A DNA stretch of 64,000 nt from a bacterium (lineage in GTDB: Bacteria > Electryoneota > Electryoneia > Electryoneales > Electryoneaceae): positions 310,001-374,000 of the forward strand of contig JAHLLH010000003.1 in the NCBI GenBank assembly GCA_020444265.1, given 5' to 3'. The notes below the pieces were generated by a model that worked only from the letters and a program-made list of their open reading frames with translations, was not told the origin of the DNA and made no database searches. The position numbers and the translations under genes were made by a program. Positions 1-64,000 of the stretch are shown one piece after another (positions within the stretch are counted from its first letter, which is position 1; every line of letters starts with the position of its first letter).

Positions 1-279
1 CGCTACAGCGAACTTTCTGCATGGTGGAACACGGTGGACCTGAAGGTCTGGAAAGAGGTTCCGCTGGCCCGGAATTCGTCGGTACGCTTTTTCGTCGAAG
101 GCTTGAATGTCTTCAACTTCAAGCGTCCCAACTCGATCAACCCGTTGACCGGTGAGCCCTATCAGTATGGCGATCCGGCACCGCGGTCCTGGGAAAATGC
201 CCAGGGCTTCATCACGATTGATCCCAGCCGCTGGAAGTCACCGCGTCAGGTGTTCTTCGGCGTTTCATTCAGGTTCTGA
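1..279 (+). CDS. TonB-dependent receptor, C-terminal end (partial)
   Basis: The open frame runs in from the left edge (R-Y-S-E-L-S-A-W-W-N at base 1) and stops at 279, so only the last 92 residues are present. They look like the final strands of a TonB-dependent outer-membrane receptor: alternating polar and hydrophobic stretches, the segment V-R-F-F-V-E-G-L-N-V-F-N-F, and a terminal V-F-F-G-V-S-F-R-F ending in an aromatic residue, as in barrels folded by BamA. The P-R-Q-V-F-F-G-V ending is common in TonB receptors of FCB bacteria. The next gene begins inside this stop codon (A of TGA is the A of ATG), so the two are probably translationally coupled. The plug and most of the barrel are outside the window, so the substrate cannot be judged. 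Confidence 0.75.
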   Translation, partial: RYSELSAWWNTVDLKVWKEVPLARNSSVRFFVEGLNVFNFKRPNSINPLTGEPYQYGDPAPRSWENAQGFITIDPSRWKSPRQVFFGVSFRF

Positions 280-1427
280 TGATGATCATGCGTAAACGAG
301 AAACGACAACGATGCCTCATCGGGAAACCACGACTGGCCGTACGGTGCGCAGGCTGCTGCTTGCCACCCTGCTGATGGGTGTGGCCATGGTGCCGGCTTC
401 CGCACAGGAGCTCTTCTCGATCCTGGGTGGACAGCGTGTTGGCACCTCCGCGATGCCTTTCCTCAAGATTCCCGTCGGCGCACGTGCCGAGGCGATGGGT
501 GGTGCCTATGTCGCCATTGCCAACGATGCCTTCGCGGCCTACTGGAATCCGGCAGGCATTGCACAGCTCGGCAATCGCTGGGCTGGATCGTACACCTACG
601 ATCCGGAGAAGGCAGAGCCTGGTGTAAAGGCGCCAACGAGTAACTGGGCAAGGATGCAACGCGGGGATCGAGCACTCGGGCTGGTCCGAATCAATTGGAT
701 TGCCGACATCAGTTACAACGCGTTGTCGTATGTCCAACCACTTCCTGCCGGTGTGCTGGGAGTGTCAGTAGCATCTCTCTCCACAGCAGATATGGAAGTG
801 ACCACCGAATATCACCCCGATGGTACCGGTGAGTATTTCAGCTATGGTGACATGTTGCTCGGACTGAGCTATGCCCTGCCGATGACAGACAACTTCAGCT
901 GGGGCGTCACCCTCAAGTACGCGCGGGAAACGCTCGCCGACTATACGATGAACAACGTGCTCGTCGACCTGGGTACCTACTACTGGACTGGGTATCGTGA
1001 TTTGCGCATCGGGGTTGCCCTGATGCATTTCGGCCCGAACTCAAAGCCGGATGGCAGCTTTACCGCTGTTGATGTGAATGGCAACGAGCATGAGTCGGAC
1101 TTCACCGCCTACGCACCACCCACTGAATTCCGCCTGGGTGGAGCGATGACTTTGTTCGGCACACGGATGCACCGATTCCTCGGATCCTTCCAGTTGAACC
1201 ACCCGGTAGATAACTCGGAAAACCTGAAGCTCGGTGGAGAGTACACGTTCAACGGGATGCTCTTCCTGCGTGGCGGGTACAAGCTGAACACGGATGAAGA
1301 TCGCTATTCTTACGGTGCCGGGCTTCGTGTTCCGGTTGCTGGTATGGCGATGACAATCGACTACAGCTACACCGACTTCGGCATCCTCGACCAGGCACAG
1401 CGGTTGAGTATTGGCCTGACCTTTTGA
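279..1427 (+). CDS. PorV/PorQ family outer-membrane beta-barrel protein
   Basis: 382 residues. A basic N-terminus (R-R-L-L-L-A-T-L-L-M-G-V-A-M-V-P-A-S-A-Q) is a clear Sec signal peptide. The mature protein opens with F-L-K-I-P-V-G-A-R-A-E-A-M-G-G-A-Y-V and then A-F-A-A-Y-W-N-P-A-G-I, the signature of the PorV/PorQ (UPF0164) family. It ends in Q-R-L-S-I-G-L-T-F, a barrel C-terminus. PorV in Bacteroidetes takes T9SS cargo from the translocon to the attachment complex; other family members have unknown roles. Several in-frame ATGs (279, 282, 288, 312) could be the start; 279 overlaps the preceding stop. It sits between a TonB receptor and a lipoprotein, which suggests one envelope operon. A second family member is at 52487. 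Whether this one is the true PorV is not decidable here. Confidence 0.85.
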   Translation: MMIMRKRETTTMPHRETTTGRTVRRLLLATLLMGVAMVPASAQELFSILGGQRVGTSAMPFLKIPVGARAEAMGGAYVAIANDAFAAYWNPAGIAQLGNRWAGSYTYDPEKAEPGVKAPTSNWARMQRGDRALGLVRINWIADISYNALSYVQPLPAGVLGVSVASLSTADMEVTTEYHPDGTGEYFSYGDMLLGLSYALPMTDNFSWGVTLKYARETLADYTMNNVLVDLGTYYWTGYRDLRIGVALMHFGPNSKPDGSFTAVDVNGNEHESDFTAYAPPTEFRLGGAMTLFGTRMHRFLGSFQLNHPVDNSENLKLGGEYTFNGMLFLRGGYKLNTDEDRYSYGAGLRVPVAGMAMTIDYSYTDFGILDQAQRLSIGLTF

Positions 1428-1464
1428 TGCAACCCGGCACCACCACCGGATGGAGCGATAGACG

Positions 1465-3087
1465 ATGATTTTGGCCAGAACGACAAAATGGATTGCCGGT
1501 GCGGCGCTGATGGGTGCGATGCTGTTGGCCGGGTGCGGGGATCAACCTGATCTGCCCACCTCGATCAACACTCAGCCCGAGGATTTTGGCGCTAACGACA
1601 CCAGCTTTGTCCGTGTAACTCCCGACTGGGACTTCAACTATGGTCATGACTGGATTCAGCCCACCGACTTGCTTGTCGGGTATGACGGCCGCCTGTTCGT
1701 CGTCGACTCAGCCTCGGTTGGCACTCACACAAATGGCCGCGTGACTCAGTTAACGCGTAGCGGCAGTGTGATGCACAATGATCTCTTTGCCGGAGTCGCG
1801 GACACCTCATTCGCTCCGCAGGGGATTGGGCAGGACAGCCGCATGAACCTCTACATGGTCAACGGGACCAACTCGGTGTATGTCTGGAACCAGTACATCA
1901 ATGACATTGGTGTCGCAGCCATCCTTTCCAGCTTCACTTTGCGGAATGCTGAAACGGGGGACTCCCTCGTCATCGATAACACTCAACCCCTCTACCAGCA
2001 GGTTCCAGACGGCTGGAACTCGCTTGGTGATCCAGCCTGGCAATTGGACGAGCAAACGCTTGTTTCCATTATTGATGCCGATTCGACTGCCAAGTATGAG
2101 GAGGAGTACCGTTTCTTCACCGACACCTCATCCGCAAATATCCATGCAAGCTTCACGGATGTTGATGGAGGGCCATCACGGTCCGGGACGGTTTATGTCA
2201 CCGACCGTGGCTCATCCAGTGGCGGGGATCGCATCTTCACCCTCACCGTCCTCCCCTCGCGAGTGCTGATTCTGAACGATGGTTCAGTGAATTATGTCTA
2301 CCACGGGGACTATGTCCAGCAAGTTGTTGGCGCAGGTACCGGGCAGGCATCGACCAATGATCCTACAAGTGTGGTAACATCCGGTGCCGGAAGTGCAACA
2401 GCCGTCTACTTTGCCCAGACCTCAGGCAGTTTCCGTGTCCAGCGTGTAAAACGAGACGTCTCCGGCAACTGGTTAAGTGATATTGGCGGCGGTTCGGGTG
2501 GTGAACCAACCGTGATGCAACTCGGCTATTTTAATCGTCCAGCCGCTATTGCAGTAGGTGAGTCGGATTCACGAGGGCTCGGGCTTTTCTACGTAGCCGA
2601 TTCTGACAAAAACAAGGTTACTGCCTTCCATCCGAACGGGTGGGAATTCCGCCAGGTTTCCGTGGATGAAGAACTGATCGATCTGGTTGGGGGAGAGGTG
2701 TTGGACGATGTCCTTGCGGATCGTGGTGAGACCCTGGATGTTGACCTTAATCCTTCGCTGGTAGACTTTGTCGCAGCACGGACCCAGGGAATCGCCCTGG
2801 ATTCTTCCGAGGTCCTTTCGGATGTCCTTGCTGGGATGGAACTTGAATTTGATGGTACGTTGAACGATCCGGTGTTGGAAAATTACATTGCGCAAAGCGA
2901 TACCTTGATCCATCTGCTTTTCGCTGCAGACACTACAGTCAGCGTCTACTACCCAATTCTGAATGCGCCCCGGGGTGTCGCGACCCTGGAGGGAGTGGTC
3001 TATATCGCCGATACCGGCAACGATCGAATCCTTCGTTTCCGTAGAACGGACAGCGATTCCTACATCCCCTCGGATCCTGACAGTTGA
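1465..3087 (+). CDS. Secreted lipoprotein with NHL-like beta-propeller repeats
   Basis: 540 residues. The start ATG follows GGAGCGATAGACG. The N-terminus M-I-L-A-R-T-T-K-W then a hydrophobic run ending L-L-A-G-C is a lipobox, with the Cys about residue 25. The mature chain carries repeated segments of the type P-R-G-V-A-T-L-E-G-V-V-Y-I-A-D-T-G-N-D-R-I-L-R-F and G-L-F-Y-V-A-D-S-D-K-N-K-V, typical of NHL propeller blades. The C-terminus is Ser/Asp-rich. It is probably an envelope-anchored scaffold or binding protein acting with the upstream TonB receptor and PorV-like protein. No catalytic motif is visible. An intrinsic terminator follows directly, so it closes the transcription unit. Confidence 0.7.
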   Translation: MILARTTKWIAGAALMGAMLLAGCGDQPDLPTSINTQPEDFGANDTSFVRVTPDWDFNYGHDWIQPTDLLVGYDGRLFVVDSASVGTHTNGRVTQLTRSGSVMHNDLFAGVADTSFAPQGIGQDSRMNLYMVNGTNSVYVWNQYINDIGVAAILSSFTLRNAETGDSLVIDNTQPLYQQVPDGWNSLGDPAWQLDEQTLVSIIDADSTAKYEEEYRFFTDTSSANIHASFTDVDGGPSRSGTVYVTDRGSSSGGDRIFTLTVLPSRVLILNDGSVNYVYHGDYVQQVVGAGTGQASTNDPTSVVTSGAGSATAVYFAQTSGSFRVQRVKRDVSGNWLSDIGGGSGGEPTVMQLGYFNRPAAIAVGESDSRGLGLFYVADSDKNKVTAFHPNGWEFRQVSVDEELIDLVGGEVLDDVLADRGETLDVDLNPSLVDFVAARTQGIALDSSEVLSDVLAGMELEFDGTLNDPVLENYIAQSDTLIHLLFAADTTVSVYYPILNAPRGVATLEGVVYIADTGNDRILRFRRTDSDSYIPSDPDS

Positions 3088-3108
3088 TGTATGATACCGA
3101 CGATTTTT

Positions 3109-3144
3109 CAACCCCTTGTCGATTGTGGCAGGGGGTTGTTTTTT
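3109..3144 (+). terminator. Intrinsic terminator after the NHL lipoprotein
   Basis: Stem CAACCCC (3109-3115) pairs with GGGGTTG (3132-3138) and is followed by six T. It lies 21 bp after the lipoprotein stop, on the right strand to end the TonB-PorV-lipoprotein unit. Confidence 0.8.
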
Positions 3145-3271
3145 GTGGTGATGCTATACAGTTACAGGGAATGTTCTAAAAGGGGAGCAAAGTGAGTATA
3201 CTGTCTTTGTGAGGTGGAACATTTTGGGGTTTTATTTAATTATATTGGATTATCGACAGCGGAGTTCCTTA

Positions 3272-4216
3272 GTGAATCCATTCGCCCCGTCTACACATGG
3301 GATGCATCCCCTCATCCTGACGTTTTCTCGCACACGAGAACGACGGTTCCGTCGCTACTATCTCCATCATAACCTGAAATACATCAGGATTGCCGGGATT
3401 GTCGCCACCCTGATCTGGGTGCTGTTCGGATTCACGGATTACCTCTGGGCAACCGATGAAGTGATTCGTACGAATGCGGTTTACCGCAACCTTGTGGTGC
3501 TTCCATTCCAGCTAGTCGCAATTCTCTCAAGCTACCTGAAGCGTTTTCGTCTCTTCCTGCCAACCCTGTTCACGATCGCGATTTTATCGGTTGGTGTTGG
3601 CCTGTCCCTGATGAACCATGCAAATCAAACGGAAGACTATGTAACCGTTGAGGTGGGGTACATCCTGCTGATTGTCGCCGGGTATACCTTTTTCCGGCTT
3701 CGAATCGTGCATGGGTTGTTGATTGGCGGGATGGTGTTGCTGCTCAATGTGGTGGATAATGTCTCGCTTGGACTGCCTTTTACGTCACTCATCTACAGTA
3801 CACTGGTCCTGGTTGTTACCAACATTTTCGGTGGTTTTGCCGGCTATGGCATGGAATACTTCACCCGGTTGGAGTATTTGAACCGTCAACGAGCTGCTGC
3901 AGAGAAAAAGATGGATCTCGAGATGGCAAATCTTCGATCGGTGCAGGAGTTGGCTCGAACGGTGGCACACGAGTTCAACAACCCATTGCACGTGATCCAG
4001 GGGATTTACGATCTGCACATCGAACCGACCCTGCCCGAAAGGGAAGAGGAGGAACGTCACCGGATCGAACGTATCCCGGCGATGGTCGAGCACATGTCCG
4101 AGTTGGTCAACAGGATTGTGTCGATCACACGGATCGAACGGCGGGACTATGTGCCTGGCTCAAAAATGCTGGACCTGAAGCGAACAGATGATCGTCCAAC
4201 ACCTCCCTCCGAGTAA
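3272..4216 (+). CDS. Membrane protein with HisKA-like H-box but no ATPase domain
   Basis: 314 residues from a GTG start at 3272, chosen because GGAG lies 7 bases upstream; GTG 3209 and ATG 3302 are alternatives. The N-terminal two-thirds holds about six hydrophobic segments. A short coiled segment (Q-R-A-A-A-E-K-K-M-D-L-E-M-A-N-L) leads to A-R-T-V-A-H-E-F-N-N-P-L-H-V-I-Q-G, a canonical histidine-kinase H-box (His about residue 233), and a second helix through S-E-L-V-N-R-I-V-S-I-T-R-I. The protein then stops about 20 residues later. The N, G1, F and G2 boxes of a HATPase domain are absent here and in the next 100 bases. It could dimerise with another kinase or act as a phosphotransfer protein; both are inference. 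It is unusual enough that an assembly or frame error should be excluded. Confidence 0.65.
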   Translation: MNPFAPSTHGMHPLILTFSRTRERRFRRYYLHHNLKYIRIAGIVATLIWVLFGFTDYLWATDEVIRTNAVYRNLVVLPFQLVAILSSYLKRFRLFLPTLFTIAILSVGVGLSLMNHANQTEDYVTVEVGYILLIVAGYTFFRLRIVHGLLIGGMVLLLNVVDNVSLGLPFTSLIYSTLVLVVTNIFGGFAGYGMEYFTRLEYLNRQRAAAEKKMDLEMANLRSVQELARTVAHEFNNPLHVIQGIYDLHIEPTLPEREEEERHRIERIPAMVEHMSELVNRIVSITRIERRDYVPGSKMLDLKRTDDRPTPPSE

Positions 4217-4321
4217 CCCGCAGTTTCTCCCTGCGCTCCTCGTACCTACGGCGAACGCTGGTTCGACAGTCTATCTTGTCTGAACACTTGCCAGGTAAAC
4301 TTTGACAAGGAATGGACGCCG

Positions 4322-5491
4322 ATGGCCGACGCCCTGATTCATGGAGATGCTGGCATTCTTTTCGTGCTGGCTGGTAATGCCGCCTTCTGGTTTTTTCTTG
4401 AGAAAAAGACCAAAGCGAAATTTTTCAACTATGTCCCACCGCTGATTTTTATCTACCTGCTGCCAGCGGTTTTCAGCAATACTGGGATTATTACTAACCA
4501 CAGCGCCGTCTATGACTGGATGGGGGATGTTATCCTCCCGGTCTTCCTCGTACTCCTGTTACTGGATGTTGATGTAAAAGCGACCATCCGTGTGATGGGA
4601 CGTGGGGTCTTTGTCATGCTGATCGGGACCCTCGGTGTGGTCGTCGGTGCGCCGATTGCCTACATGGTGGTCAAAGGGTGGCTCGAGCCAGATGCCTGGA
4701 CCGGCTATGGTGCGTTGGCGGGATCGTGGATTGGCGGCACCGGCAACATGGCAGCGGTGGCGGAGGGGATCGGCACCAGCGGGACCAACTTCGGGCTGGC
4801 GGTCATTGCAGACAACCTCGTCTACCTGATCTGGCTGCCGCTCCTGCTGAATGCGAAATCCCTTGCCAAGGTCTTCCACAAGTTTACGGGTGTCAGCGAT
4901 GCCCACCTCGACCGAATGAAATCCCTGGCTGATGAGATGGTCGTTGAGAAACCTGCTCCTGAGATGCGTCACCTGCTCTACCTGATAGCGATCGGGTTTG
5001 GAGTGGCCTGGTTGTCGGAGCAGATCGCCTCCGTGCTGACCCCGCTTCCGCCGGTCTTTACGGCCAAGACCTACCAGATCCTGCTGGTGACGATTAGTGG
5101 TATCGCCCTCTCGTTCACCGGGGCACGGAAAATCCCGGGCAGCCATGAACTGGCGATGGCGTTGGTTTACCTCTTTGTCAGCCGCATGGGGGCAAAGACC
5201 GTCGTCGCAGGCCTCGCCGGGCAGGCACTTCCCTTTGTTGCGGGCGCCTACATCTGGATCTTCATCCACGGCGCTTTCATCCTGCTCGCAGCCCGACTCT
5301 TCCGCATCGACATCCACACCGCCGCGATCAGTTCCGCCGCCAATATCGGCGGAGCTGCTTCGGCACCGATCGTCGCCGCCTACCATGATGAACGTCTCGT
5401 ACCCGTCTCAATCCTGATGGCATTGATCGGCTACGCGGTGGGGAATGTGGCCGCCTTTGGGACGGCATGGTTGCTTAGTCTGGTGGCGTAA
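4322..5491 (+). CDS. DUF819 family integral membrane protein
   Basis: 389 residues with about ten to eleven hydrophobic segments and almost no large soluble domain. The duplicated small-residue patterns G-S-W-I-G-G-T-G-N-M-A-A-V-A-E-G-I-G and S-S-A-A-N-I-G-G-A-A-S-A-P-I-V-A-A-Y are characteristic of the DUF819 (YjcL-like) family, in which two inverted halves carry Gly/Asn-rich re-entrant segments. The fold resembles secondary transporters, but no substrate is known to me. It is preceded by GGAATGGACGCCG and followed by a perfect hairpin with a T-run, so it is probably a single-gene unit. Confidence 0.8.
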   Translation: MADALIHGDAGILFVLAGNAAFWFFLEKKTKAKFFNYVPPLIFIYLLPAVFSNTGIITNHSAVYDWMGDVILPVFLVLLLLDVDVKATIRVMGRGVFVMLIGTLGVVVGAPIAYMVVKGWLEPDAWTGYGALAGSWIGGTGNMAAVAEGIGTSGTNFGLAVIADNLVYLIWLPLLLNAKSLAKVFHKFTGVSDAHLDRMKSLADEMVVEKPAPEMRHLLYLIAIGFGVAWLSEQIASVLTPLPPVFTAKTYQILLVTISGIALSFTGARKIPGSHELAMALVYLFVSRMGAKTVVAGLAGQALPFVAGAYIWIFIHGAFILLAARLFRIDIHTAAISSAANIGGAASAPIVAAYHDERLVPVSILMALIGYAVGNVAAFGTAWLLSLVA

Positions 5492-5520
5492 CGATTGCCC
5501 ACTAGCTTCCTTACTACCGT

Positions 5521-5552
5521 TGCGTCAGGCCCCCAAGCCTGACGCATTTTTC
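5521..5552 (+). terminator. Terminator formed by a copy of an interspersed palindrome (family A)
   Basis: TGCGTCAGGC (5521-5530) pairs perfectly with GCCTGACGCA (5537-5546), followed by TTTTT. A second stem, GTCAGAC/GTCTGAC, follows at about 5554-5573. Related sequences occur at about 31108-31160 and, for the first hairpin, at 37359-37383. It therefore seems to be a mobile or repeated hairpin acting here as the terminator of the DUF819 gene. Confidence 0.7.
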
Positions 5553-6009
5553 TGTCAGACGAGGATGTCTGACTAAATGCGATTTCGTTGACGCGGCAAC
5601 TCCATGCGAGGGTTTAATCTGGTTTTTCTATTGGTCCTATGTTCTGCCCCGTTGTGCAGGTCTGCCTGATGAAACCCGGGGCTGAAGACCCAGACCACCC
5701 GATCTTTGGGTCTTGATAGACACCCTGAGATCGCCCTATTCCAGTAGGTATGCGCTTTCGAGCCTTCTCGGGGAGGCTTGAAACGGTTGCGCGAATCTCG
5801 TACTTTCACACAGAACTGGAGGTGGCTCTCGCGGGGGGTGTTGTTCCGGTTATTTCCGGTGTTCCGCGCTGGTAGCCACCTCGTCTTATGGAAACTTTGT
5901 GATGGCTGGAACGAGGGCCGTACGCGGCACCCCCGGTGAGGGAGTGCATGGTTCGGCTTTGGTTTCTCTCAGGTCACACCGAACAGGCTAGCGCAGGAGA
6001 ACGTCCGTC
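5553..6009 (+). promoter_or_regulatory. Hairpin-rich leader upstream of the serine operon
   Basis: No convincing gene in these 457 bases. Hairpins read by eye: AAGACCCA (5685-5692) with TGGGTCTT (5707-5714); GAGCCT/AGGCTT around 5759-5779; a long one at 5819-5882 with outer stem GAGGTGGCT/AGCCACCTC and inner stem CGCGGGG/TTCCGCG; and GTTCGG/CCGAAC at 5951-5984. The stretch near 5673-5702 (CCGGGGCTGAAGACCCAG) resembles the reverse strand at about 37291-37325, so part may be an interspersed repeat. The 3' half lies directly before the DUF1015-serC-serA genes and could be a regulatory leader. No T-run that would make it a clear attenuator was found. Confidence 0.4.
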
Positions 6010-7254
6010 ATGGCCATAGTCAAGCCTTTCCTCGGGTTGCGTCCACCCAAAGAGATCGCCGAAAAGGTCGCGTCGCCACCTTACGATGTGCTGAACACGG
6101 AAGAAGCACGTGAGATGGCGCAGGGCAACCCGATCAGCTTCCTGCATGTCAACAAGCCGGAAATCGATCTCCCCGCGGATCACGATCCCTACGATGCGGA
6201 AGTCTACAAAACAGGTCGTCGCAACCTTGACAAGCTCAAGGCTGATGGGATTCTGAAATCTGATGAGAACGCCTCTTTCTACCTTTACGCGCAAAAGATG
6301 GGCGACCATCGCCAGGTCGGTCTTGTCGCGGCTGCTTCGGTACAGGAGTACATCGACGACAAGATCAAGAAGCACGAGTTGACCCGTGCGAAGAAGGAAA
6401 AGGACCGTGTTAACCACATGATCGCCCTCGGCGCCCAGGTGGGACCGGTTTTCCTGACCTACAAGGCGAGCAAAGAGATCGATACCCTGTTCAACGAGAT
6501 CCAGCAGAAGGAACCGGAGTACGATTTTACCTCGCCCGATGGTATCCAGCACACGCTGTGGGTGGTTGGCTCGAAGATGCGGATCGAAGCGATTGCGCGC
6601 CTCTTCGACGAGGTCCCCGTATTGTATGTTGCGGATGGCCACCATCGCAGCGCCTCGGCGCAGATTGTTTGCAAGCAGCGCCGTGAGGATCGTCCCGAGT
6701 ACGCAGGCAGCGAACCCTGGAACTATTTCCTGACCGTCATCTTCCCTCACGATCAGATGATGATCCTGCCCTACAATCGTGTGGTGACCGACCTGAACGG
6801 ACTCGACAAGGATGCCTTCCTCGCGAAGGTGGCCGAATCCTTCATGGTTGCCCCGGCGGACAAGGCGTTCGAGCCGGAGAGTACGAAGACCTTCGGGATG
6901 TACCTCGATGGTCAGTGGTACCGCCTGGAAGCGAAGGATGGCAGCTTCGATGCGAAGGATGTCGTCAACAGCCTCGACGTCGCCATTTTACAGAACAACC
7001 TGCTTGCACCCGTCCTCGGCATTGGCGATCCACGGACCGACGAGCGGATTGACTTCGTCGGTGGCATTCGTGGCCTGGGTGAGCTTGAGAAGCGTGTAAA
7101 CAGCGGCGAGATGACGGTTGCGTTCAGCATGCACGCTACCACGATCGAGCAGCTGATGGCGATTGCCGATGCTGGCATGATCATGCCGCCGAAGTCCACC
7201 TGGTTCGAGCCGAAACTTCGTTCGGGCCTTGTGATTCATGAAATTGGAGACTGA
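6010..7254 (+). CDS. DUF1015 family protein, first gene of serine operon
   Basis: 414 residues, start ATG preceded by GGAGAACGTCCGTC. The N-terminus (V-K-P-F-L-G-L-R-P-P, then V-A-S-P-P-Y-D-V-L) and the central V-L-Y-V-A-D-G-H-H-R-S-A-S-A (about residues 206-219) are hallmarks of DUF1015. The D-G-H-H-R-x-x-A pattern resembles box II of ParB/sulfiredoxin-fold proteins, a fold that includes free-serine kinases (SerK, SbnI). The two genes downstream encode SerC and SerA on the same strand, and I recall DUF1015 next to serA in other genomes. A role in phosphoserine or serine metabolism is a reasonable inference, but the reaction is not shown by the sequence. The C-terminal portion (F-V-G-G-I-R-G-L-G-E-L-E-K-R-V) is also typical of the family. 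Confidence 0.85.
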   Translation: MAIVKPFLGLRPPKEIAEKVASPPYDVLNTEEAREMAQGNPISFLHVNKPEIDLPADHDPYDAEVYKTGRRNLDKLKADGILKSDENASFYLYAQKMGDHRQVGLVAAASVQEYIDDKIKKHELTRAKKEKDRVNHMIALGAQVGPVFLTYKASKEIDTLFNEIQQKEPEYDFTSPDGIQHTLWVVGSKMRIEAIARLFDEVPVLYVADGHHRSASAQIVCKQRREDRPEYAGSEPWNYFLTVIFPHDQMMILPYNRVVTDLNGLDKDAFLAKVAESFMVAPADKAFEPESTKTFGMYLDGQWYRLEAKDGSFDAKDVVNSLDVAILQNNLLAPVLGIGDPRTDERIDFVGGIRGLGELEKRVNSGEMTVAFSMHATTIEQLMAIADAGMIMPPKSTWFEPKLRSGLVIHEIGD

Positions 7255-7352
7255 GTCTCAATCGGAACCCTGGACGATCCCAGCGTGTACCCCGAACGAG
7301 AACAGATGAACGCGTTACGGTGCCTGCACCGATGCGCAGAGAAGAGGAAACG

Positions 7353-8450
7353 ATGAGCGAGCTGAAACACAACCGTGTGTACAACTTCAATGCTGGTCCG
7401 GCTGCGGTTCCGCTGGAAGTGTTGGAGCGTGTCCAGGAGCAATGGTTCAATTTCCAGGGCTCCGGGATGAATCTGATGGAGATGTCGCATCGCTCCAAGG
7501 AATTTGATGCGGTCCACAACGAGACGATTGCACGGGTCAAAAGCCTGCTCAACCTGGGCGATGAATACCATGTCCTGTTCCTGCAGGGCGGTGCGAGCAC
7601 CCAGTTCGGCATGCTGCCGATGAACTTCCTGAATAAGGATCAGACCGCCGACTACATCAACACCGGCACCTGGTCCACCAAGGCAATCAAGGAGGCGCAG
7701 AAGTTCGGGAATGTGAATGTGGCATTCGATGGCAACACCGTTGACTTCATGCGTCTCCCGACTCAGGACGAGCTGCAGCTGACCGAAGATGCCGCCTATG
7801 TCCATGTGACCAGCAACAACACGATCAAGGGTACCCAGTTCTTCGAGTTCCCGAAGGTGGATGCGCCTCTGATCGCAGATATGTCTTCTGATATCCTTTC
7901 CCACACGATGGATGCGTCGCAATTCTCGATGATCTATGCCGGTGCGCAGAAGAATCTCGGCCCCTCGGGCGTCACCCTCGTGATCCTGCGTGACGATTTC
8001 TACGCCACCGCGCACGATGCTGTCACTACAATGTTGTCCTACAAGACTCACGTCGATAAGAACAGCCTTTACAACACTCCCCCGACTTTCGCCATCTACC
8101 TGATGGGCGAAGTGCTGAAGTGGGTCGAGGAGAAGGGCGGAGTCGCCGGGATGGAACAGCGCAACCGTGCGAAGGCGGACATGCTGTACGGTTTCTTTGA
8201 AGAGAATCCCGAATTTTTCCGTTGCCCGGTCTCCCCGGAATCCCGCAGTTGGATGAACGTCTGCTTCCGTCTCCCGACCGAGGAGCTCGAGGGACGTTTG
8301 GTCAACGAGGGCAAGGCTGCTGGATTCATCGGCCTCAAGGGACACCGTAGCGTCGGCGGTCTGCGCATTTCGATGTACAACGCGAACGGCGTCGAGTCTG
8401 TGGAGGCGGTTATCAACTTCATGAAGGGCTTCATGAAGCGTAACGGCTGA
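7353..8450 (+). CDS. serC: Phosphoserine aminotransferase
   Basis: 365 residues. The ATG at 7353 (M-S-E-L-K-H-N-R-V-Y-N-F-N-A-G-P-A-A-V-P) is preferred over GTG 7320 because GAAGAGGAAACG precedes it and homologues begin with this N-F-N-A-G-P block. SerC converts 3-phosphohydroxypyruvate plus glutamate to phosphoserine in the cytoplasm using PLP. The PLP lysine lies in Y-A-G-A-Q-K-N-L-G-P-S-G, and the substrate arginine region is K-G-H-R-S-V-G-G-L-R-I-S. Length and motifs are normal for the class V aminotransferase family. It sits between DUF1015 and serA, both co-directional. Confidence 0.96.
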   Translation: MSELKHNRVYNFNAGPAAVPLEVLERVQEQWFNFQGSGMNLMEMSHRSKEFDAVHNETIARVKSLLNLGDEYHVLFLQGGASTQFGMLPMNFLNKDQTADYINTGTWSTKAIKEAQKFGNVNVAFDGNTVDFMRLPTQDELQLTEDAAYVHVTSNNTIKGTQFFEFPKVDAPLIADMSSDILSHTMDASQFSMIYAGAQKNLGPSGVTLVILRDDFYATAHDAVTTMLSYKTHVDKNSLYNTPPTFAIYLMGEVLKWVEEKGGVAGMEQRNRAKADMLYGFFEENPEFFRCPVSPESRSWMNVCFRLPTEELEGRLVNEGKAAGFIGLKGHRSVGGLRISMYNANGVESVEAVINFMKGFMKRNG

Positions 8451-8533
8451 TTTGCCCACGAAACGTACAATTGATCGACCGGTGGGACCCGGTCCCCACG
8501 GGGATCGGGTCTTGCACAAAAGGGGATAGAACG

Positions 8534-9445
8534 ATGGCGAAGATTCTGGTAAACGACGGGATGGAAGCATCCGGCGCGCAGATGCTGCGTGACGCGGGCC
8601 ATGAGCTCGAGATGACTAAGGTTCCGCAGGAAAACCTCGTGGCCGAGCTGGGCAATTATGATGCAATTTTTGTCCGTTCCGCGACCCAGGTGCGGCAGGA
8701 GCACATTGATGCTGCTCCGAACCTGAAGCTGATCGGCCGTGGCGGTGTCGGGCTGGACAACATCGATGTCGATTACGCCAAGTCGAAGGGCATTGAAGTG
8801 GTCAACACTCCGGCAGCCTCGTCGGACAGTGTTGCTGAATTGGCGATCGCCCACATGTTCGCGTTGGCACGGAACGTTGCCGCTGCAAATGTCACGATGC
8901 GCAAAGGCGAATGGAACAAGAAAGCCTACAAGGGTTTCGAGCTTGCCGGGAAGACGCTTGGTGTGGTTGGTTTCGGACGAATTGGTCAGTCTTTGGCACG
9001 CAAGGCCATCGCGCTCGGTATGCGGGTGGTGGCGTACGATGTCATCGATGTAAAGACAGACCTGCCGGTCCAGATGAAGGCCCTCGAGGACGTGCTGGGT
9101 GAGGCGGATCTGGTCAGCCTGCATGTGCCGAACAAGAACGCCCTCACCATCGATGCCGGCCTGCTGGCGAAGATGAAAGATGGCGCCTACATCATCAACT
9201 GCGCCCGTGGCGGCGTGATCGATGAAGCAGCCCTGATGGATGCGCTCAACTCGGGCAAGATCGCAGGCGCTGGACTTGATACGTTCGACAACGAGCCCAC
9301 TCCGAATGCTGACCTGGTGAACCACCCGAAGGTGTCGGTTACTCCGCACATCGGCGCAGCTACCGGCGAAGCGCAGCTTCGTGTCGGTACCGAGCTGGCG
9401 ACCAAGGTCGCGAATTTCTTCGCGGGTAAGGGCGCGGTTGCGTAA
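8534..9445 (+). CDS. serA: D-3-phosphoglycerate dehydrogenase, short form
   Basis: 303 residues from ATG 8534 (M-A-K-I-L-V-N-D-G-M), which follows AAAGGGGATAGAACG; an upstream in-frame ATG at 8471 would add an unlikely leader. It oxidises 3-phosphoglycerate to 3-phosphohydroxypyruvate with NAD. Visible motifs: N-terminal G-R-G-G-V-G-L-D-N-I-D, Rossmann loop G-V-V-G-F-G-R-I-G, catalytic Arg in N-C-A-R-G-G-V-I-D-E, Glu in F-D-N-E-P and His in T-P-H-I-G-A-A-T. It lacks the intervening and ACT domains of long SerA enzymes, so serine feedback through ACT is not expected. With serC upstream, only serB is missing from this cluster. Confidence 0.93.
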   Translation: MAKILVNDGMEASGAQMLRDAGHELEMTKVPQENLVAELGNYDAIFVRSATQVRQEHIDAAPNLKLIGRGGVGLDNIDVDYAKSKGIEVVNTPAASSDSVAELAIAHMFALARNVAAANVTMRKGEWNKKAYKGFELAGKTLGVVGFGRIGQSLARKAIALGMRVVAYDVIDVKTDLPVQMKALEDVLGEADLVSLHVPNKNALTIDAGLLAKMKDGAYIINCARGGVIDEAALMDALNSGKIAGAGLDTFDNEPTPNADLVNHPKVSVTPHIGAATGEAQLRVGTELATKVANFFAGKGAVA

Positions 9446-9468
9446 ATCTTTGTATATACGAGCTTGAT

Positions 9469-9494
9469 ACGGGCGCGCAAGCGCCCGTTTTTTG
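9469..9494 (+). terminator. Intrinsic terminator of the serine operon
   Basis: ACGGGCGC (9469-9476), loop GCAA, GCGCCCGT (9481-9488), then six T. It lies 23 bases after the serA stop. Confidence 0.92.
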
Positions 9495-9603
9495 TTTCCA
9501 TGACGCCTGAAAATGTGCTCGAAGTGGGGGAGAGGCCCCTTGACTGACAGGGTCGTGTCTCGTATTTTTGGGGTCACGTTCAGCGGGCCTGGTGCCCTAC
9601 CAA

Positions 9604-9677
9604 CGGGGCGTGGCGCAGTCCGGTAGCGCACCTGCTTTGGGAGCAGGGGGTCGCTGGTTCGAATCCAGTCGCCCCGA
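9604..9677 (+). tRNA. tRNA-Pro (anticodon TGG)
   Basis: Acceptor CGGGGCG pairs with CGCCCCG; D-arm GCGCAGTCCGGTAGCGC; anticodon stem CCTGC/GCAGG with loop TTTGGGA; T-arm with GGTTCGAATCC. The discriminator is A. The following bases read CCG, so CCA is not fully encoded. Confidence 0.95.
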
Positions 9678-9740
9678 CCGGGTGCGGCGGGAGCTTGTGA
9701 CCGTCGACCAAGACAAGCGCGGCGCGACCCGCGGCGGAAT

Positions 9741-9817
9741 GCGCCAGTAGCTCAACTGGATAGAGCACCGGCCTTCTAAGCCGGCGGTTCGGGGTTCAAG
9801 TCCCTGCTGGCGTACCA
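9741..9817 (+). tRNA. tRNA-Arg (anticodon TCT)
   Basis: Acceptor GCGCCAG pairs with CTGGCGT (first pair G-U). Anticodon stem CCGGC/GCCGG encloses CTTCTAA. T-loop is GTTCAAG. The discriminator A is followed by an encoded CCA (9815-9817), unlike the neighbouring tRNAs. Confidence 0.95.
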
Positions 9818-9877
9818 CGGGGAACAGCTGCAGGCAGGCGGCCCCGGTTGACAGAATGGATGTTGTGTTTGCCGCAT

Positions 9878-9952
9878 GGTCCGCATAGCTCAGTTGGTTA
9901 GAGCGCCTGACTGTGGCTCAGGAGGCCGCGGGTTCGAGTCCCGCTGCGGACC
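9878..9952 (+). tRNA. tRNA-His (anticodon GTG)
   Basis: Acceptor GTCCGCA pairs with TGCGGAC; anticodon stem CCTGA/TCAGG with loop CTGTGGC. The genome encodes G at 9878 opposite discriminator C at 9952, the G-1:C73 pair that histidyl-tRNA synthetase needs. CCA is not encoded. Confidence 0.95.
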
Positions 9953-10002
9953 CTCTTTTTGTAGTTTGCTGGCTGGACGTTAGTCCCGAATTTTTGTAAG
10001 GC

Positions 10003-10074
10003 GGCCCCATCGTCTATCGGTTAGGACACCGGGTTTTCATCCCGGCAAGAGGGGTTCGATTCCCCTTGGGGTCA
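10003..10074 (+). tRNA. tRNA-Glu (anticodon TTC)
   Basis: Acceptor GGCCCCA pairs with TGGGGTC (one G-U); D-arm carries TCTATCGGTTAGGAC; anticodon stem CCGGG/CCCGG with loop TTTTCAT; T-arm GGGGTTCGATTCCCC. CCA is not encoded. It is the last tRNA of the cluster and is followed by a strong terminator. Confidence 0.94.
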
Positions 10075-10079
10075 CACGG

Positions 10080-10114
10080 AAACGGCTCGCATCTTAGGAT
10101 GCGGGCCGTTTTTA
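10080..10114 (+). terminator. Intrinsic terminator of the tRNA cluster
   Basis: AACGGC-T-CGCATC (10081-10093) pairs with GATGCG-G-GCCGTT (10098-10110), closed by TTAG and followed by a T-run. It suggests that the four tRNAs form one transcript. Confidence 0.9.
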
Positions 10115-10342
10115 GTTGTTTTGCAGTACTGTATGACAGGTTGCACAATCTGGTCGCTATCTTGACTCGAGAGGAGCATAGGATGGACAAAATGTGAAAG
10201 AAGTTGCATGGAGCTTGACGGAAGTCAATTTTTTTTTTTAGGATAAAGGCAGGGAGTACGAATTATACGTATCGTGGGCGAGCAATCAGGCTGCTTTTGT
10301 CGAGTCATGGGGACTCGTTAATCATAGAGAAGAGGGGGAAGT
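10115..10342 (+). promoter_or_regulatory. AT-rich spacer with a mini-ORF and a short hairpin plus T11 run
   Basis: At 10215-10239 the stem TTGAC-GGAA-GTCAA runs into eleven T, an intrinsic-terminator shape with a very short stem. Just before it, GAGAGGAGCATAGG precedes a four-codon reading frame (ATG GAC AAA ATG TGA, 10183-10197). Together they could be a leader-peptide attenuator for the gene at 10343 or chance. The strong GAGGGGGAAGT before 10343 is that gene's ribosome-binding site. Confidence 0.35.
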
Positions 10343-10792
10343 ATGAAACGCACCTCGATGTTCCTCGTCCTGTTTGTCCTGCTGTTTGTAGCCAGTACTT
10401 CCATCGCTGCACCGCCACCGCCGGATCCGCTATATCATTACGAACATACGGTCTACGGCGATGAGCCTACCCTGAACATACCTGAAAGACCGTTTACGGA
10501 TCTCGATCTGTCCATCACACTTAATGCATACTCTAATGCGGGTGAAACTCCGATATTTTTTGCCTATACGGATGCCATCTATATTAATGATGGTGATCCA
10601 GTTCTTGGCGTAACGATAACAGGTAGTTATCACAATGGTATCACCCAGGGCTCAGGTGGACTAGTTTCAGTTGATGGAACACGATCTGGAGTAGCGGCAA
10701 ACAATAATCCTCAGTTTTCCGTTACCGTTTTTGATAACAATTACTTCAATGACGAGGAAACGAATGCGGAAATCATTCTTCATCTTGAGTGA
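10343..10792 (+). CDS. Small secreted protein of unknown function
   Basis: 149 residues, with a well-placed AGAGGGGGAAGT ribosome-binding site. A Sec signal peptide is clear (K-R-T then fifteen hydrophobic residues, cleavage after S-I-A-A near residue 23). The mature part is about 125 residues, rich in Asn, Thr, Asp and aromatic residues, and probably all beta-strand. There are no cysteines and no catalytic motif I recognise. Its codons are AT-richer than those of the serine operon, matching the following propeller gene, so the two may have arrived together. A perfect 12-bp hairpin follows its stop. Confidence 0.6.
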   Translation: MKRTSMFLVLFVLLFVASTSIAAPPPPDPLYHYEHTVYGDEPTLNIPERPFTDLDLSITLNAYSNAGETPIFFAYTDAIYINDGDPVLGVTITGSYHNGITQGSGGLVSVDGTRSGVAANNNPQFSVTVFDNNYFNDEETNAEIILHLE

Positions 10793-10809
10793 CCTGAAAG
10801 AGTAATTTT

Positions 10810-10844
10810 ACGTCCGGGTTCCTAAGTTCCTAGAACCCGGACGT
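10810..10844 (+). terminator. Perfect 12-bp hairpin after the small secreted protein
   Basis: ACGTCCGGGTTC (10810-10821) pairs fully with GAACCCGGACGT (10833-10844) around an 11-base loop. The 3' side reads ATCTATG rather than a T-run, so it may act as a Rho-aided terminator or mRNA stabiliser instead of a simple intrinsic terminator. Confidence 0.55.
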
Positions 10845-10876
10845 ATCTATGTTATACCATAAAACAGAGCTTACGG

Positions 10877-13231
10877 ATGATGAATCGCACCTGGAAAATA
10901 GTTGTGGCTTCTGCGACGATAATTGTTGGGGCCAGTGTCGGTAATAGTTGGGAGAGAATACCAGCCAGTTCTGTAATTCCAAGTGTTTTGGTTAGTAGTG
11001 CAGATGAGCAAAAAATTCTGCTTGGAAACGGAGAGAGTGGATATGCTCTATCCTATGACGGTGGAGCAAATTGGGAAATCGTAAATCCATGGTTGCCTGA
11101 AGGAATAAATCGCTACGACGATGCATTCACCATTGATGCGGAGGCGGATACAATCTTTCTAAGTGGTGCGAATGTATTGCACGATTCACTACGGTTCTGT
11201 TACACCTTCAATGGTGGAATCACGTGGAACCGATATATTGCTGATTGGGTCGAAGATGGACTATACGTTTATCTTCCAAGAAGAATGACTTTTGACGGAC
11301 GTAATCATAATAGAATATGGTATATAAATCCTGTATATCTACTTAGAACAGAAGATGGAGCTAGAACATGGGAAAAGATACCTATTGATTCAGTAAGTTA
11401 CACAATCTCTTCGTTTTTTCAGGATCCTGATGACGATAGCCGTCTGTGGGCTTCCGGAATCGTATTGGACAACGAATTGATTAATAACCCACTAAATCGA
11501 TTAATTCGAAGAAGTGATGATAGAGGGGAACACTGGGCGAGTACCTTAAATTATAGTTCGATTTCAGATTTAGACTATTCACAAATAGTCACTACTGATA
11601 TGATCAAATTGTCGAATGGGCATTTGCTTCTTTCGCTTCGTGCGACACGAGACGGGGAGGCTGATTTGGTGAATGGCCTTTTTATGTCTGAAGATGATGG
11701 TGTAACGGGAACCTTTTACAGCGGAAATCTCCCCTTTGGATTCATCCCCACCAGGTTGGTGGAGACAGCCAACTTTCCAGGTACAGTTCTAGTAATTGGT
11801 TCAAGCGCAAAGGGGGTGTACCGTTCTACAGATTACGGAGTGACTTTTAATCGGTGTGAGGAAGGGTTGCCCGATGGTGCCACACAGATAATGGAATTAT
11901 CAAGCAATCCTTTTAGTCATTTGATCTATGTTAGCATTCGTGATTGGGGGATCTATTCAACCTCAGATGGCGGGATAACATGGGAGCACATTCAAAGACC
12001 CGAGACTGGAACCCGCATGCATTTCAAGGTATTTCCAGAGCAGATTGTCCAAACGGGTGATGGATACATGCTTCAGCAGTTTTTTTTCGAGTCTGGTGAA
12101 ACGACCACCTTTTCAATACCTGTCATCAATAGCGAATTATTTCAACCCTACCCAGTTGTTTTTGCAGATGGTTCTACAATTGTGACAGGGGTTCAGATTA
12201 TTGATGTGGAAGGCGAATCGGTCAGCTGGTCAACGATAAAAAGTGATGATCTTGGACAATCTTGGGAAGAGTTGGCTGACCGAATGCCATATCGGACTAC
12301 GCATTACAGAAGCTGGCAAGGTGAAGATGAAGCAAGGTTGTATACGCTTTGTCATTCTGAGTCCGGGGTCCGTTTTTTCGTGTCAACAGATACAGCACAC
12401 ACTTGGACTGAAGGTGGTTCGATTCCGGGGTCTTCATCCGGCGTCTACGATTTCAAAAACAGGGACACAACACTCTATATCAGGCAATTTCATCATGGGA
12501 TCAGTCGCATTTTTCGGTCAAACAATGACGGTTTGGAGTGGGAGGATCTTAATTTTCAAGATGGGTTTGCAATGCATTATCCACTCGACTCAGAGCGATT
12601 AATCGTTGCAGTCTACCTCGATCAGGATTCGTATAAAATCTACACATATATTGATGATCAATGGAGGATTGTCCAGCATGACCTTCAGGTGAATGGAACC
12701 TTTATTCTTGTTCCGGGATCGAGAGAACGGGTAGTGACAACATATACCAATCACAATGCAGAAACCGATTTACTGATCAGTGAGGACATGGGTGAAACCT
12801 GGATTCGTCGCCCACTGACGATTCCCTATGCGGAGTATCATCCCTTTATCGGCAGCCTGCAATACGATCCGTGGCGAGATCGAGTGTGGTTGTCGACGGG
12901 GGTCGGGTTGTGCTGGATGCCGGCCTCCGAACTGGCAGTTGGTGAGGGGCCGATTACACCGATTCCGCTCGACCATGACATGATCACCAACTACCCGAAC
13001 CCCTTCAACGATCAGACCCGCATCCGTTACACCCTCGCGAAGCCGGGTGAGATCAAGGTCGAGCTCTACGATCTGCAGGGCCGTCTGGTGAGGACCCTCG
13101 AAGAGGGCCACAAGTCCGCAGGTCAGCACGATATCGCACTCGTCTCCAACGGCATGGCCTCTGGAACCTATTTCCTCCGCCTGACCTCACCCGGCGATGT
13201 CACCACAACACGGTTGACGTTGGTGAAGTAA
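10877..13231 (+). CDS. Secreted BNR/sortilin-type beta-propeller with T9SS sorting domain
   Basis: 784 residues. The N-terminus (M-M-N-R-T-W-K-I-V-V-A-S-A-T-I-I-V-G-A-S-V-G) is a signal peptide. Repeats of the Asp-box kind recur, for example S-Y-D-G-G-A-N-W-E, T-F-N-G-G-I-T-W-N, T-S-D-G-G-I-T-W-E and R-S-N-N-D-G-L-E-W-E, as in sialidase/VPS10 propellers. The last 80 residues (N-Y-P-N-P-F-N-D-Q-T-R-I-R-Y-T then Y-F-L-R-L and a final T-L-V-K) are a type A T9SS C-terminal domain, so the protein is exported and surface-attached or released. Base composition changes within the gene: 17 of 60 bases are G or C at 11281-11340 and 35 of 60 at 12841-12900. No enzymatic residues could be assigned; binding or adhesion is plausible. 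Confidence 0.8.
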   Translation: MMNRTWKIVVASATIIVGASVGNSWERIPASSVIPSVLVSSADEQKILLGNGESGYALSYDGGANWEIVNPWLPEGINRYDDAFTIDAEADTIFLSGANVLHDSLRFCYTFNGGITWNRYIADWVEDGLYVYLPRRMTFDGRNHNRIWYINPVYLLRTEDGARTWEKIPIDSVSYTISSFFQDPDDDSRLWASGIVLDNELINNPLNRLIRRSDDRGEHWASTLNYSSISDLDYSQIVTTDMIKLSNGHLLLSLRATRDGEADLVNGLFMSEDDGVTGTFYSGNLPFGFIPTRLVETANFPGTVLVIGSSAKGVYRSTDYGVTFNRCEEGLPDGATQIMELSSNPFSHLIYVSIRDWGIYSTSDGGITWEHIQRPETGTRMHFKVFPEQIVQTGDGYMLQQFFFESGETTTFSIPVINSELFQPYPVVFADGSTIVTGVQIIDVEGESVSWSTIKSDDLGQSWEELADRMPYRTTHYRSWQGEDEARLYTLCHSESGVRFFVSTDTAHTWTEGGSIPGSSSGVYDFKNRDTTLYIRQFHHGISRIFRSNNDGLEWEDLNFQDGFAMHYPLDSERLIVAVYLDQDSYKIYTYIDDQWRIVQHDLQVNGTFILVPGSRERVVTTYTNHNAETDLLISEDMGETWIRRPLTIPYAEYHPFIGSLQYDPWRDRVWLSTGVGLCWMPASELAVGEGPITPIPLDHDMITNYPNPFNDQTRIRYTLAKPGEIKVELYDLQGRLVRTLEEGHKSAGQHDIALVSNGMASGTYFLRLTSPGDVTTTRLTLVK

Positions 13232-13364
13232 CCCGGTTGACTTCGAGAGCAACCGAGCCAGAACCAACAACTTGTGTGACAAAATCGTGACATTTGGTGC
13301 ATGCGGCATTGTATGTTATAGATGCTTCGTTGGGGGAGGGAGTCCCTTCTGGGGGGACGTTACG

Positions 13365-14627
13365 ATGATCTGTTTGCTTCGATGGGCCTGGCCCCGCACT
13401 CTGTCCGTTTTAGCCCTGCTGTTTCTACTGATCTCATTGCCATCGCATGCCACAGAGTGGGCTGCGATTGGTCCCGATACGCTCTCGGTGAATGACTATG
13501 TCTCAACCGGTTTCGGTGGTTTCACGGAGATGCTGCTGACCGATGAAGGTATTTACGGCGGGTTTGGTGAGGATTGGGAACGGATCGAGGAAACGGTGAA
13601 CCTGCCTGCGATTGCGGGCCAGTATCTCTGGAACGACAGCCTGCTTGTCCTGTTCGGGGATGGCAGTTTCTCCGATGGTATTTACCTCTATACAGGGGAA
13701 TCGGGGACGTTTGAGGTGCTGGAGTGGATCTATCTGCCTGCATTTATTCATTGGAGTGAGAACGGCTTCTACGTGGGCTATGCCCAGGGTTTGAAGTACT
13801 CCGCCGACCTGGAGACATGGGTCGATCTCGACCCCTTCCACCTGCAAAATGTTACTGCGATGGCCAGCCAGGGTGATCTCTATGCCGTCTGTGCTGAAGG
13901 CGGTTGGTCGGACGGGGTGTTTACATCGGACGATGGAGGGATCAATTGGACCGGCCCAGCCCAGGAAGGGCTGCATTTTAACTCGATTCTACCCCGTTAT
14001 AATGAGACCTGGTATGCGACGTACGGGGGCGACAGCAGATCCTCCGGACTCTATCAATCCACTGATCATGGCCAGACCTGGACGGTGGTTTTTTACTCGC
14101 TAAGCATGGTCGACCTGCATTACGGCATGTACGATCCGGTGATTGCGTGGGATGGTGAGTATGGCGATACCAGCGGGGTCCAAATCTACCATGCCCCGAC
14201 TTCCCAACTGGTCTCGTTGAACGAAAATCTTCCCTGCCTGAATGTGAACCATCTCGCGCAAAACGATTTTATCGACTGCATCAACGTGGTCGCCTGCACG
14301 GACAGCGGCGCGTACATGACATGCGACTTCCCGGAAGTGGGGGTCGAGCCAAATCCGGTTCAACCGAAAAATGTGACCCTTGCCGTGCATCCCAATCCCT
14401 TTAATGCTGCTGCTGTGGTCGATGTTGTCCTGCCGAGATCCGGGGGGGTGAAATTGCTCCTCTACTCGGTCGAGGGACGTCTGGTGGCAGACCTGTACAG
14501 CGGTCAGGTCCATGCAGGCCGTAACCGGTTCACATTGGATGGCCGGAGTGTCGGGGCGGGGATGTATTTCGTCGTCTTTGTGACGGACTATCAGAGAATT
14601 GTGCAGAAAGTTGTCCTGCTGAAGTAG
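13365..14627 (+). CDS. T9SS-exported protein, first of a tandem paralogous pair
   Basis: 420 residues from ATG 13365, preceded by GGGGGGACGTTACG; an upstream in-frame GTG at 13272 would give an unlikely leader. The signal peptide is W-P-R-T-L-S-V-L-A-L-L-F-L-L-I-S-L-P-S-H-A. The mature part begins W-A-A-I-G-P and contains Asp-box-like motifs (T-S-D-D-G-G-I-N-W-T, S-T-D-H-G-Q-T-W-T), so a propeller is likely. The C-terminal 80 residues (H-P-N-P-F-N-A, later G-M-Y-F-V-V-F and final V-V-L-L-K) are a T9SS sorting domain. It shares clear residue-level similarity along its whole length with the next gene (for example V-N-D-Y-V and L-L-T-D-E-G), so the pair arose by duplication. Function unknown. 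Confidence 0.75.
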   Translation: MICLLRWAWPRTLSVLALLFLLISLPSHATEWAAIGPDTLSVNDYVSTGFGGFTEMLLTDEGIYGGFGEDWERIEETVNLPAIAGQYLWNDSLLVLFGDGSFSDGIYLYTGESGTFEVLEWIYLPAFIHWSENGFYVGYAQGLKYSADLETWVDLDPFHLQNVTAMASQGDLYAVCAEGGWSDGVFTSDDGGINWTGPAQEGLHFNSILPRYNETWYATYGGDSRSSGLYQSTDHGQTWTVVFYSLSMVDLHYGMYDPVIAWDGEYGDTSGVQIYHAPTSQLVSLNENLPCLNVNHLAQNDFIDCINVVACTDSGAYMTCDFPEVGVEPNPVQPKNVTLAVHPNPFNAAAVVDVVLPRSGGVKLLLYSVEGRLVADLYSGQVHAGRNRFTLDGRSVGAGMYFVVFVTDYQRIVQKVVLLK

Positions 14628-14705
14628 GACAAGAAGAGGATGACATCCCCGCAGGAGTGATTAAATTGCAGGAACTTAGCCCGCCCGCATTGAAAGGATA
14701 CTTTT

Positions 14706-15977
14706 ATGAAACATGGTACAAGTGTTAACTCGATACGGCTCTTCCGATCCCCCATTGTCTTGCTATTTTCCCTCCTGCTGACCAGCCACGCCTCTGCCAT
14801 TTTCTGGGGCCAGATCGGCCCGGAAAATGTTCAGGTGAACGATTATGTCGGCACCCTCATCGACGATTACACTGAATTCCTGTTGACGGACGAGGGTGTC
14901 TGGGTTTCGACCGACATGGAGGAGTATGTCCTGATGGAAAATACTCCTGACCTGCCCGCCATTGCCGCCTGGTACCCTTGGGACGATGCGACCGTCTTGA
15001 TGGCCTTTGGCGACAGGACTGATTCGGACGGCATCTACCGTTATCCGACAGAGGAGAACGGTTTCGAACTGCTGGCCTATGCGATGCGTCCGAGGTTTTT
15101 CGCCGAAATTGGGGATGGTCTCTATCTAGGCTACGAAGAAGGTTTGACCTATTCGGAAGATTTTGAAACCTGGACCGATCTCGACGTCTTCTCCGGCCAA
15201 TCCGTGCTGGCGATGACCGCCTACGGATCACGGTTGATTGTCACAACAGCCACCGATGGGGGACGGATCTATTTCTCCACTGATGGCGGCGAAAATTGGA
15301 TCGTGTCAGATGGCGACAACAAGCCATTCGTTGCCCTGATGCCAGGACCGGATGGCGCACTCTATGCCTCTCTTCCGGGTGAAAGCGAGGAGTCTGGGCT
15401 ATGGAAATCGGTTGATTCCGGGGATTCCTGGACCCTTATCTACGCCTCCTATGGCCTTGTGGACTTGACCCGTGCGTACAATCTGCTCATTTGCGGGTGG
15501 GATGGTGAGGATGGCCACATGGAGGGAGTGAAAGCCTACCGTCCCTCGGATGGCGTCTTTCAGGGCATGAATGACGACCTGCCAAGCAGGACGGTTAACA
15601 TGTTTTCGTACATGCTCGTAAACTGTGTCAACGTGGTCGTCTGCACGGAGGCAGGTGCCTACGAAACCTGCGAATTCCCGTCGGATGCATCCGTGGCGGA
15701 ACCAGCCGCGATCCCCGGTACATTTGGTCTCGCCGTCCATCCAAATCCCTTCAACACGATGACCACGATTGAACTGGAACTGAAGAGACAGGATTACGTG
15801 ACGGTCACCCTCTTCGACATGCTGGGTCGAAACGTAAAAACTTTGGACATGGGGAAAGCTCTTCCTGGCAGGCATCGGCTTGCCCTCGATGGTAGCGAGT
15901 TGAGCGCTGGGATGTATGTGGTCCGGGTGCAGGGGACGACTGCGTTCGAGGCGCGAAAAGTGGTGCTGCTGAAGTAG
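14706..15977 (+). CDS. T9SS-exported protein, second of a tandem paralogous pair
   Basis: 423 residues; GAAAGGATACTTTT precedes the ATG. Signal peptide up to S-H-A-S-A. The mature protein parallels its upstream paralogue: W-G-Q-I-G-P, V-N-D-Y-V-G, L-L-T-D-E-G-V, L-P-A-I-A, S-D-G-I-Y and the blade motif S-T-D-G-G-E-N-W-I. It ends with a T9SS sorting domain (H-P-N-P-F-N-T ... G-M-Y-V-V-R-V ... V-V-L-L-K). A conserved Cys pair (N-C-V-N-V-V-V-C and Y-E-T-C) near the end of the propeller is present in both paralogues and may form disulfides. The 78-base gap between the two genes fits co-transcription. Confidence 0.75.
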   Translation: MKHGTSVNSIRLFRSPIVLLFSLLLTSHASAIFWGQIGPENVQVNDYVGTLIDDYTEFLLTDEGVWVSTDMEEYVLMENTPDLPAIAAWYPWDDATVLMAFGDRTDSDGIYRYPTEENGFELLAYAMRPRFFAEIGDGLYLGYEEGLTYSEDFETWTDLDVFSGQSVLAMTAYGSRLIVTTATDGGRIYFSTDGGENWIVSDGDNKPFVALMPGPDGALYASLPGESEESGLWKSVDSGDSWTLIYASYGLVDLTRAYNLLICGWDGEDGHMEGVKAYRPSDGVFQGMNDDLPSRTVNMFSYMLVNCVNVVVCTEAGAYETCEFPSDASVAEPAAIPGTFGLAVHPNPFNTMTTIELELKRQDYVTVTLFDMLGRNVKTLDMGKALPGRHRLALDGSELSAGMYVVRVQGTTAFEARKVVLLK

Positions 15978-15999
15978 GGATAACTGTTGAGATCATGCA

Positions 16000-16033
16000 A
16001 AGAGGCCCAGGTGAACGTTCACCTGGGCCTCTT
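16000..16033. terminator. 34-bp perfect palindrome between convergent genes
   Basis: AAGAGGCCCAGGTGAAC (16000-16016) is followed without spacer by its exact reverse complement (16017-16033). It sits between the stop of the plus-strand T9SS protein and the stop of the minus-strand ankyrin gene. As RNA from either strand it forms a very stable hairpin, so it can act as a bidirectional terminator, although a long T-run is missing. Confidence 0.8.
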
Positions 16034-16047
16034 GTAGATCGTCCTTG

Positions 16048-18015
16048 CTAGTTCAGAAAGGTCTGTTGATCCCGGAGGTAGTGGAAACGGTCTCCGCGAT
16101 GGTCCGGGCAGAAGGCTGGGAGGTCAAATCCCTTTTCTTTCATGCTGAGAACGGCTTGGTCATACGCCTGCTCGTTGTACAGGCCATGAGTCGGAACCCA
16201 GGTTGCCGGACGGATATGTGTCATGAAATAGCTATTGCTGTCCTCAAGTGGGCAGAGGGCGCTGAAACGACAACCAGTGACATTCAGGAAGGCAAGATCG
16301 ACTGCCGAGTACTGTTGTGCGAGGAAGTCGATCTCGTCGGTGTAGACATTTTCCCGCCCTTCAGCCCACCCGGCATGATCTCCCGCATGATAGATCACGA
16401 GACCATCTCCATCAACCATGAATGCCTGTCCGCCATCGACCGAGGCAATCGTGGTAATGCGAAGCCCGTCCACGATTTGCGTTTCGCGAGTTGGGATGTA
16501 GGTATACTCCGGTCCTGAATAGGGTCCGCCCGGCTCGTTTGTCTCGGGGTTCGGAGGATTGAGCTCAGGTTCCCAGCCATAGACGTAGGTCACCTGATCG
16601 AGAGAATCCGCAAGCGTGAAGATGGCTGGATCAAAATGGTCAGCGTGCTCATGGGAGACGAAGACGATCACATCCTGGTTCGCGAGCTCTGAGGTCGAAA
16701 GATGACCGTTGCGGATGCCCGGGGTCCCTGGCTGGATCCCTTCTTCCCAGTAATCGAAGACGAGGAGATGATGGCTTGTCTTCACAACCCATCCGCAATG
16801 TCCCGTGTACCAAAGTTGTGCTTCGCCGGGTTGCAGGGGTGATGTCAACTCAGAAGGGGGCAGTTGGTTTGTCTCCACCCGGTCTTCGGGCGGCAGGTTC
16901 GCGGACAGCAGGCTTGCTACATCCCAGTTGCCATACTGCACGGCATAATCGAGGGGTGTGTAGCTCCGTTGATCACGAGGCGCAATCGACGCTCCTTTAT
17001 GCAGGAGCTCCTCTGCAACAGCGAGATTCCCTGAAATGGATGCGGAGTGCAGTGGGGTAATTCCGAGGCTGTCCGAAGCATCAAGATGACGTGCCTTGTC
17101 AACCACCAGATTGGACAGCTCGACGGCTGACTCTCGCCTTGCGAGACAGTTTATTAAGGGTTCGCCGTTCGTAGTAAGATGGTCCGGATTCGCGCCGTAA
17201 GCGAGAAGGAGTTCGACTAGTTCACGGTTGTCACGTTGGATGGCCAAGCGAAGAGCGGGGTAGTCGGTCGGGATTCCCTCGAGGTTGGGATCTACCCCGC
17301 GTTCCAGCAGTACCCCCAGCAAGCCAGGATGTTCGCCCTGGATGGCCGCGATGATCGGGGCCGTCCAGCTGTCTTCCATAGGAGACGCCGAGGCACCTCG
17401 ATTCATCAGGTCCAGCGTGAGCTCAACTGATCCACCCTGTACGGCGAAATAGAGAGGTGTTTGACCACGGGCGTTCGGCTGATCCAGGTCACCCCCAGCT
17501 TCCAGCCAACGGTCCAGCATTTCGGGATTATTGCCGATTGCGGCATAGTGACCGATGGAGTTACTGTCCACATTCACAGTTGTGATTGAGGAACCATTTT
17601 CGATCAGGATGTCGACCACATCCCATTTTAATCCGCCCGCAGCGGCAAGCAAAGGAATCCAACCGTAATCATTCGCGGTTGACGGGTCTGTTCCTGCTTC
17701 GAGCAACAGTCGCACGACCTCGGGGTGGCCATAAAACGCAGCACCGTGCAGCGGAGTGGAGTGGGCGTTGGAAACTGCATTTACATCTGCACCTTGAGTG
17801 ATCAGCCATCTCGCCAATTCGAGTTGACCCGAGTAGCTGGCCTTGTGCAAGGGTGAATAACCATTCTCGTCAGGTGCTGTCAAAGCGTTCGGTTCTTCGG
17901 CGAGAATAGCCTTGACCCGATCCAGGTCGCCCGCCGTGCATGCTGTGTGGATTTCGGATGCGGAACAGACTGCAACGAGTGTGAAAAGGATAAACAGGGC
18001 AATAAACGTTCGCAT
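16048..18015 (-). CDS. Secreted ankyrin-repeat protein fused to a metallo-beta-lactamase-fold domain
   Basis: 655 residues from the ATG at 18015, which has AAGGAGATCAACCCG upstream; a longer reading to 18084 is less likely. Residues 1-19 are a signal peptide (F-I-A-L-F-I-L-F-T-L-V-A-V-C-S-A-S). About residues 25-385 carry roughly eleven ankyrin repeats (G-Y-S-P-L-H-K-A-S-Y-S-G-Q-L-E-L-A, T-P-L-H-G-A-A-F-Y-G-H-P-E-V-V-R-L-L-L). From about residue 405 a metallo-beta-lactamase domain of the UlaG-like type follows, with S-H-E-H-A-D-H-F (His455, His457, Asp459, His460), Y-H-A-G-D (Asp546) and T-H-G (His610). All main metal ligands are present, so hydrolase activity is likely. Its substrate is unknown; ankyrin repeats suggest a protein partner. 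A periplasmic or exported location is inferred. Confidence 0.85.
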   Translation of the reverse strand: MRTFIALFILFTLVAVCSASEIHTACTAGDLDRVKAILAEEPNALTAPDENGYSPLHKASYSGQLELARWLITQGADVNAVSNAHSTPLHGAAFYGHPEVVRLLLEAGTDPSTANDYGWIPLLAAAGGLKWDVVDILIENGSSITTVNVDSNSIGHYAAIGNNPEMLDRWLEAGGDLDQPNARGQTPLYFAVQGGSVELTLDLMNRGASASPMEDSWTAPIIAAIQGEHPGLLGVLLERGVDPNLEGIPTDYPALRLAIQRDNRELVELLLAYGANPDHLTTNGEPLINCLARRESAVELSNLVVDKARHLDASDSLGITPLHSASISGNLAVAEELLHKGASIAPRDQRSYTPLDYAVQYGNWDVASLLSANLPPEDRVETNQLPPSELTSPLQPGEAQLWYTGHCGWVVKTSHHLLVFDYWEEGIQPGTPGIRNGHLSTSELANQDVIVFVSHEHADHFDPAIFTLADSLDQVTYVYGWEPELNPPNPETNEPGGPYSGPEYTYIPTRETQIVDGLRITTIASVDGGQAFMVDGDGLVIYHAGDHAGWAEGRENVYTDEIDFLAQQYSAVDLAFLNVTGCRFSALCPLEDSNSYFMTHIRPATWVPTHGLYNEQAYDQAVLSMKEKGFDLPAFCPDHRGDRFHYLRDQQTFLN

Positions 18016-18287
18016 CGGGTTGATCTCCTTGTCGGCTCCTGATGCGAAAAACGGCGAGAGGGGTGCAATTTCGGTCAGAATCACACAGATCTCGAATTAG
18101 ATGACACATCTCGTGCAAATCAGACACCTGTAAAAAGGTTTACCTCCCCTAATTTAATACGTATCGGAAGAGAATCGTGGACATGCACTTAGCTGAGTAC
18201 TGATGTCTCTCCAAAATGAATCATGTCACTCAAACCGCTACATCGACCTGAAGAATGCAGCAAAATGAACGATCGGCTTGTTTTGCC

Positions 18288-19001
18288 TTAACCGATCCGC
18301 TTCAGGAACCAACGGTACGTGACCCCGATCCAGATGAGGTGGACAATGATGCCCCCGGTCCAGCGAAGCAGGAAGCTGGTTGTTCCATCAGCGAGCATTG
18401 AGTAACTCACCCAACCTTGCGGAAGCAGCAGGCCGCTGTAAGCCCAGAAGCCCGGCAGGAAATAGACGGCGAACGGGGCGACACTCATCAGAGAGAGGAA
18501 TTTCCCAACCGCCAACCCTTCGACTTTGTTCCCCGCCAAACCCGCCATCAGCAACAAACCGACTGGTGCCTCCATCCCTGCCATCAGATGCATCAAGAAC
18601 ATCTTGCCCATCGGTGGGGTGTAGAGACCGGTCCCATAGCTCATCAGGAAGCCGTAGAGGAACGACAGCAGTACAGGCGCGATCATGCGGAATGAAAGGT
18701 AGCCTGTCCGTCGCAGCGGGGTCACATCGAGGTAGAGTAGCAGGTTGGCGTCCCGGTCATCCAGCAATGTGTAGCCAGCGATCATCGACAGCAGCATCGG
18801 CGGGAAAAGAAGCAGGACACTGAGGATGAAGGGGGCATGGTCCGCAAGCACAAACTCGTCAGGCAGAAAATGCAACAGGGCAGGCAGACCGAAGCGAATG
18901 AGCATCGCGATCAGGACTGGAGCGAGGGAGAGGATGATCAGGGTGCTGTCACGAGAAACCGTCTTCAGGTCCAATCGTGCCATGGCGAGGATCGCCTTCA
19001 T
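18288..19001 (-). CDS. ABC-2 type transporter permease (second permease of operon)
   Basis: 237 residues with about six hydrophobic segments and a short basic N-terminus (M-K-A-I-L-A-M-A-R-L-D-L-K-T-V-S-R-D), the usual opening of ABC-2 permeases. The D-R-D segment after the second helix (L-L-D-D-R-D-A-N-L-L) is common in this fold. It overlaps the previous permease by four bases (ATGA) and is the last gene of a tetR-ATPase-permease-permease operon. The two permeases probably form a heterodimeric channel for export of a small toxic compound or lipid; the substrate is not indicated. Confidence 0.8.
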   Translation of the reverse strand: MKAILAMARLDLKTVSRDSTLIILSLAPVLIAMLIRFGLPALLHFLPDEFVLADHAPFILSVLLLFPPMLLSMIAGYTLLDDRDANLLLYLDVTPLRRTGYLSFRMIAPVLLSFLYGFLMSYGTGLYTPPMGKMFLMHLMAGMEAPVGLLLMAGLAGNKVEGLAVGKFLSLMSVAPFAVYFLPGFWAYSGLLLPQGWVSYSMLADGTTSFLLRWTGGIIVHLIWIGVTYRWFLKRIG

Positions 19002-19705
19002 TGAATCCTCCCTGTCTTGAAAACCAGTTTCGATTCAAACCAGTTCGAGGCCCAGTGCCACGCGATCAGGGTGTAAACTGCCATCCCTCCGATACCGTAA
19101 AGGACTAGCCCGACACTCTGTTTGCTCCGTATCCAATCGATTAACACAAGAGAAGCGGTGGTAGGGAAGGGGATGGATATCCAGAAGGGCAGCAGACCGA
19201 ACCAGCTCAGGAAAGGCAGGACGAAAAGGATCATGTAGCCAGCAGAGAGCAAGAAATAGTGGTTTAGCGATCGTGCGAAGGAGACGAGGGTCAGTCCGAA
19301 GAGGGTAAACACCACTGATGTCAACCCAACGCCGAGCAGGAGTGAGATGCCATGAAAACGGATTCCGTACACCCCCACCGCTAGCAAGGTGCTTGACAAC
19401 AGGGCGATCAGGGTGAGGGATACTACCTTCGATGCCAAATACTCCCAGGTGCGAATCGGAGTCACAAACAAGCTTTCTACCGTTCGCTGGTCGCGTTCCA
19501 GAAGCACCGACCCACCTACGAAGTAAAAGCCAATCATCGCCGGGTCGCTGAAGAGAACCAGGGTGAAGACTTGGTCGCGAGCCACATCGGGAATCATTCG
19601 CAAGGCAAGGATATAGATTGCAGTCAGGCCGATGTAGACCCCGTAAAAGCCGTGACGCCACTGGAGACGGATATCGTGACGCAGGAGGGTGAGGAGTCGT
19701 CTCAT
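18998..19705 (-). CDS. ABC-2 type transporter permease (first permease of operon)
   Basis: 235 residues, about six hydrophobic segments. The N-terminus (R-R-L-L-T-L-L-R-H-D-I-R-L-Q-W-R) and L-L-E-R-D-Q-R-T-V-E-S-L-F-V-T-P-I-R (a coupling-helix region with E-R-x-x-x-T) are typical of ABC-2 permeases. It overlaps the ATPase gene upstream and the second permease downstream by four bases each, so the genes are translationally coupled. It works with the ATPase at 19702-20556. Confidence 0.82.
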   Translation of the reverse strand: MRRLLTLLRHDIRLQWRHGFYGVYIGLTAIYILALRMIPDVARDQVFTLVLFSDPAMIGFYFVGGSVLLERDQRTVESLFVTPIRTWEYLASKVVSLTLIALLSSTLLAVGVYGIRFHGISLLLGVGLTSVVFTLFGLTLVSFARSLNHYFLLSAGYMILFVLPFLSWFGLLPFWISIPFPTTASLVLIDWIRSKQSVGLVLYGIGGMAVYTLIAWHWASNWFESKLVFKTGRIQ

Positions 19706-20556
19706 GCCAACCTCCGACCCGTCACCTCGATAAACACCTCCTCCAGGGTTGCTTCAAGGCTGTGAATGGTTTCTATTTTCCCCGATTGGAGCAGCTCCTG
19801 AAAACTGGGTTCCCTACCCAGGGAAGCGAGGTCGAATTCGGTACGATCCAATGAGCCATTGGTGCGATACTCCACACGGACACGCTTCTTCCCGTGATCC
19901 AGCTTCAGGTTACGTGGTGAGTCGATGATGCGCAGTTGGCCATCAACGATGAAACCCACACGATCGCAGAGATCATCGGCATCGTGCATGTTATGTGTGG
20001 TCAGGAAGATGGTCGCACCTTCCCTCTTTTTCATCAGAATGAACTCTTTGACCGTTTTTGCATTGGTAGGGTCAAGGCCGGATGTCGGCTCATCGAGGAA
20101 AACAAGCGATGGTTTGTTGAGGAAGGCGCGGACGAAATTGAGGCGCATTTTCATTCCCTTCGAAAACTCGCCGACCTTTTTGTTCGCGTCAGCTGCGAGG
20201 CCCACAATCTCGAGCAGCTCCTCAGGATTCTCTGTTTCGCCCCGATAGAGATCTTTGAAAAAACGCAGGTTTTCCAGAGCCGACAGCTTGAGATAGAGGT
20301 TGGGGAATTCGAAAGCGACTCCGATTGATTCGTAGTAATCCGAATGGATGGAGCTCAGCTCACGGTCATCGATTTCGACTTGGCCACCATACCCTTTCAG
20401 GAGGCCGATGAGGACCATCTGGGTGGTACTTTTCCCCGCACCAGAGGGACCAAGAAAACCGAAAATTTCACCCGCCTGGACCTGAAAATCCATCTCGTGG
20501 ATTGCAGGAGTGTTTCCTGTCGGGTAGGTGTAGGACAGCTGATTTACACGGATCAT
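19702..20556 (-). CDS. ABC transporter ATP-binding protein
   Basis: 284 residues. Walker A is G-P-S-G-A-G-K-S-T (about residues 37-45), the signature is a variant F-S-K-G-M-K-M-R in place of L-S-G-G-Q, Walker B is L-V-F-L-D-E-P-T-S-G-L-D and the switch His is in T-T-H-N-M. The C-terminal extension (T-L-E-E-V-F-I-E-V-T-G) is the usual dimerisation tail of drug and lipid exporter ATPases. The gene overlaps tetR and the first permease by four bases each. It powers export by the two permeases that follow. Confidence 0.92.
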   Translation of the reverse strand: MIRVNQLSYTYPTGNTPAIHEMDFQVQAGEIFGFLGPSGAGKSTTQMVLIGLLKGYGGQVEIDDRELSSIHSDYYESIGVAFEFPNLYLKLSALENLRFFKDLYRGETENPEELLEIVGLAADANKKVGEFSKGMKMRLNFVRAFLNKPSLVFLDEPTSGLDPTNAKTVKEFILMKKREGATIFLTTHNMHDADDLCDRVGFIVDGQLRIIDSPRNLKLDHGKKRVRVEYRTNGSLDRTEFDLASLGREPSFQELLQSGKIETIHSLEATLEEVFIEVTGRRLA

Positions 20557-21170
20557 GACTGGCCTCCCTTGTGCATCAATCCATCAGCTACCATTTCCGC
20601 CAGCAGGGTGAGGGTTTCGTCGTATTGTTCGAGTCCCAGTAACTCACGTTGCATAGGGATGGCCACAAGAGAGGTAATAATGTCGGCGATCTGCTCTACG
20701 GTCAGGTCCGTTCGGACTGCATCCTGATCTTGCCAACCCTTGATCAGGTCGAGCAAGAATTGACGATCTTCTTTGCGATGCTTCTCCAGCCACTCGGGGG
20801 AAACCTTTCGCAGCAGGTACTCGAGTTCGCCGGGACGCATCAGGAGCGAGAGGAAAGGCGATTCACCCATCATTTCGAGGGCACCTTTGAGGAAAGCAAC
20901 CAGGGATGTTCTGGTGACATTGCCGTCGGGGAAGACCCGTGTGATAAACCGAGTCTTCATTTCCTCTTCTTCCTGCTCACGGATCACCGTATACAGTTCT
21001 TCCTTCGACCTGAAGAAGTTGTAGAAGGAGCCTTTTGAGATGCCGACCGCTTCCGCAATCTCCTCAACCCGTGCTTTTCGAATCCCATACTGGATAAACT
21101 GTTCCTTTCCTTCACGGAGAAGGCTGATGCGAATCCTCTCTCGATCTTCGCTGCTGAATTCTCGCGGCAT
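20553..21170 (-). CDS. TetR family transcriptional regulator of the ABC operon
   Basis: 205 residues. The N-terminal helix-turn-helix is plain: G-K-E-Q-F-I-Q-Y-G-I-R-K-A then V-E-E-I-A-E-A-V-G-I-S-K-G-S-F-Y-N-F-F-R-S-K-E-E-L-Y. The rest is a helical ligand-binding and dimer domain. As the first gene of the operon with a four-base overlap to the ATPase, it very probably represses its own operon and is released by the exporter substrate. No perfect operator palindrome was found by eye in the 230 bases upstream. Confidence 0.9.
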   Translation of the reverse strand: MPREFSSEDRERIRISLLREGKEQFIQYGIRKARVEEIAEAVGISKGSFYNFFRSKEELYTVIREQEEEEMKTRFITRVFPDGNVTRTSLVAFLKGALEMMGESPFLSLLMRPGELEYLLRKVSPEWLEKHRKEDRQFLLDLIKGWQDQDAVRTDLTVEQIADIITSLVAIPMQRELLGLEQYDETLTLLAEMVADGLMHKGGQS

Positions 21171-21402
21171 AGCAACCTCTATATCTCAATGACGGAATTT
21201 GTAAAATAGTCACAGGTAACGTATGACAAGAGATAGAGAGTTACAACAGGTCTGTCTCTATGGCTCTCTTTTGCGATATCTGTACTGGGTAGAATGGGCA
21301 ATCGTAGCAGGACCGTGTCCAGATGCGTTCCCAGGAGAAGTGTAAGTGCACCTGTGTAGGTGTTACCTTTGTGACCGACGTTTGGACAATACGATTGGAA
21401 AA

Positions 21403-23205
21403 ATGATGCTGCGTACGATCCTGTTTTTCATGTTTTTGCTCCTGGTAGCTGCCGTCCCTCTTCATGCCCAGTACCAGGTGTCGTCGCCCTATCTCGTCGA
21501 CCCCGATCTCGCCATTGGGTATGTCGACAGTTGTGCGACGTTCTGGTTGATCGCCTTCGACCAGCAACAGGGTGGATTCCATACGAACGTGGACCGTGAT
21601 GGGACGGTGCTCAGCAATTGGGGTACCGAGAAAAACATGATTTCCCAGTCACGCGATGCCTATGGGTTCGTACGTGCCTTCATGATGACAGGGGATGAAC
21701 TCTACCTTGAGATGGCGGATTCAGCGTTGGCCTTTCAGTACAGAACGGCCTGGGACAGCGAGTATGGCGGGTGGTTCAATGGGGTTTCTGATGCCGGGAC
21801 ACCTACCAATCCAAACGATCAGAAGACTGCTTTTTACCAGCACTATGCGTTGCTCGGCCCCGTCGCTATGTACGAGGCTACTCGGCGCCCGGCCCACCTG
21901 GAGTGGGTAGAAACCGGGTACAACTGGATGGAGGAGCATCTCTGGGATGATCGTGACGGTATCAACGGTTATTTCGATCTGGTGAACCGGGACACGACCA
22001 ATCCGCAGAAAAAGTCGTTCAATGCGACAGTTGATGCAGTAACCACCCACCTGCTCTACCTCTACCTGATGACAGGCGACGAAGTCTACCGGGAGCGTCT
22101 GCAGGAGATGGCTGTCGAAATGCGTATCCGTCTCGTCGATTCGATGCCGTTCCAGGAGATCGGATTTGCCGAGCACTTCTTCTCAAATTGGTCGGTGAAC
22201 AGCAGCGAAACCATGACCATTATGGGACACGTGCTGAAAACAGGCTGGTGCCTGGCCCGAATCAATCAACTGTTACCAAATGCAGGATACGTGTCCGACG
22301 CTCAAGTGCTGGTGGATGAGGTCTACGAAAAGGGCTACGATCATGTGTACGGTGGCCCCTTCAAGGACTACAACCGAACCACCGGCGAGATGCTGCTGTG
22401 GGGATTGCAGGATTCAGCTAAAGCATGGTGGCAGATGGAACAGGCGGTGGTTGCAGGGTTGCAGCTCTGGGATACCACCGGGGAGGATCGCTACCTGCAA
22501 ATGGCCGACTCGACCCTTGACTTCTTCATGGAGCACTTTGTCGATCATGAGTACGGCGATGTCTACTCGGACCGTACACGAGATGGGGGGCAGGCCTGGG
22601 GACTCGAGAAGGGGTCGAACGGTAAAGCGGCGTATCATTCCATCGAAACCGGGTACTACACCTACCTCTACGGAAACCTCTTCGTGCACGGACGCAATGT
22701 GACCCTCTATTACAAGTTTGATTCTGCCCAGGATGATGCCAGCTACACCCTTAGTCCTCTCGCCTGGCGGCCAGAAGCATACCGGATCGCTTCCGTGCTA
22801 CTGGACGGGGAGGACTATCTCGACTTTGATGGAACGGATCGTCTCCTGAACTTGCCTTCAGGTGTAGGGGGGCTGTTTGCGGTCGAATTCGAACCCATCG
22901 GCTTGAACGGTGTAAACGATGACATGGTGGTCACCCTGCCGGGGTCAATGAACCTGCTCCCTGCCTACCCGAATCCATTTAACGGAACGACAACCGTTCG
23001 CTACCAACTTGACCAGCCGATGTTCATTGACCTGCGAGTCGTAAATATGCTCGGTCAGGAGGTCGCTTGGCTGAGTCGTGGAAAACAGACTTCTGGAGTT
23101 CACGAGGTCAGCTTTACGTCGGAGATGCTGGCATCTGGCACCTATTTCGTTTTACTTAAGGGTGAGACAGAAATTGATCGCACACGGTTGATTCTGTTGA
23201 AGTAA
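21403..23205 (+). CDS. T9SS-exported AGE/alpha-alpha-barrel enzyme-like protein
   Basis: 600 residues from ATG 21403 (M-M-L-R-T-I-L-F-F-M-F-L-L-L-V-A-A-V-P-L-H-A-Q), a signal peptide; the start may instead be 21406. Residues about 25-430 resemble the N-acylglucosamine 2-epimerase/cellobiose epimerase superfamily, with helix repeats and motifs such as G-G-F-H-T-N-V, S-R-D-A-Y-G-F-V-R-A-F and E-Y-G-G-W-F-N-G. Several expected His positions can be found (Q-H-Y-A-L-L-G, G-H-V-L-K, Y-H-S-I-E-T-G), but I did not confirm the catalytic pair. A linker domain and a T9SS sorting domain follow (A-Y-P-N-P-F-N-G ... G-T-Y-F-V-L-L ... L-I-L-L-K). A secreted sugar epimerase or a glycan-cleaving alpha/alpha-barrel enzyme are both possible. 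Confidence 0.72.
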   Translation: MMLRTILFFMFLLLVAAVPLHAQYQVSSPYLVDPDLAIGYVDSCATFWLIAFDQQQGGFHTNVDRDGTVLSNWGTEKNMISQSRDAYGFVRAFMMTGDELYLEMADSALAFQYRTAWDSEYGGWFNGVSDAGTPTNPNDQKTAFYQHYALLGPVAMYEATRRPAHLEWVETGYNWMEEHLWDDRDGINGYFDLVNRDTTNPQKKSFNATVDAVTTHLLYLYLMTGDEVYRERLQEMAVEMRIRLVDSMPFQEIGFAEHFFSNWSVNSSETMTIMGHVLKTGWCLARINQLLPNAGYVSDAQVLVDEVYEKGYDHVYGGPFKDYNRTTGEMLLWGLQDSAKAWWQMEQAVVAGLQLWDTTGEDRYLQMADSTLDFFMEHFVDHEYGDVYSDRTRDGGQAWGLEKGSNGKAAYHSIETGYYTYLYGNLFVHGRNVTLYYKFDSAQDDASYTLSPLAWRPEAYRIASVLLDGEDYLDFDGTDRLLNLPSGVGGLFAVEFEPIGLNGVNDDMVVTLPGSMNLLPAYPNPFNGTTTVRYQLDQPMFIDLRVVNMLGQEVAWLSRGKQTSGVHEVSFTSEMLASGTYFVLLKGETEIDRTRLILLK

Positions 23206-23267
23206 GACGAGAGCTTGCTTGAGTGTTCTGGGCAGACAAGGGATCTGCCTCATCAATTGGAGGGATC

Positions 23268-23636
23268 ATGAAGCGTGGGTTGATTCTGTTTGGCTTGTTC
23301 GCGATGATGCTTGTCATGGGCTGCACCGCAAACCTGCCGAATGCAAACATGGCATCGTTCGAGTACGAGATGGACGACATGGAAGTCCTCGGTCGTGTGG
23401 ACGGGTCGTCTGAAGCTGTCGCGTTATTGGGTGGATTTATCATCCTCGAACCCGATGGGAGCTACGAGAAGGCGTACAAGGATGCATTGAGCAAGAAAGA
23501 GGGCGCCAATGCATTGATCAACGTTTATAGCGACATGGAAATCACCCAGTATTTCGGTGGGTTTTACATCAAGTACAAGACCATCGTGCACGGCACCGCA
23601 GTCAAAGTGGATTCAAGGTATGGTCTAATCGACTGA
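23268..23636 (+). CDS. Small lipoprotein of unknown function
   Basis: 122 residues; the ATG at 23268 follows GGAGGGATC. The signal peptide ends in a lipobox, L-V-M-G-C at about residue 21. The mature domain of about 100 residues contains G-G-F-I-I-L-E-P-D-G-S-Y-E-K-A-Y-K-D-A-L and A-N-A-L-I-N-V-Y-S-D, a pattern resembling small bacterial lipoproteins of the TRL/DUF6567 type; this match is from memory and weak. A perfect hairpin terminator follows. Confidence 0.65.
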   Translation: MKRGLILFGLFAMMLVMGCTANLPNANMASFEYEMDDMEVLGRVDGSSEAVALLGGFIILEPDGSYEKAYKDALSKKEGANALINVYSDMEITQYFGGFYIKYKTIVHGTAVKVDSRYGLID

Positions 23637-23660
23637 TTGCATCTGGATTTGTGAGGTAGC

Positions 23661-23687
23661 ATTGCGGGCCGAATTTCGGCCCGCAAT
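23661..23687 (+). terminator. Intrinsic terminator after the small lipoprotein
   Basis: ATTGCGGGCCGAA (23661-23673) pairs with TTCGGCCCGCAAT (23675-23687) around one base, followed by TTCTTC. Strong GC stem with a weak T-tract. Confidence 0.8.
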
Positions 23688-23704
23688 TTCTTCTGGAAGG
23701 AAAG

Positions 23705-24172
23705 ATGAAACACGTTTTAGGGATAGTAGTTTGCGCCTTGGTCCTCATCGGATCGTCCCCGACGCAGGCGGCACCGGAAAAGGTTGAAGGGGTCGACACC
23801 TTTGTAAACCAGTGGGTCAAGCACTTCGGCGAACGAGATGCCACTGCTCTCGCCGGGCTGATCGACAATTCTGTAGGCACCCTTTTTGTCATGGCAACAG
23901 GTCAACGATACCGTTCAAAGGACGAGTATGTGGAGGCTCAGGGGGCAGTGTTCAGCGGAATGGATGCACTGGCTGTCTCCCTGAAGTGGCAGGAGTTCAA
24001 AACCTTTGATGATCGCATCGTGTGGGGAGCCTTTTATTTCACCGAAGATGTCGACTACGGTGATGAGACCCTTCGTTTCGGTATGGTGCAGAGTGTGACC
24101 CTGGTAAAACGCCAGGAGGGATGGCGTCTCCTGATGCTGCATGAATCGGTGACAGCGGTCCTGGACGAGTAA
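23705..24172 (+). CDS. Secreted NTF2/SnoaL-like protein
   Basis: 155 residues, GGAAGGAAAG before the ATG. The signal peptide is K-H-V-L-G-I-V-V-C-A-L-V-L-I-G-S-S-P-T-Q-A. The mature protein has the pattern of the NTF2-like fold used by SnoaL and DUF4440 proteins: F-V-N-Q-W-V-K-H-F-G-E-R-D-A-T-A-L-A-G-L-I, then Y-R-S-K-D-E-Y-V-E-A, and a final R-Q-E-G-W-R-L-L-M-L-H-E-S. Such proteins are small enzymes or binding proteins, and function cannot be inferred from the fold. It is separated from its neighbours by terminators or gaps. Confidence 0.72.
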   Translation: MKHVLGIVVCALVLIGSSPTQAAPEKVEGVDTFVNQWVKHFGERDATALAGLIDNSVGTLFVMATGQRYRSKDEYVEAQGAVFSGMDALAVSLKWQEFKTFDDRIVWGAFYFTEDVDYGDETLRFGMVQSVTLVKRQEGWRLLMLHESVTAVLDE

Positions 24173-24235
24173 CAGATGAAACTGCAATCCTCCAGGGATG
24201 GTGGTTCCTTGGATTGAAAGCGAGGGGATGCTCAG

Positions 24236-24568
24236 ATGATTGTGATCCAATTGGCGAATGATGGCATGGGACGGGGGGATGAGGAGCTGGGCAAACGCTT
24301 GATGACCACATTCCTGCAGGTGCTCGGACAAGCAGATCAGACTGTTGCAGCCATGGTCCTGTTCAACACGGGTGTACGGCTCGCCTGCGAAGGATCGCCC
24401 GTGCTGCAGGAGTTGAAGGAGCTGGAAGAACGTGGCACCATGATCCTTTCGTGCGGAACCTGTCTCAATCACTTCGATTTGGGACGAAAGTTGGTTGTGG
24501 GAAAAGCATCCAACATGGTCGAGATCACCGATACAATGTTGAAGGCGGAGAAGGTTATTCCCCTCTGA
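24236..24568 (+). CDS. DsrE-like protein related to the C-terminal half of YedF
   Basis: 110 residues, with GAGGGGATGCTCAG before the ATG. The sequence I-V-I-Q-L-A-N-D-G-M-G-R-G-D-E-E-L-G-K-R-L-M, then V-L-F-N-T-G-V-R-L-A-C-E-G-S, and I-L-S-C-G-T-C-L-N-H-F matches the C-terminal domain of YedF, a TusA-DsrE fusion linked to selenium metabolism in some bacteria. The TusA half is absent here and no selD or selenium gene is nearby. The Cys pair in S-C-G-T-C is the candidate persulfide site. It probably handles sulfur or selenium in the cytoplasm, but the role is inferred from the family only. Confidence 0.82.
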   Translation: MIVIQLANDGMGRGDEELGKRLMTTFLQVLGQADQTVAAMVLFNTGVRLACEGSPVLQELKELEERGTMILSCGTCLNHFDLGRKLVVGKASNMVEITDTMLKAEKVIPL

Positions 24569-24650
24569 TGGTGAATGGTTTCACAGCGCTCCCATCTCAA
24601 AATAGCCTGGGGGGGCTGTAGCGGTCCTGTTGCTCGAGAGCATCAGAACG

Positions 24651-24676
24651 AAGGTCCCGAAAACGGGACCTTTTCT
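24651..24676 (+). terminator. Intrinsic terminator after the DsrE-like gene
   Basis: AAGGTCCCG (24651-24659), loop AAAA, CGGGACCTT (24664-24672), then TTT. It lies about 80 bases after the stop. Confidence 0.88.
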
Positions 24677-24895
24677 GTCTTTAAATAGATTCCTTAATAG
24701 TTATAATTCCCCCTTATCCTTCAAGGATAGCTCCTTCCAAAACGTATCTTAACATCAAGTCAGTTAGATGGATAGTGCAAGCATCGTAAGTTGTTAAGAT
24801 TAATCAGGCTTGTAATTATTACGGTTTTGTTGTTGATGTTTGTCATCTTCGCCACATGTGATGCATTTGTAGACGGGTAACGGATCGAGGAAACA
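24677..24895 (+). promoter_or_regulatory. AT-rich promoter region of the HDOD gene
   Basis: This stretch is far more AT-rich than its surroundings. It holds a 15-base palindrome TATCCTTCAAGGATA (24715-24729) that could be an operator, and TAATTATTAC and TTGTTGTTGATG segments near 24810-24840. No gene is visible. Promoter elements could not be assigned with confidence. Confidence 0.35.
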
Positions 24896-25798
24896 ATGAC
24901 TGGCCCCCTCACCACCAACAATCGGTGGTTCAATCGCAATACTCTCGTTCGACTGCTGCAAAGCGAAACAGAACTGCCTGCTCTCCCGGAAATCATCCTT
25001 CGACTCGACTCATTGCTGATGAGCGAGGAAGCCGAGATGTCCGAAGTGGTCTCCCTGCTCGAAACGGAACCGGTTATCGTCGGTCGCGTTCTCTGCTTGG
25101 CCAACAGCGCGCTCTACAGCAGTGGCCGTCAATCGGTCAACAACATCCAGCGTGCGGTTCAGCGGCTTGGCTTCAAGACCGTTCGTAATCTGCTATTCGC
25201 CGCGAAACTGCCGGACATGTTCGTAGAGCTGCCGCCGGATATTCACCTTCGATTCTGGGAGCATTCCCTGACGGTCGGGTTGCTGACGCGCAACCTTGTG
25301 GTGATGAAAGGGACGGGTGATGAAAATCTCCCGGACGCGGGGTTTCTTGCGGGATTTATGCATGACATCGGGCTGCTGGTCTATGTCCAGTTGATCCCGG
25401 AAGAGTTCATGATTCTGTTGGGGCAGGGGGACAAATCGGACAGGTCGCACCATCAGCTCGAGGTTGAACACTTCGGTCTAGACCATGCCGAGTTGGGTGC
25501 CATGTACCTCGAACACCACTGGAAGCTGAGTTCGGAGGTCGTTAAAGCTGTCCGACGTCACCACATTACTCCTGTTCAGGATAACAGTTTCACCACAATT
25601 CAGAATGCGGTCTATGTTGCCAACTTGATTTGCAACCTCTACAAATTCAAGAACGGATTCACTTCGACACCTGAGCAAGACAACCTCGGGCTGCTTGCGA
25701 CCCTTGTCGAGCTGGGATACGATCATGAAAAGGTCGAGATGCTTCTGGGCATGGCACGGGATTCTGTAGCCGCGACTCGCGGGATGCTCACCAACTAA
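24896..25798 (+). CDS. HDOD domain signalling protein
   Basis: 300 residues; ATG preceded by GGATCGAGGAAACA. The HDOD pattern starts at about residue 27 with L-P-A-L-P-E-I-I-L-R-L and continues through V-V-S-L-L-E-T-E-P-V-I-V-G-R-V-L-C-L-A-N-S-A-L-Y and I-Q-R-A-V-Q-R-L-G-F-K-T-V-R-N-L. The metal-site positions of true HD phosphodiesterases are partly kept (F-W-E-H-S, G-F-M-H-D-I-G), as is usual in HDOD proteins, which are generally regulatory rather than catalytic. There is no receiver, GGDEF or EAL domain on the chain. It stands alone, with an AT-rich promoter upstream and a hairpin downstream. Confidence 0.9.
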   Translation: MTGPLTTNNRWFNRNTLVRLLQSETELPALPEIILRLDSLLMSEEAEMSEVVSLLETEPVIVGRVLCLANSALYSSGRQSVNNIQRAVQRLGFKTVRNLLFAAKLPDMFVELPPDIHLRFWEHSLTVGLLTRNLVVMKGTGDENLPDAGFLAGFMHDIGLLVYVQLIPEEFMILLGQGDKSDRSHHQLEVEHFGLDHAELGAMYLEHHWKLSSEVVKAVRRHHITPVQDNSFTTIQNAVYVANLICNLYKFKNGFTSTPEQDNLGLLATLVELGYDHEKVEMLLGMARDSVAATRGMLTN

Positions 25799-25800
25799 GA

Positions 25801-25825
25801 ACGCCTCGGCACAATGCCGAGGCGT
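25801..25825. terminator. Bidirectional hairpin between convergent genes
   Basis: ACGCCTCGGCA, loop CAA, TGCCGAGGCGT: an 11-bp perfect stem 2 bases after the HDOD stop and 23 bases from the stop of the minus-strand acyl-CoA synthetase. The T-rich flank (TTCTTAG) is on the minus strand, so it probably serves that operon better. Confidence 0.78.
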
Positions 25826-25848
25826 ACGAATTAGAACTCCTGCCGTAA

Positions 25849-27390
25849 TCAGCGACTGTGCTCCTGGTGCCAACGCTCCTTTAATTCTCTGCGTTTCAAC
25901 GAGCCATTCGGGGATCGTGGGATGGCATCTACAGTTATAACATGAGTTGGCGCCTTGAAACGAGCCAATCGTTCCGAGCAGTAGTTTTTCAGCTCTTCTT
26001 CCTCGACGGACATATCGGGACGGGCAACCACAAACGCGGCGATTTCCTCACCCATTTTCGAATCCGGTACACCGATCACCACACTTGCATGGACAGCCGG
26101 GTGAGCGTTCAGCACCAGCTCCACCTCACGTGGATAGACCGAGAAGCCACCTTTGTTGATGCGGTCATGCAGACGGCCCTTGCCAAAAAGCCAGCCATCG
26201 ATATCCATGTAGCCGATATCAGATGAATGGAACCACCCTTCGGCATCCATCGCCAGCGATGTCGCGTTGGGACGGTTCCAGTAACCAGAGAAGACTCCGG
26301 GTCCTTTGACCACAATTTCCCCGATTTCCCCGGTGGGAACAACTTCGTTGGATTCATCCACGATGCGGACATCCGTTCCAGACAAGACTCGACCGAGCGC
26401 ATCACGAGGGGTGTCCTCGCGGTGGGCTGGATTTATCGCGATCGTCGGACTGGTTTCGCAGGTGCCGTATATGGTTGCGATATGAGTGTTGAACTGCCGC
26501 TCGAACCGTGCGAGCAAGGCTTGGTCGAGCGGGCCGCCACTGGAAACTGCGAAACGAAGGGTACGTGTCTCTTCCTCACCGGCTGCATCAAGTAATGCCG
26601 CGAAGTGCATCGGCAGGCCGATGAAGACACTCGCCCGTTTCTCACGAATTTCGTTGAAGGCGCGTTCCCCGTCGAACTGATTATGGAACAACAGGGCCGC
26701 GCCGGAAGGCAGCAACATCTGTAGCTGTAAGGTGCTGCCGAAAGGGTGGTAAAAAGGGATCGCGCCGAGGACGGTATCCTTGGCGAGTACCTTCAGCTCA
26801 CGGTGTGTCTCTTCTGACGCATAGAGGATATTGCCGTGGCTGAGCATCGCGCCCTTTGGACGGCCTGTGACCCCTGCGGTGTAACGGATCAGCGCGGTAT
26901 CATCAAGCCCGCCAACGGGTTCGCCCTCATAGGCTTCGACACCTTCCATCCACGAGATGACATCGTAGGGGTCGCTGCCGCTGGAGCCGACAACGACATG
27001 ATGCTGCAGGCTTTCGTGACCCTCAATCGCTGTGTGAATGCGCTCCTGAAAATCCCCCCACGAAAAGAGCGCTTTCGCCTCGCTGTCCTCGAGCAGATAG
27101 CTCAGTTCATCCGGAGGAGTGAGTTCGTGGATCGGCACCAGGATCGCGCCAATGAAATGCACGGCATATTGCAGGAAGAGGTAGGGGGGAACATTGGGCA
27201 GCAGGACCGCAACACGGTCCCCCTTACCGATCCCGATGTTCTGTAACCCACCAGCCACCTCACGCGCGGCCAGTTCCACAGCTTTCCAGGTCAGACTGCG
27301 TTCGGCCCAGTAAATCGCGGGGGAATCCCCGGTGTCCCCGTTTGCACGGGCGATCAACAGGTCGACAATATTGGATGGTCTATCGGTCAT
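25849..27390 (-). CDS. AMP-dependent acyl-CoA synthetase/ligase
   Basis: 513 residues. The adenylate-forming signature is Y-T-A-G-V-T-G-R-P-K-G-A-M-L-S-H, a variant of Y-T-S-G-T-T-G with A for S and V for T. Further motifs are I-Y-G-T-C-E-T-S-P (A5 region), G-W-F-H-S-S-D-I-G-Y (A7), K-G-R-L-H-D-R-I-N-K-G-G-F (A8) and a final G-S-L-K-R-R-E-L, whose Lys is the A10 acyl-transfer residue. It activates a carboxylic acid, probably a fatty acid, to its CoA thioester. It starts within the last four bases of the yifB-like gene. The substrate cannot be predicted. Confidence 0.9.
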   Translation of the reverse strand: MTDRPSNIVDLLIARANGDTGDSPAIYWAERSLTWKAVELAAREVAGGLQNIGIGKGDRVAVLLPNVPPYLFLQYAVHFIGAILVPIHELTPPDELSYLLEDSEAKALFSWGDFQERIHTAIEGHESLQHHVVVGSSGSDPYDVISWMEGVEAYEGEPVGGLDDTALIRYTAGVTGRPKGAMLSHGNILYASEETHRELKVLAKDTVLGAIPFYHPFGSTLQLQMLLPSGAALLFHNQFDGERAFNEIREKRASVFIGLPMHFAALLDAAGEEETRTLRFAVSSGGPLDQALLARFERQFNTHIATIYGTCETSPTIAINPAHREDTPRDALGRVLSGTDVRIVDESNEVVPTGEIGEIVVKGPGVFSGYWNRPNATSLAMDAEGWFHSSDIGYMDIDGWLFGKGRLHDRINKGGFSVYPREVELVLNAHPAVHASVVIGVPDSKMGEEIAAFVVARPDMSVEEEELKNYCSERLARFKAPTHVITVDAIPRSPNGSLKRRELKERWHQEHSR

Positions 27391-28919
27391 GCTCCACCTT
27401 CACGGTCCAGGTCACGGAAGCTGATTGCTTCCAAAACATCTGCTTCGCCAACGTTTTCATGCCCGGCGAGGTCGGCGATGGTACGGGCCACTTTCAGCGC
27501 ACGGCTGTGCGCGCGTGCGGAGAGGCCGAGGCGCTGGATGGCGAGTTTGAGGGCGGCTTCCGCCTCCTCGGTGATACCTGCGAGTTCACGCAGGTGACGG
27601 GTGCTCATCTCGGCATTCGAGAAGATTTTCGCCTTCTTGAAGCGCGCCAGTTGGCGGTCTCGTGCAGCGATCACCCGCTGACGAATATTTTCGGATGGTT
27701 CGCCTTCATCCTTCAGCGATAGTTCTTCCGCTTTGACAGCCGGGACAGGCACATGCAGGTCGATACGGTCCAGCAGGGGACCGGACAACCTGGCACGGTA
27801 AGCCCGCTGTTGCGCGGTTGTAACCGATCCCTCTTCCAACTCGTTGCCGTGGTAGCGTCCCGAGGTAGGATTCATCGCGGCGACCAGGAGGAAACGGCTA
27901 GGGAAGCGGGTTGTCGCCGCAACTCGTGCGATGACCACCTCACCATCCTCGAGCGGTTGACGCAGCACTTCGAGGGTTGATTTACGAAACTCCGGCAGCT
28001 CATCCAGGAACAAGACGCCACGATGTGCCAGGCTGACTTCGCCCGGGACCGGGATGGTGCCACCACCGATCAAGCCGGCATCCGAAATGGTGTGGTGCGG
28101 GGCACGGAAGGGTCGTGTTGCCAGCAGCGCAGTTCTTGGCGGCAGGGTACCGGCAACCGAATGGATCTGGGTCGACTGGAGCGCTTCATCAAGCGTCGGG
28201 TCAGGCAGGATGGTCGGGAGACGTCTTGCCAGCATCGTTTTTCCCGATCCCGGCGGGCCGATCATCAGCAGATTATGATTTCCAGCTGCTGCAATTTCGA
28301 GGGCACGTTTCGCCCTCTGTTGCCCTTTAACCTCACGGAAATCGACTTCATAGTTTCGGTTCTGTTCAAACAGCTCGCCGATGTTGACCGTGTAGGGTTC
28401 AACCGCATCCTCACCATTCAGGAAATCGACCACTTCACGCAGACTCGCCATGGGATATATCGGCACCCCCTCCGCGACAGCAGCCTCATCGGCATTTTCA
28501 ACGGGGACAATCAGCTTCTTCCCGCCGAGAGCACGAAGCGACAAGGCGGAGGGGAGGGCGCCCTTGATGGGTCGCAACCGTCCATCAAGCGCCAGCTCTC
28601 CGACAAACACGTAGTCGTCAAGGTTCTCGTTGATAATTTGCCCCGATGAGGCGAGCAGGCCGACGGCGATGGGCAGGTCAAATGCGCTGCCCTCTTTGCG
28701 CAGATCGGCGGGGGCGAGATTGATCGTGATATTTCTGCGTGGAAAAAGCAGGCCGGAGTTTTTCATCGCGGCCATGACACGGTCTTTCGCTTCACGGACC
28801 GAGGTGCCCGCCAATCCGACGATGATAAAGTGGAGCAGCCCCCCTTCGAGCTGTGTTTCCACCTCCACGAGGGTGGCATCGATTCCTTGCAACGCCACCG
28901 TCCACAGCTTGCTGAACAT
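27387..28919 (-). CDS. comM: YifB/ComM family Mg-chelatase-like AAA ATPase
   Basis: 510 residues. An N-terminal Lon-like domain (V-E-T-Q-L-E-G-G-L-L-H-F-I-I-V-G-L, P-R-R-N-I-T-I-N-L-A-P-A-D-L-R-K-E-G) is followed by an AAA+ domain with Walker A I-G-P-P-G-S-G-K-T (about residue 217), F-R-A-P-H-H-T-I-S-D and Walker B V-L-F-L-D-E-L-P-E, and a helical C-terminal domain with L-G-L-S-A-R-A-H-S-R. In Vibrio and Haemophilus ComM is a hexameric helicase promoting branch migration during natural transformation; whether this organism is competent is unknown. It shares an operon with PgeF and MutM homologues. Confidence 0.93.
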   Translation of the reverse strand: MFSKLWTVALQGIDATLVEVETQLEGGLLHFIIVGLAGTSVREAKDRVMAAMKNSGLLFPRRNITINLAPADLRKEGSAFDLPIAVGLLASSGQIINENLDDYVFVGELALDGRLRPIKGALPSALSLRALGGKKLIVPVENADEAAVAEGVPIYPMASLREVVDFLNGEDAVEPYTVNIGELFEQNRNYEVDFREVKGQQRAKRALEIAAAGNHNLLMIGPPGSGKTMLARRLPTILPDPTLDEALQSTQIHSVAGTLPPRTALLATRPFRAPHHTISDAGLIGGGTIPVPGEVSLAHRGVLFLDELPEFRKSTLEVLRQPLEDGEVVIARVAATTRFPSRFLLVAAMNPTSGRYHGNELEEGSVTTAQQRAYRARLSGPLLDRIDLHVPVPAVKAEELSLKDEGEPSENIRQRVIAARDRQLARFKKAKIFSNAEMSTRHLRELAGITEEAEAALKLAIQRLGLSARAHSRALKVARTIADLAGHENVGEADVLEAISFRDLDREGGA

Positions 28920-28921
28920 GA

Positions 28922-29701
28922 TCAGCTCCGTCTGACAATAAACGCGGCCATCGGGGCGAAATCGTTTCCATCCCGACGGTACGAACTGAGATAGCGGTTG
29001 TCATAGGTGCAGGCGAATGTCCCTGTCTCGACGATCGCGCCTGCCGCTTTCGCCTGGAGGGTTGCCCCTTCAAGCATATCGAGATGAATCCTACCCTCAA
29101 TCTCCTTCACCGCTGGGGCGAGGATCGAGTTTTCGCGGAACCGGGTGCCAAGCTCAGGCCCGACTTCGTAACGATCGACCCCGATACCAGGCCCAATGGC
29201 AAGGTGTACATCCGACCTGGCCTCATCCGGAAGGCTGTTTACCAGATTGGTGATCAATCCCGCCAGCAGGCCACGCCAGCCAACATGCGCCATTCCGATC
29301 CACCCTGTCGAAGGCGAGACCAACCAGACAGGCAGGCAGTCAGCATGCGTCGTTAACAGGATGATGTCAGGTTCAGAGGTGACCAGTGCATCCGTCTCAT
29401 TGAACGCTTCGTCCAGGTTCCGAGCTCCTCTACCGCGGTCCTCACTGGTGACCACCTGCACGGTGGCAGTGTGTTCGAGGGCGGGGCTGACCACATCGTC
29501 GATCTTGAGGTCCCAGAGACGGAGAAACTGCATGCGGTTGTGGGCGACATCCCAAGCAGGCCGATTACGCAAGGACATCGGTCCGAATTCTTTGCGTGAC
29601 AGTCCCCAGATCAGCTCGCTGCCGTCCGGTAGACGGCGGAAGCCTTCAATCGCGGAGCTGTTGAGATTGACATCGTGGGCAGAAAAAGGTGCTGCGTCCA
29701 T
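28922..29701 (-). CDS. pgeF: PgeF/YfiH family multicopper-oxidase-like (laccase domain) protein
   Basis: 259 residues. The family signature T-H-A-D-C-L-P-V-W-L and A-H-V-G-W-R-G-L-L-A-G carries the His and Cys metal ligands, and G-P-G-I-G-V-D-R-Y-E-V-G follows. Family members include an E. coli peptidoglycan editing factor and enzymes with purine nucleoside activity. The start at 29701 overlaps the 3' end of mutM by 56 bases and has no good ribosome-binding site, so the real start may be a little downstream. It is two bases from the next gene, yifB/comM, and probably co-transcribed. Confidence 0.87.
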   Translation of the reverse strand: MDAAPFSAHDVNLNSSAIEGFRRLPDGSELIWGLSRKEFGPMSLRNRPAWDVAHNRMQFLRLWDLKIDDVVSPALEHTATVQVVTSEDRGRGARNLDEAFNETDALVTSEPDIILLTTHADCLPVWLVSPSTGWIGMAHVGWRGLLAGLITNLVNSLPDEARSDVHLAIGPGIGVDRYEVGPELGTRFRENSILAPAVKEIEGRIHLDMLEGATLQAKAAGAIVETGTFACTYDNRYLSSYRRDGNDFAPMAAFIVRRS

Positions 29702-30473
29702 GTTGAACCATTCGCTCTATGCTTGTCCCGCAACGCGGGCAGGGGTTCTCGTGACGGCCATAAACGTGGAGACGGTTGCCATACTGTCCGGGCTCGCCAT
29801 CGGGACGGCGAAAATCGGACAACGTTGTCCCCAAATTCTCAACCGCGTCGCTCAGAACACGACGAATTGCGCGGTGGAGCCGTTTGACCTGGGCTTCATT
29901 CAGTTCACCCGCTGGCAAAGCTGGGTGAACTTTCGCCAGCCAGCACGCTTCGGATGCGTAGATGTTTCCGATCCCGGCGATCAAATCCTGGCGCAACAGC
30001 AAGGTTTTGATCCCTGTTGCTCGTCCTTCAAGGATCTCGCCGAAACGTTTGGCCGTAAAGCTGGAAGATAAGGGTTCGATACCCAGTGTGCGATACCCGT
30101 CCGGTTCACTACCATCAATCAGGAAGATCGTCCCGAAAGTGCGAATGTCGACAAAGTTAAGGGTCGGTCCATCTTCCAGATGAAAAATGGCCCGGAGATG
30201 CGGCGAGGGGAGGGGAGTGTCGGAGACCAGAAGTTGGCCGCTCATGCGCAGATGGACCGCGACGGTTGGACGATTCTCCAGCTCGATCAGGATGAACTTT
30301 CCGCGTCTCGACAGCGCCACAATGTTTGCGCCACGGCAAGCATCCTCGAGCAGATGGGGGTGGCCGTGGCGAGTCACTCTTGGATGGAGCAGTTCGAGCT
30401 GGTCAATGGTTTTGCCGGTGAGCACCGGGCGCAGTGCGCGGACGACGGTTTCGACTTCGGGTAGTTCAGGCAT
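29646..30473 (-). CDS. mutM: Formamidopyrimidine-DNA glycosylase
   Basis: 275 residues. The start at ATG 30473 is fixed by chemistry: the mature enzyme must begin P-E-L-P-E-V-E after Met removal, because Pro2 is the Schiff-base nucleophile. The helix-two-turn-helix region (G-I-G-N-I-Y-A-S-E-A) and the C-terminal zinc finger (C-P-R-C-G-T then F-F-C-P-R-C-Q) are complete. The lesion-recognition and intercalation features of Fpg rather than Nei (P-E-L-P-E) support MutM. It removes oxidised purines such as 8-oxoguanine. The 3' end overlaps pgeF by 56 bases. Confidence 0.95.
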   Translation of the reverse strand: MPELPEVETVVRALRPVLTGKTIDQLELLHPRVTRHGHPHLLEDACRGANIVALSRRGKFILIELENRPTVAVHLRMSGQLLVSDTPLPSPHLRAIFHLEDGPTLNFVDIRTFGTIFLIDGSEPDGYRTLGIEPLSSSFTAKRFGEILEGRATGIKTLLLRQDLIAGIGNIYASEACWLAKVHPALPAGELNEAQVKRLHRAIRRVLSDAVENLGTTLSDFRRPDGEPGQYGNRLHVYGRHENPCPRCGTSIERMVQHGRSTFFCPRCQSQQLRD

Positions 30474-30491
30474 CAATCAACCGCCGTGGGC

Positions 30492-30947
30492 TTAATGCGG
30501 AAAGAGTTCGCCGATGACTTCGGCAAGTCGCTCCAGTTCCTTCCGGTCCTCATCGCCGAAGGCACCGACTTCATCTCCATCGATGTCGATCTCCCCGATC
30601 GCTTCGCCATCACGAAGAATAGGGACAACGATTTCACTGCGGGTGTAGGGGAAACAGGCGAGGTAGTCTTCGCGTTCGTTGACATCGTCGACCAAGACGG
30701 TCTCTTTCGTCCTGGCAGCGAGGCCGCAAATGCCTTCACCGATGGGAATGCGAACGTGTTCGGTAGCTTCCGGTCCATCCCAGGCGCCCAGAAGCAATTC
30801 ATCCCCGACCACCCAGTAGAAACCAACCCAGGAGTATGTGGATACCTTTTCTTGGAGTTGCTTTACAATCCACTTCTCCCAATTGGGGAAGTCGGTGGTC
30901 TGCTGACCTGTTTCGATGAGCTCGTCGATGAGTGCTGAAAGGGACAT
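30492..30947 (-). CDS. GAF domain protein, free-methionine sulfoxide reductase-like
   Basis: 151 residues from ATG 30947, with GGAG 9 bases upstream. It is essentially one GAF domain. The segments Y-S-W-V-G-F-Y-W-V, L-L-L-G-A-W-D-G-P, I-P-I-G-E-G-I-C-G-L-A-A and R-S-E-I-V-V-P-I match free methionine-(R)-sulfoxide reductase (fRMsr, YebR). Two of the three family cysteines are present (G-I-C-G and L-A-C-F-P-Y); the position that is usually A-C-x-R-I reads E-H-V-R-I here, so one Cys is missing. Reductase activity with two Cys is possible, but simple ligand sensing is also possible. It lies 18 bases upstream of mutM on the same strand. Confidence 0.78.
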   Translation of the reverse strand: MSLSALIDELIETGQQTTDFPNWEKWIVKQLQEKVSTYSWVGFYWVVGDELLLGAWDGPEATEHVRIPIGEGICGLAARTKETVLVDDVNEREDYLACFPYTRSEIVVPILRDGEAIGEIDIDGDEVGAFGDEDRKELERLAEVIGELFPH

Positions 30948-31265
30948 GGCTTGCTCCAGAGAATGCTGTAATCGGACTGCAAGAAAATAGGGGACGGGGT
31001 CCGTCCACCCAAGAGGGGGAGGTGTCACGCGGGAGACGGAGTGGGCAGTGGCTTGGGTGCACCGTCACCCAAGCGTGCATATCAGCACACCAATGCTTCC
31101 TAACCAGTTCCGGCAGGCCCCCGAGCCTGACGGATTTTCTGTCGGACGCCCACATCTGCCAAAACGCCGACAGCAGAGAAAACCCCGGCAGCAAACTGCC
31201 GGGGTCAAATAAAGTTCAGCGACTCCGAAGAAACCCGACACTGAAGTGTCGGGCCAGGGAAGTGC
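30948..31265. repeat. Spacer packed with palindromic repeats (318 bases)
   Basis: No gene is visible. In order: GGACGG-GGT-CCGTCC (30992-31006); GCTTGGGTG/CACCCAAGC (31051-31074); a degenerate copy of the family A double hairpin (about 31108-31160, cf. 5517-5573); a perfect ACCCCGGCAG-CAAA-CTGCCGGGGT stem (31182-31205), which read on the minus strand is followed by TTTTC and terminates pepT; and a family B palindrome (31224-31255) 10 bases from the pepT stop. This is a REP/BIME-like cluster. Confidence 0.7.
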
Positions 31266-32519
31266 TTATTTCTCCGTCCAGTGTTTGGCGAGGTAGAGGA
31301 CCACTTCCGCCGCTTTGCGGAGGCTCGATTCGGCAACCCATTCACGACGGCTGTGGAAGAGCAAGCCACCCGCGAAGATGTTCGGGGTCGGGTGACCGAG
31401 TTGGGTCAAGCGGGCGCCATCTGTGCCGCCACGGATTGACTTGCGGATCACCTTGACACCAGCGTCGATCATCGCACGTTCCGCGATGTCCACCACTTCC
31501 GGGGTCTCGCGGACGATGTCGCGCATATTCTGGTATTGGTGCGACACCTCAACCTCGATCTCGAGGCCCGGGTAGCGTTTCTCGAAGAGTCTGGCGAGCT
31601 GCTGGACGTACTCGACCTTCTCCTTGTTGCCTTCCTCTTCGAAATCACGGATGATCGCGGTCATCGAGGCATTCTCGAAGTCGCCGGAAACCTGCACGAC
31701 ATGGATGAAGCCTTCACGCTTCTCCGTGTGCTCCGGTGTCATCCACTCGGGCAGCATCGCGACCAGACGGCTGGTGACCGCGACAGCGTTGATCATCTTG
31801 TCTTTCGCGTAGCCAGGATGAACACCAATGCCCTTGACCTTCAGGTCGACACGCCAGGCATCAAAATTCTCATCCTCGAGCTCGCCCGGGTAGCCGCCAT
31901 CGAGGGTGTAGCAGAACTTCGGCAGCTTGTCCTCGTCGATCTTCACCGTGCCACGACCAATTTCCTCGTCGGGCGTGAAGATGACACGAATCTCACCGTG
32001 CTTCAGCTCGGGATACTTCTTGAAAGCAGCCATCGACGCCATGATCTCGGCGACACCAGCCTTGTCATCAGCACCCAGCAGAGTCTTGCCGGATGCGGTG
32101 ATAATAGTTTCGCCAACAAATTCCGCCAGTTCGGGGGAATCGTTGGTGGTCAGGGTCAGCTCGGGATCGTCGGGATAGGTGATGGTGGAGCCATCCCAGT
32201 TCTCAATCCGGCGCGGCTTGACATTCTCGCCCGGCTGGTCCGGGGAGGTATCGACATGGGCCAGCAACCCGAAGACCGGGGCATCAACCCCTTCGCTCGG
32301 CTTCAGGGTGGCGTAAACATACCCGAATTCACTGAGCGACACATCACTCAGGCCGAGCTCCTCGCATTCCGCCTTGAGGATCTTCAGCAGATCCCATTGA
32401 CGTTCGGTCGAGGGGGTGTTCGGGTTGTTCTCGTCGGAGGTGGTGTAAACCTGCACGTAACGCAGGAAACGATCACGAACTTCGTCCTGTACAAATTGAC
32501 GGATCTCGTCGGAAATCAT
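31266..32519 (-). CDS. pepT: Peptidase T (tripeptide aminopeptidase)
   Basis: 417 residues from ATG 32519, chosen because GGCGGGAGAACCACTG precedes it and PepT is about 410 residues long; ATG 32537 and further upstream codons are in frame but less likely. M20 metallopeptidase motifs are present: L-L-A-H-V-D-T-S-P-D (first His and Asp), L-G-A-D-D-K-A-G (bridging Asp), T-P-D-E-E-I-G-R-G (catalytic and ligand Glu) and S-I-R-G-G-T-D-G-A-R-L. It removes N-terminal residues from tripeptides in the cytoplasm, with two Zn ions. Confidence 0.95.
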   Translation of the reverse strand: MISDEIRQFVQDEVRDRFLRYVQVYTTSDENNPNTPSTERQWDLLKILKAECEELGLSDVSLSEFGYVYATLKPSEGVDAPVFGLLAHVDTSPDQPGENVKPRRIENWDGSTITYPDDPELTLTTNDSPELAEFVGETIITASGKTLLGADDKAGVAEIMASMAAFKKYPELKHGEIRVIFTPDEEIGRGTVKIDEDKLPKFCYTLDGGYPGELEDENFDAWRVDLKVKGIGVHPGYAKDKMINAVAVTSRLVAMLPEWMTPEHTEKREGFIHVVQVSGDFENASMTAIIRDFEEEGNKEKVEYVQQLARLFEKRYPGLEIEVEVSHQYQNMRDIVRETPEVVDIAERAMIDAGVKVIRKSIRGGTDGARLTQLGHPTPNIFAGGLLFHSRREWVAESSLRKAAEVVLYLAKHWTEK

Positions 32520-32710
32520 CAGTGGTTCTCCCGCCATGTGTTGTGTGACAAATGTTGCAAGGAAATAAAGATAGGAGACACGTTGAGCCTCTCCAAGGGA
32601 AGCCGGAGCAGTTTTTGGGTTTGGGAGCGGTGGTGTGTTCAGGAATGGAGGATTGTTGGTGCGGATTGCTTCGTAATCCGGCACTTGGCGGATTCCTCAC
32701 AATGAATTCT

Positions 32711-34081
32711 CTACGACAGCATGCTGCTCGTAATAAACAGGTAGAGCGCGACACCGAGCACGTCGTTGGTCATGGTGATGAAGGGGCCGCTCGCCATCGC
32801 AGGGTCGAGGTTCAGCTTTTTCAGCATGAAGGGGACCAGCGATCCGACCAAAGCCGCCATCAGGATGACCAGGAAGAGCGAGATGGATAGGGCCGCGGCG
32901 ATCAGCCAGGAGTTCTGCCAGACCACCACCACACCGATCAGCACACCCGCCAGCACGATACCGTTCAAGGCGGAGACCAGCACCTCACGGCCGACACGTT
33001 TCATGATCCGGTCGGAGAGGATTTCGCCGGTGGCGAGACCACGGACCACGATGGTTGAGGACTGAATTCCGATGTTGCCCGCCACAGCAATAATTACCGG
33101 GATGAAGAAGGCGATCAGGATGATGTTGGCGAGGGATTCTTCGAACTGGCTGATGACAATTGCGCCGAACAGCTCGCCAACGAAAGCGATCACCAGCCAG
33201 GGCAAGCGGGCGCGGGTCGCGACCAGTAGGTTACGTTCCGAGACTTCTTCTTCACCGGTACCGGTCAGGAGACCGATATCCTCTTCCGCCTCGTCCTGGA
33301 TAACATCGACGATATCGTCAACCGTAATCCGACCGATCAGCTTGTCATCCTCATCGATAACCGGCGCGGAAATGAGGTCGTAGCGCTGGAAGATCTGGGC
33401 GACCTCTTCCTGGTCCATCTTCTCGCTGACGACAATCGTGTCCTCGTCATACAACTCGTGGACCGGTTGGGATCGGGGCGCAAGCATGATGTCGAGCAGG
33501 GTGATCCGGCCCTTGAGCCGCTCGTCCGCATCCACGATGTAGACATAATGGATGTCTTCGATCCCCTCTCTGCGAGCGTTGCGAACCGCTTCCACCGCTT
33601 CACGAACTGTGTCGGAGTCACGGGCAGTTACCAGCTCGGTCGCCATCAGGCCACCAGCCGACTCCTCATCGTACCCAAGGAGCTGGACGAGTTCTTCACG
33701 GTCTTCGGTCGGGGTGGCTTCGAGGACGGTCTTCAGCGTTGATTCATCAAGCAGGGCCGCGAGGTCGGTGGCATCATCCGAGTCGAGCTGCAGCATGATC
33801 TCAGCGATGCGCTCGTCGCCCAAACGTTCCAGCAAGCTTTCCTGGTCGCTCTCTTCGAGCTCGATCAGGACTTCGTGCTGTTCATCGGCGGGGGAGAGGT
33901 CGAAAACAAGATTTCGTTCGAAGGCACTCAGCCCGGTCATCAGCGCGGCGACCTCGGCCGGATGCATTCTAACGAGTAGTTCACGTACCTGGTCGAAACG
34001 TTCCTGGTCCAGGTACGTTGACAGGGCACGCTGGAGATCTTCCAACGGTGGCCGTTGAATCTGAGAGGTTGTCTCAGCCAT
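32711..34081 (-). CDS. mgtE: Magnesium transporter MgtE
   Basis: 456 residues. The N-terminal helical MgtE_N domain (H-P-A-E-V-A-A-L-M-T-G-L, S-D-D-A-T-D-L-A-A-L-L) occupies about residues 20-125, a CBS pair follows (G-R-I-T-L-L-D-I-M-L-A-P, G-R-I-T-V-D-D-I-V-D-V-I), then five transmembrane helices with N-I-G-I-Q-S-S-T-I-V-V-R-G and a late acidic D-P-A-M-A-S-G-P-F. The acidic cytosolic domains gate the Mg channel. It begins one base after the rsmA stop on the same strand, so the two are coupled. Confidence 0.96.
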   Translation of the reverse strand: MAETTSQIQRPPLEDLQRALSTYLDQERFDQVRELLVRMHPAEVAALMTGLSAFERNLVFDLSPADEQHEVLIELEESDQESLLERLGDERIAEIMLQLDSDDATDLAALLDESTLKTVLEATPTEDREELVQLLGYDEESAGGLMATELVTARDSDTVREAVEAVRNARREGIEDIHYVYIVDADERLKGRITLLDIMLAPRSQPVHELYDEDTIVVSEKMDQEEVAQIFQRYDLISAPVIDEDDKLIGRITVDDIVDVIQDEAEEDIGLLTGTGEEEVSERNLLVATRARLPWLVIAFVGELFGAIVISQFEESLANIILIAFFIPVIIAVAGNIGIQSSTIVVRGLATGEILSDRIMKRVGREVLVSALNGIVLAGVLIGVVVVWQNSWLIAAALSISLFLVILMAALVGSLVPFMLKKLNLDPAMASGPFITMTNDVLGVALYLFITSSMLS

Positions 34082-34082
34082 G

Positions 34083-35147
34083 CTACTCGCTGTCCTTCCG
34101 AAGCCGTTTGGGGGTCAACTGCCGGGCAAGCCAGGCGTATTCTTCGGCGCTCAATGTTTGTGGACGCCTTGACCAGTCAAAGTCGACATCCTCCCATGGG
34201 GCGAGATTGGGAATGCCGGGCAGGCTGTTGCGCAGCATTTTACGCCGTTTGTGGAAGGTGCCTTTGACTAGCCGCTTGAAGGTCGGCCAATGGGGAACCG
34301 TATACAAGGGCTCGCCCGAAAGTTCCATCTGAATGACTCCTGCATCAACCTTCGGAGGCGGATTGAACTTGTCTCGCGGGACTGTCATTACCTGTTCCGG
34401 CTCACCAAAAACACGCATCAACACCGAGAGTACGCTGTACTCGCTGCTGCCGGGTGGTGAGGCGAGACGTTGCGCCACTTCAAGCTGCAGCAGCACCAGG
34501 ATCTTTTGAATGAACCCATGATGTTCGAGGGCTGTTTCCATCAACTGGAAGAGCAGATTCGAAGTGATGTTGTAGGGGAGGTTGCCGACAACAGCACAAG
34601 GCCGTCCCCCTGTCAATTCATGGATGTCGCAATCGAGGATGTTGGCATGAACAAGGGTCAGCCGTGGCTCATTCGGCCACCGATTCTCAAGCACCTCGAT
34701 CATGCGCGCATCAATCTCGACTGCCAGGATGTCTGCTCCGGTGAGTAGTAGCGCCTCTGTCAATGCACCCCCGCCCGGACCCACTTCAAGGATGAGATCG
34801 CCTTCACCGACTCCGAGGTAGCGCGCCATAAGGCGAGTTGCTTCGGCATCAATCAGCCAATTCTGGCCGAGTGATTTTTTTGTCGCGGGCAGGCCGCCAT
34901 GCTTCCGGACATACCCGATTGGTGCGGCAAGGGGTTCCTCGTCTTCCACACTCGCTGGCGAGCCGGTCATGCCGAGACGGGCCAATTGCAGCTCGATCTC
35001 TTCCGCGGTAAGGGCTCTGGGCTCCTCTTCGAAAGGATCGGAATCGGCTCCCGGGGCTTCCTGATCGGAATCGATTGACGGTTTATTAGTGTTGCTGGAA
35101 TCGCTGAAGTCCTTGCGGTTCCTTGCGTTTTCAGGGTTCGTGGGCAT
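34083..35147 (-). CDS. rsmA: 16S rRNA dimethyladenosine transferase with N-terminal extension
   Basis: 354 residues. The catalytic domain begins at about residue 85 with K-K-S-L-G-Q-N-W-L-I-D and includes the SAM motif L-I-L-E-V-G-P-G-G-G-A-L-T and the N-L-P-Y-N-I motif IV that flips the target adenines. RsmA dimethylates A1518 and A1519 of 16S rRNA. Ordinary RsmA starts close to the S-L-G-Q motif, so the first 80 residues, very rich in Asp, Glu, Ser and Asn, are an unusual low-complexity extension, or the true start is internal (for example the Met in R-L-G-M-T-G-S-P). It is followed closely by mgtE. Confidence 0.92.
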   Translation of the reverse strand: MPTNPENARNRKDFSDSSNTNKPSIDSDQEAPGADSDPFEEEPRALTAEEIELQLARLGMTGSPASVEDEEPLAAPIGYVRKHGGLPATKKSLGQNWLIDAEATRLMARYLGVGEGDLILEVGPGGGALTEALLLTGADILAVEIDARMIEVLENRWPNEPRLTLVHANILDCDIHELTGGRPCAVVGNLPYNITSNLLFQLMETALEHHGFIQKILVLLQLEVAQRLASPPGSSEYSVLSVLMRVFGEPEQVMTVPRDKFNPPPKVDAGVIQMELSGEPLYTVPHWPTFKRLVKGTFHKRRKMLRNSLPGIPNLAPWEDVDFDWSRRPQTLSAEEYAWLARQLTPKRLRKDSE

Positions 35148-35551
35148 GAGGCAAAGGTACTGGAGAGCGGCTTCGCTTGCAAGTAGTGGTTACCTGCCAG
35201 CCTGCAAAATGCCCAGTGGGAGCCCCTTATCGGGATCGTCGTAAACCCCTTGACTTCCGCGAAATGGTCTGCGTAGCTTTTTTAACCAACCGGCCGGGAA
35301 ATGCCGTATCTCGGTTCCCGATGTTCCCTTCACCTCGTTTACGGATTCCCTTTGGGAGAGTAGTTGCTGCTCATATCCCGTCAACGATATTGACTGCCGG
35401 TGGACCCACTTGGGTGAGCCTGAACATTTTCTACATATCCGATAGATAAAAGAACCGAAGCAAAACGTGTGAATCCTGCCAGTGGCGGATCACTCCACAA
35501 GTCTACGTCAAAAAGGCGTACCATTCCGGTCTCATTCACTTCAGCAGAGCT
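35148..35551. other. Gene-free spacer between divergent rsmA and rho (404 bases)
   Basis: The spacer must hold the promoters of rsmA-mgtE (minus) and rho (plus). No convincing gene or RNA was seen. The half nearest rsmA has weak inverted repeats such as GGGAAATGCC/GGTTCCC and CCCACTTGGG (about 35407-35416). The 120 bases before rho are moderately AT-rich (ACATATCCGATAGATAAAAG near 35434-35453) and could include the rho promoter and a long leader. Confidence 0.4.
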
Positions 35552-37111
35552 ATGCCAAGCGATTCCACACCTCCGAAACGACGTTTGCGTCCGAAGACAC
35601 GCCCCACGGGCGGCCCGGCGCGACCCCGCAAAATTGCGGAACCCAAAAAGCCGATCGAGATGGACGAGGGCCCGAAAGAGCCCGCCATCATCGATCCAAT
35701 TATCAAGCCTTCTGATGACGAGAAAGCGGCGAAATCAACCAAAGCGGTCAAACCTGACAAGCCTGCCAATCTTGAAAAGCCTGCCAATCTCGAAAAGGCT
35801 GCCAAGCCAGAAAAGCCTGTCAAATCTGCTGGGACTGGGAATGGCAAGCCGATGGAAATCGGCGAGTTGAACTCTTTCAAGATTGACCAGCTCAACCAGA
35901 TGGCGAAGGATCTCGGTGTCGAGGGCTACAGCGGATACCCGCGAAAAGAACTCATCTTCAAGATTCTCGAACGGCAGGCGGTCAAGGATGGCAACATCTT
36001 CGGCAGCGGTGTCCTCGAGATCCTGCCCGATGGGTATGGTTTCTTGCGTACCGCGGCCTCCAATTACCTCCCGGGACCGGATGACATCTATGTCTCGCCC
36101 AGCCAGATCAAGCGATTTGGGTTGCGCAAGGGGCACATTGTCGCAGGTCAGATCCGTCCGCCTAAAGAGAACGAGCGCTTCTTCGCGCTGCTGAAGGTCG
36201 AGGCGGTCAATTTTGAAGCGCCGGACAAGGTGCGTGACTCGATCCTCTTCGAGAACCTGACACCTTTGCATCCGAACGAGCGGATCAACCTCGAATATGA
36301 TCCGAAGGACATCCCGACCCGTCTAATGGACATGTTCGACCCGATTGGCAAGGGGCAACGTGGGCTGCTCGTCGCTCCGCCACGTACCGGAAAGACTGTT
36401 CTGCTGCAAAAGATTGCCCACGCTATTGAAGCGAACCATCCCGAAGTTTACCTGATTGTCCTGCTGATTGATGAACGTCCCGAAGAAGTGACCGACTTCC
36501 AGCGTAGCGTGCACAGTGAAGTTGTCTCGTCCACCTTCGACGAGCGCCCGGAACGTCACATCCAGGTCTCGACAATGGTCATCGAGAAGGCAAAACGTCT
36601 GGTCGAGTATGGTCGTGACGTCGTCATCTTGCTCGACTCGATTACTCGTCTGGCGCGTGCCCACAACAGTGTGGCGCCGCACTCGGGACGGATTCTCTCC
36701 GGTGGTGTTGATGCGACTGCGCTGTATGAGCCTAAAAAGTTCTTCGGTGCGGCACGTAACATCGAGGATGGCGGTAGCCTGACCATCATGGCGACTGCGC
36801 TGGTCGAAACCGGCAGCCGGATGGACGAGGTCATTTTCGAAGAGTTCAAGGGCACTGGCAACATGGAACTCGTGCTCGATCGCCGCTTGGCGGAAGCACG
36901 TGTCTGGCCGGCCATCGACATCAACAAGTCGGGTACCCGTAAGGAAGAGCGCATCCTCGATGAGATGGTGCTGAACCGAGTCTGGATCATGCGCAACATG
37001 CTCGCCGACTACAGCCCGATGGAGACGATGAAGTTCCTCCGTGACAAGTTCCGCAACAGCGAAAACAACGAGGACTTCCTGGGCTCCATGTCCAAGGTGG
37101 GACAGGGGTAG
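35552..37111 (+). CDS. rho: Transcription termination factor Rho with Lys/Pro-rich N-terminal extension
   Basis: 519 residues. The first 95 or so are low complexity, rich in Lys, Pro, Ala and Asp, with a short degenerate repeat ([13 protein letters not shown]). The Rho N domain ([18 protein letters not shown]) follows, then the RNA-binding cold-shock fold (G-Y-G-F-L-R), Walker A A-P-P-R-T-G-K-T and Walker [10 protein letters not shown]. It is a hexameric RNA helicase ending transcription. The basic extension is absent in E. coli Rho but comparable inserts occur in other phyla. The start is set by the ATG at 35552 with only a weak AGCAGAG upstream. Confidence 0.96.
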
Positions 37112-37135
37112 GACCCTACAACTCAGATCATACTC

Positions 37136-37165
37136 AACCCGGACAACCTAGTTGTCCGGGTTTTT
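37136..37165 (+). terminator. First intrinsic terminator of rho
   Basis: AACCCGGACAAC (37136-37147), loop CTA, GTTGTCCGGGTT (37151-37162) and further T. A 12-bp perfect stem. Confidence 0.92.
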
Positions 37166-37171
37166 CTATGG

Positions 37172-37200
37172 CCCGGGCAATCTTGTTGCCCGGGTTTCTT
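37172..37200 (+). terminator. Second, tandem terminator of rho
   Basis: CCCGGGCAA (37172-37180), loop TCTTG, TTGCCCGGG (37186-37194), then TTTCTT. It lies six bases after the first terminator and has a related stem, which looks like a duplication. Confidence 0.82.
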
Positions 37201-37506
37201 CTGCCCGCGAGAAAGGCATAAGTCTTTACATGAAGGTTACGCCCCGCGTCTTGCCTCTTTGTATATCCTTCCCGCGCCAACAGGCGCGATCCGATGTAGG
37301 CCAGGGTTTCCAGCCCCGGCAATGTCATGGCGAAGCCATTAAGTTCCCTTAACGCGGTTGCGTCAGGTCTACGGACCTGACGCGTGGTCTTCGCCGGATT
37401 CAAGAATTCGGCTAGCATGAATAACCCCGCCTTGCGAGCAAGTCGGGCCACCCGTTGAGAGAGATTTACTACATTATTTCCTGTTCTGGAACGAAAGGGG
37501 AGTGGG

Positions 37507-39753
37507 ATGATGGGCTGTCGAACAAGATTCAGCGTGCGTAGCACTGGTTTGATCCTACTTGTGATGGTTACCACTCTTGCGGTTGCCAAGCCGCAGCCCC
37601 ATCTCGACACAAAGCTTTCCATTGAGGAGCGGATCGCCTACCTCCTTGACCAGATGACCCTCGAGGAAAAAATCGCCCAGATGGACATGATATCCGGGCG
37701 ATCGACCCTGCAAGAGGGGCTGCTGGGGGACGAGGAGGCCCTGTTGGAAATCTACGGCAACGATGGCGTCGGGTCGGTCCATGATTACTACCCCTCGACC
37801 GCCAAAGAGGCCAACCAACTTCAACGCTTCATCATCGAGCACAACCGTTTCGGCATCCCCGCTCTTTTCATCGAGGAAACCCTCCATGGTTACGTACAAC
37901 CAGGCAGCACCATTTTCCCGATCCCCCTGGCGATGGCTGCATCGTGGGATACTGCGGCAGTAAGGGAAGCAGGGCATGTGATTGCAAAGGAGGCACGTCT
38001 TCACGGCACTCATGTTGGCTTGAGCCCGGTGCTCGGGTTGGCGCGTGAACCACGATGGGGTCGAGTCGAGGAAACATTCGGGGAAGACACCTATCTCGCA
38101 TCCCGCATGGGTGTGGCGATGGTACAGGGGATGCAAGGTGACGATCTGAGTGACCCAGACGTCATTGCGACTGTGCCCAAACACTTTGCGATGCATAGTG
38201 TTCCTTTGTCAGGTACAAATTCATCTCCTGCCTACCTTGGAAAACGAGAAGCACTGCAATACTATCTCCCGGTCTTTGAAGCGGCGATCCGTGAGGGAGG
38301 TGCTCGGGGTGTGATGAGCGCCTATTCCGAGTGGAATGGCGTTCCCTGCACCGGCGATCCATGGCTGTTGACCGACCTTCTCCGTACTCAATGGGGATTT
38401 AATGGCTTCGTGCTGGCGGACATGGGCGCGGTTCGGATGCTGGCCACAAATCACCATGTAACCGAGGGGCCGCTCGAATCCTTGCTGCAGGGAATCGGTG
38501 CCGGCGTAGATATGCAGTTCTATGATTTTCCGAGCGATCAGTTTCGCACAGAGATGTTCGAAGCCGTTCACTGGGGCAAACTCGATCTGAAAACGATTGA
38601 CCGTGCCGTAGCAGCAATCCTGCGTCTGAAATATGAACTGGATCTGGTCGCCAGTCCTTTTACGAACGTTGTGATTCCCCCCGTGACAGAAGCTTACCCT
38701 TACGAGCAGAAACATGCCTACCAGGTCGCCAGCAAGTCGGTCGTGCTTCTAAGCAATGATGGCGTTCTTCCGCTGAAAAAAAGCGTAAACAAAATCGCTG
38801 TCCTCGGGCCTGCCGGTACCAGCTCTTACCCCGGCGGGTATTCACCTCCCGAGGCAAATGTCAGTACCCTTCTGAATGAACTGAACAAGGCATTCAGCGT
38901 CCGTGCGGAAATTCGCTTCGACAAGTCTGCATCCTTCTTCAATGATGGGTCGTCCGACTTTCAGAAGGCAGTTGAGCTTGCCAACTGGGCAGATGTGGTT
39001 ATCCTGGCATTGGGGGAGGATGAGTCGCAGATCGGTGAAAACCGTGATCGCAGCAGTCTAGAGCTGAGCGGAAATCAATCGGCTTTGGTGCAAGCACTAT
39101 CCGATATCAACACCCCGAAGGTGATGGTCCTGATTAATGGACGTCCCATCGCATTGGAGCGGGAAGCCAAACAAGTCAATGCGATTGTTGAGGGATGGTT
39201 CGGCGGGGACAGGGGAACGGAAGCCATAACGAGTGTCTTGAGTGGAGAGGTGAATCCATCCGGTAAGTTACCGATCAGCTTTCCACGTTCGACCGGGACG
39301 ATCCCCTGCTACTACAACCACACGCCGTCCAAAATCCTGAAGACGGTGGATGGTCCAGTAGATGCTCTCTTCCCATTTGGTCATGGGCTTTCGTATACCA
39401 CGTTCAGCTATTCGGATTTGCAACTTGAAACGGAGACCCTTTCGACCAGCGATACGCTACGTTTTTCTCTGTCGGTCAAGAATGATGGAGAGAGGCAGGG
39501 CGAGACGGTTGTCCAGGTTTATCTCCGTGATCTGGTGTCGAGTGTGACTACTCCGGTGAAGGAGCTGAAGGCCTTCAGACGCATTGAACTGGAAGCGGGG
39601 CAAACCAGCGAAGTTTCCTTCGCGATTCCGGTTGCCGAGTTCAGGATCATCAATGCCGACATGCAGCGGGTTGTCGAACCGGGTGAGTTTCGGTTGATGA
39701 TCGGCGAGTCCTCAAGGGATATTCGTCTCGAAACAACATTCCGTGTTGAATAA
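37507..39753 (+). CDS. Secreted glycoside hydrolase family 3 (beta-glucosidase-like)
   Basis: 748 residues. A signal peptide ends near L-A-V-A-K. The GH3 N-terminal TIM barrel has G-R-V-E-E-T-F-G-E-D, V-P-K-H-F-A-M-H and the nucleophile region G-F-V-L-A-D-M-G-A-V (Asp305; most GH3 enzymes have S-D-W-G here). The GH3 C-terminal domain (G-E-D-E-S-Q-I-G-E-N-R-D-R, Y-P-F-G-H-G-L-S-Y-T-type F-P-F-G-H-G-L-S-Y-T-T-F) and a fibronectin-III-like tail (V-K-N-D-G-E-R-Q-G-E-T-V-V-Q-V-Y-L) follow. It probably cleaves beta-linked glucose or xylose units. No T9SS sorting domain, so likely periplasmic. The fucosidase starts 23 bases later. Confidence 0.93.
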   Translation: MMGCRTRFSVRSTGLILLVMVTTLAVAKPQPHLDTKLSIEERIAYLLDQMTLEEKIAQMDMISGRSTLQEGLLGDEEALLEIYGNDGVGSVHDYYPSTAKEANQLQRFIIEHNRFGIPALFIEETLHGYVQPGSTIFPIPLAMAASWDTAAVREAGHVIAKEARLHGTHVGLSPVLGLAREPRWGRVEETFGEDTYLASRMGVAMVQGMQGDDLSDPDVIATVPKHFAMHSVPLSGTNSSPAYLGKREALQYYLPVFEAAIREGGARGVMSAYSEWNGVPCTGDPWLLTDLLRTQWGFNGFVLADMGAVRMLATNHHVTEGPLESLLQGIGAGVDMQFYDFPSDQFRTEMFEAVHWGKLDLKTIDRAVAAILRLKYELDLVASPFTNVVIPPVTEAYPYEQKHAYQVASKSVVLLSNDGVLPLKKSVNKIAVLGPAGTSSYPGGYSPPEANVSTLLNELNKAFSVRAEIRFDKSASFFNDGSSDFQKAVELANWADVVILALGEDESQIGENRDRSSLELSGNQSALVQALSDINTPKVMVLINGRPIALEREAKQVNAIVEGWFGGDRGTEAITSVLSGEVNPSGKLPISFPRSTGTIPCYYNHTPSKILKTVDGPVDALFPFGHGLSYTTFSYSDLQLETETLSTSDTLRFSLSVKNDGERQGETVVQVYLRDLVSSVTTPVKELKAFRRIELEAGQTSEVSFAIPVAEFRIINADMQRVVEPGEFRLMIGESSRDIRLETTFRVE

Positions 39754-39776
39754 GGCACAGAAGGACAGGTACTCCC

Positions 39777-41198
39777 ATGATAAAAAAGACAGTGTGGCTG
39801 GTCGCTTTCATCAGCTGTCTTTGGACCGCTCCCGTTTGGGCACAGGAAGAGGTAGTGGTGGAACGTGAAACCGACCCTCTCGTCCTCGAAAAACTCGAGC
39901 AATGGCAGGATGCTCGTTTCGGGTTGCTGATGCACTGGGGCGCGTATAGTGTCGAAGGATTGTGCGAATCGTGGCCGATCTGTGCGGAGCCGTGGATCAC
40001 ACGCGGCATGGACAACTATGCCGAGTACAAACAGTGGTACGAGAGCCTGCCGGAGCGCTTTAACCCAGTCGATTTTGACCCGGAAAAATGGGCGGCGTTG
40101 GCGGAATCTGCCGGGATGCGGTACGTGGTTTTTACCACCAAACATCATGACGGCTTCTGCATGTTCGATACCGAGCTGACCGACTACAAAATCACCAATC
40201 CCGACTACCCCTTTGGCAACGATCCCCGATCCAACGTGACTGCGGAAATTTTCAACGCATTTCGTGCACGCGACTTCATGGTCGGTGCCTACTTCTCCAA
40301 GCCGGACTGGCACTCCAAGGCTTACTGGTCTGACTATTGGCCTACTGCGGACCGCAACTGCAACTACTTCCCAACCCATCACCCCGAATTGTGGCAGGAG
40401 TTTAAGGAGTTCACCTATGGTCAGATTCAGGAACTGATGAGCGGTTATGGTCCGATTGATATCCTCTGGCTCGATGGATCGTGGGTACGTCCGCAGGATG
40501 AGCAATTCAACGAGTACAAGGCCTTCGGACCGAAAAATCAGGACCTCGACATGGATTCGCTGGCCGCGCTGGCGCGTTCCTGGCAGCCGGGGCTGATTGT
40601 GGTGGATCGGTGGGTCGAGGGACGGCATGAGAACTATCTCACGCCTGAACAGAAAATCCCGGCCGAGACGCTCGATGGACCGTGGGAAACCTGCATGCCG
40701 ATGGCGGGTGCGTGGTCCTATTACCCTAATGACACCTACAAACCGACTCGTGAGCTCTTGCGTCAACTGACCGATGTCGTCTCACGTGGTGGGAACTACC
40801 TGTTGAATGTTGGGGTCGATGGACAAGGCAAGTTCCCGGATGATGCAGTGAGCAGACTGGAGGAACTGGCCGAGTGGATGGAGGTCAACGAGTCCGCGAT
40901 CCATGGCACTCGTGCCATGGCGCCCTATGCCATCGGCAAATGCCGCTTGACCAAGGGCAAGGAAGGCGCAATCAACGCGATCTATGTCTCCGATGAGGGG
41001 GAAGAGTCGCCGCCCTCCAAACTCACCTTCGACAATATCGTTCTCGCCGAGGGTAGCGAGGTGGTGATGTTAGGAGTTGAGAAGCCGCTGAAGTGGAAGA
41101 ACACCGACGAGGGAGTCCAAGTCAGCATCCCACGATCTGTGCGACGGAATCTCCCTTGCAAGTATGCGTGGGTGGTACAGCTGAATGCGGCTGGATGA
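39777..41198 (+). CDS. Secreted alpha-L-fucosidase (GH29)
   Basis: 473 residues; ATG preceded by AAGGACAGGTACTCCC. Signal peptide W-L-V-A-F-I-S-C-L-W-T-A-P-V-W-A. The GH29 barrel is evident from R-F-G-L-L-M-H-W-G-A-Y-S-V, Y-V-V-F-T-T-K-H-H-D-G-F-C-M-F and the nucleophile motif I-D-I-L-W-L-D-G-S-W (Asp233), with E-T-C-M-P-M-A-G-A-W-S-Y downstream and a C-terminal beta-domain. It releases alpha-linked fucose from glycans. Pairing with the GH3 gene suggests breakdown of a fucosylated plant, algal or host glycan in the periplasm. No SusC/SusD pair is in the window. Confidence 0.93.
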   Translation: MIKKTVWLVAFISCLWTAPVWAQEEVVVERETDPLVLEKLEQWQDARFGLLMHWGAYSVEGLCESWPICAEPWITRGMDNYAEYKQWYESLPERFNPVDFDPEKWAALAESAGMRYVVFTTKHHDGFCMFDTELTDYKITNPDYPFGNDPRSNVTAEIFNAFRARDFMVGAYFSKPDWHSKAYWSDYWPTADRNCNYFPTHHPELWQEFKEFTYGQIQELMSGYGPIDILWLDGSWVRPQDEQFNEYKAFGPKNQDLDMDSLAALARSWQPGLIVVDRWVEGRHENYLTPEQKIPAETLDGPWETCMPMAGAWSYYPNDTYKPTRELLRQLTDVVSRGGNYLLNVGVDGQGKFPDDAVSRLEELAEWMEVNESAIHGTRAMAPYAIGKCRLTKGKEGAINAIYVSDEGEESPPSKLTFDNIVLAEGSEVVMLGVEKPLKWKNTDEGVQVSIPRSVRRNLPCKYAWVVQLNAAG

Positions 41199-41297
41199 TT
41201 CACTTGTAGCAGTTACTTTCCCGTGCGGAGGCTTTAGGGGCGGGAACGGGTGTAAAAACAGGATAGACTTGGGCCGCAGGCCCAGGCCACACACACT

Positions 41298-42134
41298 CTA
41301 CAGCAACAGCATATCCATCCAACTGAGCAACGCGCGAGTGGTCGGCAGATCGTCGAGGAAGAGGGTGGCCAGGTCACTGTGGTGCAACCCCTCACGGAAG
41401 TAAAGTGAGCCTCTGCCCAGTTTGATCTGGTTGACCCGTTCGGTAAAATTCGCGGAGGCACGAGGGTGAACCAGTGGGTCCTGGTCGCCGTGGATGCAGA
41501 TCACCGGCCACTTCCACGAGTCATCGAGTAGTTTGATCGGGTCCGCTTTTGCTGGGTCCTCTTTGCCCAGCATTCCTTTGATCAGTTTCCTCATCGTTGC
41601 ATCGGTGCAGGCCGAGAAATCGAGCGGTCCTGCCAGCGAAATTAAGCCGGTGAGGTGGTCTGGATCGAGCTTGTGTTTCTTCTGCGCCTCACGGTCCAAC
41701 ATCAGCAACGCCGCGAGCTGCGCTCCGGTCGACATTCCCGCAACGAAGACCTTCCGTGTGCTGATCTTCAACTCTTTTGCAAAACGAAGCGTGTGGTGCA
41801 ACCCGGTAAAAATATCGTCACGTGCCGCTGGCCAGGTGTGACGAGGGGAGTGACGATACCCGGGCATGGCCACATAGAGACCCTGATCAGCGAAAAACTT
41901 GCCAATGAAGCGCACATCCCGTGGATTGCCTTTGCGCCAGCCGCCACCGTGGATAAAGTAGATCAGCGCATCACGGCGGACTTTTGCCTGGGAAGGGGTG
42001 AAGACTTGCACGTACTGGTAGGGATGGTTGCCATAAGGGAAACTGTAAGCGGATTCAACGCCACGGTTGGCCTTGGACATCCGGGTAAGCAACATCGGAA
42101 TAGACAGCTTTTCCTCAACCCAGGACCGATTCAT
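41298..42134 (-). CDS. Alpha/beta hydrolase, carboxylesterase-like
   Basis: 278 residues from ATG 42134, which has GGAGGGTGGT directly upstream; three earlier in-frame ATGs exist to 42155. The oxyanion-hole motif is F-I-H-G-G-G-W-R-K-G and the nucleophile elbow G-M-S-T-G-A (G-x-S-x-G). The acid and His are in H-G-D-Q-D-P-L-V-H and E-G-L-H-H-S-D. The fold and length match BD-FAE-type esterases and lipases that deacylate polysaccharides or small esters. No signal peptide is apparent. It converges on the fucosidase gene; a small TGGGCC/GGCCCA hairpin (41270-41284) lies between the stops. Confidence 0.82.
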   Translation of the reverse strand: MNRSWVEEKLSIPMLLTRMSKANRGVESAYSFPYGNHPYQYVQVFTPSQAKVRRDALIYFIHGGGWRKGNPRDVRFIGKFFADQGLYVAMPGYRHSPRHTWPAARDDIFTGLHHTLRFAKELKISTRKVFVAGMSTGAQLAALLMLDREAQKKHKLDPDHLTGLISLAGPLDFSACTDATMRKLIKGMLGKEDPAKADPIKLLDDSWKWPVICIHGDQDPLVHPRASANFTERVNQIKLGRGSLYFREGLHHSDLATLFLDDLPTTRALLSWMDMLLL

Positions 42135-42252
42135 ACCACCCTCCATAGCCATCATCCATGAGCCTGAACATGCTCAGGGATAATGTACGCAGGAATGACC
42201 CATCTCACTCTCATTGAGTGGGAAGATGGATCATGATCTCAAGAGGGATGAT

Positions 42253-43344
42253 TCAGGCAGGGTCCGGCTCTTCAGCAGCTTCTTTCGATGTCTGGATCAC
42301 ATCTCTAAAACTGAGTTTCAGACGCCAGAGACCTAGTACACCGGCGAGACTGAGTGTGATGTAGTTAACTGCGTGCATTACCGCAGCGAAGATCACACCC
42401 ATCCCTTCCGGTACATCGAACCACGACAGGCCCAGGAGTACCGAAGCATGATAGGTTCCAACTCCACCCGGTGCAGAGGGGATGGCAAATCCAAGGGCTG
42501 TGATCATGGTCATCGCGCCAGCCTTGATGAAGTGCATGTCGGCGAGTAAGGGATACGTACCATCCGTGAACCCGAAGGCGGTCATCACCACCTGCATGAT
42601 GAAGATGTAGGCAGCCCAGAGAACAAGGGTGGACCAGGCGATATGGATCATCGCACTGCGCGACTTTAAAACACTGAGTCCTTCCAGCAGTTCGAGTACC
42701 TTCTCACGCAGCTTGATAACAAAGCCACGATTTCCACCCGATATCCGCTCATGCCAAGCTTTGAGCCGTTCCTGCTGATGGGAGAGGATGATTCCAACAA
42801 TCAGCATCACAACGATCGCAAGAGCGATAATCCCCCCGGCTCCGCGTATCCAGCCTGGGAAGGGGAAGAAGGCGAGCACGACCCCGAAGGCGACCGCCAG
42901 CCCCGCCATATCAAAGATTCGTTCAACGACCACCGAAGTGATCGTCGCCGCTGCGGGCAGGTCGCTCCTGCGGCCAACGATGATGCCACGCAGCAGTTCC
43001 CCGGCACGGAAGGGGAGCACATTGTTCAGCAGGTAGCCTGCGTTCATCGCATGGAAAACGGTCCAGAAATCTGTCGGCCCGACTTGCTCGATGATCAGTT
43101 TCCAACGCCAGGCGCGGAGGAAAAGAGAGGCAATCAGGATCAGCACCGCCAATCCCGCTAGCCAGTAATTAAGGATGTCAGCAGCGGTTTCGAGATCCTC
43201 GAGATGGATGCGAGGGTCGGAAAAGAGGGCCGCACCTAGCCCCATTTCACCACGGAGAAGGCTACCCAGATGCGGGTTAAAAAGGACGACATAAACAAGG
43301 ATCGCACTGATTGCGATACCGAGGATTGTTTTCAAGTGCTTCAT
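42253..43344 (-). CDS. UPF0104/LPG-synthase-type integral membrane protein
   Basis: 363 residues from ATG 43344, set 7 bases after the lolA stop with GGTGAGAACCCG before it. It has about eight to nine hydrophobic segments. Motifs of the lysylphosphatidylglycerol synthase transmembrane domain (flippase-like, UPF0104) are visible: N-A-G-Y-L-L-N-N-V-L-P-F-R-A-G-E-L-L-R, S-V-V-V-E-R-I-F-D, and A-L-G-F-A-I-P-S-A-P-G-G-V-G-T-Y-H-A. There is no aminoacyl-transferase domain, so lipid flipping or another membrane role is more likely than lysinylation. It ends the ftsK-lolA run. Confidence 0.87.
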   Translation of the reverse strand: MKHLKTILGIAISAILVYVVLFNPHLGSLLRGEMGLGAALFSDPRIHLEDLETAADILNYWLAGLAVLILIASLFLRAWRWKLIIEQVGPTDFWTVFHAMNAGYLLNNVLPFRAGELLRGIIVGRRSDLPAAATITSVVVERIFDMAGLAVAFGVVLAFFPFPGWIRGAGGIIALAIVVMLIVGIILSHQQERLKAWHERISGGNRGFVIKLREKVLELLEGLSVLKSRSAMIHIAWSTLVLWAAYIFIMQVVMTAFGFTDGTYPLLADMHFIKAGAMTMITALGFAIPSAPGGVGTYHASVLLGLSWFDVPEGMGVIFAAVMHAVNYITLSLAGVLGLWRLKLSFRDVIQTSKEAAEEPDPA

Positions 43345-43351
43345 CGGGTTC

Positions 43352-44002
43352 TCACCGGAGGTCGAAAACTTTGACACCTTCCGGCACGTCGAAGACGAAA
43401 CGTTCGTCAGGAATTACCGGGTTGAGCTGGATGTCGTGCAAGCTGTACAGGGTCTGATTACCGGAATCATCGAGGTACTGCATTTTCCTCGTGATATAGT
43501 CCGTGGCATCGACCCACACCTTGACCTCGGCGACCCCCAGGCCGCCCTCCTTCGGTTGAAGCGGAAAACGATAGGTCAGGCGACCGTCCAGGTTGACCTC
43601 GGTAACCTCTCCAGCATCGAATTTTTTGGGGTAGTCGAAGAGCAATTCGCGTGGGAGCGCAGCATCCTCAACCTCTTTCAGGTTCTCGACGATACACTGC
43701 TGGTTGGCCGGGCTGTACCGCCAGAGGGTTGTCCCATCGGTCACCATCACCTGGTTAGGGCTCTCGTAACGGAACTTGTCCCCCTTGGCCATCAGGATGG
43801 TGCCTACCTGCTTGTCGGTCTCCTCGACCACCGCCCAGGTAAAGGCGAGCTGGAAACGGCAGGAGAAGCTATCCATATCCTTGTAGGCACCCTGTACATC
43901 TTTAATCAGGGCTTTACCCGAAGGGGTTTTCGCGAATGCGGCGCTGCTCCCGACCGTTGTCACCATCAGTGCCACGGCCATCAGGAGTGAAAATCGTTTC
44001 AC
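43352..44002 (-). CDS. lolA: Outer-membrane lipoprotein carrier protein LolA
   Basis: 216 residues from a GTG at 44002 preceded by AAGGATGGACTT, giving a compact signal peptide (V-K-R-F-S-L-L-M-A-V-A-L-M-V-T-T-V-G-S-S-A-A-F-A); an upstream in-frame start at 44032 is possible. The LolA fold is indicated by F-S-C-R-F-Q-L-A-F-T-W, G-T-I-L-M-A-K-G-D-K-F-R-Y-E-S-P, V-M-V-T-D-G-T-T-L-W-R-Y-S-P and V-W-V-D-A-T-D-Y-I-T-R-K-M. It carries lipoproteins across the periplasm to the outer membrane. It lies downstream of ftsK; I recall this order from other FCB genomes. Confidence 0.9.
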   Translation of the reverse strand: MKRFSLLMAVALMVTTVGSSAAFAKTPSGKALIKDVQGAYKDMDSFSCRFQLAFTWAVVEETDKQVGTILMAKGDKFRYESPNQVMVTDGTTLWRYSPANQQCIVENLKEVEDAALPRELLFDYPKKFDAGEVTEVNLDGRLTYRFPLQPKEGGLGVAEVKVWVDATDYITRKMQYLDDSGNQTLYSLHDIQLNPVIPDERFVFDVPEGVKVFDLR

Positions 44003-44106
44003 AAGTCCATCCTTGTTCGATACCCGCGTCAATTATGGGGAAGATAGATGAGCGCGGTGTTATGATCCAACACGCTGGGGGGATGAAAGAGGTTCCACAG
44101 GATACT

Positions 44107-44138
44107 GGCCCGACACTTCAGTGTCGGGTTTCATCGGA
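44107..44138 (-). repeat. Interspersed palindrome family B, copy 2
   Basis: Inverse orientation of the 31224-31255 copy, with core CCCGACACT/AGTGTCGGG and flank TCCGATGAAA. It pairs head-to-head with copy 3, 26 bases away, in the ftsK-lolA spacer. Confidence 0.75.
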
Positions 44139-44164
44139 GGTTTTGCACCTGGAAAGTACCCCAT

Positions 44165-44196
44165 TCCGAAGAGACCCGACACGAAAGTGCCGGGCC
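44165..44196 (+). repeat. Interspersed palindrome family B, copy 3
   Basis: TCCGAAGAGA flank, then CCCGACAC-GAAA-GTGCCGGG. It differs from copy 1 at a few positions. The inverted arrangement with copy 2 resembles a BIME of enterobacterial REP elements. Confidence 0.75.
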
Positions 44197-44231
44197 TGTA
44201 GTCGGGTCGAGATAGCTGGACTTGACTGGCG

Positions 44232-46631
44232 TCACTCTTCGTCTGTGTCCCCAGCGAGGAAGGTATCCACCTGGTCCTGTTCGATCATCACTTCGCGCGC
44301 CTTTGAACCTTCGAACGGTCCGACAACTCCGGCCTGCTCGAGCTGATCGAGGAGACGACCCGCCCGGCTGTAGCCGATCTTGAGACGCCTTTGCAGGAGC
44401 GAAACAGATCCCTGCTGGTGACGCGCAACAATCCTTACTGCTTCAGCGAAGAGCTGGTCACGGTCCTCTTCGATATCACCGCCGCCGCCATTGCCGCCAC
44501 CGGGAGTGTCGGGCAGGGTAAGAGTGGTAGGTTTGACATACATCGGTTGATTGTGGACATGAGCGATCAACTCATGGACCTCATCCGTAGAGATGAACGC
44601 TCCGTGGAAACGGATTGCCTGGGGTGAGGTACCGGCGAGGAAGAGGCCATCACCGCGTCCCAGCAGCGCCTCTGCACCCGGGCGATCCAGGATGGTCCGG
44701 CTGTCGATCTTACTGGCGACCATGAAGGCGATTCGTGCGGGGAAATTGGCCTTGATGACACCGGTGATGACATCAACCGAAGGACGCTGTGTGGCGACCA
44801 CCAAGTGGATGCCAACCGCACGTGCCATCTGGGCCAAACGTGCGATCGGTTCTTCCACATCACGGGCCGCAGTAAGCATCAAGTCGGCGAGCTCATCGAC
44901 AATCATCACAATGTAAGGAAGCGGTTTCGGTTCGTTGCCATCCTCGTCCGGCTGAACCTTGCCCTTCTTCACATACTGGTTGTACTCGACAAGATTACGT
45001 GCGCCGGTTTCAGCGAGACGGTCATATCGTTTCTCCATCTCATGGACCACACTCTGCAACAGCGCTACGGCATTTTTGGGTTCGGTGGCGATTACTTCAT
45101 CCGTATCCTCGAGGAAGAGGAGGTGGTGTCTGCGCAGTTCAGCGTAGGCAGAAAGCTCGATCTTTTTCGGGTCAACCATCGCGATTAGCACATCCTGAGG
45201 ATGGTTACGCATCAGGATACTGGCGATGATCGTGTTAATGCAGACCGACTTGCCTGAACCAGTTGTCCCTGCGATCAGCACATGAGGCATCTTGGCGAGG
45301 TCGACAACAAAGTCATCACCCTGCGCAGTTTTACCCAGGGCAATCGCGAGCGGGCTGGATGCTTTGGTGAACTCGGGCGACTCGACAATTTCACGCAAAC
45401 GGACCATGCCCTGGTCAGGGTTCGGCACCTCAACACCCACCGCCCCCGCACCTGGGATCGGTGCAATGATACGGACCGCTGTGGAGGAGAGGGACAACGC
45501 AAGATCGTCACCCAGCGATGTAATCTTGCTGACCTTGACCCCCGGCGCTGGTTTCAAATCATAGCGTGTAATGACGGGGCCGGGATGAATGGCCACGACG
45601 CTCGCTTTCACTCCGAATTCCGCGAGACGCTCTTCGAGCGACTGTGCCACATTCCGCAGCACCGATTCTTCCACCTCAACCGTCTCTTCCGGGCTGGTGG
45701 CCTGCAAGAGGTCGGATTCCGGGCAGACGTAGACGGATGGGTCAGGCTCTTCCTCTGGTTTACCACTCTTCTTGGGCTTTTCGGCAGGTTTGGCCTTTAT
45801 TGCCGCTGTATTGACGATGGTAGGTGCCGTTTTTTCGTGCACGACGGGATCGTCATCCAACTCTTCAACAGCAGGTTCCGGTTCGGGTTCAGGCTCTTTT
45901 TGCTTCTTCGGCTTCTTTTTGTCACGGATGAGAGGAGGCTTGGCGGCTCGAACTGGTTTCGAAGGAAGTTTCGGCAACCGTATTCGAGCCAGCAGAGCTC
46001 CAAGCGCGATAAACCCCTGCTTGATCCAGACACCGACCTCAGCCCACTTGATTCGGAAGAGAATGGTAACAAATATGAGGATGAGCCCGGCAAGTAAAAT
46101 GCCGGTTCCCAGGGTCCCCAAATAGGTCTGTAATCCGTTATTCAGCTCATAGCCAACCATTCCATTGATGTGGTACGACAGGCTCCCTTGTCCATCGGAT
46201 GGGTTTTCAATTTTGAGCAAGGTGCGCATATAGCCGATGGAGATCGCACCAATTACTCCAGTGACAAGGAGGGGAAGAATGGTACGTTTCAGTAGTCCCA
46301 TACCCTGCCCACGCAACAGGTCAAACCCTGCAAAGCCTACCAGCAGAGGGATAATCAAGGCCAACCACCGCCCGAATGTGAAATTGACCAGGGCGAAGGC
46401 GACCAGAGCTCCGCTTTTGCCGAGGCTGTTGGCTGGAGTATCCCCACCAGGTGCTGAGGTGACGCTGTTCGGGAAATCATCCACATGGAAGGAGAAAACC
46501 GCTGCTGCGCTCAAGAGCGCAAGTATCAGCAGGATCATCCCCATGATGTCACGACCAATTGGAGTGGTGGGTCGAGGCGACTTTCGCGCCTGCGGAGGTT
46601 TTTTTCGAGTCTTTCGTTTCCGGTTCGCCAT
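44232..46631 (-). CDS. ftsK: DNA translocase FtsK/SpoIIIE
   Basis: 799 residues. An N-terminal Arg/Lys-rich stretch, four transmembrane segments (about residues 30-190), a linker rich in Lys, Pro and Glu (K-K-P-K-K-Q-K-E-P-E-P-E-P-E), the alpha and beta motor domains with Walker A G-T-T-G-S-G-K-S-V and Walker B Y-I-V-M-I-V-D-E-L-A-D, and the DNA-orienting gamma winged helix (S-V-S-L-L-Q-R-R-L-K-I-G-Y-S-R-A-G-R). It anchors at the septum and pumps chromosomal DNA towards dif. The short linker puts it nearer to SpoIIIE in size than E. coli FtsK. Confidence 0.97.
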   Translation of the reverse strand: MANRKRKTRKKPPQARKSPRPTTPIGRDIMGMILLILALLSAAAVFSFHVDDFPNSVTSAPGGDTPANSLGKSGALVAFALVNFTFGRWLALIIPLLVGFAGFDLLRGQGMGLLKRTILPLLVTGVIGAISIGYMRTLLKIENPSDGQGSLSYHINGMVGYELNNGLQTYLGTLGTGILLAGLILIFVTILFRIKWAEVGVWIKQGFIALGALLARIRLPKLPSKPVRAAKPPLIRDKKKPKKQKEPEPEPEPAVEELDDDPVVHEKTAPTIVNTAAIKAKPAEKPKKSGKPEEEPDPSVYVCPESDLLQATSPEETVEVEESVLRNVAQSLEERLAEFGVKASVVAIHPGPVITRYDLKPAPGVKVSKITSLGDDLALSLSSTAVRIIAPIPGAGAVGVEVPNPDQGMVRLREIVESPEFTKASSPLAIALGKTAQGDDFVVDLAKMPHVLIAGTTGSGKSVCINTIIASILMRNHPQDVLIAMVDPKKIELSAYAELRRHHLLFLEDTDEVIATEPKNAVALLQSVVHEMEKRYDRLAETGARNLVEYNQYVKKGKVQPDEDGNEPKPLPYIVMIVDELADLMLTAARDVEEPIARLAQMARAVGIHLVVATQRPSVDVITGVIKANFPARIAFMVASKIDSRTILDRPGAEALLGRGDGLFLAGTSPQAIRFHGAFISTDEVHELIAHVHNQPMYVKPTTLTLPDTPGGGNGGGGDIEEDRDQLFAEAVRIVARHQQGSVSLLQRRLKIGYSRAGRLLDQLEQAGVVGPFEGSKAREVMIEQDQVDTFLAGDTDEE

Positions 46632-46808
46632 GGGTCCCTGTTTGAAGACTATTTACCTGGCACGGCAGGTGCGTTCTATTCCAGCTGTCAAAAGAATCGA
46701 CCCACTATAGTAGGCATGCCTCACTCCTTGCGCAAGAGTGGAACGGCAGTACACACCCTTGGAACATATGCTGTATATTCGTGTGGATTTGGTGAATGGA
46801 GAGGCTGG
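46632..46808. promoter_or_regulatory. Divergent promoter region between ftsK and pgsA-like gene
   Basis: 177 bases. TGGCACG-GCAG-GTGCG at about 46656 on the plus strand recalls a sigma-54 -24/-12 element but lacks the TTGC box, so I do not call it. AGAGG upstream of ATG 46809 is the ribosome-binding site of the next gene. Confidence 0.3.
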
Positions 46809-47405
46809 ATGCACGCGATACAGCGACATCTTCCCAATGCGTTGACTCTGTTGCGGTTCCCTCTGACGGCATTATTCCTCTACGGATCCTTCCATGAGGA
46901 ACTGGCCTGGCGACTTGCTGCAACCCTCTTTTTCCTGCTCAGCATGCTGACCGACCTGCTGGACGGCCATGTTGCGCGAAAAATGGGGACGGTCAGCCCA
47001 CTGGGGAGTTTTCTCGATCCTCTGGCGGACAAGGTGCTGGTACTGTCGGGTTTCTTCGTTCTCTGGATGCGTCCCGGACTTGAGTGGGGTGCCTGGGCCC
47101 CGTATGTCATTGGATCGGTTGTGGTCATTGCCCTGCGTGAAATCGCGGTCACAGTCCTTCGTTCCTGGCGGGTCAAGCAGGATCGTCCCTTGGTGACATC
47201 TATCTGGGGGAAGGCAAAGACCACGACACAGATGGTCGCATTGGTTGTCGCCCTGCTCTTGCTGAACATTCGTGAATCGCTGCGAGTTGATCTACCACAA
47301 GTAATGCATATCATTGCCCTGGGGATCATCTTGAGTGCAATTCTGGCAGCGATTAGTGCAACCGATTATTTCCGCGGCCCGTCCAGCGTTCGCACGGACA
47401 ACTGA
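46809..47405 (+). CDS. pgsA: CDP-alcohol phosphatidyltransferase (PgsA-like)
   Basis: 198 residues from ATG 46809, preceded by GGAGAGGCTGG. Six hydrophobic segments. The CDP-alcohol signature D-x2-D-G-x2-A-R-x8-G-x3-D-x3-D is complete as L-L-D-G-H-V-A-R ... G-S-F-L-D-P-L-A-D-K. N-terminal L-P-N-A-L-T-L-L-R-F-P-L-T and length fit CDP-diacylglycerol-glycerol-3-phosphate phosphatidyltransferase, the committed step to phosphatidylglycerol. Other CDP-alcohol enzymes share the motif, so PgsA is the best rather than the only reading. Confidence 0.88.
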   Translation: MHAIQRHLPNALTLLRFPLTALFLYGSFHEELAWRLAATLFFLLSMLTDLLDGHVARKMGTVSPLGSFLDPLADKVLVLSGFFVLWMRPGLEWGAWAPYVIGSVVVIALREIAVTVLRSWRVKQDRPLVTSIWGKAKTTTQMVALVVALLLLNIRESLRVDLPQVMHIIALGIILSAILAAISATDYFRGPSSVRTDN

Positions 47406-47463
47406 TTCACACCAGTCATGTTGTTCCTGAGATAAAACCTGACCAGACACTGAAGCCCATTCC

Positions 47464-50400
47464 ATGAAACGAACCCTGTCCTGCCTGCCTGTTCTCCTGC
47501 TCACAGTGGGTGCTCTCGCTCTGCTCAATCTTCCATCGTCGGCCCATGCCGCACGTTACCCGCTTGGGTACGACTGGAAAGAATGGGAGATGGGAGATGT
47601 ATCGGTTTACTACCCGGACGGTTACCGTGACTACGCTCAGTATGTTGCGGAACGTGCCCTCGTGCACTTGGACAGTCTTAATGGCTGGTATGGGATCCGC
47701 CCGAAACAATCCAGAATCGTGCTGAATCCAGCGCATGATCAGGGAATGGCATTCGCGACCGTGATGCCGAAAAGGATGGAAATCAGCCTGACACCGGTGC
47801 TTGACAAGGGACTGCGACCCCAGGCAGGCTTCTACCTTGATCGGGTCACCGGGCATGAACTGACCCATGTTGTCCAATTCACCACACAAGCTGGGATCAC
47901 CAAGCCGGCTCGCTTCCTCTTCGGTGATGCGGTAGCACCACTGGGGATCGCCCCCGATTGGATTGTCGAGGGACAGGCGATCTGGACCGAGAGCCGTCAG
48001 GGTGGGGGACGTCTCAACTCGCCTTACCACCGCATGCTCTTCCGCGCCCCGCAGCTCGAAGGTAAACTCTGGACCCTCGACCAGATCTCCCAACCGGGTA
48101 CCGTGGCACCGATTGCCAATCGAGCCTATGTGAGCGGAGCATTCCTCGTTGGCAACATGATCGAAGAGTTCAAGGGTCTTGAACGGACCTCACGCTGGAT
48201 GCGAAACCAGGCGAAGTATGTAGGATTCCAGGGTTTTGCCTTTAAAAAAACATTTTCACGGACAGCCGAATCCGAGTATACCGATTTACGCTACACGTGG
48301 CGCGATAACAACCGCACCATGTTGTCAGAGCGCAGCAGGGCGGGGTATGCAGTCGGGGAGCGAATCCTTGCTGAAAAACGAACCAGCTACCGCCATCCAG
48401 CCTGGATCAACGATCACTCCTTGGTTGTCGTCGACCGCTCCTATGACCACTCGCCTCGTCTCACAATTGTTGAAGCAGCTGGCAGCAAGATGGTAACCCA
48501 CTCACTCAAGGTGGGGTATTCGGCGGATAATGTGGTTGTCCCGGTCGGTGATGGATTCGTCTATGGTAGAATGAGACGTGGGGTCTGGGGACCTGAAGAA
48601 ACACGAGCCGTACTGGTCTATGTCGATGAGAAGGGCCGCGAGAGTGATCTGGTGAATGGTGGCTTCGAAGGATGGTCCCCCGCCTGGAATGTCGCGTCCA
48701 GCCAACTTGCCTATATCTGTCGTACCGATCAGGGTGGGCTGGCATTGCGTACGATCAAACTCAAAGAGGGCCGAGTTCTAGGCTCCCCGACCACCCTTTT
48801 TGAAACCCGACTTGGTGTGGTTGCCGACCCGGCCTGGAATGCCGATGGCAGCAAGATTGCCTTTACCGTGGACATGGGTGAGCGTGAGGAAGTGGTCGTG
48901 CTCACACCTGGAGCTTCGACCCTATCACGTCTGCGACTGGACGACGAACTGGCTGCCTGGGACCCCACCTTTTCTTCAAAGGGGACCCTTTGGATATCGT
49001 CTGCTGTGGACACGGTCTATGACTTATTCGAGCTGGACTTGGAGGAAGGAACGGCGTTACGACGGACTCGTTGCCTGACAGGCGCGATGGAACCCGCCGT
49101 CTCACCCAACGGGGCTTTTGTTGCCTACTCCCATTACACGTCAGATGGATTCAGCCTCGCATTGCTCGACAGTAGCCGTTGGACGTTCGAACCACATCCC
49201 TTGACCATCGATACTGTGTCCGTGGACAGTTTGCTCGCATCTGAGAAGGGATTTGGTGAGCAGCCGGTTTTTGGAGTTGAGAGGGACTACCACGCCTGGC
49301 AGCACGCGCAACCCATCTTCTGGATGCCACAGTACCGTCAGACGGATGAGGATGCTTTTGGTGCGGCTGTGCTGGGACGTGACCCGCTCGGTCTGCTGAC
49401 CTGGCGTCTCGCGGCGTTCCAGGGGAGTCAATCCGGCCTGCCTTTGATTGATGGGACGGTGACCTGGCGTGGCCTGCCGGTCGATGTGTCTGGCCGGCTG
49501 GCACGGACGCCAGAGCAGTATCGCTGGCTGGAACGAGACCCAGCCAGCCCGGGCGATGCACCTACCTTCCGATCTCGAGAAGAGTGGCAGCCGCTCCATG
49601 ATTTCAGCCTGCTCGCCCACCAGAGTTTCCGTCATGACCGTGGACCATGGTCCGCAACCTTGACCCCATTCGCAGGGTGGACGGGAAGCGAACATGCCAG
49701 GTTCGTACGCCGTACGAACCAATTTGACATAGAGCCGACATGGTTTCAGGGTGCACGGGGAGGAGTGGACTGGTACGCAGTTAACAGCGCCTCACGAGAC
49801 CCGATTCCGAGCCGATTCATTCGTGTCACTCTCTCCGGCCAGAAGGATGTTCCGGGCGCAGGGGATCTGGAGGGAAAGCTGTTCGAAACGAGCGTACGCT
49901 GGCATCACCCGCTTTTCATGAAGAATACCGTTCTACAGCTTGGCGCGGACACTCAGACCCAGGATGGCGACGTATCCTTTTCTCGGTCTCGGATCTTGCC
50001 GCGGGGCATGATCGAAGATTCCCTGTCAACGGTTGTGAAGGTTGATGGCCACATGGCAAAACTAACGGCATCGGTACATGCTCCCCTTTGGTTCCTCGAT
50101 CGTGGTCTCGGTATGGGGTGGGCCTTCCTCAGTCGAATAGATGCCGCTCTGTTTGTGGATGCGACAACCGGTTGGGGTCACAGTTTGCCCATCGGCGATG
50201 CCATTGATCAGCACCTTTACACTTCCTACGGTGCGGAACTGAGCTTCGGAGGCTGGCTCTTTTATGAGGCCGGGATGCAACTGCGTGTCGGCTATGCGAT
50301 GCTCAATCACGAGGGGAGCTCAAAGCAGGGTGTGGTCTATCTTGGCACATCTCTACCCCTGCTGCCTGGGATTCAGGTCGAGGCCCCACGCAGGTATTAA
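47464..50400 (+). CDS. Secreted metallopeptidase-propeller-beta-barrel protein (first copy)
   Basis: 978 residues. The signal peptide ends near S-S-A-H-A-A (residue 30). A gluzincin-type peptidase domain follows, with T-G-H-E-L-T-H-V-V-Q (His131, Glu132, His135) and W-I-V-E-G-Q-A-I-W-T-E (Glu169, candidate third ligand), as in peptidase MA-like proteins. Residues about 290-600 carry PD40/TolB-like blades (A-D-P-A-W-N-A-D-G-S-K-I-A-F-T, M-E-P-A-V-S-P-N-G-A-F-V-A-Y-S). The last 300 or so are alternating strands ending in an outer-membrane-like barrel (F-E-T-S-V-R-W-H-H-P-L-F). The layout repeats in the gene at 59600, with only patchy sequence identity. A surface or periplasmic protease anchored by its own barrel is inferred; the substrate is unknown. 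Confidence 0.8.
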   Translation: MKRTLSCLPVLLLTVGALALLNLPSSAHAARYPLGYDWKEWEMGDVSVYYPDGYRDYAQYVAERALVHLDSLNGWYGIRPKQSRIVLNPAHDQGMAFATVMPKRMEISLTPVLDKGLRPQAGFYLDRVTGHELTHVVQFTTQAGITKPARFLFGDAVAPLGIAPDWIVEGQAIWTESRQGGGRLNSPYHRMLFRAPQLEGKLWTLDQISQPGTVAPIANRAYVSGAFLVGNMIEEFKGLERTSRWMRNQAKYVGFQGFAFKKTFSRTAESEYTDLRYTWRDNNRTMLSERSRAGYAVGERILAEKRTSYRHPAWINDHSLVVVDRSYDHSPRLTIVEAAGSKMVTHSLKVGYSADNVVVPVGDGFVYGRMRRGVWGPEETRAVLVYVDEKGRESDLVNGGFEGWSPAWNVASSQLAYICRTDQGGLALRTIKLKEGRVLGSPTTLFETRLGVVADPAWNADGSKIAFTVDMGEREEVVVLTPGASTLSRLRLDDELAAWDPTFSSKGTLWISSAVDTVYDLFELDLEEGTALRRTRCLTGAMEPAVSPNGAFVAYSHYTSDGFSLALLDSSRWTFEPHPLTIDTVSVDSLLASEKGFGEQPVFGVERDYHAWQHAQPIFWMPQYRQTDEDAFGAAVLGRDPLGLLTWRLAAFQGSQSGLPLIDGTVTWRGLPVDVSGRLARTPEQYRWLERDPASPGDAPTFRSREEWQPLHDFSLLAHQSFRHDRGPWSATLTPFAGWTGSEHARFVRRTNQFDIEPTWFQGARGGVDWYAVNSASRDPIPSRFIRVTLSGQKDVPGAGDLEGKLFETSVRWHHPLFMKNTVLQLGADTQTQDGDVSFSRSRILPRGMIEDSLSTVVKVDGHMAKLTASVHAPLWFLDRGLGMGWAFLSRIDAALFVDATTGWGHSLPIGDAIDQHLYTSYGAELSFGGWLFYEAGMQLRVGYAMLNHEGSSKQGVVYLGTSLPLLPGIQVEAPRRY

Positions 50401-50432
50401 GGAAGTGGGTCGAGCGGAATTTGGAGGGACGA

Positions 50433-50612
50433 ATGAAGTGGAGCGACGCATATCGTGCCGGGTACCATGCAGCGAAACGTGCAAGGATCGCCATCTGGCG
50501 TCGCCCCCTTTTCGCCTGGCAGGTGGCTATGTTCTGGAAACGACACCATTCGATCGAGGACGCGATTAACAACCAGCTAAGTCGTGCGCTGTGGAAAAAG
50601 ATTGTTAACTGA
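50433..50612 (+). CDS. Small basic aromatic protein of 59 residues, unknown function
   Basis: ATG 50433 has GGAGGGACGA immediately upstream, an excellent ribosome-binding site. The product M-K-W-S-D-A-Y-R-A-G-Y-H-A-A-K-R then W-R-R-P-L-F-A-W-Q-V-A-M-F-W-K-R-H-H is basic and rich in Trp, Arg and His, with no signal peptide and no Cys. Helical amphipathic character is likely. It begins 32 bases after the large metallopeptidase stop and is followed by a strong terminator, so the two share a transcript. I recognise no family; a membrane-surface or nucleic-acid-binding role are both conceivable. Confidence 0.6.
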   Translation: MKWSDAYRAGYHAAKRARIAIWRRPLFAWQVAMFWKRHHSIEDAINNQLSRALWKKIVN

Positions 50613-50631
50613 TCCATTTTGGTCAGAAATT

Positions 50632-50663
50632 GTAAAGGCCGTCCTGAATGGGACGGCCTTTAC
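50632..50663. terminator. Bidirectional terminator between the small protein and the Mla-type operon
   Basis: GTAAAGGCCGTCC (50632-50644) pairs exactly with GGACGGCCTTTAC (50651-50663) around six bases. It lies between convergent stops (50612 plus, 50685 minus). Confidence 0.85.
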
Positions 50664-50684
50664 CTCTTATATCAACTTCTGGTC

Positions 50685-51473
50685 TTACTGGTGTGCCTGT
50701 CGCTTTTCGTAGTGGTCGGTGTAGATCGGTTTAATCGGACCGTCCGGATCACCGTGGATGAACTGGTGCACGACAGGATCGTCACTGTTCTTCACCTCGT
50801 CCACGCTGCCGGAAAAGATGATCTCCCCGCGATGAAGCATGACAATACGGTCCGCGATGGTGAAGGCGCTGTTCATATCATGCGTAATGGTCAGGCTGGT
50901 TACCTTCAAGGACGTATTCAGTTCACGGATCAGTTTGTCGATGATGGAGGCCATGATCGGGTCGAGGCCGGTTGTCGGCTCGTCATAGAGCATGTACTTC
51001 GGGAAAACCGCAATCGCACGCGCCAGCCCGACACGTTTCTTCATCCCGCCGGACAGTTCCGAAGGCATCCGTTTCGCGATGGAATCTTCCCCAAGCCCGA
51101 CAAGTGTCAGGCATTCCTTGACACGGGCCGGAATCTCACGTCTTGGTACAACGGCATGGTGTTGGAGGGCGAGCGCAACGTTTTCGTACACATTCATGCT
51201 GTCCCACAGAGCGGCATTCTGGAAGAGCATGCCGATTTTACGGCGCAGGGGATAGAGCTCGTCCAGGTCCAGCTCGCTGACATTTTGATTGTCGACGATC
51301 ACCTTGCCCTGGTCCGGTTTAATGATGCCAAGAATGTTGCGGAGGGTGACCGATTTGCCGCTGCCGGAACGACCGAGCAGCACCACCGATTCGCCCTCGT
51401 TGACATCAAAGGTGACATTCCGGAGAACCGGCATGCCACGGAAACTCTTGGCTACTCCACGCATCGAAATCAT
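50685..51473 (-). CDS. MlaF-like ABC transporter ATP-binding protein
   Basis: 262 residues. Walker A G-R-S-G-S-G-K-S-V (about residues 35-43), signature L-S-G-G-M-K-K-R-V-G-L-A-R-A-I, Walker B Y-M-L-Y-D-E-P-T-T-G-L-D-P and switch T-H-D-M. The S-G-G-M-K-K-R and D-P-I-M-A-S-I-I-D variants are typical of MlaF/Ttg2A rather than of drug exporters. It begins 7 bases after the MlaE-like stop. With that permease it should drive phospholipid movement between inner and outer membranes. No MCE-domain (MlaD) gene is adjacent in the window. Confidence 0.92.
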   Translation of the reverse strand: MISMRGVAKSFRGMPVLRNVTFDVNEGESVVLLGRSGSGKSVTLRNILGIIKPDQGKVIVDNQNVSELDLDELYPLRRKIGMLFQNAALWDSMNVYENVALALQHHAVVPRREIPARVKECLTLVGLGEDSIAKRMPSELSGGMKKRVGLARAIAVFPKYMLYDEPTTGLDPIMASIIDKLIRELNTSLKVTSLTITHDMNSAFTIADRIVMLHRGEIIFSGSVDEVKNSDDPVVHQFIHGDPDGPIKPIYTDHYEKRQAHQ

Positions 51474-51480
51474 CTATGCC

Positions 51481-52254
51481 TCAAAACATTAAGGTTCCCA
51501 GGAAGAAGTCGCTGAAGAGAATCAGCAAGGCACTGGCGACAAACGATTTGATCGTCGCTTCGCCCACCCCTTCAGCGCCACCGCGCGCGTTCATTCCGAC
51601 CCACGCTCCGACCAGGCAGATGATGGCACCGAAAGCAATCGACTTCACCAGCATGACCTGTACATCCTTCATCTTGAAGAAGATCGGGATTTCTCCGAAG
51701 TAGGTCTCGAATCCAACACCCATGAAGGTGTTGGCCACCAGGAACCCGCCGAACATGCTGATGAAGACGGCGAGGATGACCAGGATTGGAACCATGACCA
51801 TGCCAGCAATCAGACGAGGAGCGACGAGGTAGCGTACCGGGTCAATCGCAAGAACTTCTAGGGCATCCACCTGCTCGGTAATCTTCATCGTCCCCAACTC
51901 GGCTGAGAGGGAGGATCCGACCCGCCCTGCCAGTACCAGCCCTGACAGCACAGGGCCCAGTTCGACAATCACCGCCTTGAAGGTGGCGACGCCGAGGTAC
52001 TTGAGCGGCATGATGTTGCCCGCCGTGTAATTGGCCTGCCAGGTGGAGACCATCCCTGTGAACGCACCAATCAGGAGGACGAGGGGCAGGGAGGCGACAC
52101 CGATGTTACGTGCCTGCTCGAAGTAAAGGTGGGCATCCTTGACCAGGTTTCGCAGATTGGCAAGGGCTTTCCCAAAAAGGATCATGGCACCACCAAAGGC
52201 TGTCAAACCGCTGATGGTACTTGCGCCGATCCCGCGGATCGATTGTTTCAACAT
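51481..52254 (-). CDS. MlaE family lipid-asymmetry permease
   Basis: 257 residues from ATG 52254; longer in-frame readings to 52341 have no ribosome-binding site. Five hydrophobic segments. MlaE family motifs are clear: G-V-A-S-L-P-L-V-L-L-I-G-A-F-T-G-M-V, G-P-V-L-S-G-L-V-L-A-G-R-V-G-S-S-L-S-A-E-L-G-T-M, then E-Q-V-D-A-L-E-V-L-A-I-D-P-V-R-Y-L-V-A-P-R. It is the membrane half of the Mla-type transporter with the ATPase downstream. MCE proteins are usually encoded next; their absence here suggests they lie elsewhere. Confidence 0.93.
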   Translation of the reverse strand: MLKQSIRGIGASTISGLTAFGGAMILFGKALANLRNLVKDAHLYFEQARNIGVASLPLVLLIGAFTGMVSTWQANYTAGNIMPLKYLGVATFKAVIVELGPVLSGLVLAGRVGSSLSAELGTMKITEQVDALEVLAIDPVRYLVAPRLIAGMVMVPILVILAVFISMFGGFLVANTFMGVGFETYFGEIPIFFKMKDVQVMLVKSIAFGAIICLVGAWVGMNARGGAEGVGEATIKSFVASALLILFSDFFLGTLMF

Positions 52255-52328
52255 GATGCTGGAATGCCTCGGTTGCGGGGCGCTTCTGCCGCGTGAGTTA
52301 TCAGTTGACAGGATTTTACACCTTTTGC

Positions 52329-52342
52329 CTTGCCCGGGCAAG
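52329..52342. promoter_or_regulatory. 14-bp perfect palindrome in a divergent promoter region
   Basis: CTTGCCCGGGCAAG, in the 232 bases between mlaE-like (minus) and the PorV-like gene (plus). It may be a shared operator or a short dispersed hairpin. TTGACA at about 52304-52309 could be a -35 box, but no good -10 was found. Confidence 0.35.
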
Positions 52343-52486
52343 CAAAACCTGATCGTTCCGCTGTTTCCCCGCTTGAAAACGAACAGGGGAGAGGTTCAAC
52401 TTTCCCCTCCCGTGATCTTGTTCCGCACCTGTGATGGCAGTTACGTTTCGCTGGTTGGTGAAGTTTGGCTGAGGTGGAGACTCCCG

Positions 52487-53509
52487 ATGCGTCACACACG
52501 CACTGTATTCTTGGCAGTCAGTGCTCTGTTGCTGGTTTTCCTTCTGAACCCGGGACAGGTCCAAGCATTCGAGAAGACCGGCACAACGGCGGCAGCATTC
52601 CTCCAAATTCCGGTTGGGTCACGTCTCCCGGCAATGGGCGGGGCGGGGGTCGCTCTCGAAGGCGGTGCTGATATGCTCCCTATGAACCCCGCTGCGGCAC
52701 GTGCCGGACGTGGTTTCGGGATCAGTGCCTCCTACATCGACTGGTTTGCCGGCCTCCGTCATCAATCTGTCGGCCTGATTATTCCTGTCTCCACGACCCT
52801 CGCAGTGGGCCTCAATGCTATCAGCTTCAGCGGGGATGATTTTGAGCAGACTACCCTCGCCGCACAGGAAGGCAATGGGATCATGGTCAACTACGGCGAC
52901 CTTGCCGTAGGCATCAGCGGCGTCTCAACCTTGACCGACCGTTTCACCGTTGGAGTCAGCGGTAAACTGATCCGTCAGCAACTCTTCCACGAGACCGCTT
53001 CGACCTTCGCTTTCGATGTAGGGACTCACCTGAAAACGGACCTCGAGGGGTTCACCATCGGGATGGCGATGACCCAGCTCGGTGGCGAGATGCAGCTCGA
53101 GGGACGCGATCTGTTGCAGGAACCGGGTGGAGTGTCGGGTGGATCAACTCGCTACGAGACCAGCGCCTGGCCACTTCCACTCACCTTCCAGACCGGCATC
53201 GGTTGGAAGCTGTTGGGCGAGGGCAATGCCTATGCCCACAACGGCTTCCATTCCTTCGATATCGCTGTTGATGCCCGCCACGTGAACGAAGGCTTCACCA
53301 CCCTCCACTTCGGCGCTGAAACCGGCTTTGCCAACAGCCTCTTTTTCCGTGCAGGCCACACAGTCGGCCATGACAGCCAGGGGATGTCCTTCGGCCTGGG
53401 GGTGGTGGTCAATGTCTACCAGCATCGCCTTACCGCAGACTTCGCCTACGCCGACCTCGGCGATCTCGAATCTGTGCAGCGAGTCACCCTGTCACTGACG
53501 CACCGGTAG
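52487..53509 (+). CDS. PorV/PorQ family outer-membrane protein (second member)
   Basis: 340 residues from ATG 52487, preceded by GAGGTGGAGACTCCCG. Signal peptide V-F-L-A-V-S-A-L-L-L-V-F-L-L-N-P-G-Q-V-Q-A. The mature protein begins with the family signature F-L-Q-I-P-V-G-S-R-L-P-A-M-G-G-A-G-V-A-L, then M-L-P-M-N-P-A-A-A-R-A, and ends L-E-S-V-Q-R-V-T-L-S-L-T-H. The I-P-V-G-x-R-x-x-A-M-G-G and C-terminal barrel strands match the protein at 279, but the rest is diverged. It stands alone without T9SS structural genes. It could be a T9SS partner, an alternative carrier or an unrelated porin-like member. Confidence 0.83.
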   Translation: MRHTRTVFLAVSALLLVFLLNPGQVQAFEKTGTTAAAFLQIPVGSRLPAMGGAGVALEGGADMLPMNPAAARAGRGFGISASYIDWFAGLRHQSVGLIIPVSTTLAVGLNAISFSGDDFEQTTLAAQEGNGIMVNYGDLAVGISGVSTLTDRFTVGVSGKLIRQQLFHETASTFAFDVGTHLKTDLEGFTIGMAMTQLGGEMQLEGRDLLQEPGGVSGGSTRYETSAWPLPLTFQTGIGWKLLGEGNAYAHNGFHSFDIAVDARHVNEGFTTLHFGAETGFANSLFFRAGHTVGHDSQGMSFGLGVVVNVYQHRLTADFAYADLGDLESVQRVTLSLTHR

Positions 53510-53580
53510 AGAGTGACAAGAGTGCCAGTGACCAAATTCTGCGAATTCAGAGCCAGTCACTCAACTGAATGTCACTTCCT

Positions 53581-54933
53581 TTAATCCAATAGGTACTTCT
53601 TCATCTTCCGCCACAACGTTGCCCGGCTGATCCCCAATTCGGAGGCAGCCTGCTGACGGTTTCCTTCGTTCTCCTCCAGTACAGTCCGGATGGTTTCCCG
53701 TTCGGATAATTCCATTGGTGAGAAGGAGGAGGAGGAGATGATCCCACCTGGTTTATCACGCTCCTGACGACCACGACGGACCGTGTGCTGCAACTCGTCC
53801 GGCAAGTTTGACAAGTCGATGCTTTCATCCTCTGCGAGAACCGCAGCACGTTCCACGATGTTTTCCAGCTCTCGAACATTGCCGGGGAAATCCCACGCCA
53901 TCATCGCACGCAGGGCGAGAGGGGTGGTTCGCATGGTGGGGCGGTTGTTCAGCAGTCCCCAAGTCTGGAGAAAGTGATCGACTAGCAAGGGGACATCCTC
54001 TTTACGGTCACGCAAAGGGGGGATGTCGATCGTCAGCACGTTGATCCTGTAGAAGAAGTCCTCACGATAGAGCCCGCGTTGCAGCAATTCCTCGAGGTTA
54101 CGGTTGGTGGCGGCGACCACGCGGACATCGGCTTTACGGGTCTTGTTTGAACCGAGCGGTTCATAGCTACGATCCTGGAGGAAGCGGAGCAGCTTGACCT
54201 GCATCGCAGGGCTTAAATCGCCCACTTCATCGATGAAAAGAGTACCGTTGTTCGCTGCGGCGATACGTCCCTCGTGATCCTGACGTGCATCGGTAAAGGC
54301 GCCCTTCACGTAGCCAAAGAGCTCCGCCTCGAGCAGGGTGTCAGGCAGGGCGGCGCAGTTGACCGAGATGAAGGGCTGATGCCGTCGTCCCGAAAGGGAG
54401 TGCAATGCTTTGGCAATCAACTCCTTACCCGTACCTGATTCGCCACGGACAAGGACGGTGCTGTGGCTTTCTGCAAGACGAGGCAGGACATCGAAAATGG
54501 CACGCATCCGGTGGTTGCGTGACAAGATGCCTTCAAAGGAAGATTCGCGGGCGAGACGTGTCCTCAACTCGTGCACCGTACGAATGTCACCAAAAGTCTG
54601 AATGCCCCCCATCAAGTTGTGCTCATCGTCAAAGAGGACATAGGAGACAACTCGCACCGGGATCTGGTCACCGACTCGGTTGAGGACCGTGATGATTTCC
54701 TCCTCACGAGTCGTTCCCTTGCGGATGCAGCTTCTGAGAGGACAATCGGATCCATCCAGAAAAGGACGCAATACTTCTTTGCAGGGACGACCCACTGCTT
54801 CGTGTTCCTCCCATCCCGTGATGAGCTGGGCGGAGGGATTGAGACGGACGACATTCAGGTCTTTATCGGTGATCATCACTCCACAGGCGACACTTTCCAG
54901 CACCGCATCGAGTGTGCTCTTCTTTGTATGCAC
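53581..54933 (-). CDS. PAS-sensing sigma-54-dependent transcriptional activator
   Basis: 450 residues from a GTG at 54933, chosen because GTGGAGGAAGTTCTC lies directly upstream; a TTG at 54984 would add 17 residues. Residues about 5-120 form a PAS domain with a Cys pair (D-C-P-L-R-S-C, Cys64 and Cys69) that could bind a metal or cluster or sense redox state. The AAA+ domain has Walker A G-E-S-G-T-G-K-E (164-171), the sigma-54 contact loop G-A-F-T-D-A (211-216, Asp in place of the usual Gly) and F-I-D-E-V-G-D. A Fis-type helix-turn-helix closes the chain (R-Q-Q-A-A-S-E-L-G-I-S-R-A-T-L-W-R-K). It is divergent from the NifX-like gene, whose promoter is a sigma-54 type, and it most likely activates that gene. 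Confidence 0.92.
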   Translation of the reverse strand: MHTKKSTLDAVLESVACGVMITDKDLNVVRLNPSAQLITGWEEHEAVGRPCKEVLRPFLDGSDCPLRSCIRKGTTREEEIITVLNRVGDQIPVRVVSYVLFDDEHNLMGGIQTFGDIRTVHELRTRLARESSFEGILSRNHRMRAIFDVLPRLAESHSTVLVRGESGTGKELIAKALHSLSGRRHQPFISVNCAALPDTLLEAELFGYVKGAFTDARQDHEGRIAAANNGTLFIDEVGDLSPAMQVKLLRFLQDRSYEPLGSNKTRKADVRVVAATNRNLEELLQRGLYREDFFYRINVLTIDIPPLRDRKEDVPLLVDHFLQTWGLLNNRPTMRTTPLALRAMMAWDFPGNVRELENIVERAAVLAEDESIDLSNLPDELQHTVRRGRQERDKPGGIISSSSFSPMELSERETIRTVLEENEGNRQQAASELGISRATLWRKMKKYLLD

Positions 54934-54977
54934 GAGAACTTCCTCCACTGGGTGGTCAACCAAAAGTAGAGCTAAAT

Positions 54978-54993
54978 GTTTCAATATTGCAAC
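54978..54993. promoter_or_regulatory. Imperfect palindrome, second candidate activator site
   Basis: GTTTCAATATTGCAAC is an inverted repeat with one mismatched pair and shares the GTTTCA half-site with the adjacent perfect palindrome. The centres are about 15 bp apart. Confidence 0.5.
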
Positions 54994-55009
54994 TGTTTCA
55001 TGAAACAGT
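54992..55009. promoter_or_regulatory. 18-bp perfect palindrome, candidate upstream activating site
   Basis: ACTGTTTCATGAAACAGT. Fis-type activators bind such inverted repeats as dimers. It lies 58 bases upstream of the activator start and about 80 bp before the -24 element of the divergent NifX-like gene, a normal enhancer distance. It could also autoregulate the activator. Confidence 0.72.
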
Positions 55010-55086
55010 ATCAGGGGTGAAACGCGTGTCGCGCTTGATCTGAGAAGAAGGGCCCGTCATTGCTGCTTTTGCAGGGTAGTGGGTTT

Positions 55087-55102
55087 TGGCACAAGCCTTG
55101 CA
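55087..55102 (+). promoter_or_regulatory. Sigma-54 promoter (-24/-12) of the NifX-like gene
   Basis: TGGCACAAGCCTTGCA matches the sigma-54 consensus TGGCAC-N5-TTGCA exactly at the conserved positions. Transcription should begin near 55114, giving a leader of about 190 bases. In that leader CGGGCACGGT (55119-55128) pairs with ACCGTGCCCG (55180-55189), and ATCCCGGGAT occurs twice (55209-55218, 55267-55276). Confidence 0.85.
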
Positions 55103-55307
55103 TTTCTTTCGGGCGGAACGGGCACGGTCGCCCACCACCACTGGTTGCTGGGGGGGCGAAGGTGGTAGAGTGAGCGGCAACCGTGCCCGGTTCTACTCTC
55201 TTAGCTGCATCCCGGGATTTTTCGCGGCCGCGAGTCCAGCTCATTCACGTGAAATGGACTATCCGCATCCCGGGATGTTGTTTTTTTGCCAGAAAAGGAG
55301 CATTCGT

Positions 55308-55796
55308 ATGCGTGTCGCAGTTCCCAGTGACAATGAGAGGTTCATCGCCGCGCACACGGGACGTTGCCTCGGATTCGTCATTGCGGATGTTCAAGGTGGA
55401 GCCGTCAACCGCATTGAATACCGTCGCAACTCCTTCACCGGTCATGCCCTTGGTTTGCATCAGGAAGGTGGGCATCAGCACGGTGGTGGACAGGGTGGTG
55501 GTGGACAAGGTCTGGGGATGGGAATGGGTTCGGGCCAAGGCCAGGGACAAGGTCATGGACATGGACATGGGCATCACCATTCCCACAACAAGATTCTGAG
55601 TGGTTTGAACGACTGCCAGGCAATGCTCGCTCTCGGGATGGGTCCTCGTCTTCAGCAGGACTTAAGCGAGGCTGGAATTGAGGTCTTCTTCACACGGGAC
55701 AAGCAGATTGACCGTGTCCTCCAGCAGCTTGCCGATGGAGTGTTCACGTCGCACCCCGACGGATCAGCTTGCAAGGAGCATCAGCACCAGCACTGA
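55308..55796 (+). CDS. NifX/NifB-C-terminal-like protein with His/Gly/Gln-rich insertion
   Basis: 162 residues from ATG 55308, with AAAAGGAGCATTCGT upstream. Residues 1-45 (M-R-V-A-V-P-S-D-N-E-R-F-I-A-A-H-T-G-R-C-L-G-F) and about 94-150 (I-L-S-G-L-N-D-C-Q-A-M-L-A-L-G-M-G-P-R-L-Q-Q-D-L) are the two halves of the dinitrogenase iron-molybdenum cofactor fold (NifX, NafY, orange protein). They are split by a roughly 48-residue insertion of His, Gly, Gln and Met (for example H-G-H-G-H-G-H-H-H-S-H), and the C-terminus is again His-rich (H-Q-H-Q-H). Metal or Fe-S/Mo cluster binding is likely. No nitrogenase gene is present. The gene is under a sigma-54 promoter next to its probable activator. Confidence 0.87.
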   Translation: MRVAVPSDNERFIAAHTGRCLGFVIADVQGGAVNRIEYRRNSFTGHALGLHQEGGHQHGGGQGGGGQGLGMGMGSGQGQGQGHGHGHGHHHSHNKILSGLNDCQAMLALGMGPRLQQDLSEAGIEVFFTRDKQIDRVLQQLADGVFTSHPDGSACKEHQHQH

Positions 55797-55816
55797 TCCG
55801 ACGATGTGTCGTACGC

Positions 55817-55853
55817 ACCCCTTCCGTATTTCGGGAGGGGTTCTCTCTTTTCT
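55817..55853 (+). terminator. Intrinsic terminator after the NifX-like gene
   Basis: ACCCCTTCCG (55817-55826), loop TATTT, CGGGAGGGGT (55832-55841) then TCTCTCTTTT. It isolates the NifX-like gene as its own unit. Confidence 0.85.
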
Positions 55854-55941
55854 CTGATATCCTGCCTAACCAGCAAAACTCCAATGGACGCAGCTGATTC
55901 ACCACACCTACCTTGCCGGGAAACAAGGAAAGAGGATCCAT

Positions 55942-56721
55942 TTGCCGTATCGTTTTGTCATTGTAAGCACTGGAAACGACAGCTCCGCTCTCGACAGGAT
56001 GGAGGATCGTTTCGATGCCCATCTCGCACCCCACGGCCAGGTCGAAACCTTTCGTCTGGGCCAGGTGGATTCGTTGTTGAATGCCTACTGGAACAGTGCC
56101 CGCCTGGTGAACGATCCATCCGCCATTCTCCTTTTTTCGCACCAGGATGCGTATCCCGCCTTTGAGCCGGAAGGAGCGGCAGGCAGTGATGAAATTGAGA
56201 AACTGCGCGATTCTGTCCCCTGGCTGATTCCCGCTGTCGAACAACCGGGTGGTTGGGTGAATCAGGCACTTCGCCTCTTAAAAAAGAGGAATACTGGATT
56301 CCTCGGTGTCGCCGGTGCACACTCTTTGCATGCTGGGCAGGCATGGTGGAACGAGAAACAGGTCAGCGGGGCCGTGCTACATGGTTCCGAGTCTGGTGTC
56401 AATTTGAACGGGTATGGTCCTTACGGTCGAGTGGCGGTGGTGGATGGCCTCTTTATGATGGCTCGTGCCTCCCTGTTTGACGAACTCGGACCTGTTCGCA
56501 ACCATCGTGGTTTTCATTTCTATGACATGGAGTTGTCCCTTCGCGCTCATTTAGCGGGGAAAAAAAACTGGACCATTCCATTGCTCCTGATGCACATGAG
56601 TGGCGGTAAGACCATCGATGACCGGGATTGGACAGCAGCCGCCGATTCCTTCCAGAAGGTGCACACCGACCATCTCCCACTCGTGATCGAGGCAGAACCT
56701 CTGCCCGGCGGGGAGGTGTAG
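55942..56721 (+). CDS. Glycosyltransferase family 2-like protein
   Basis: 259 residues from a TTG at 55942, with GGAAAGAGGATCCA upstream; no ATG is suitably placed. V-I-V-S-T-G-N-D, L-L-F-S-H-Q-D-A-Y-P, G-V-A-G-A-H-S-L and V-D-G-L-F-M-M-A-R follow the pattern of the GT-A fold in the Glyco_tranf_2_5 type (the H-Q-D segment standing for the D-x-D motif). It is cytoplasmic with no membrane anchor. The next gene begins one base after its stop, so both should act together, probably adding sugars to a protein or a surface polymer. Confidence 0.7.
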   Translation: MPYRFVIVSTGNDSSALDRMEDRFDAHLAPHGQVETFRLGQVDSLLNAYWNSARLVNDPSAILLFSHQDAYPAFEPEGAAGSDEIEKLRDSVPWLIPAVEQPGGWVNQALRLLKKRNTGFLGVAGAHSLHAGQAWWNEKQVSGAVLHGSESGVNLNGYGPYGRVAVVDGLFMMARASLFDELGPVRNHRGFHFYDMELSLRAHLAGKKNWTIPLLLMHMSGGKTIDDRDWTAAADSFQKVHTDHLPLVIEAEPLPGGEV

Positions 56722-56722
56722 C

Positions 56723-58381
56723 ATGCCCGTCGAGCTGATCGATCACCAGCCGCCCGAGCACAAAGATTCTGTTCGCGAGGAGCTGGCACGTGGTGGTCTG
56801 AAAACGGCCTTCTATCTCGAAACTCTCTCCGGTTGGAAAGCGATTGATTCCCCCTATGAGCCTCGAGGTGAGGCGGAACGTGCGCTGGGAAGAGTTTCCG
56901 AAGGTGCTCATGTCCTTGTTCTCGGTTGCGGTTCCGGCTTTTTCGCGGAAGAACTGGAGGCACGTGGGGTTGCGTCGGCACTGCTGGTCAGCCCGGTTCG
57001 TGCTTTGGTTGAGCGGACCGCCAAACGACTATCGAAGTTGGACAGCATCCGCACAGCGTTTCAGCTGGTTGCATCACAGGATGCAACTCGTTGTTTCAGT
57101 GAGCAGATTGAGCCCTACCTGAAGGAGCATCCGGACGTCATTGTGTTGCACCACCCTCGTGAAACTCGTGCTGTTCCGGGATTTTTTACACAACTGGATG
57201 TCTTGCTTCACGGCCGGACTCACCCACCTCGTTTCAGATCGAATTGGCCTCCAACAAAAGTGCTGTTGCCCGGCAGGGATGGCCTGCTGGAACGTGAGCT
57301 CATCCATGCTGCCCAGAATGCTGGTATGGAGCTGCGAACCTGCGAGCCCTTTGCCGGGACCAGGGTCACCGTTGAGCAAGCTTTTGACATTCTCGAGCGA
57401 GAAGCACCCGATCTCGTGCTTTCGACAAACAACCAGGGATCAGACGCCGATGGCGTCCTTCCTGAAGTCTGCAAGCATCTCGGGGTCCGGTGGGCAACCT
57501 GGTTGTTGGATGACCCGACCTTCCTCGTCGGGGTCGAGGAACAGCAGGGTGCTGGGCGAGACCGTGTCGGATTCGCGTGGGATGGTAATGGCATCGATGC
57601 GTGGCGTAATCTTGGTTTTCAGAATGTTCACCCTCTGCCCTTGGCGACGGACGCAAATCTGTTTACACCGGGAGAAGGCGATCCCGATCTGAATGGGCGA
57701 GTTGTATTTGTTGGCAGTCCTCGTTTTGCCAGCGCACCCGGCTTTTTCCACCTGCTCGACCAACATCCGGGCAGTTCGGCAGTGGTAAGCTTGCTCATGC
57801 CCGAGGTGCGACGGACACGTCGTACCCCTTCCGTCAGACAAGTGCAGGAAGCGATCCATTCCCTCGGTCTCGAGGGGAGTTTTGATCCAGAGGCGTTACG
57901 CCGCCTGCCTGCCTATGCGGTTCAGCAGGCAAACCGTGACTATCGCATTGAAATGATTGCTGCCCTGGCGCCCTTGAATCCGGTTGTCTATGGAGCCGGC
58001 TGGGAGGGACTGTTACCAGGGAGTGTCGAGTTGCTTGGCCCGGTTGACTACTACAATGATCTTCCGACCATCTACCGCAGCGATGCGGTCCACATCTCCC
58101 TGACCAACCTGCAGATGCGCGCCTGGCCCAACCAGCGAGTTTTTGATGTAGCTGCCGCGGGACAAGTGGTCGTAATGGACGAGCTTGAAGGTCTGCATGA
58201 TCTATTCGGAGATGCGGTAGAGGGACTGACCTTCAGCTCTGTTGAATCGATGTGCGACCTTGTCGATCGTCTGCTCAGATCAGCAGAACTACGTCAGCAG
58301 CACGCACAAGCACTCCGTCAGGTGGTCCTCGATCAACACACCATTGCACACCGTCTAGCAACGATGATCGATCAGCTCTGA
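56723..58381 (+). CDS. CgeB/DUF3880-type glycosyltransferase with MAF-like N-terminal domain
   Basis: 552 residues. The N-terminal domain has V-L-V-L-G-C-G-S-G-F-F-A-E-E-L, a Rossmann-like nucleotide loop seen in MAF-type proteins. The C-terminal half resembles CgeB/DUF3880 glycosyltransferases: P-D-L-V-L-S-T-N-N-Q-G, W-A-T-W-L-L-D-D-P, P-L-P-L-A-T-D-A-N-L-F, V-V-F-V-G-S-P-R-F and a late S-L-T-N-L-Q-M-R-A-W-P-N-Q-R-V-F-D-V-A-A-A-G. Such proteins are found with spore coat, flagellin and cell-wall glycan glycosylation. It is one base from the upstream glycosyltransferase. Acceptor unknown. Confidence 0.78.
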   Translation: MPVELIDHQPPEHKDSVREELARGGLKTAFYLETLSGWKAIDSPYEPRGEAERALGRVSEGAHVLVLGCGSGFFAEELEARGVASALLVSPVRALVERTAKRLSKLDSIRTAFQLVASQDATRCFSEQIEPYLKEHPDVIVLHHPRETRAVPGFFTQLDVLLHGRTHPPRFRSNWPPTKVLLPGRDGLLERELIHAAQNAGMELRTCEPFAGTRVTVEQAFDILEREAPDLVLSTNNQGSDADGVLPEVCKHLGVRWATWLLDDPTFLVGVEEQQGAGRDRVGFAWDGNGIDAWRNLGFQNVHPLPLATDANLFTPGEGDPDLNGRVVFVGSPRFASAPGFFHLLDQHPGSSAVVSLLMPEVRRTRRTPSVRQVQEAIHSLGLEGSFDPEALRRLPAYAVQQANRDYRIEMIAALAPLNPVVYGAGWEGLLPGSVELLGPVDYYNDLPTIYRSDAVHISLTNLQMRAWPNQRVFDVAAAGQVVVMDELEGLHDLFGDAVEGLTFSSVESMCDLVDRLLRSAELRQQHAQALRQVVLDQHTIAHRLATMIDQL

Positions 58382-58452
58382 TCCCTGAAATAAGGACGAC
58401 TTTCGGAGTTTCAACAAACTCGATTGCAGTCCGCTGTAGCCAGTCGTTATGC

Positions 58453-58464
58453 TACGATATCGTA
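58453..58464. promoter_or_regulatory. 12-bp palindrome upstream of marR-like gene
   Basis: TACGATATCGTA, followed by an overlapping CGTACG. It lies 50 bases before the chosen MarR start and is a natural autoregulatory operator. Confidence 0.5.
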
Positions 58465-58514
58465 CGATCGGGATGATGCAGGTCAGACGTTTAGAGAATC
58501 TGGGGTCGGAGCCG

Positions 58515-58958
58515 ATGTCCACACAATTTTTGAATACGATTCACAAGGTGTCGCGGGAAGTTGCACGCTACCTCGAAGAACAGGGGTTACCCGGAAACCT
58601 GAACGCCACAGAGGGGCACATCATCGCCTATCTCGCGGTGTATAGCCCTCTTACTGTTGGTCGGCTGAATTCAGTATTCGGCTTGAGGGCATCCACCCTG
58701 ACATCGATCCTGAATCGTCTCGAGGAAAAACGGTTGGTCATCCGGAAGGTTCACCCTCGCGACCACCGTTCCCAACTGCTCGACCTGACACGGGAAGGGG
58801 CGATCATCGCAGAGCAGATGCACAGCCTTTTCGAAATGGTGGAGGCACGGATCATCTCTTTTACCAGTGAGCAGGAAGTAGAAGGGTTTCAAGAAGTTAT
58901 GCAGGCCATCAGCCAGTTGGCCAACGGAAAACAAAGCCCGGGAGTTGTTGATGATTAA
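58515..58958 (+). CDS. MarR family transcriptional regulator
   Basis: 147 residues from ATG 58515 (M-S-T-Q-F-L-N-T-I-H-K-V-S), which follows GGGGTCGGAGCCG; an ATG at 58449 in the same frame would place the likely operator inside the gene. The winged helix is evident: L-T-V-G-R-L-N-S-V-F-G-L-R-A-S-T-L-T-S-I-L-N-R-L-E-E-K-R-L-V-I-R-K-V-H-P-R-D-H-R-S, with flanking dimer helices. MarR proteins usually repress an adjacent gene until a small phenolic or oxidant binds. The DinB-like gene overlaps its stop by 8 bases, so it is the probable target. Confidence 0.87.
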   Translation: MSTQFLNTIHKVSREVARYLEEQGLPGNLNATEGHIIAYLAVYSPLTVGRLNSVFGLRASTLTSILNRLEEKRLVIRKVHPRDHRSQLLDLTREGAIIAEQMHSLFEMVEARIISFTSEQEVEGFQEVMQAISQLANGKQSPGVVDD

Positions 58959-59424
58959 GGGAGAACGTCTCGCCTGGATGTACGAGACCACATACCGCAC
59001 CTTCAAACTGAATATGCGAAGCATCAGCGATGAGGAAAGTCGTCAACGTCCCGAGCCGGCAGGCAATTCAATCAACTGGCTGGTGGGTCACCTACTGCTC
59101 ACGCGTGTCATGATGCTCAGCTTCACTCCTTTCGAAGAAAAGAAGCTTGGGGAAGGGTTGGAGATTTACAACCGCGGTGCTGATGCTGCGTATTCACCGG
59201 ATGAGCTCATGTCGCTTGATGAACTGAAGGAGCGGTTCGCGACCACACAGGAGAAGCTTCAGGAGTGGATGCATGGCTTGAAGGAGGAAGAGTTAAAGGT
59301 CCAGGTGCGAGAGGACAACACCCTGGAGGAGCGTCTCCTCTTCCTCAACTTCCATGAGTCCTATCATGTCGGGCAGATCGGCTTGTTGCGCAGGCTGGTG
59401 GGTCGTCCCGGGGCAATCAAATAG
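58951..59424 (+). CDS. DinB family protein
   Basis: 157 residues from ATG 58951, with GGGAGTTGTTG upstream. Four-helix DinB fold suggested by N-W-L-V-G-H-L-L-L-T-R (a metal-binding His) and the C-terminal F-H-E-S-Y-H-V-G-Q-I-G-L-L-R-R (H-x3-H), which completes the His triad. Family members include metal-dependent thiol transferases (bacillithiol or mycothiol S-transferases) and stress proteins. The eight-base overlap with MarR means tight coupling. Detoxification under MarR control is the likeliest reading. Confidence 0.85.
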   Translation: MIKGERLAWMYETTYRTFKLNMRSISDEESRQRPEPAGNSINWLVGHLLLTRVMMLSFTPFEEKKLGEGLEIYNRGADAAYSPDELMSLDELKERFATTQEKLQEWMHGLKEEELKVQVREDNTLEERLLFLNFHESYHVGQIGLLRRLVGRPGAIK

Positions 59425-59599
59425 TTGGTGGTACAACCTTTTTCGGGTTGAAGCGTCCAAAGGGAGAGTGGAGTTCTATAGATGTTTTGTACTCCACCGA
59501 CTCCCGTGGATATGGAACCGGGTTGGATCGTCCTTCCGACTCGCGCGTATAATTAGGGACCAGGGTGTGGAAGGAGTCGAGGTGTTACGGAGTACAGAC

Positions 59600-62500
59600 A
59601 TGAAGATCCGCTCGCCGAGGGGCAGGAGACAAAGCGTCGATCCGAACGGACATAGACATGGTTCCAGGAATGGGACTGCTCTGTCCGTGCGACGGACCAC
59701 GCTGATATTCACACTTCTTCTGCCTCTGATCCTGCTGCTGAGCGCAACAGGGTCGCCAGTCCATGCCCAGTATTTCGGCCAGAACAAGGTCAATTACAAG
59801 GATTTCGACTGGTACTTCATCAAGACCGAACACTTTGATATCTACCACCCGAAAGATGCCTACGACATCGCTGAATACGCCGGCTGGAAAGCGGAAGAAG
59901 ACCTGCGCAGCCTGGAAGCGTCCTGGAATTACAAGCTGCAAGGCCGCATCATTTTTGTTGTCTACCCCAGCCACAACTCCTTCCAGTCGAACAATGTCGG
60001 CGGTGGTTCACCCAGTGAATCCACCGGCGGTTTCACCGAGTTCCTGAAAAACCGTGTGGTGATCCCGTACCAGGGTTCGTATGAGATGTTCGAGCACGTA
60101 ATTCACCATGAACTGACCCACGCGGTCATGATGCGTATGCTCTATGGGGAAGGTGTGCAAAGCATCCTCACTGGCATCAGCCGCTTGCCATTGCCCCTCT
60201 GGTACATCGAGGGCCTCGCGGAATATGAATCACGAGGGGGCTGGGGCAACGAAGCAGACATGTACCTGCGTGATGCGATTATCAACGATTACCTCATGCC
60301 GATCAACCGTCTCGGAGGCTACTTCACCTACAAAGGTGGACAGTCGGTGCTTTACTACCTCGAGGAACGGTACGGCAAGAAAAAGACAGGTGAACTGCTA
60401 CGAAGGATTCGTGCCCGCCGTGACTTCGGATCGGCTGTCAAAGAGGTACTTGGCATTGACTTGGAAGAGCTGTCGGAACGGTGGCATCGTCACCTGAAAC
60501 GGCAGATCTGGCCGACGGGTGCTGATTATGAGGCGCCGGAAGACTTCGCGGTCCGTGTCACCGACCACGAGAAACTCTACAACTTTATCAATACCTCCCC
60601 GGCTCTCAGCCCGAAAGGCGACAAGCTGGCCATGTTGTCCGATAAGGACGACTACATGAGCTTGTACATCGTCAACACGGTGAACAACAAGGTTGAGAAA
60701 CGCCTGGTGAAGGGTGGCAGCCAGCTCTATCTCTTCGAGCAACTCCTCTGGTTGCGTCCCTGGATCGACTGGTCTCCTGATGGAACCGAAATCGCCTTTG
60801 TTGCGGAAGCAGGTCCGGAGGATGCGCTGTATACCATCGATGTTGAATCCGGCGAAATTACACGCGAAATTCGTCTCGGTCTCGAGGGTATTTTCAGCCC
60901 GAGTTGGTCGCCCGATGGTAGCCAGATTGTTATCAGCGGCCATGATGGGCGGCAGAGCGATCTTTATGTCTTCGATGTCGATAACCCGAAATCCATTACG
61001 AAAGTTACCGACGATCAGTTTAGTGACTACGATCCCGACTGGGGATCAGAGGGCAGAATCCTCTTCGTTTCGGATCGTGACTCCAACCTGAGTCCGATCT
61101 CAGAAGAGTTTGACATGTGGGAGAGGAATGTCCGTGAGATCGATGCCTATGTCATCGACCCGGACACCCGCGCGGTCGAACGCATTACCAGCGACAACTT
61201 TGACGTTCGCACTCCGACATGGACCTCGCGCGGCGATACCATCAGCTTCGTCAGCGACCGCAGCGGCGCTTACAACCTCTACATGAAGGACCTTTCAAGT
61301 GGGGAAGAGTGGGCGACAACGGATGTGCTCACGGGTGTCTTTACCCCCAGTTGGTCGAACGTTGGCACGGTGGCGTTTGCGAGCTTCTACTATGCCGGGT
61401 ACGACATCTACCTCTACAAAAATCCCTTTGATCCAGAGCGACGCAAGGAACCAGGCCTGACTTACTATCAGCAGAAGGTTCGTGGCCTACTTGAGGATGA
61501 GCTCCCGCCCGAGGGTGTTGAGGTAGCATCAAAAACCCGCGACATGTTGCTTGCCAAAGGTGGCGATGATGCACCGTTCCCCTTTGTGCGCGGACAGGTG
61601 CAGCCCGGCAGCGCCGATGAGGACAGTATCCGTGCCTACCTCGGTGACGATGAGGGGGACGATATCCTTGCAGAGGGCAATGCTGCTGAGACGATGAGGA
61701 TTGTCAACGAGAGACCGGATTCCACTTCTGTAGATTCGCTTGCCTCCGCTGATTCGGACAGCACAAAGAATGGAAGGGGTGTCACCTTTGTATCCGGTGA
61801 AGATCATGGGGGCAGATCCCAGCGGTCCACTCCTTACAAAAATTTCGTCTTCTATCCCGAGGGGATGGACGGCTTCGACAGCTTTGCCAGCGCTGAAACA
61901 GAAGAAGTGGATGCTGATACCCTGCTTGATGACGAAGGAAACTTCATCCAGCGGAAGTACAAGCTGAAATTCTCTCCAGATATTGTTTCAGCTGCTGCGG
62001 GGTACAACACCTTCTTCGGGTTGCAGGGGTATGGGCAGGTGATGTTCAGCGACGTGCTGGGAAACCATATCATCTTCCTCGGTACTGATCTCTACTACAG
62101 CTTTGAGAACAGCAACTTCGATCTCTTCTACTACTATCTGCCCGAACGTACGGACATCGGCGGCGGGTTGTTCCATAATGTCTATTTCTTTAATTACGGG
62201 AACGTTCGAGACCGTAACTACGGCGCCAGCATATCGGTAAACTATCCCTTCTCGCGGAACAAGCGGCTCGATTTTTCCGGTGCCTTCATCAATATCGATC
62301 GTGATGCCTGGGACTACAACCTGGCCGATTACGTTCAGGCGGAGAAACGTCACTTTGTTCTGCCGACCCTCGCTTATGTCTTCGACAACACCCTTTGGGG
62401 CTACACGGGTCCTGTGGCGGGGCAGCGGTACCGAGTTGCCTTCTCCTACAGCCCCAAGTTCAGCGAAGTGCCGGCGGATTCATCGGAGATATGGGGCTTT

Positions 62501-63067
62501 GATTTCAAAACCCTCTCCTTTGATGCACGTAAATACTATCACGTTGGACGAGATTATTCCTTCGCTTTCCGTCTCGCCGGTGCGGCCAGCTTTGGCGAGC
62601 ATCCCCAGCAGTTTTTCCTCGGTGGAGTAGGCAACTGGATCAATCGTCGCTTCAATGGCGACATCCGGATCAACATCGATGATATTTACTTCTCCGGGTT
62701 CGCTACCCCTCTGCGTGGTGCAGATTACTACGAGAAGTGGGGGACACGCTACCTGTTGTCGAATACGGAATTCCGTTTCCCGTTGGTGCACCAGCTCTTC
62801 TTTGGCTGGCCGTTGCCTTTCTTCTTCTACAACATCCGGGGTGCCCTCTTCTTGGATGTCGGGTCAGCCTGGACAGGCGATGATTTCCGTGGCACCATGA
62901 CCGGTCCTCGAGGCGAGACGCGATTTGATGACATCGAACTGGGCTATGGCTGGGGTGCACGGCTCAACCTGGGATACTTCCTGCTGAAGTTCGATATTGC
63001 CTGGGAGAATGACCTTTATACCGTCAGCAAACCGAAATACTACTTCTCCCTGGGAGCGGATTTGTAA
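59600..63067 (+). CDS. Secreted metallopeptidase-PD40 propeller-outer-membrane barrel protein (second copy)
   Basis: 1155 residues from ATG 59600, with GGAG 8 bases upstream. A long basic leader precedes the hydrophobic core, with the cleavage near P-V-H-A-Q. The peptidase domain has H-H-E-L-T-H-A-V-M-M (His170, Glu171, His174) and W-Y-I-E-G-L-A-E-Y-E (Glu204). Roughly residues 330-640 carry PD40 blades (S-P-S-W-S-P-D-G-S-Q-I-V-I-S-G, P-T-W-T-S-R-G-D-T-I-S-F-V-S-D-R). A linker rich in Asp, Glu and Ser follows, then a BamA/D15-like barrel (F-F-L-G-G-V-G-N-W-I-N-R-R, Y-L-L-S-N-T-E-F-R-F-P-L-V, terminal Y-Y-F-S-L-G-A-D-L). The architecture is that of the gene at 47464. It is probably anchored in the outer membrane; the substrate is unknown. 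Confidence 0.85.
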   Translation: MKIRSPRGRRQSVDPNGHRHGSRNGTALSVRRTTLIFTLLLPLILLLSATGSPVHAQYFGQNKVNYKDFDWYFIKTEHFDIYHPKDAYDIAEYAGWKAEEDLRSLEASWNYKLQGRIIFVVYPSHNSFQSNNVGGGSPSESTGGFTEFLKNRVVIPYQGSYEMFEHVIHHELTHAVMMRMLYGEGVQSILTGISRLPLPLWYIEGLAEYESRGGWGNEADMYLRDAIINDYLMPINRLGGYFTYKGGQSVLYYLEERYGKKKTGELLRRIRARRDFGSAVKEVLGIDLEELSERWHRHLKRQIWPTGADYEAPEDFAVRVTDHEKLYNFINTSPALSPKGDKLAMLSDKDDYMSLYIVNTVNNKVEKRLVKGGSQLYLFEQLLWLRPWIDWSPDGTEIAFVAEAGPEDALYTIDVESGEITREIRLGLEGIFSPSWSPDGSQIVISGHDGRQSDLYVFDVDNPKSITKVTDDQFSDYDPDWGSEGRILFVSDRDSNLSPISEEFDMWERNVREIDAYVIDPDTRAVERITSDNFDVRTPTWTSRGDTISFVSDRSGAYNLYMKDLSSGEEWATTDVLTGVFTPSWSNVGTVAFASFYYAGYDIYLYKNPFDPERRKEPGLTYYQQKVRGLLEDELPPEGVEVASKTRDMLLAKGGDDAPFPFVRGQVQPGSADEDSIRAYLGDDEGDDILAEGNAAETMRIVNERPDSTSVDSLASADSDSTKNGRGVTFVSGEDHGGRSQRSTPYKNFVFYPEGMDGFDSFASAETEEVDADTLLDDEGNFIQRKYKLKFSPDIVSAAAGYNTFFGLQGYGQVMFSDVLGNHIIFLGTDLYYSFENSNFDLFYYYLPERTDIGGGLFHNVYFFNYGNVRDRNYGASISVNYPFSRNKRLDFSGAFINIDRDAWDYNLADYVQAEKRHFVLPTLAYVFDNTLWGYTGPVAGQRYRVAFSYSPKFSEVPADSSEIWGFDFKTLSFDARKYYHVGRDYSFAFRLAGAASFGEHPQQFFLGGVGNWINRRFNGDIRINIDDIYFSGFATPLRGADYYEKWGTRYLLSNTEFRFPLVHQLFFGWPLPFFFYNIRGALFLDVGSAWTGDDFRGTMTGPRGETRFDDIELGYGWGARLNLGYFLLKFDIAWENDLYTVSKPKYYFSLGADL

Positions 63068-63097
63068 CGGCCTGACAGCGAACAAGATTTGCTTTAG

Positions 63098-63136
63098 CGA
63101 TGGTTGAACGATTCCTGTTCAATCGTCGTATTTTTT
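63098..63136 (+). terminator. Intrinsic terminator after the large barrel protein
   Basis: CGATGGTTGAAC (63098-63109) pairs with GTTCAATCGTCG (63117-63128), two G-U pairs included, around GATTCCT; then TATTTTTT. Confidence 0.88.
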
Positions 63137-63213
63137 ATATGTCTACGGGAAACTCTTGCCTTGAAAGATTTCTTATCAGACCTTTACCCCTGTCATTCTG
63201 GGGTGACACAACT

Positions 63214-64000
63214 ATGAACCGCTACATCATCAACCGTACCTCACGATTGGACCAGTGGGCCCCACGTCCCAGCCGGGATCCGATGGAGTTTCATCGCTGG
63301 CTGCCGGGCTATGAGCGAACTCCTCTGCACAATCTGACCCGTGTGGCGGGTGAGTTGGGCCTGCGTTCACTCTACCTCAAGGATGAATCCCGCCGTTTAA
63401 CGCTACCAGCCTTCAAGATTCTTGGTGCTTCCTGGGCTGTTTACCAATTTTTACTTCGTGAAACACGCACCTCCCCCGAAGAGTGTCAATCGCTCGATGA
63501 CCTACGCGCCCTCGCGGAAAAGCTGGGTCGTCGCAAGCTGATCACTGCTTCGGATGGCAATCATGGACGTGCTGTCGCACGAATGGCATCGTGGATCGGG
63601 TGGGATGCGAAGGTCTTCATGCCATTGGGGACGGTTCGGGCACGTATCGATGCAATCGAGTCGGAACGGGCAACAGTGCAGGTGGTGGACGGCTCCTATG
63701 ACGAGGCGGTCCGTTTGGCACGTGATGCCGAAGATGAGTACTCCCTCCTCGTGCAGGATACCTCCTGGCAGGGCTACGAGACCATCCCCGCATGGATTGT
63801 CGAAGGTTATTCGACACTGCTCTGGGAAGTGGACGAGGCCCTGCAGGAGGACTCCCTACCCCAACCCGACCTGGTGATTGTTCCGGTAGGAGTGGGGGCG
63901 TTGGCAGGAGCGGTCATTCGTCACTACCGACGCGAAGGGATTGTCAGCCCGCCAAGGATTCTCGCGGTCGAGCCCCTCGGTGCCGAATGCGCCCTCGAAT
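63214..64000 (+). CDS. Diaminopropionate ammonia-lyase-like PLP enzyme (partial, 5' end)
   Basis: 262 complete codons before the right edge; GGGGTGACACAACT precedes the ATG at 63214. The PLP lysine region is L-K-D-E-S-R-R-L ... A-F-K-I-L-G-A-S-W-A-V, the phosphate and substrate loop T-A-S-D-G-N-H-G-R-A-V-A, and V-Q-D-T-S-W-Q-G-Y-E-T-I-P-A-W-I-V-E-G-Y-S closely follows the YgeX/DpaL pattern. A Gly-rich P-V-G-V-G-A-L-A-G-A loop binds the cofactor phosphate. The enzyme would turn 2,3-diaminopropionate into pyruvate and ammonia. Fold type II relatives such as threonine dehydratase are the alternatives, but the Q-D-T-x-W-x-G-Y segment favours DpaL. Confidence 0.87.
   Translation, partial: MNRYIINRTSRLDQWAPRPSRDPMEFHRWLPGYERTPLHNLTRVAGELGLRSLYLKDESRRLTLPAFKILGASWAVYQFLLRETRTSPEECQSLDDLRALAEKLGRRKLITASDGNHGRAVARMASWIGWDAKVFMPLGTVRARIDAIESERATVQVVDGSYDEAVRLARDAEDEYSLLVQDTSWQGYETIPAWIVEGYSTLLWEVDEALQEDSLPQPDLVIVPVGVGALAGAVIRHYRREGIVSPPRILAVEPLGAECALE

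Follow-up and report, generated by a model that had tools for sequence, protein, structure and literature searches.

The divergent gene pair described here reads as a self-contained sigma-54 switch for one gene, to which a conserved leader hairpin adds a post-transcriptional element; taken as a whole explanation, we give this reading a probability of roughly two in three. The window (the whole 64-kb stretch of DNA that was analyzed, G000:C16:310001-374000) belongs to a genome of 4.33 Mb. In it, a sigma-54 activator of PAS/AAA+/Fis type and a His/Gly/Gln-rich gene of the NifX family form a divergent pair (Table 1). The arrangement is common to four genomes of one family, namely that of the window (G000), G002, G005 and G006. 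Seven genomes of the family were searched for relatives of the activator, and the closest were those in G002 (61%), G005 (53%) and G006 (51%), with the next paralogues far behind; a scan of genome contigs with the activator returned distant AAA+ relatives only. G005 and G006, too, have a His-rich NifX gene and the activator in divergent orientation. In G002 the pair is divided over two contig ends, which are very probably one locus because 83 identical bases are common to both. Since G005 and G006 are of the same genus, the four loci represent three genera.

Table 1. Features of the activator/NifX locus, in window coordinates.
Feature	Position	Strand	Evidence
Sigma-54 enhancer-binding protein: PAS with cysteines, AAA+ with GAFTDA, Fis-type HTH	53581..54933	-	Pfam, GAFTDA, cysteines, GGAGG before GTG
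PAS cysteines C34, C68, C81, C86 (467-aa frame numbering)	54727..54885	-	comparison with relatives
Weaker second half-site TGTTTCAATATTGCAAC	54978..54993	.	8-of-11 match
Palindromic operator, perfect 18-bp core 54992-55009, centre -112 from predicted start	54990..55011	.	sequence, relatives
Sigma-54 promoter TGGCAC-N5-TTGCA, predicted +1 at 55113	55087..55102	+	only match in 64 kb
Leader RNA hairpin, +8 to +76, probable diverged copy of the G002/G005/G006 element	55120..55188	+	folding, alignment, covariance model
Pyrimidine-rich tail after hairpin, also in relatives	55189..55203	+	sequence
NifX-family (PF02579) protein, 162 aa, C-terminal His residues	55308..55796	+	Pfam
48-residue Gly/His/Gln-rich insertion, residues 45-92 (22 G, 10 H, 7 Q)	55440..55583	+	translation
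Intrinsic terminator 3' of NifX-like gene	55817..55851	+	terminator scan

The activator frame (53581-54984, minus strand) matched the Pfam families Sigma54_activat (PF00158, E=5e-66), HTH_8 (1e-15) and PAS_9 (1e-9). Its longest open frame starts at TTG 54984 (467 aa), and the protein starts of the relatives, together with a GGAGG 8 nt upstream, suggest GTG 54933 as the likely start. As is expected of a bEBP, the AAA+ domain for interaction with sigma-54 carries a GAFTGA-like loop, here the variant GAFTDA that is present in all four orthologues; the genome also encodes sigma-54, and the target has a -24/-12 promoter. The genome search found one RpoN gene, and thus the absence of RpoN, by which the sequence-only reading had proposed that it could be refuted, does not apply. 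Among the cysteines of the PAS domain, C68 and C81 are invariant in 37 of 37 related activators, and C34 and C86 occur in 4 and 5 of the 37, respectively. Most paralogues have the pattern C-x8-C-x3-C; in the four orthologues the middle cysteine is missing, but C34 and C86 are present. The conserved cysteines, with the histidines, suggest that the activator may sense metal or redox state, and the signal would be read by the PAS-domain cysteines. Single-sequence AlphaFold2 models (n=2) were uninformative (pLDDT of 43 and 39).

The palindrome at 54992-55009 is ACTGTTTCATGAAACAGT, one of just two perfect 18-bp palindromes in the window. The other lies at 16008-16025 (CAGGTGAACGTTCACCTG). The operator motif CAACTGTTTCATGAAACAGTTG, allowing up to a few mismatches, is found in the window, in G006 and in G002. 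G006 keeps it as a palindrome and G002 does so with mismatches, whereas G005 has no palindrome and carries ACTGTTTCA twice as a direct repeat. The distance of the operator centre from the predicted start is -112 in the window and -135, -136 and -136 in the three relatives. We searched the family genomes for the 20-bp operator core with up to three mismatches, and the reversed pattern served as the control. The locus itself gave 0-1 mismatches in G000 and G006 and two in G002; all matches elsewhere had three mismatches, a level that the reversed control also reached in two genomes. The activator looks dedicated to this locus, because within the family genomes the operator motif occurs only there.

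Across both strands of the window, TGGYRC-N5-TTGCW matches just once, at 55087-55102 (TGGCACAAGCCTTGCA). The equivalents of this -24/-12 box in the relatives are TGGTGC (G005), TGGCGC (G006) and TGGAGC (G002), each followed by N5-TTGCT. On C72 of G005 (L076 17330, near 47330, + strand), a leader of moderate structure (z -2.7) comes after a sigma-54 consensus box (TGGCACTTGCTTTGCA). The palindrome and the promoter box that the sequence-only reading had reported are thus both present, the box is conserved in all three relatives, and the conservation expected of the palindrome holds for G006 and, with mismatches, for G002, but not for G005. The second related site of that reading is there as the weaker match of Table 1, but no separate counterpart was seen in the relatives. 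The operator lies some 57-78 bp ahead of the start of the activator, for which a promoter scan picked up no sigma-70-like promoter. In Desulfovibrio vulgaris the site of DVU2106 overlaps the sigma-70 promoter of its own gene, which leads to self-repression (PMC3897727), and the position of the palindrome just ahead of the start of the activator suggests that the present activator may likewise repress its own gene.

The product of the target gene matched PF02579 (Nitro_FeMo-Co) with E=1.6e-13 and 51.2 bits, against a curated cut-off of 26.3, which places it in the family. Profile searches revealed His-loop NifX proteins across the phylum and beyond, with shorter loops. The His-rich insertion is accordingly a trait of the subfamily, long here and not unique, because members with shorter loops are widespread. 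In several of those genomes the His-loop NifX gene follows a DUF134 gene, and the gene order in G015 is DUF134, His-loop NifX, a second NifX and a MinD/ferredoxin ATPase. We infer that in the family of the window's genome a His-loop NifX gene was transferred to a separate regulon. As a terminator follows the gene, the NifX unit is probably monocistronic. Its neighbours in the window are Mla transporter and glycosyltransferase genes; no MinD-type ATPase gene adjoins it. Two glycosyltransferase-like genes lie 3' of NifX (window 55942-58381), are syntenic in G005 and G006, and are separated from NifX in the window by the terminator. The sequence-only reading fares well on these points: Pfam matches for both proteins agree with its divergent gene pair, the 48-residue insertion that it had reported is confirmed, and the terminator, the restriction of the operator motif to the locus and the lack of an ATPase neighbour uphold a single effector. 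What it overlooked, while its sigma-54 circuit is supported, were the leader hairpin and the wide spread of the His-loop NifX subfamily with DUF134 regulators elsewhere, in one case within a cluster of ORP/MinD type.

The mRNA leader of the NifX gene is predicted to fold into a hairpin of approximately 62-70 nt that, counted from the predicted start, begins at +8 in the window, +5 in G005, +6 in G006 and +7 in G002, and ends between +66 and +76. The fold z-scores at the four loci were -5.1, -4.1, -4.8 and -3.0, and these four leaders were the most structured 78-nt leaders among 12 sigma-54-like sites in the loci examined. The apical sequence UGGUGGUYGGGGGGCUCCCA, with its one variable base, occurs once per genome in G002, G005 and G006. 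The outer stems vary among the relatives yet stay paired, through compensatory and G-U changes. A structure-guided alignment was used since MAFFT misplaced the right arm of G006. In this alignment 98.7% of cells were in standard pairs and five pairs had changed on both sides; the G006 row was fitted to the structure by hand with three 1-nt gaps, which favours G006, and G002 and G005 need no gap inside the hairpin. The 98.7% level was reached by 1 of 500 shuffles, registers slid along the alignment gave 33-61%, and retention of base pairs was far above a random-substitution null (P 5e-6 to 1e-5). The leader outside the hairpin was no more alike than shuffles, and since this remainder does not align, the hairpin is specifically retained. 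Covariation thus supports a structured hairpin in G002, G005 and G006, the three sequences that carry the full RNA motif.

Two covariance models recovered G002, G005 and G006 only from the sequences searched. Weaker matches were taken as chance, as they lay in other contexts and the one in the window's own genome was in apparent coding sequence. Rfam 15 gave no match, up to an E of 5, at the loci of the relatives or of the window, and in the whole window it matched tRNAs only. Four consecutive tRNA genes are located at window 9604-10074. The apical loop motif had no match in viral contigs, and no paper that we found describes a NifX-linked leader RNA.

The window copy is more distant. It shares the position of the hairpin and the 5' outer stem (GAACGGGCA) with the relatives, and it has the left half of the loop in common with G002 (TGGTTGCTGGGGGG versus TGGTGGTTGGGGGG), at a local score that 6 of 500 shuffles reached. 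It is without the apical CUCCCA. The full covariance model gave it a weak 12.2 bits on the transcribed strand and 19.3 bits on the opposite strand; the near-perfect inverted repeat of the outer stem accounts for the higher score of the latter. Judged from these likenesses, the window hairpin is probably a diverged member of the leader element, and the full RNA claim rests mainly on G002, G005 and G006. Two copies of GCATCCCGGGAT lie in the window leader (55207-55218 and 55265-55276); their ATCCCGGGAT parts are self-complementary, such that the copies could pair mutually or make a second hairpin. The paired copies were not seen in the leaders of the relatives.

Several other accounts of the hairpin were weighed. 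The chief competitor is a role in attenuation or as a short RNA, since in each of the four genomes the hairpin is succeeded by a pyrimidine-rich tail. The hairpin would then be a terminator that yields an RNA of ~80 nt ending in the hairpin, and NifX would be expressed only via read-through or antitermination. The strength of the hairpin ahead of that tail in 4 of 4 genomes agrees with this, as does the similar CU-rich tail of the NifX gene's own terminator. Yet the leader tails have few consecutive T, the terminator scan that was used did not pick up the leader hairpins, and no conserved antiterminator pairing was found downstream; we consider attenuation unlikely. Somewhat better placed, though still rather unlikely, is a generic stem that protects the 5' end of the mRNA and whose loop sequence has no partner. 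The start at +5 to +8 and the high stability are what one expects of a 5' stabilizer, but stability alone needs no loop of the kind seen here, where the apical 20 nt are identical but for one base in G002, G005 and G006 while the stems vary with compensation.

Two further readings dispense with a regulatory RNA structure altogether, and both were set aside. The conserved stretch could be a small coding region for a leader peptide, WWLGGSHDG, given a frame that translates as GIVA..WWLGGSHDG in G002 and G005 and as IV..WWSGGSH in G006. The differences between G002 and G005, however, show no clear codon periodicity (6/5/3), G006 is fitted only with three 1-nt gaps, a common start codon was not seen, and the changes keep base pairs, all of which makes this peptide very improbable. 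Hardly better are the chances of a DNA inverted repeat that another protein binds with no RNA structure involved. Long inverted repeats near promoters are often operators, but many of the stem pairs are G-U and several of the changes proceed via G-U, which argues that the hairpin is an RNA rather than a DNA repeat.

We infer that the leader is a post-transcriptional element, either a site for a trans-acting factor or an mRNA stabilizer; the reading we prefer has such a factor or a ligand bound at the G-rich tip and the 5' end protected as well. The conserved parts would then operate in the following sequence. The activator, on reading its signal, would bind at the palindrome, which lies 112-136 bp ahead of the start, and in the bound state would make the sigma-54 RNA polymerase open the promoter. 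The sole target found is the predicted monocistronic mRNA for the NifX-like protein. The hairpin would act after transcription has started and thereby set the amount of protein made, with the G-rich tip binding a protein, a ligand or an RNA, or with the stem protecting the 5' end. The His-rich loop of the product, which has the NifX/orange-protein fold, probably holds or carries a metal or a metal-sulfur cluster. A bolder version, tentative and on balance doubtful, makes the hairpin a new regulatory RNA class in which the G-rich tip is itself the sensor, be it of a metal, of a metal cofactor or of a dedicated protein that might be the NifX-like product. If so, a sigma-54 switch that responds to redox state or metal would be checked a second time at the level of RNA.

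Proteins of the orange-protein and NifX-like kinds occur widely. As the system is pared down at this locus to a single activator with a single site, promoter and product, both the signal and the metal are testable in isolation. The nearest known system is that of DVU2106, a single-component regulator with GAFTDA (PMC4641369), which binds palindromes near the sigma-54 orp promoters (PMC3897727). The present circuit shares with the orp operons the single-component GAFTDA activator, palindromic sites, sigma-54 promoters, the divergent layout and a target of the PF02579 fold. The Desulfovibrio likeness drawn by the sequence-only reading is borne out by conservation, promoter geometry, GAFTDA and the cysteine-bearing PAS domain; OrpR (DVU2106) itself carries an iron-sulfur cluster and has a redox role. 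As in OrpR-type control, a palindromic site lies upstream of the sigma-54 promoters of an orange-protein-fold gene, with the direct repeat of G005 in its place there. Control of operons with MinD-type ATPases, another mark of the OrpR type, was not found. In contrast to the orp operons, the target here is one monocistronic His-rich gene, MinD ATPases do not adjoin it, and the mRNA has a structured leader; its product is not recognized as MrpORP (NCBIfam, 21.9 bits versus a cut-off of 450).

The same genome has a fuller ORP-like cluster (L067, G000:C11:660000-679999, 772-5779) with Cys-PAS activators, NifX and two MinD-type ATPases with ferredoxin motifs, adjoining genes for an iron-sulfur membrane complex. 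At L066 (G000:C11:640000-659999, 10102-12645), a Cys-PAS activator is followed by a 258-residue NifX-like protein and an iron-sulfur oxidoreductase gene. The window activator resembles those of L066 and L067 in domain order, the invariant C68 and C81, GAFTDA and neighbouring PF02579 genes. It differs from them in its cysteines, since most of theirs follow C-x8-C-x3-C while the window group is without the middle cysteine and has C34 and C86. The leader hairpin was not found at the L066 and L067 loci. With the DUF134-linked His-loop NifX proteins of G015 (L128) and G028 (L130), the product shares membership of the HTGR...GMGPRL subfamily, with a shorter loop there; unlike those genes, NifX here stands alone under a sigma-54 activator. 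The leader resembles the riboswitches and structured leaders of Rfam 15 as a conserved structured RNA at an mRNA 5' end, and departs from them in being a single hairpin with no multi-helix architecture and no Rfam match. A sigma-54 circuit here gains an unexpected RNA layer, and one that is absent from Rfam. On its sigma-54 side the locus represents a single-gene variant of the orp circuit type that stands outside the ATPase-containing orp operons; the circuit is of a known kind, and the conserved leader RNA is the new and surprising addition to it.
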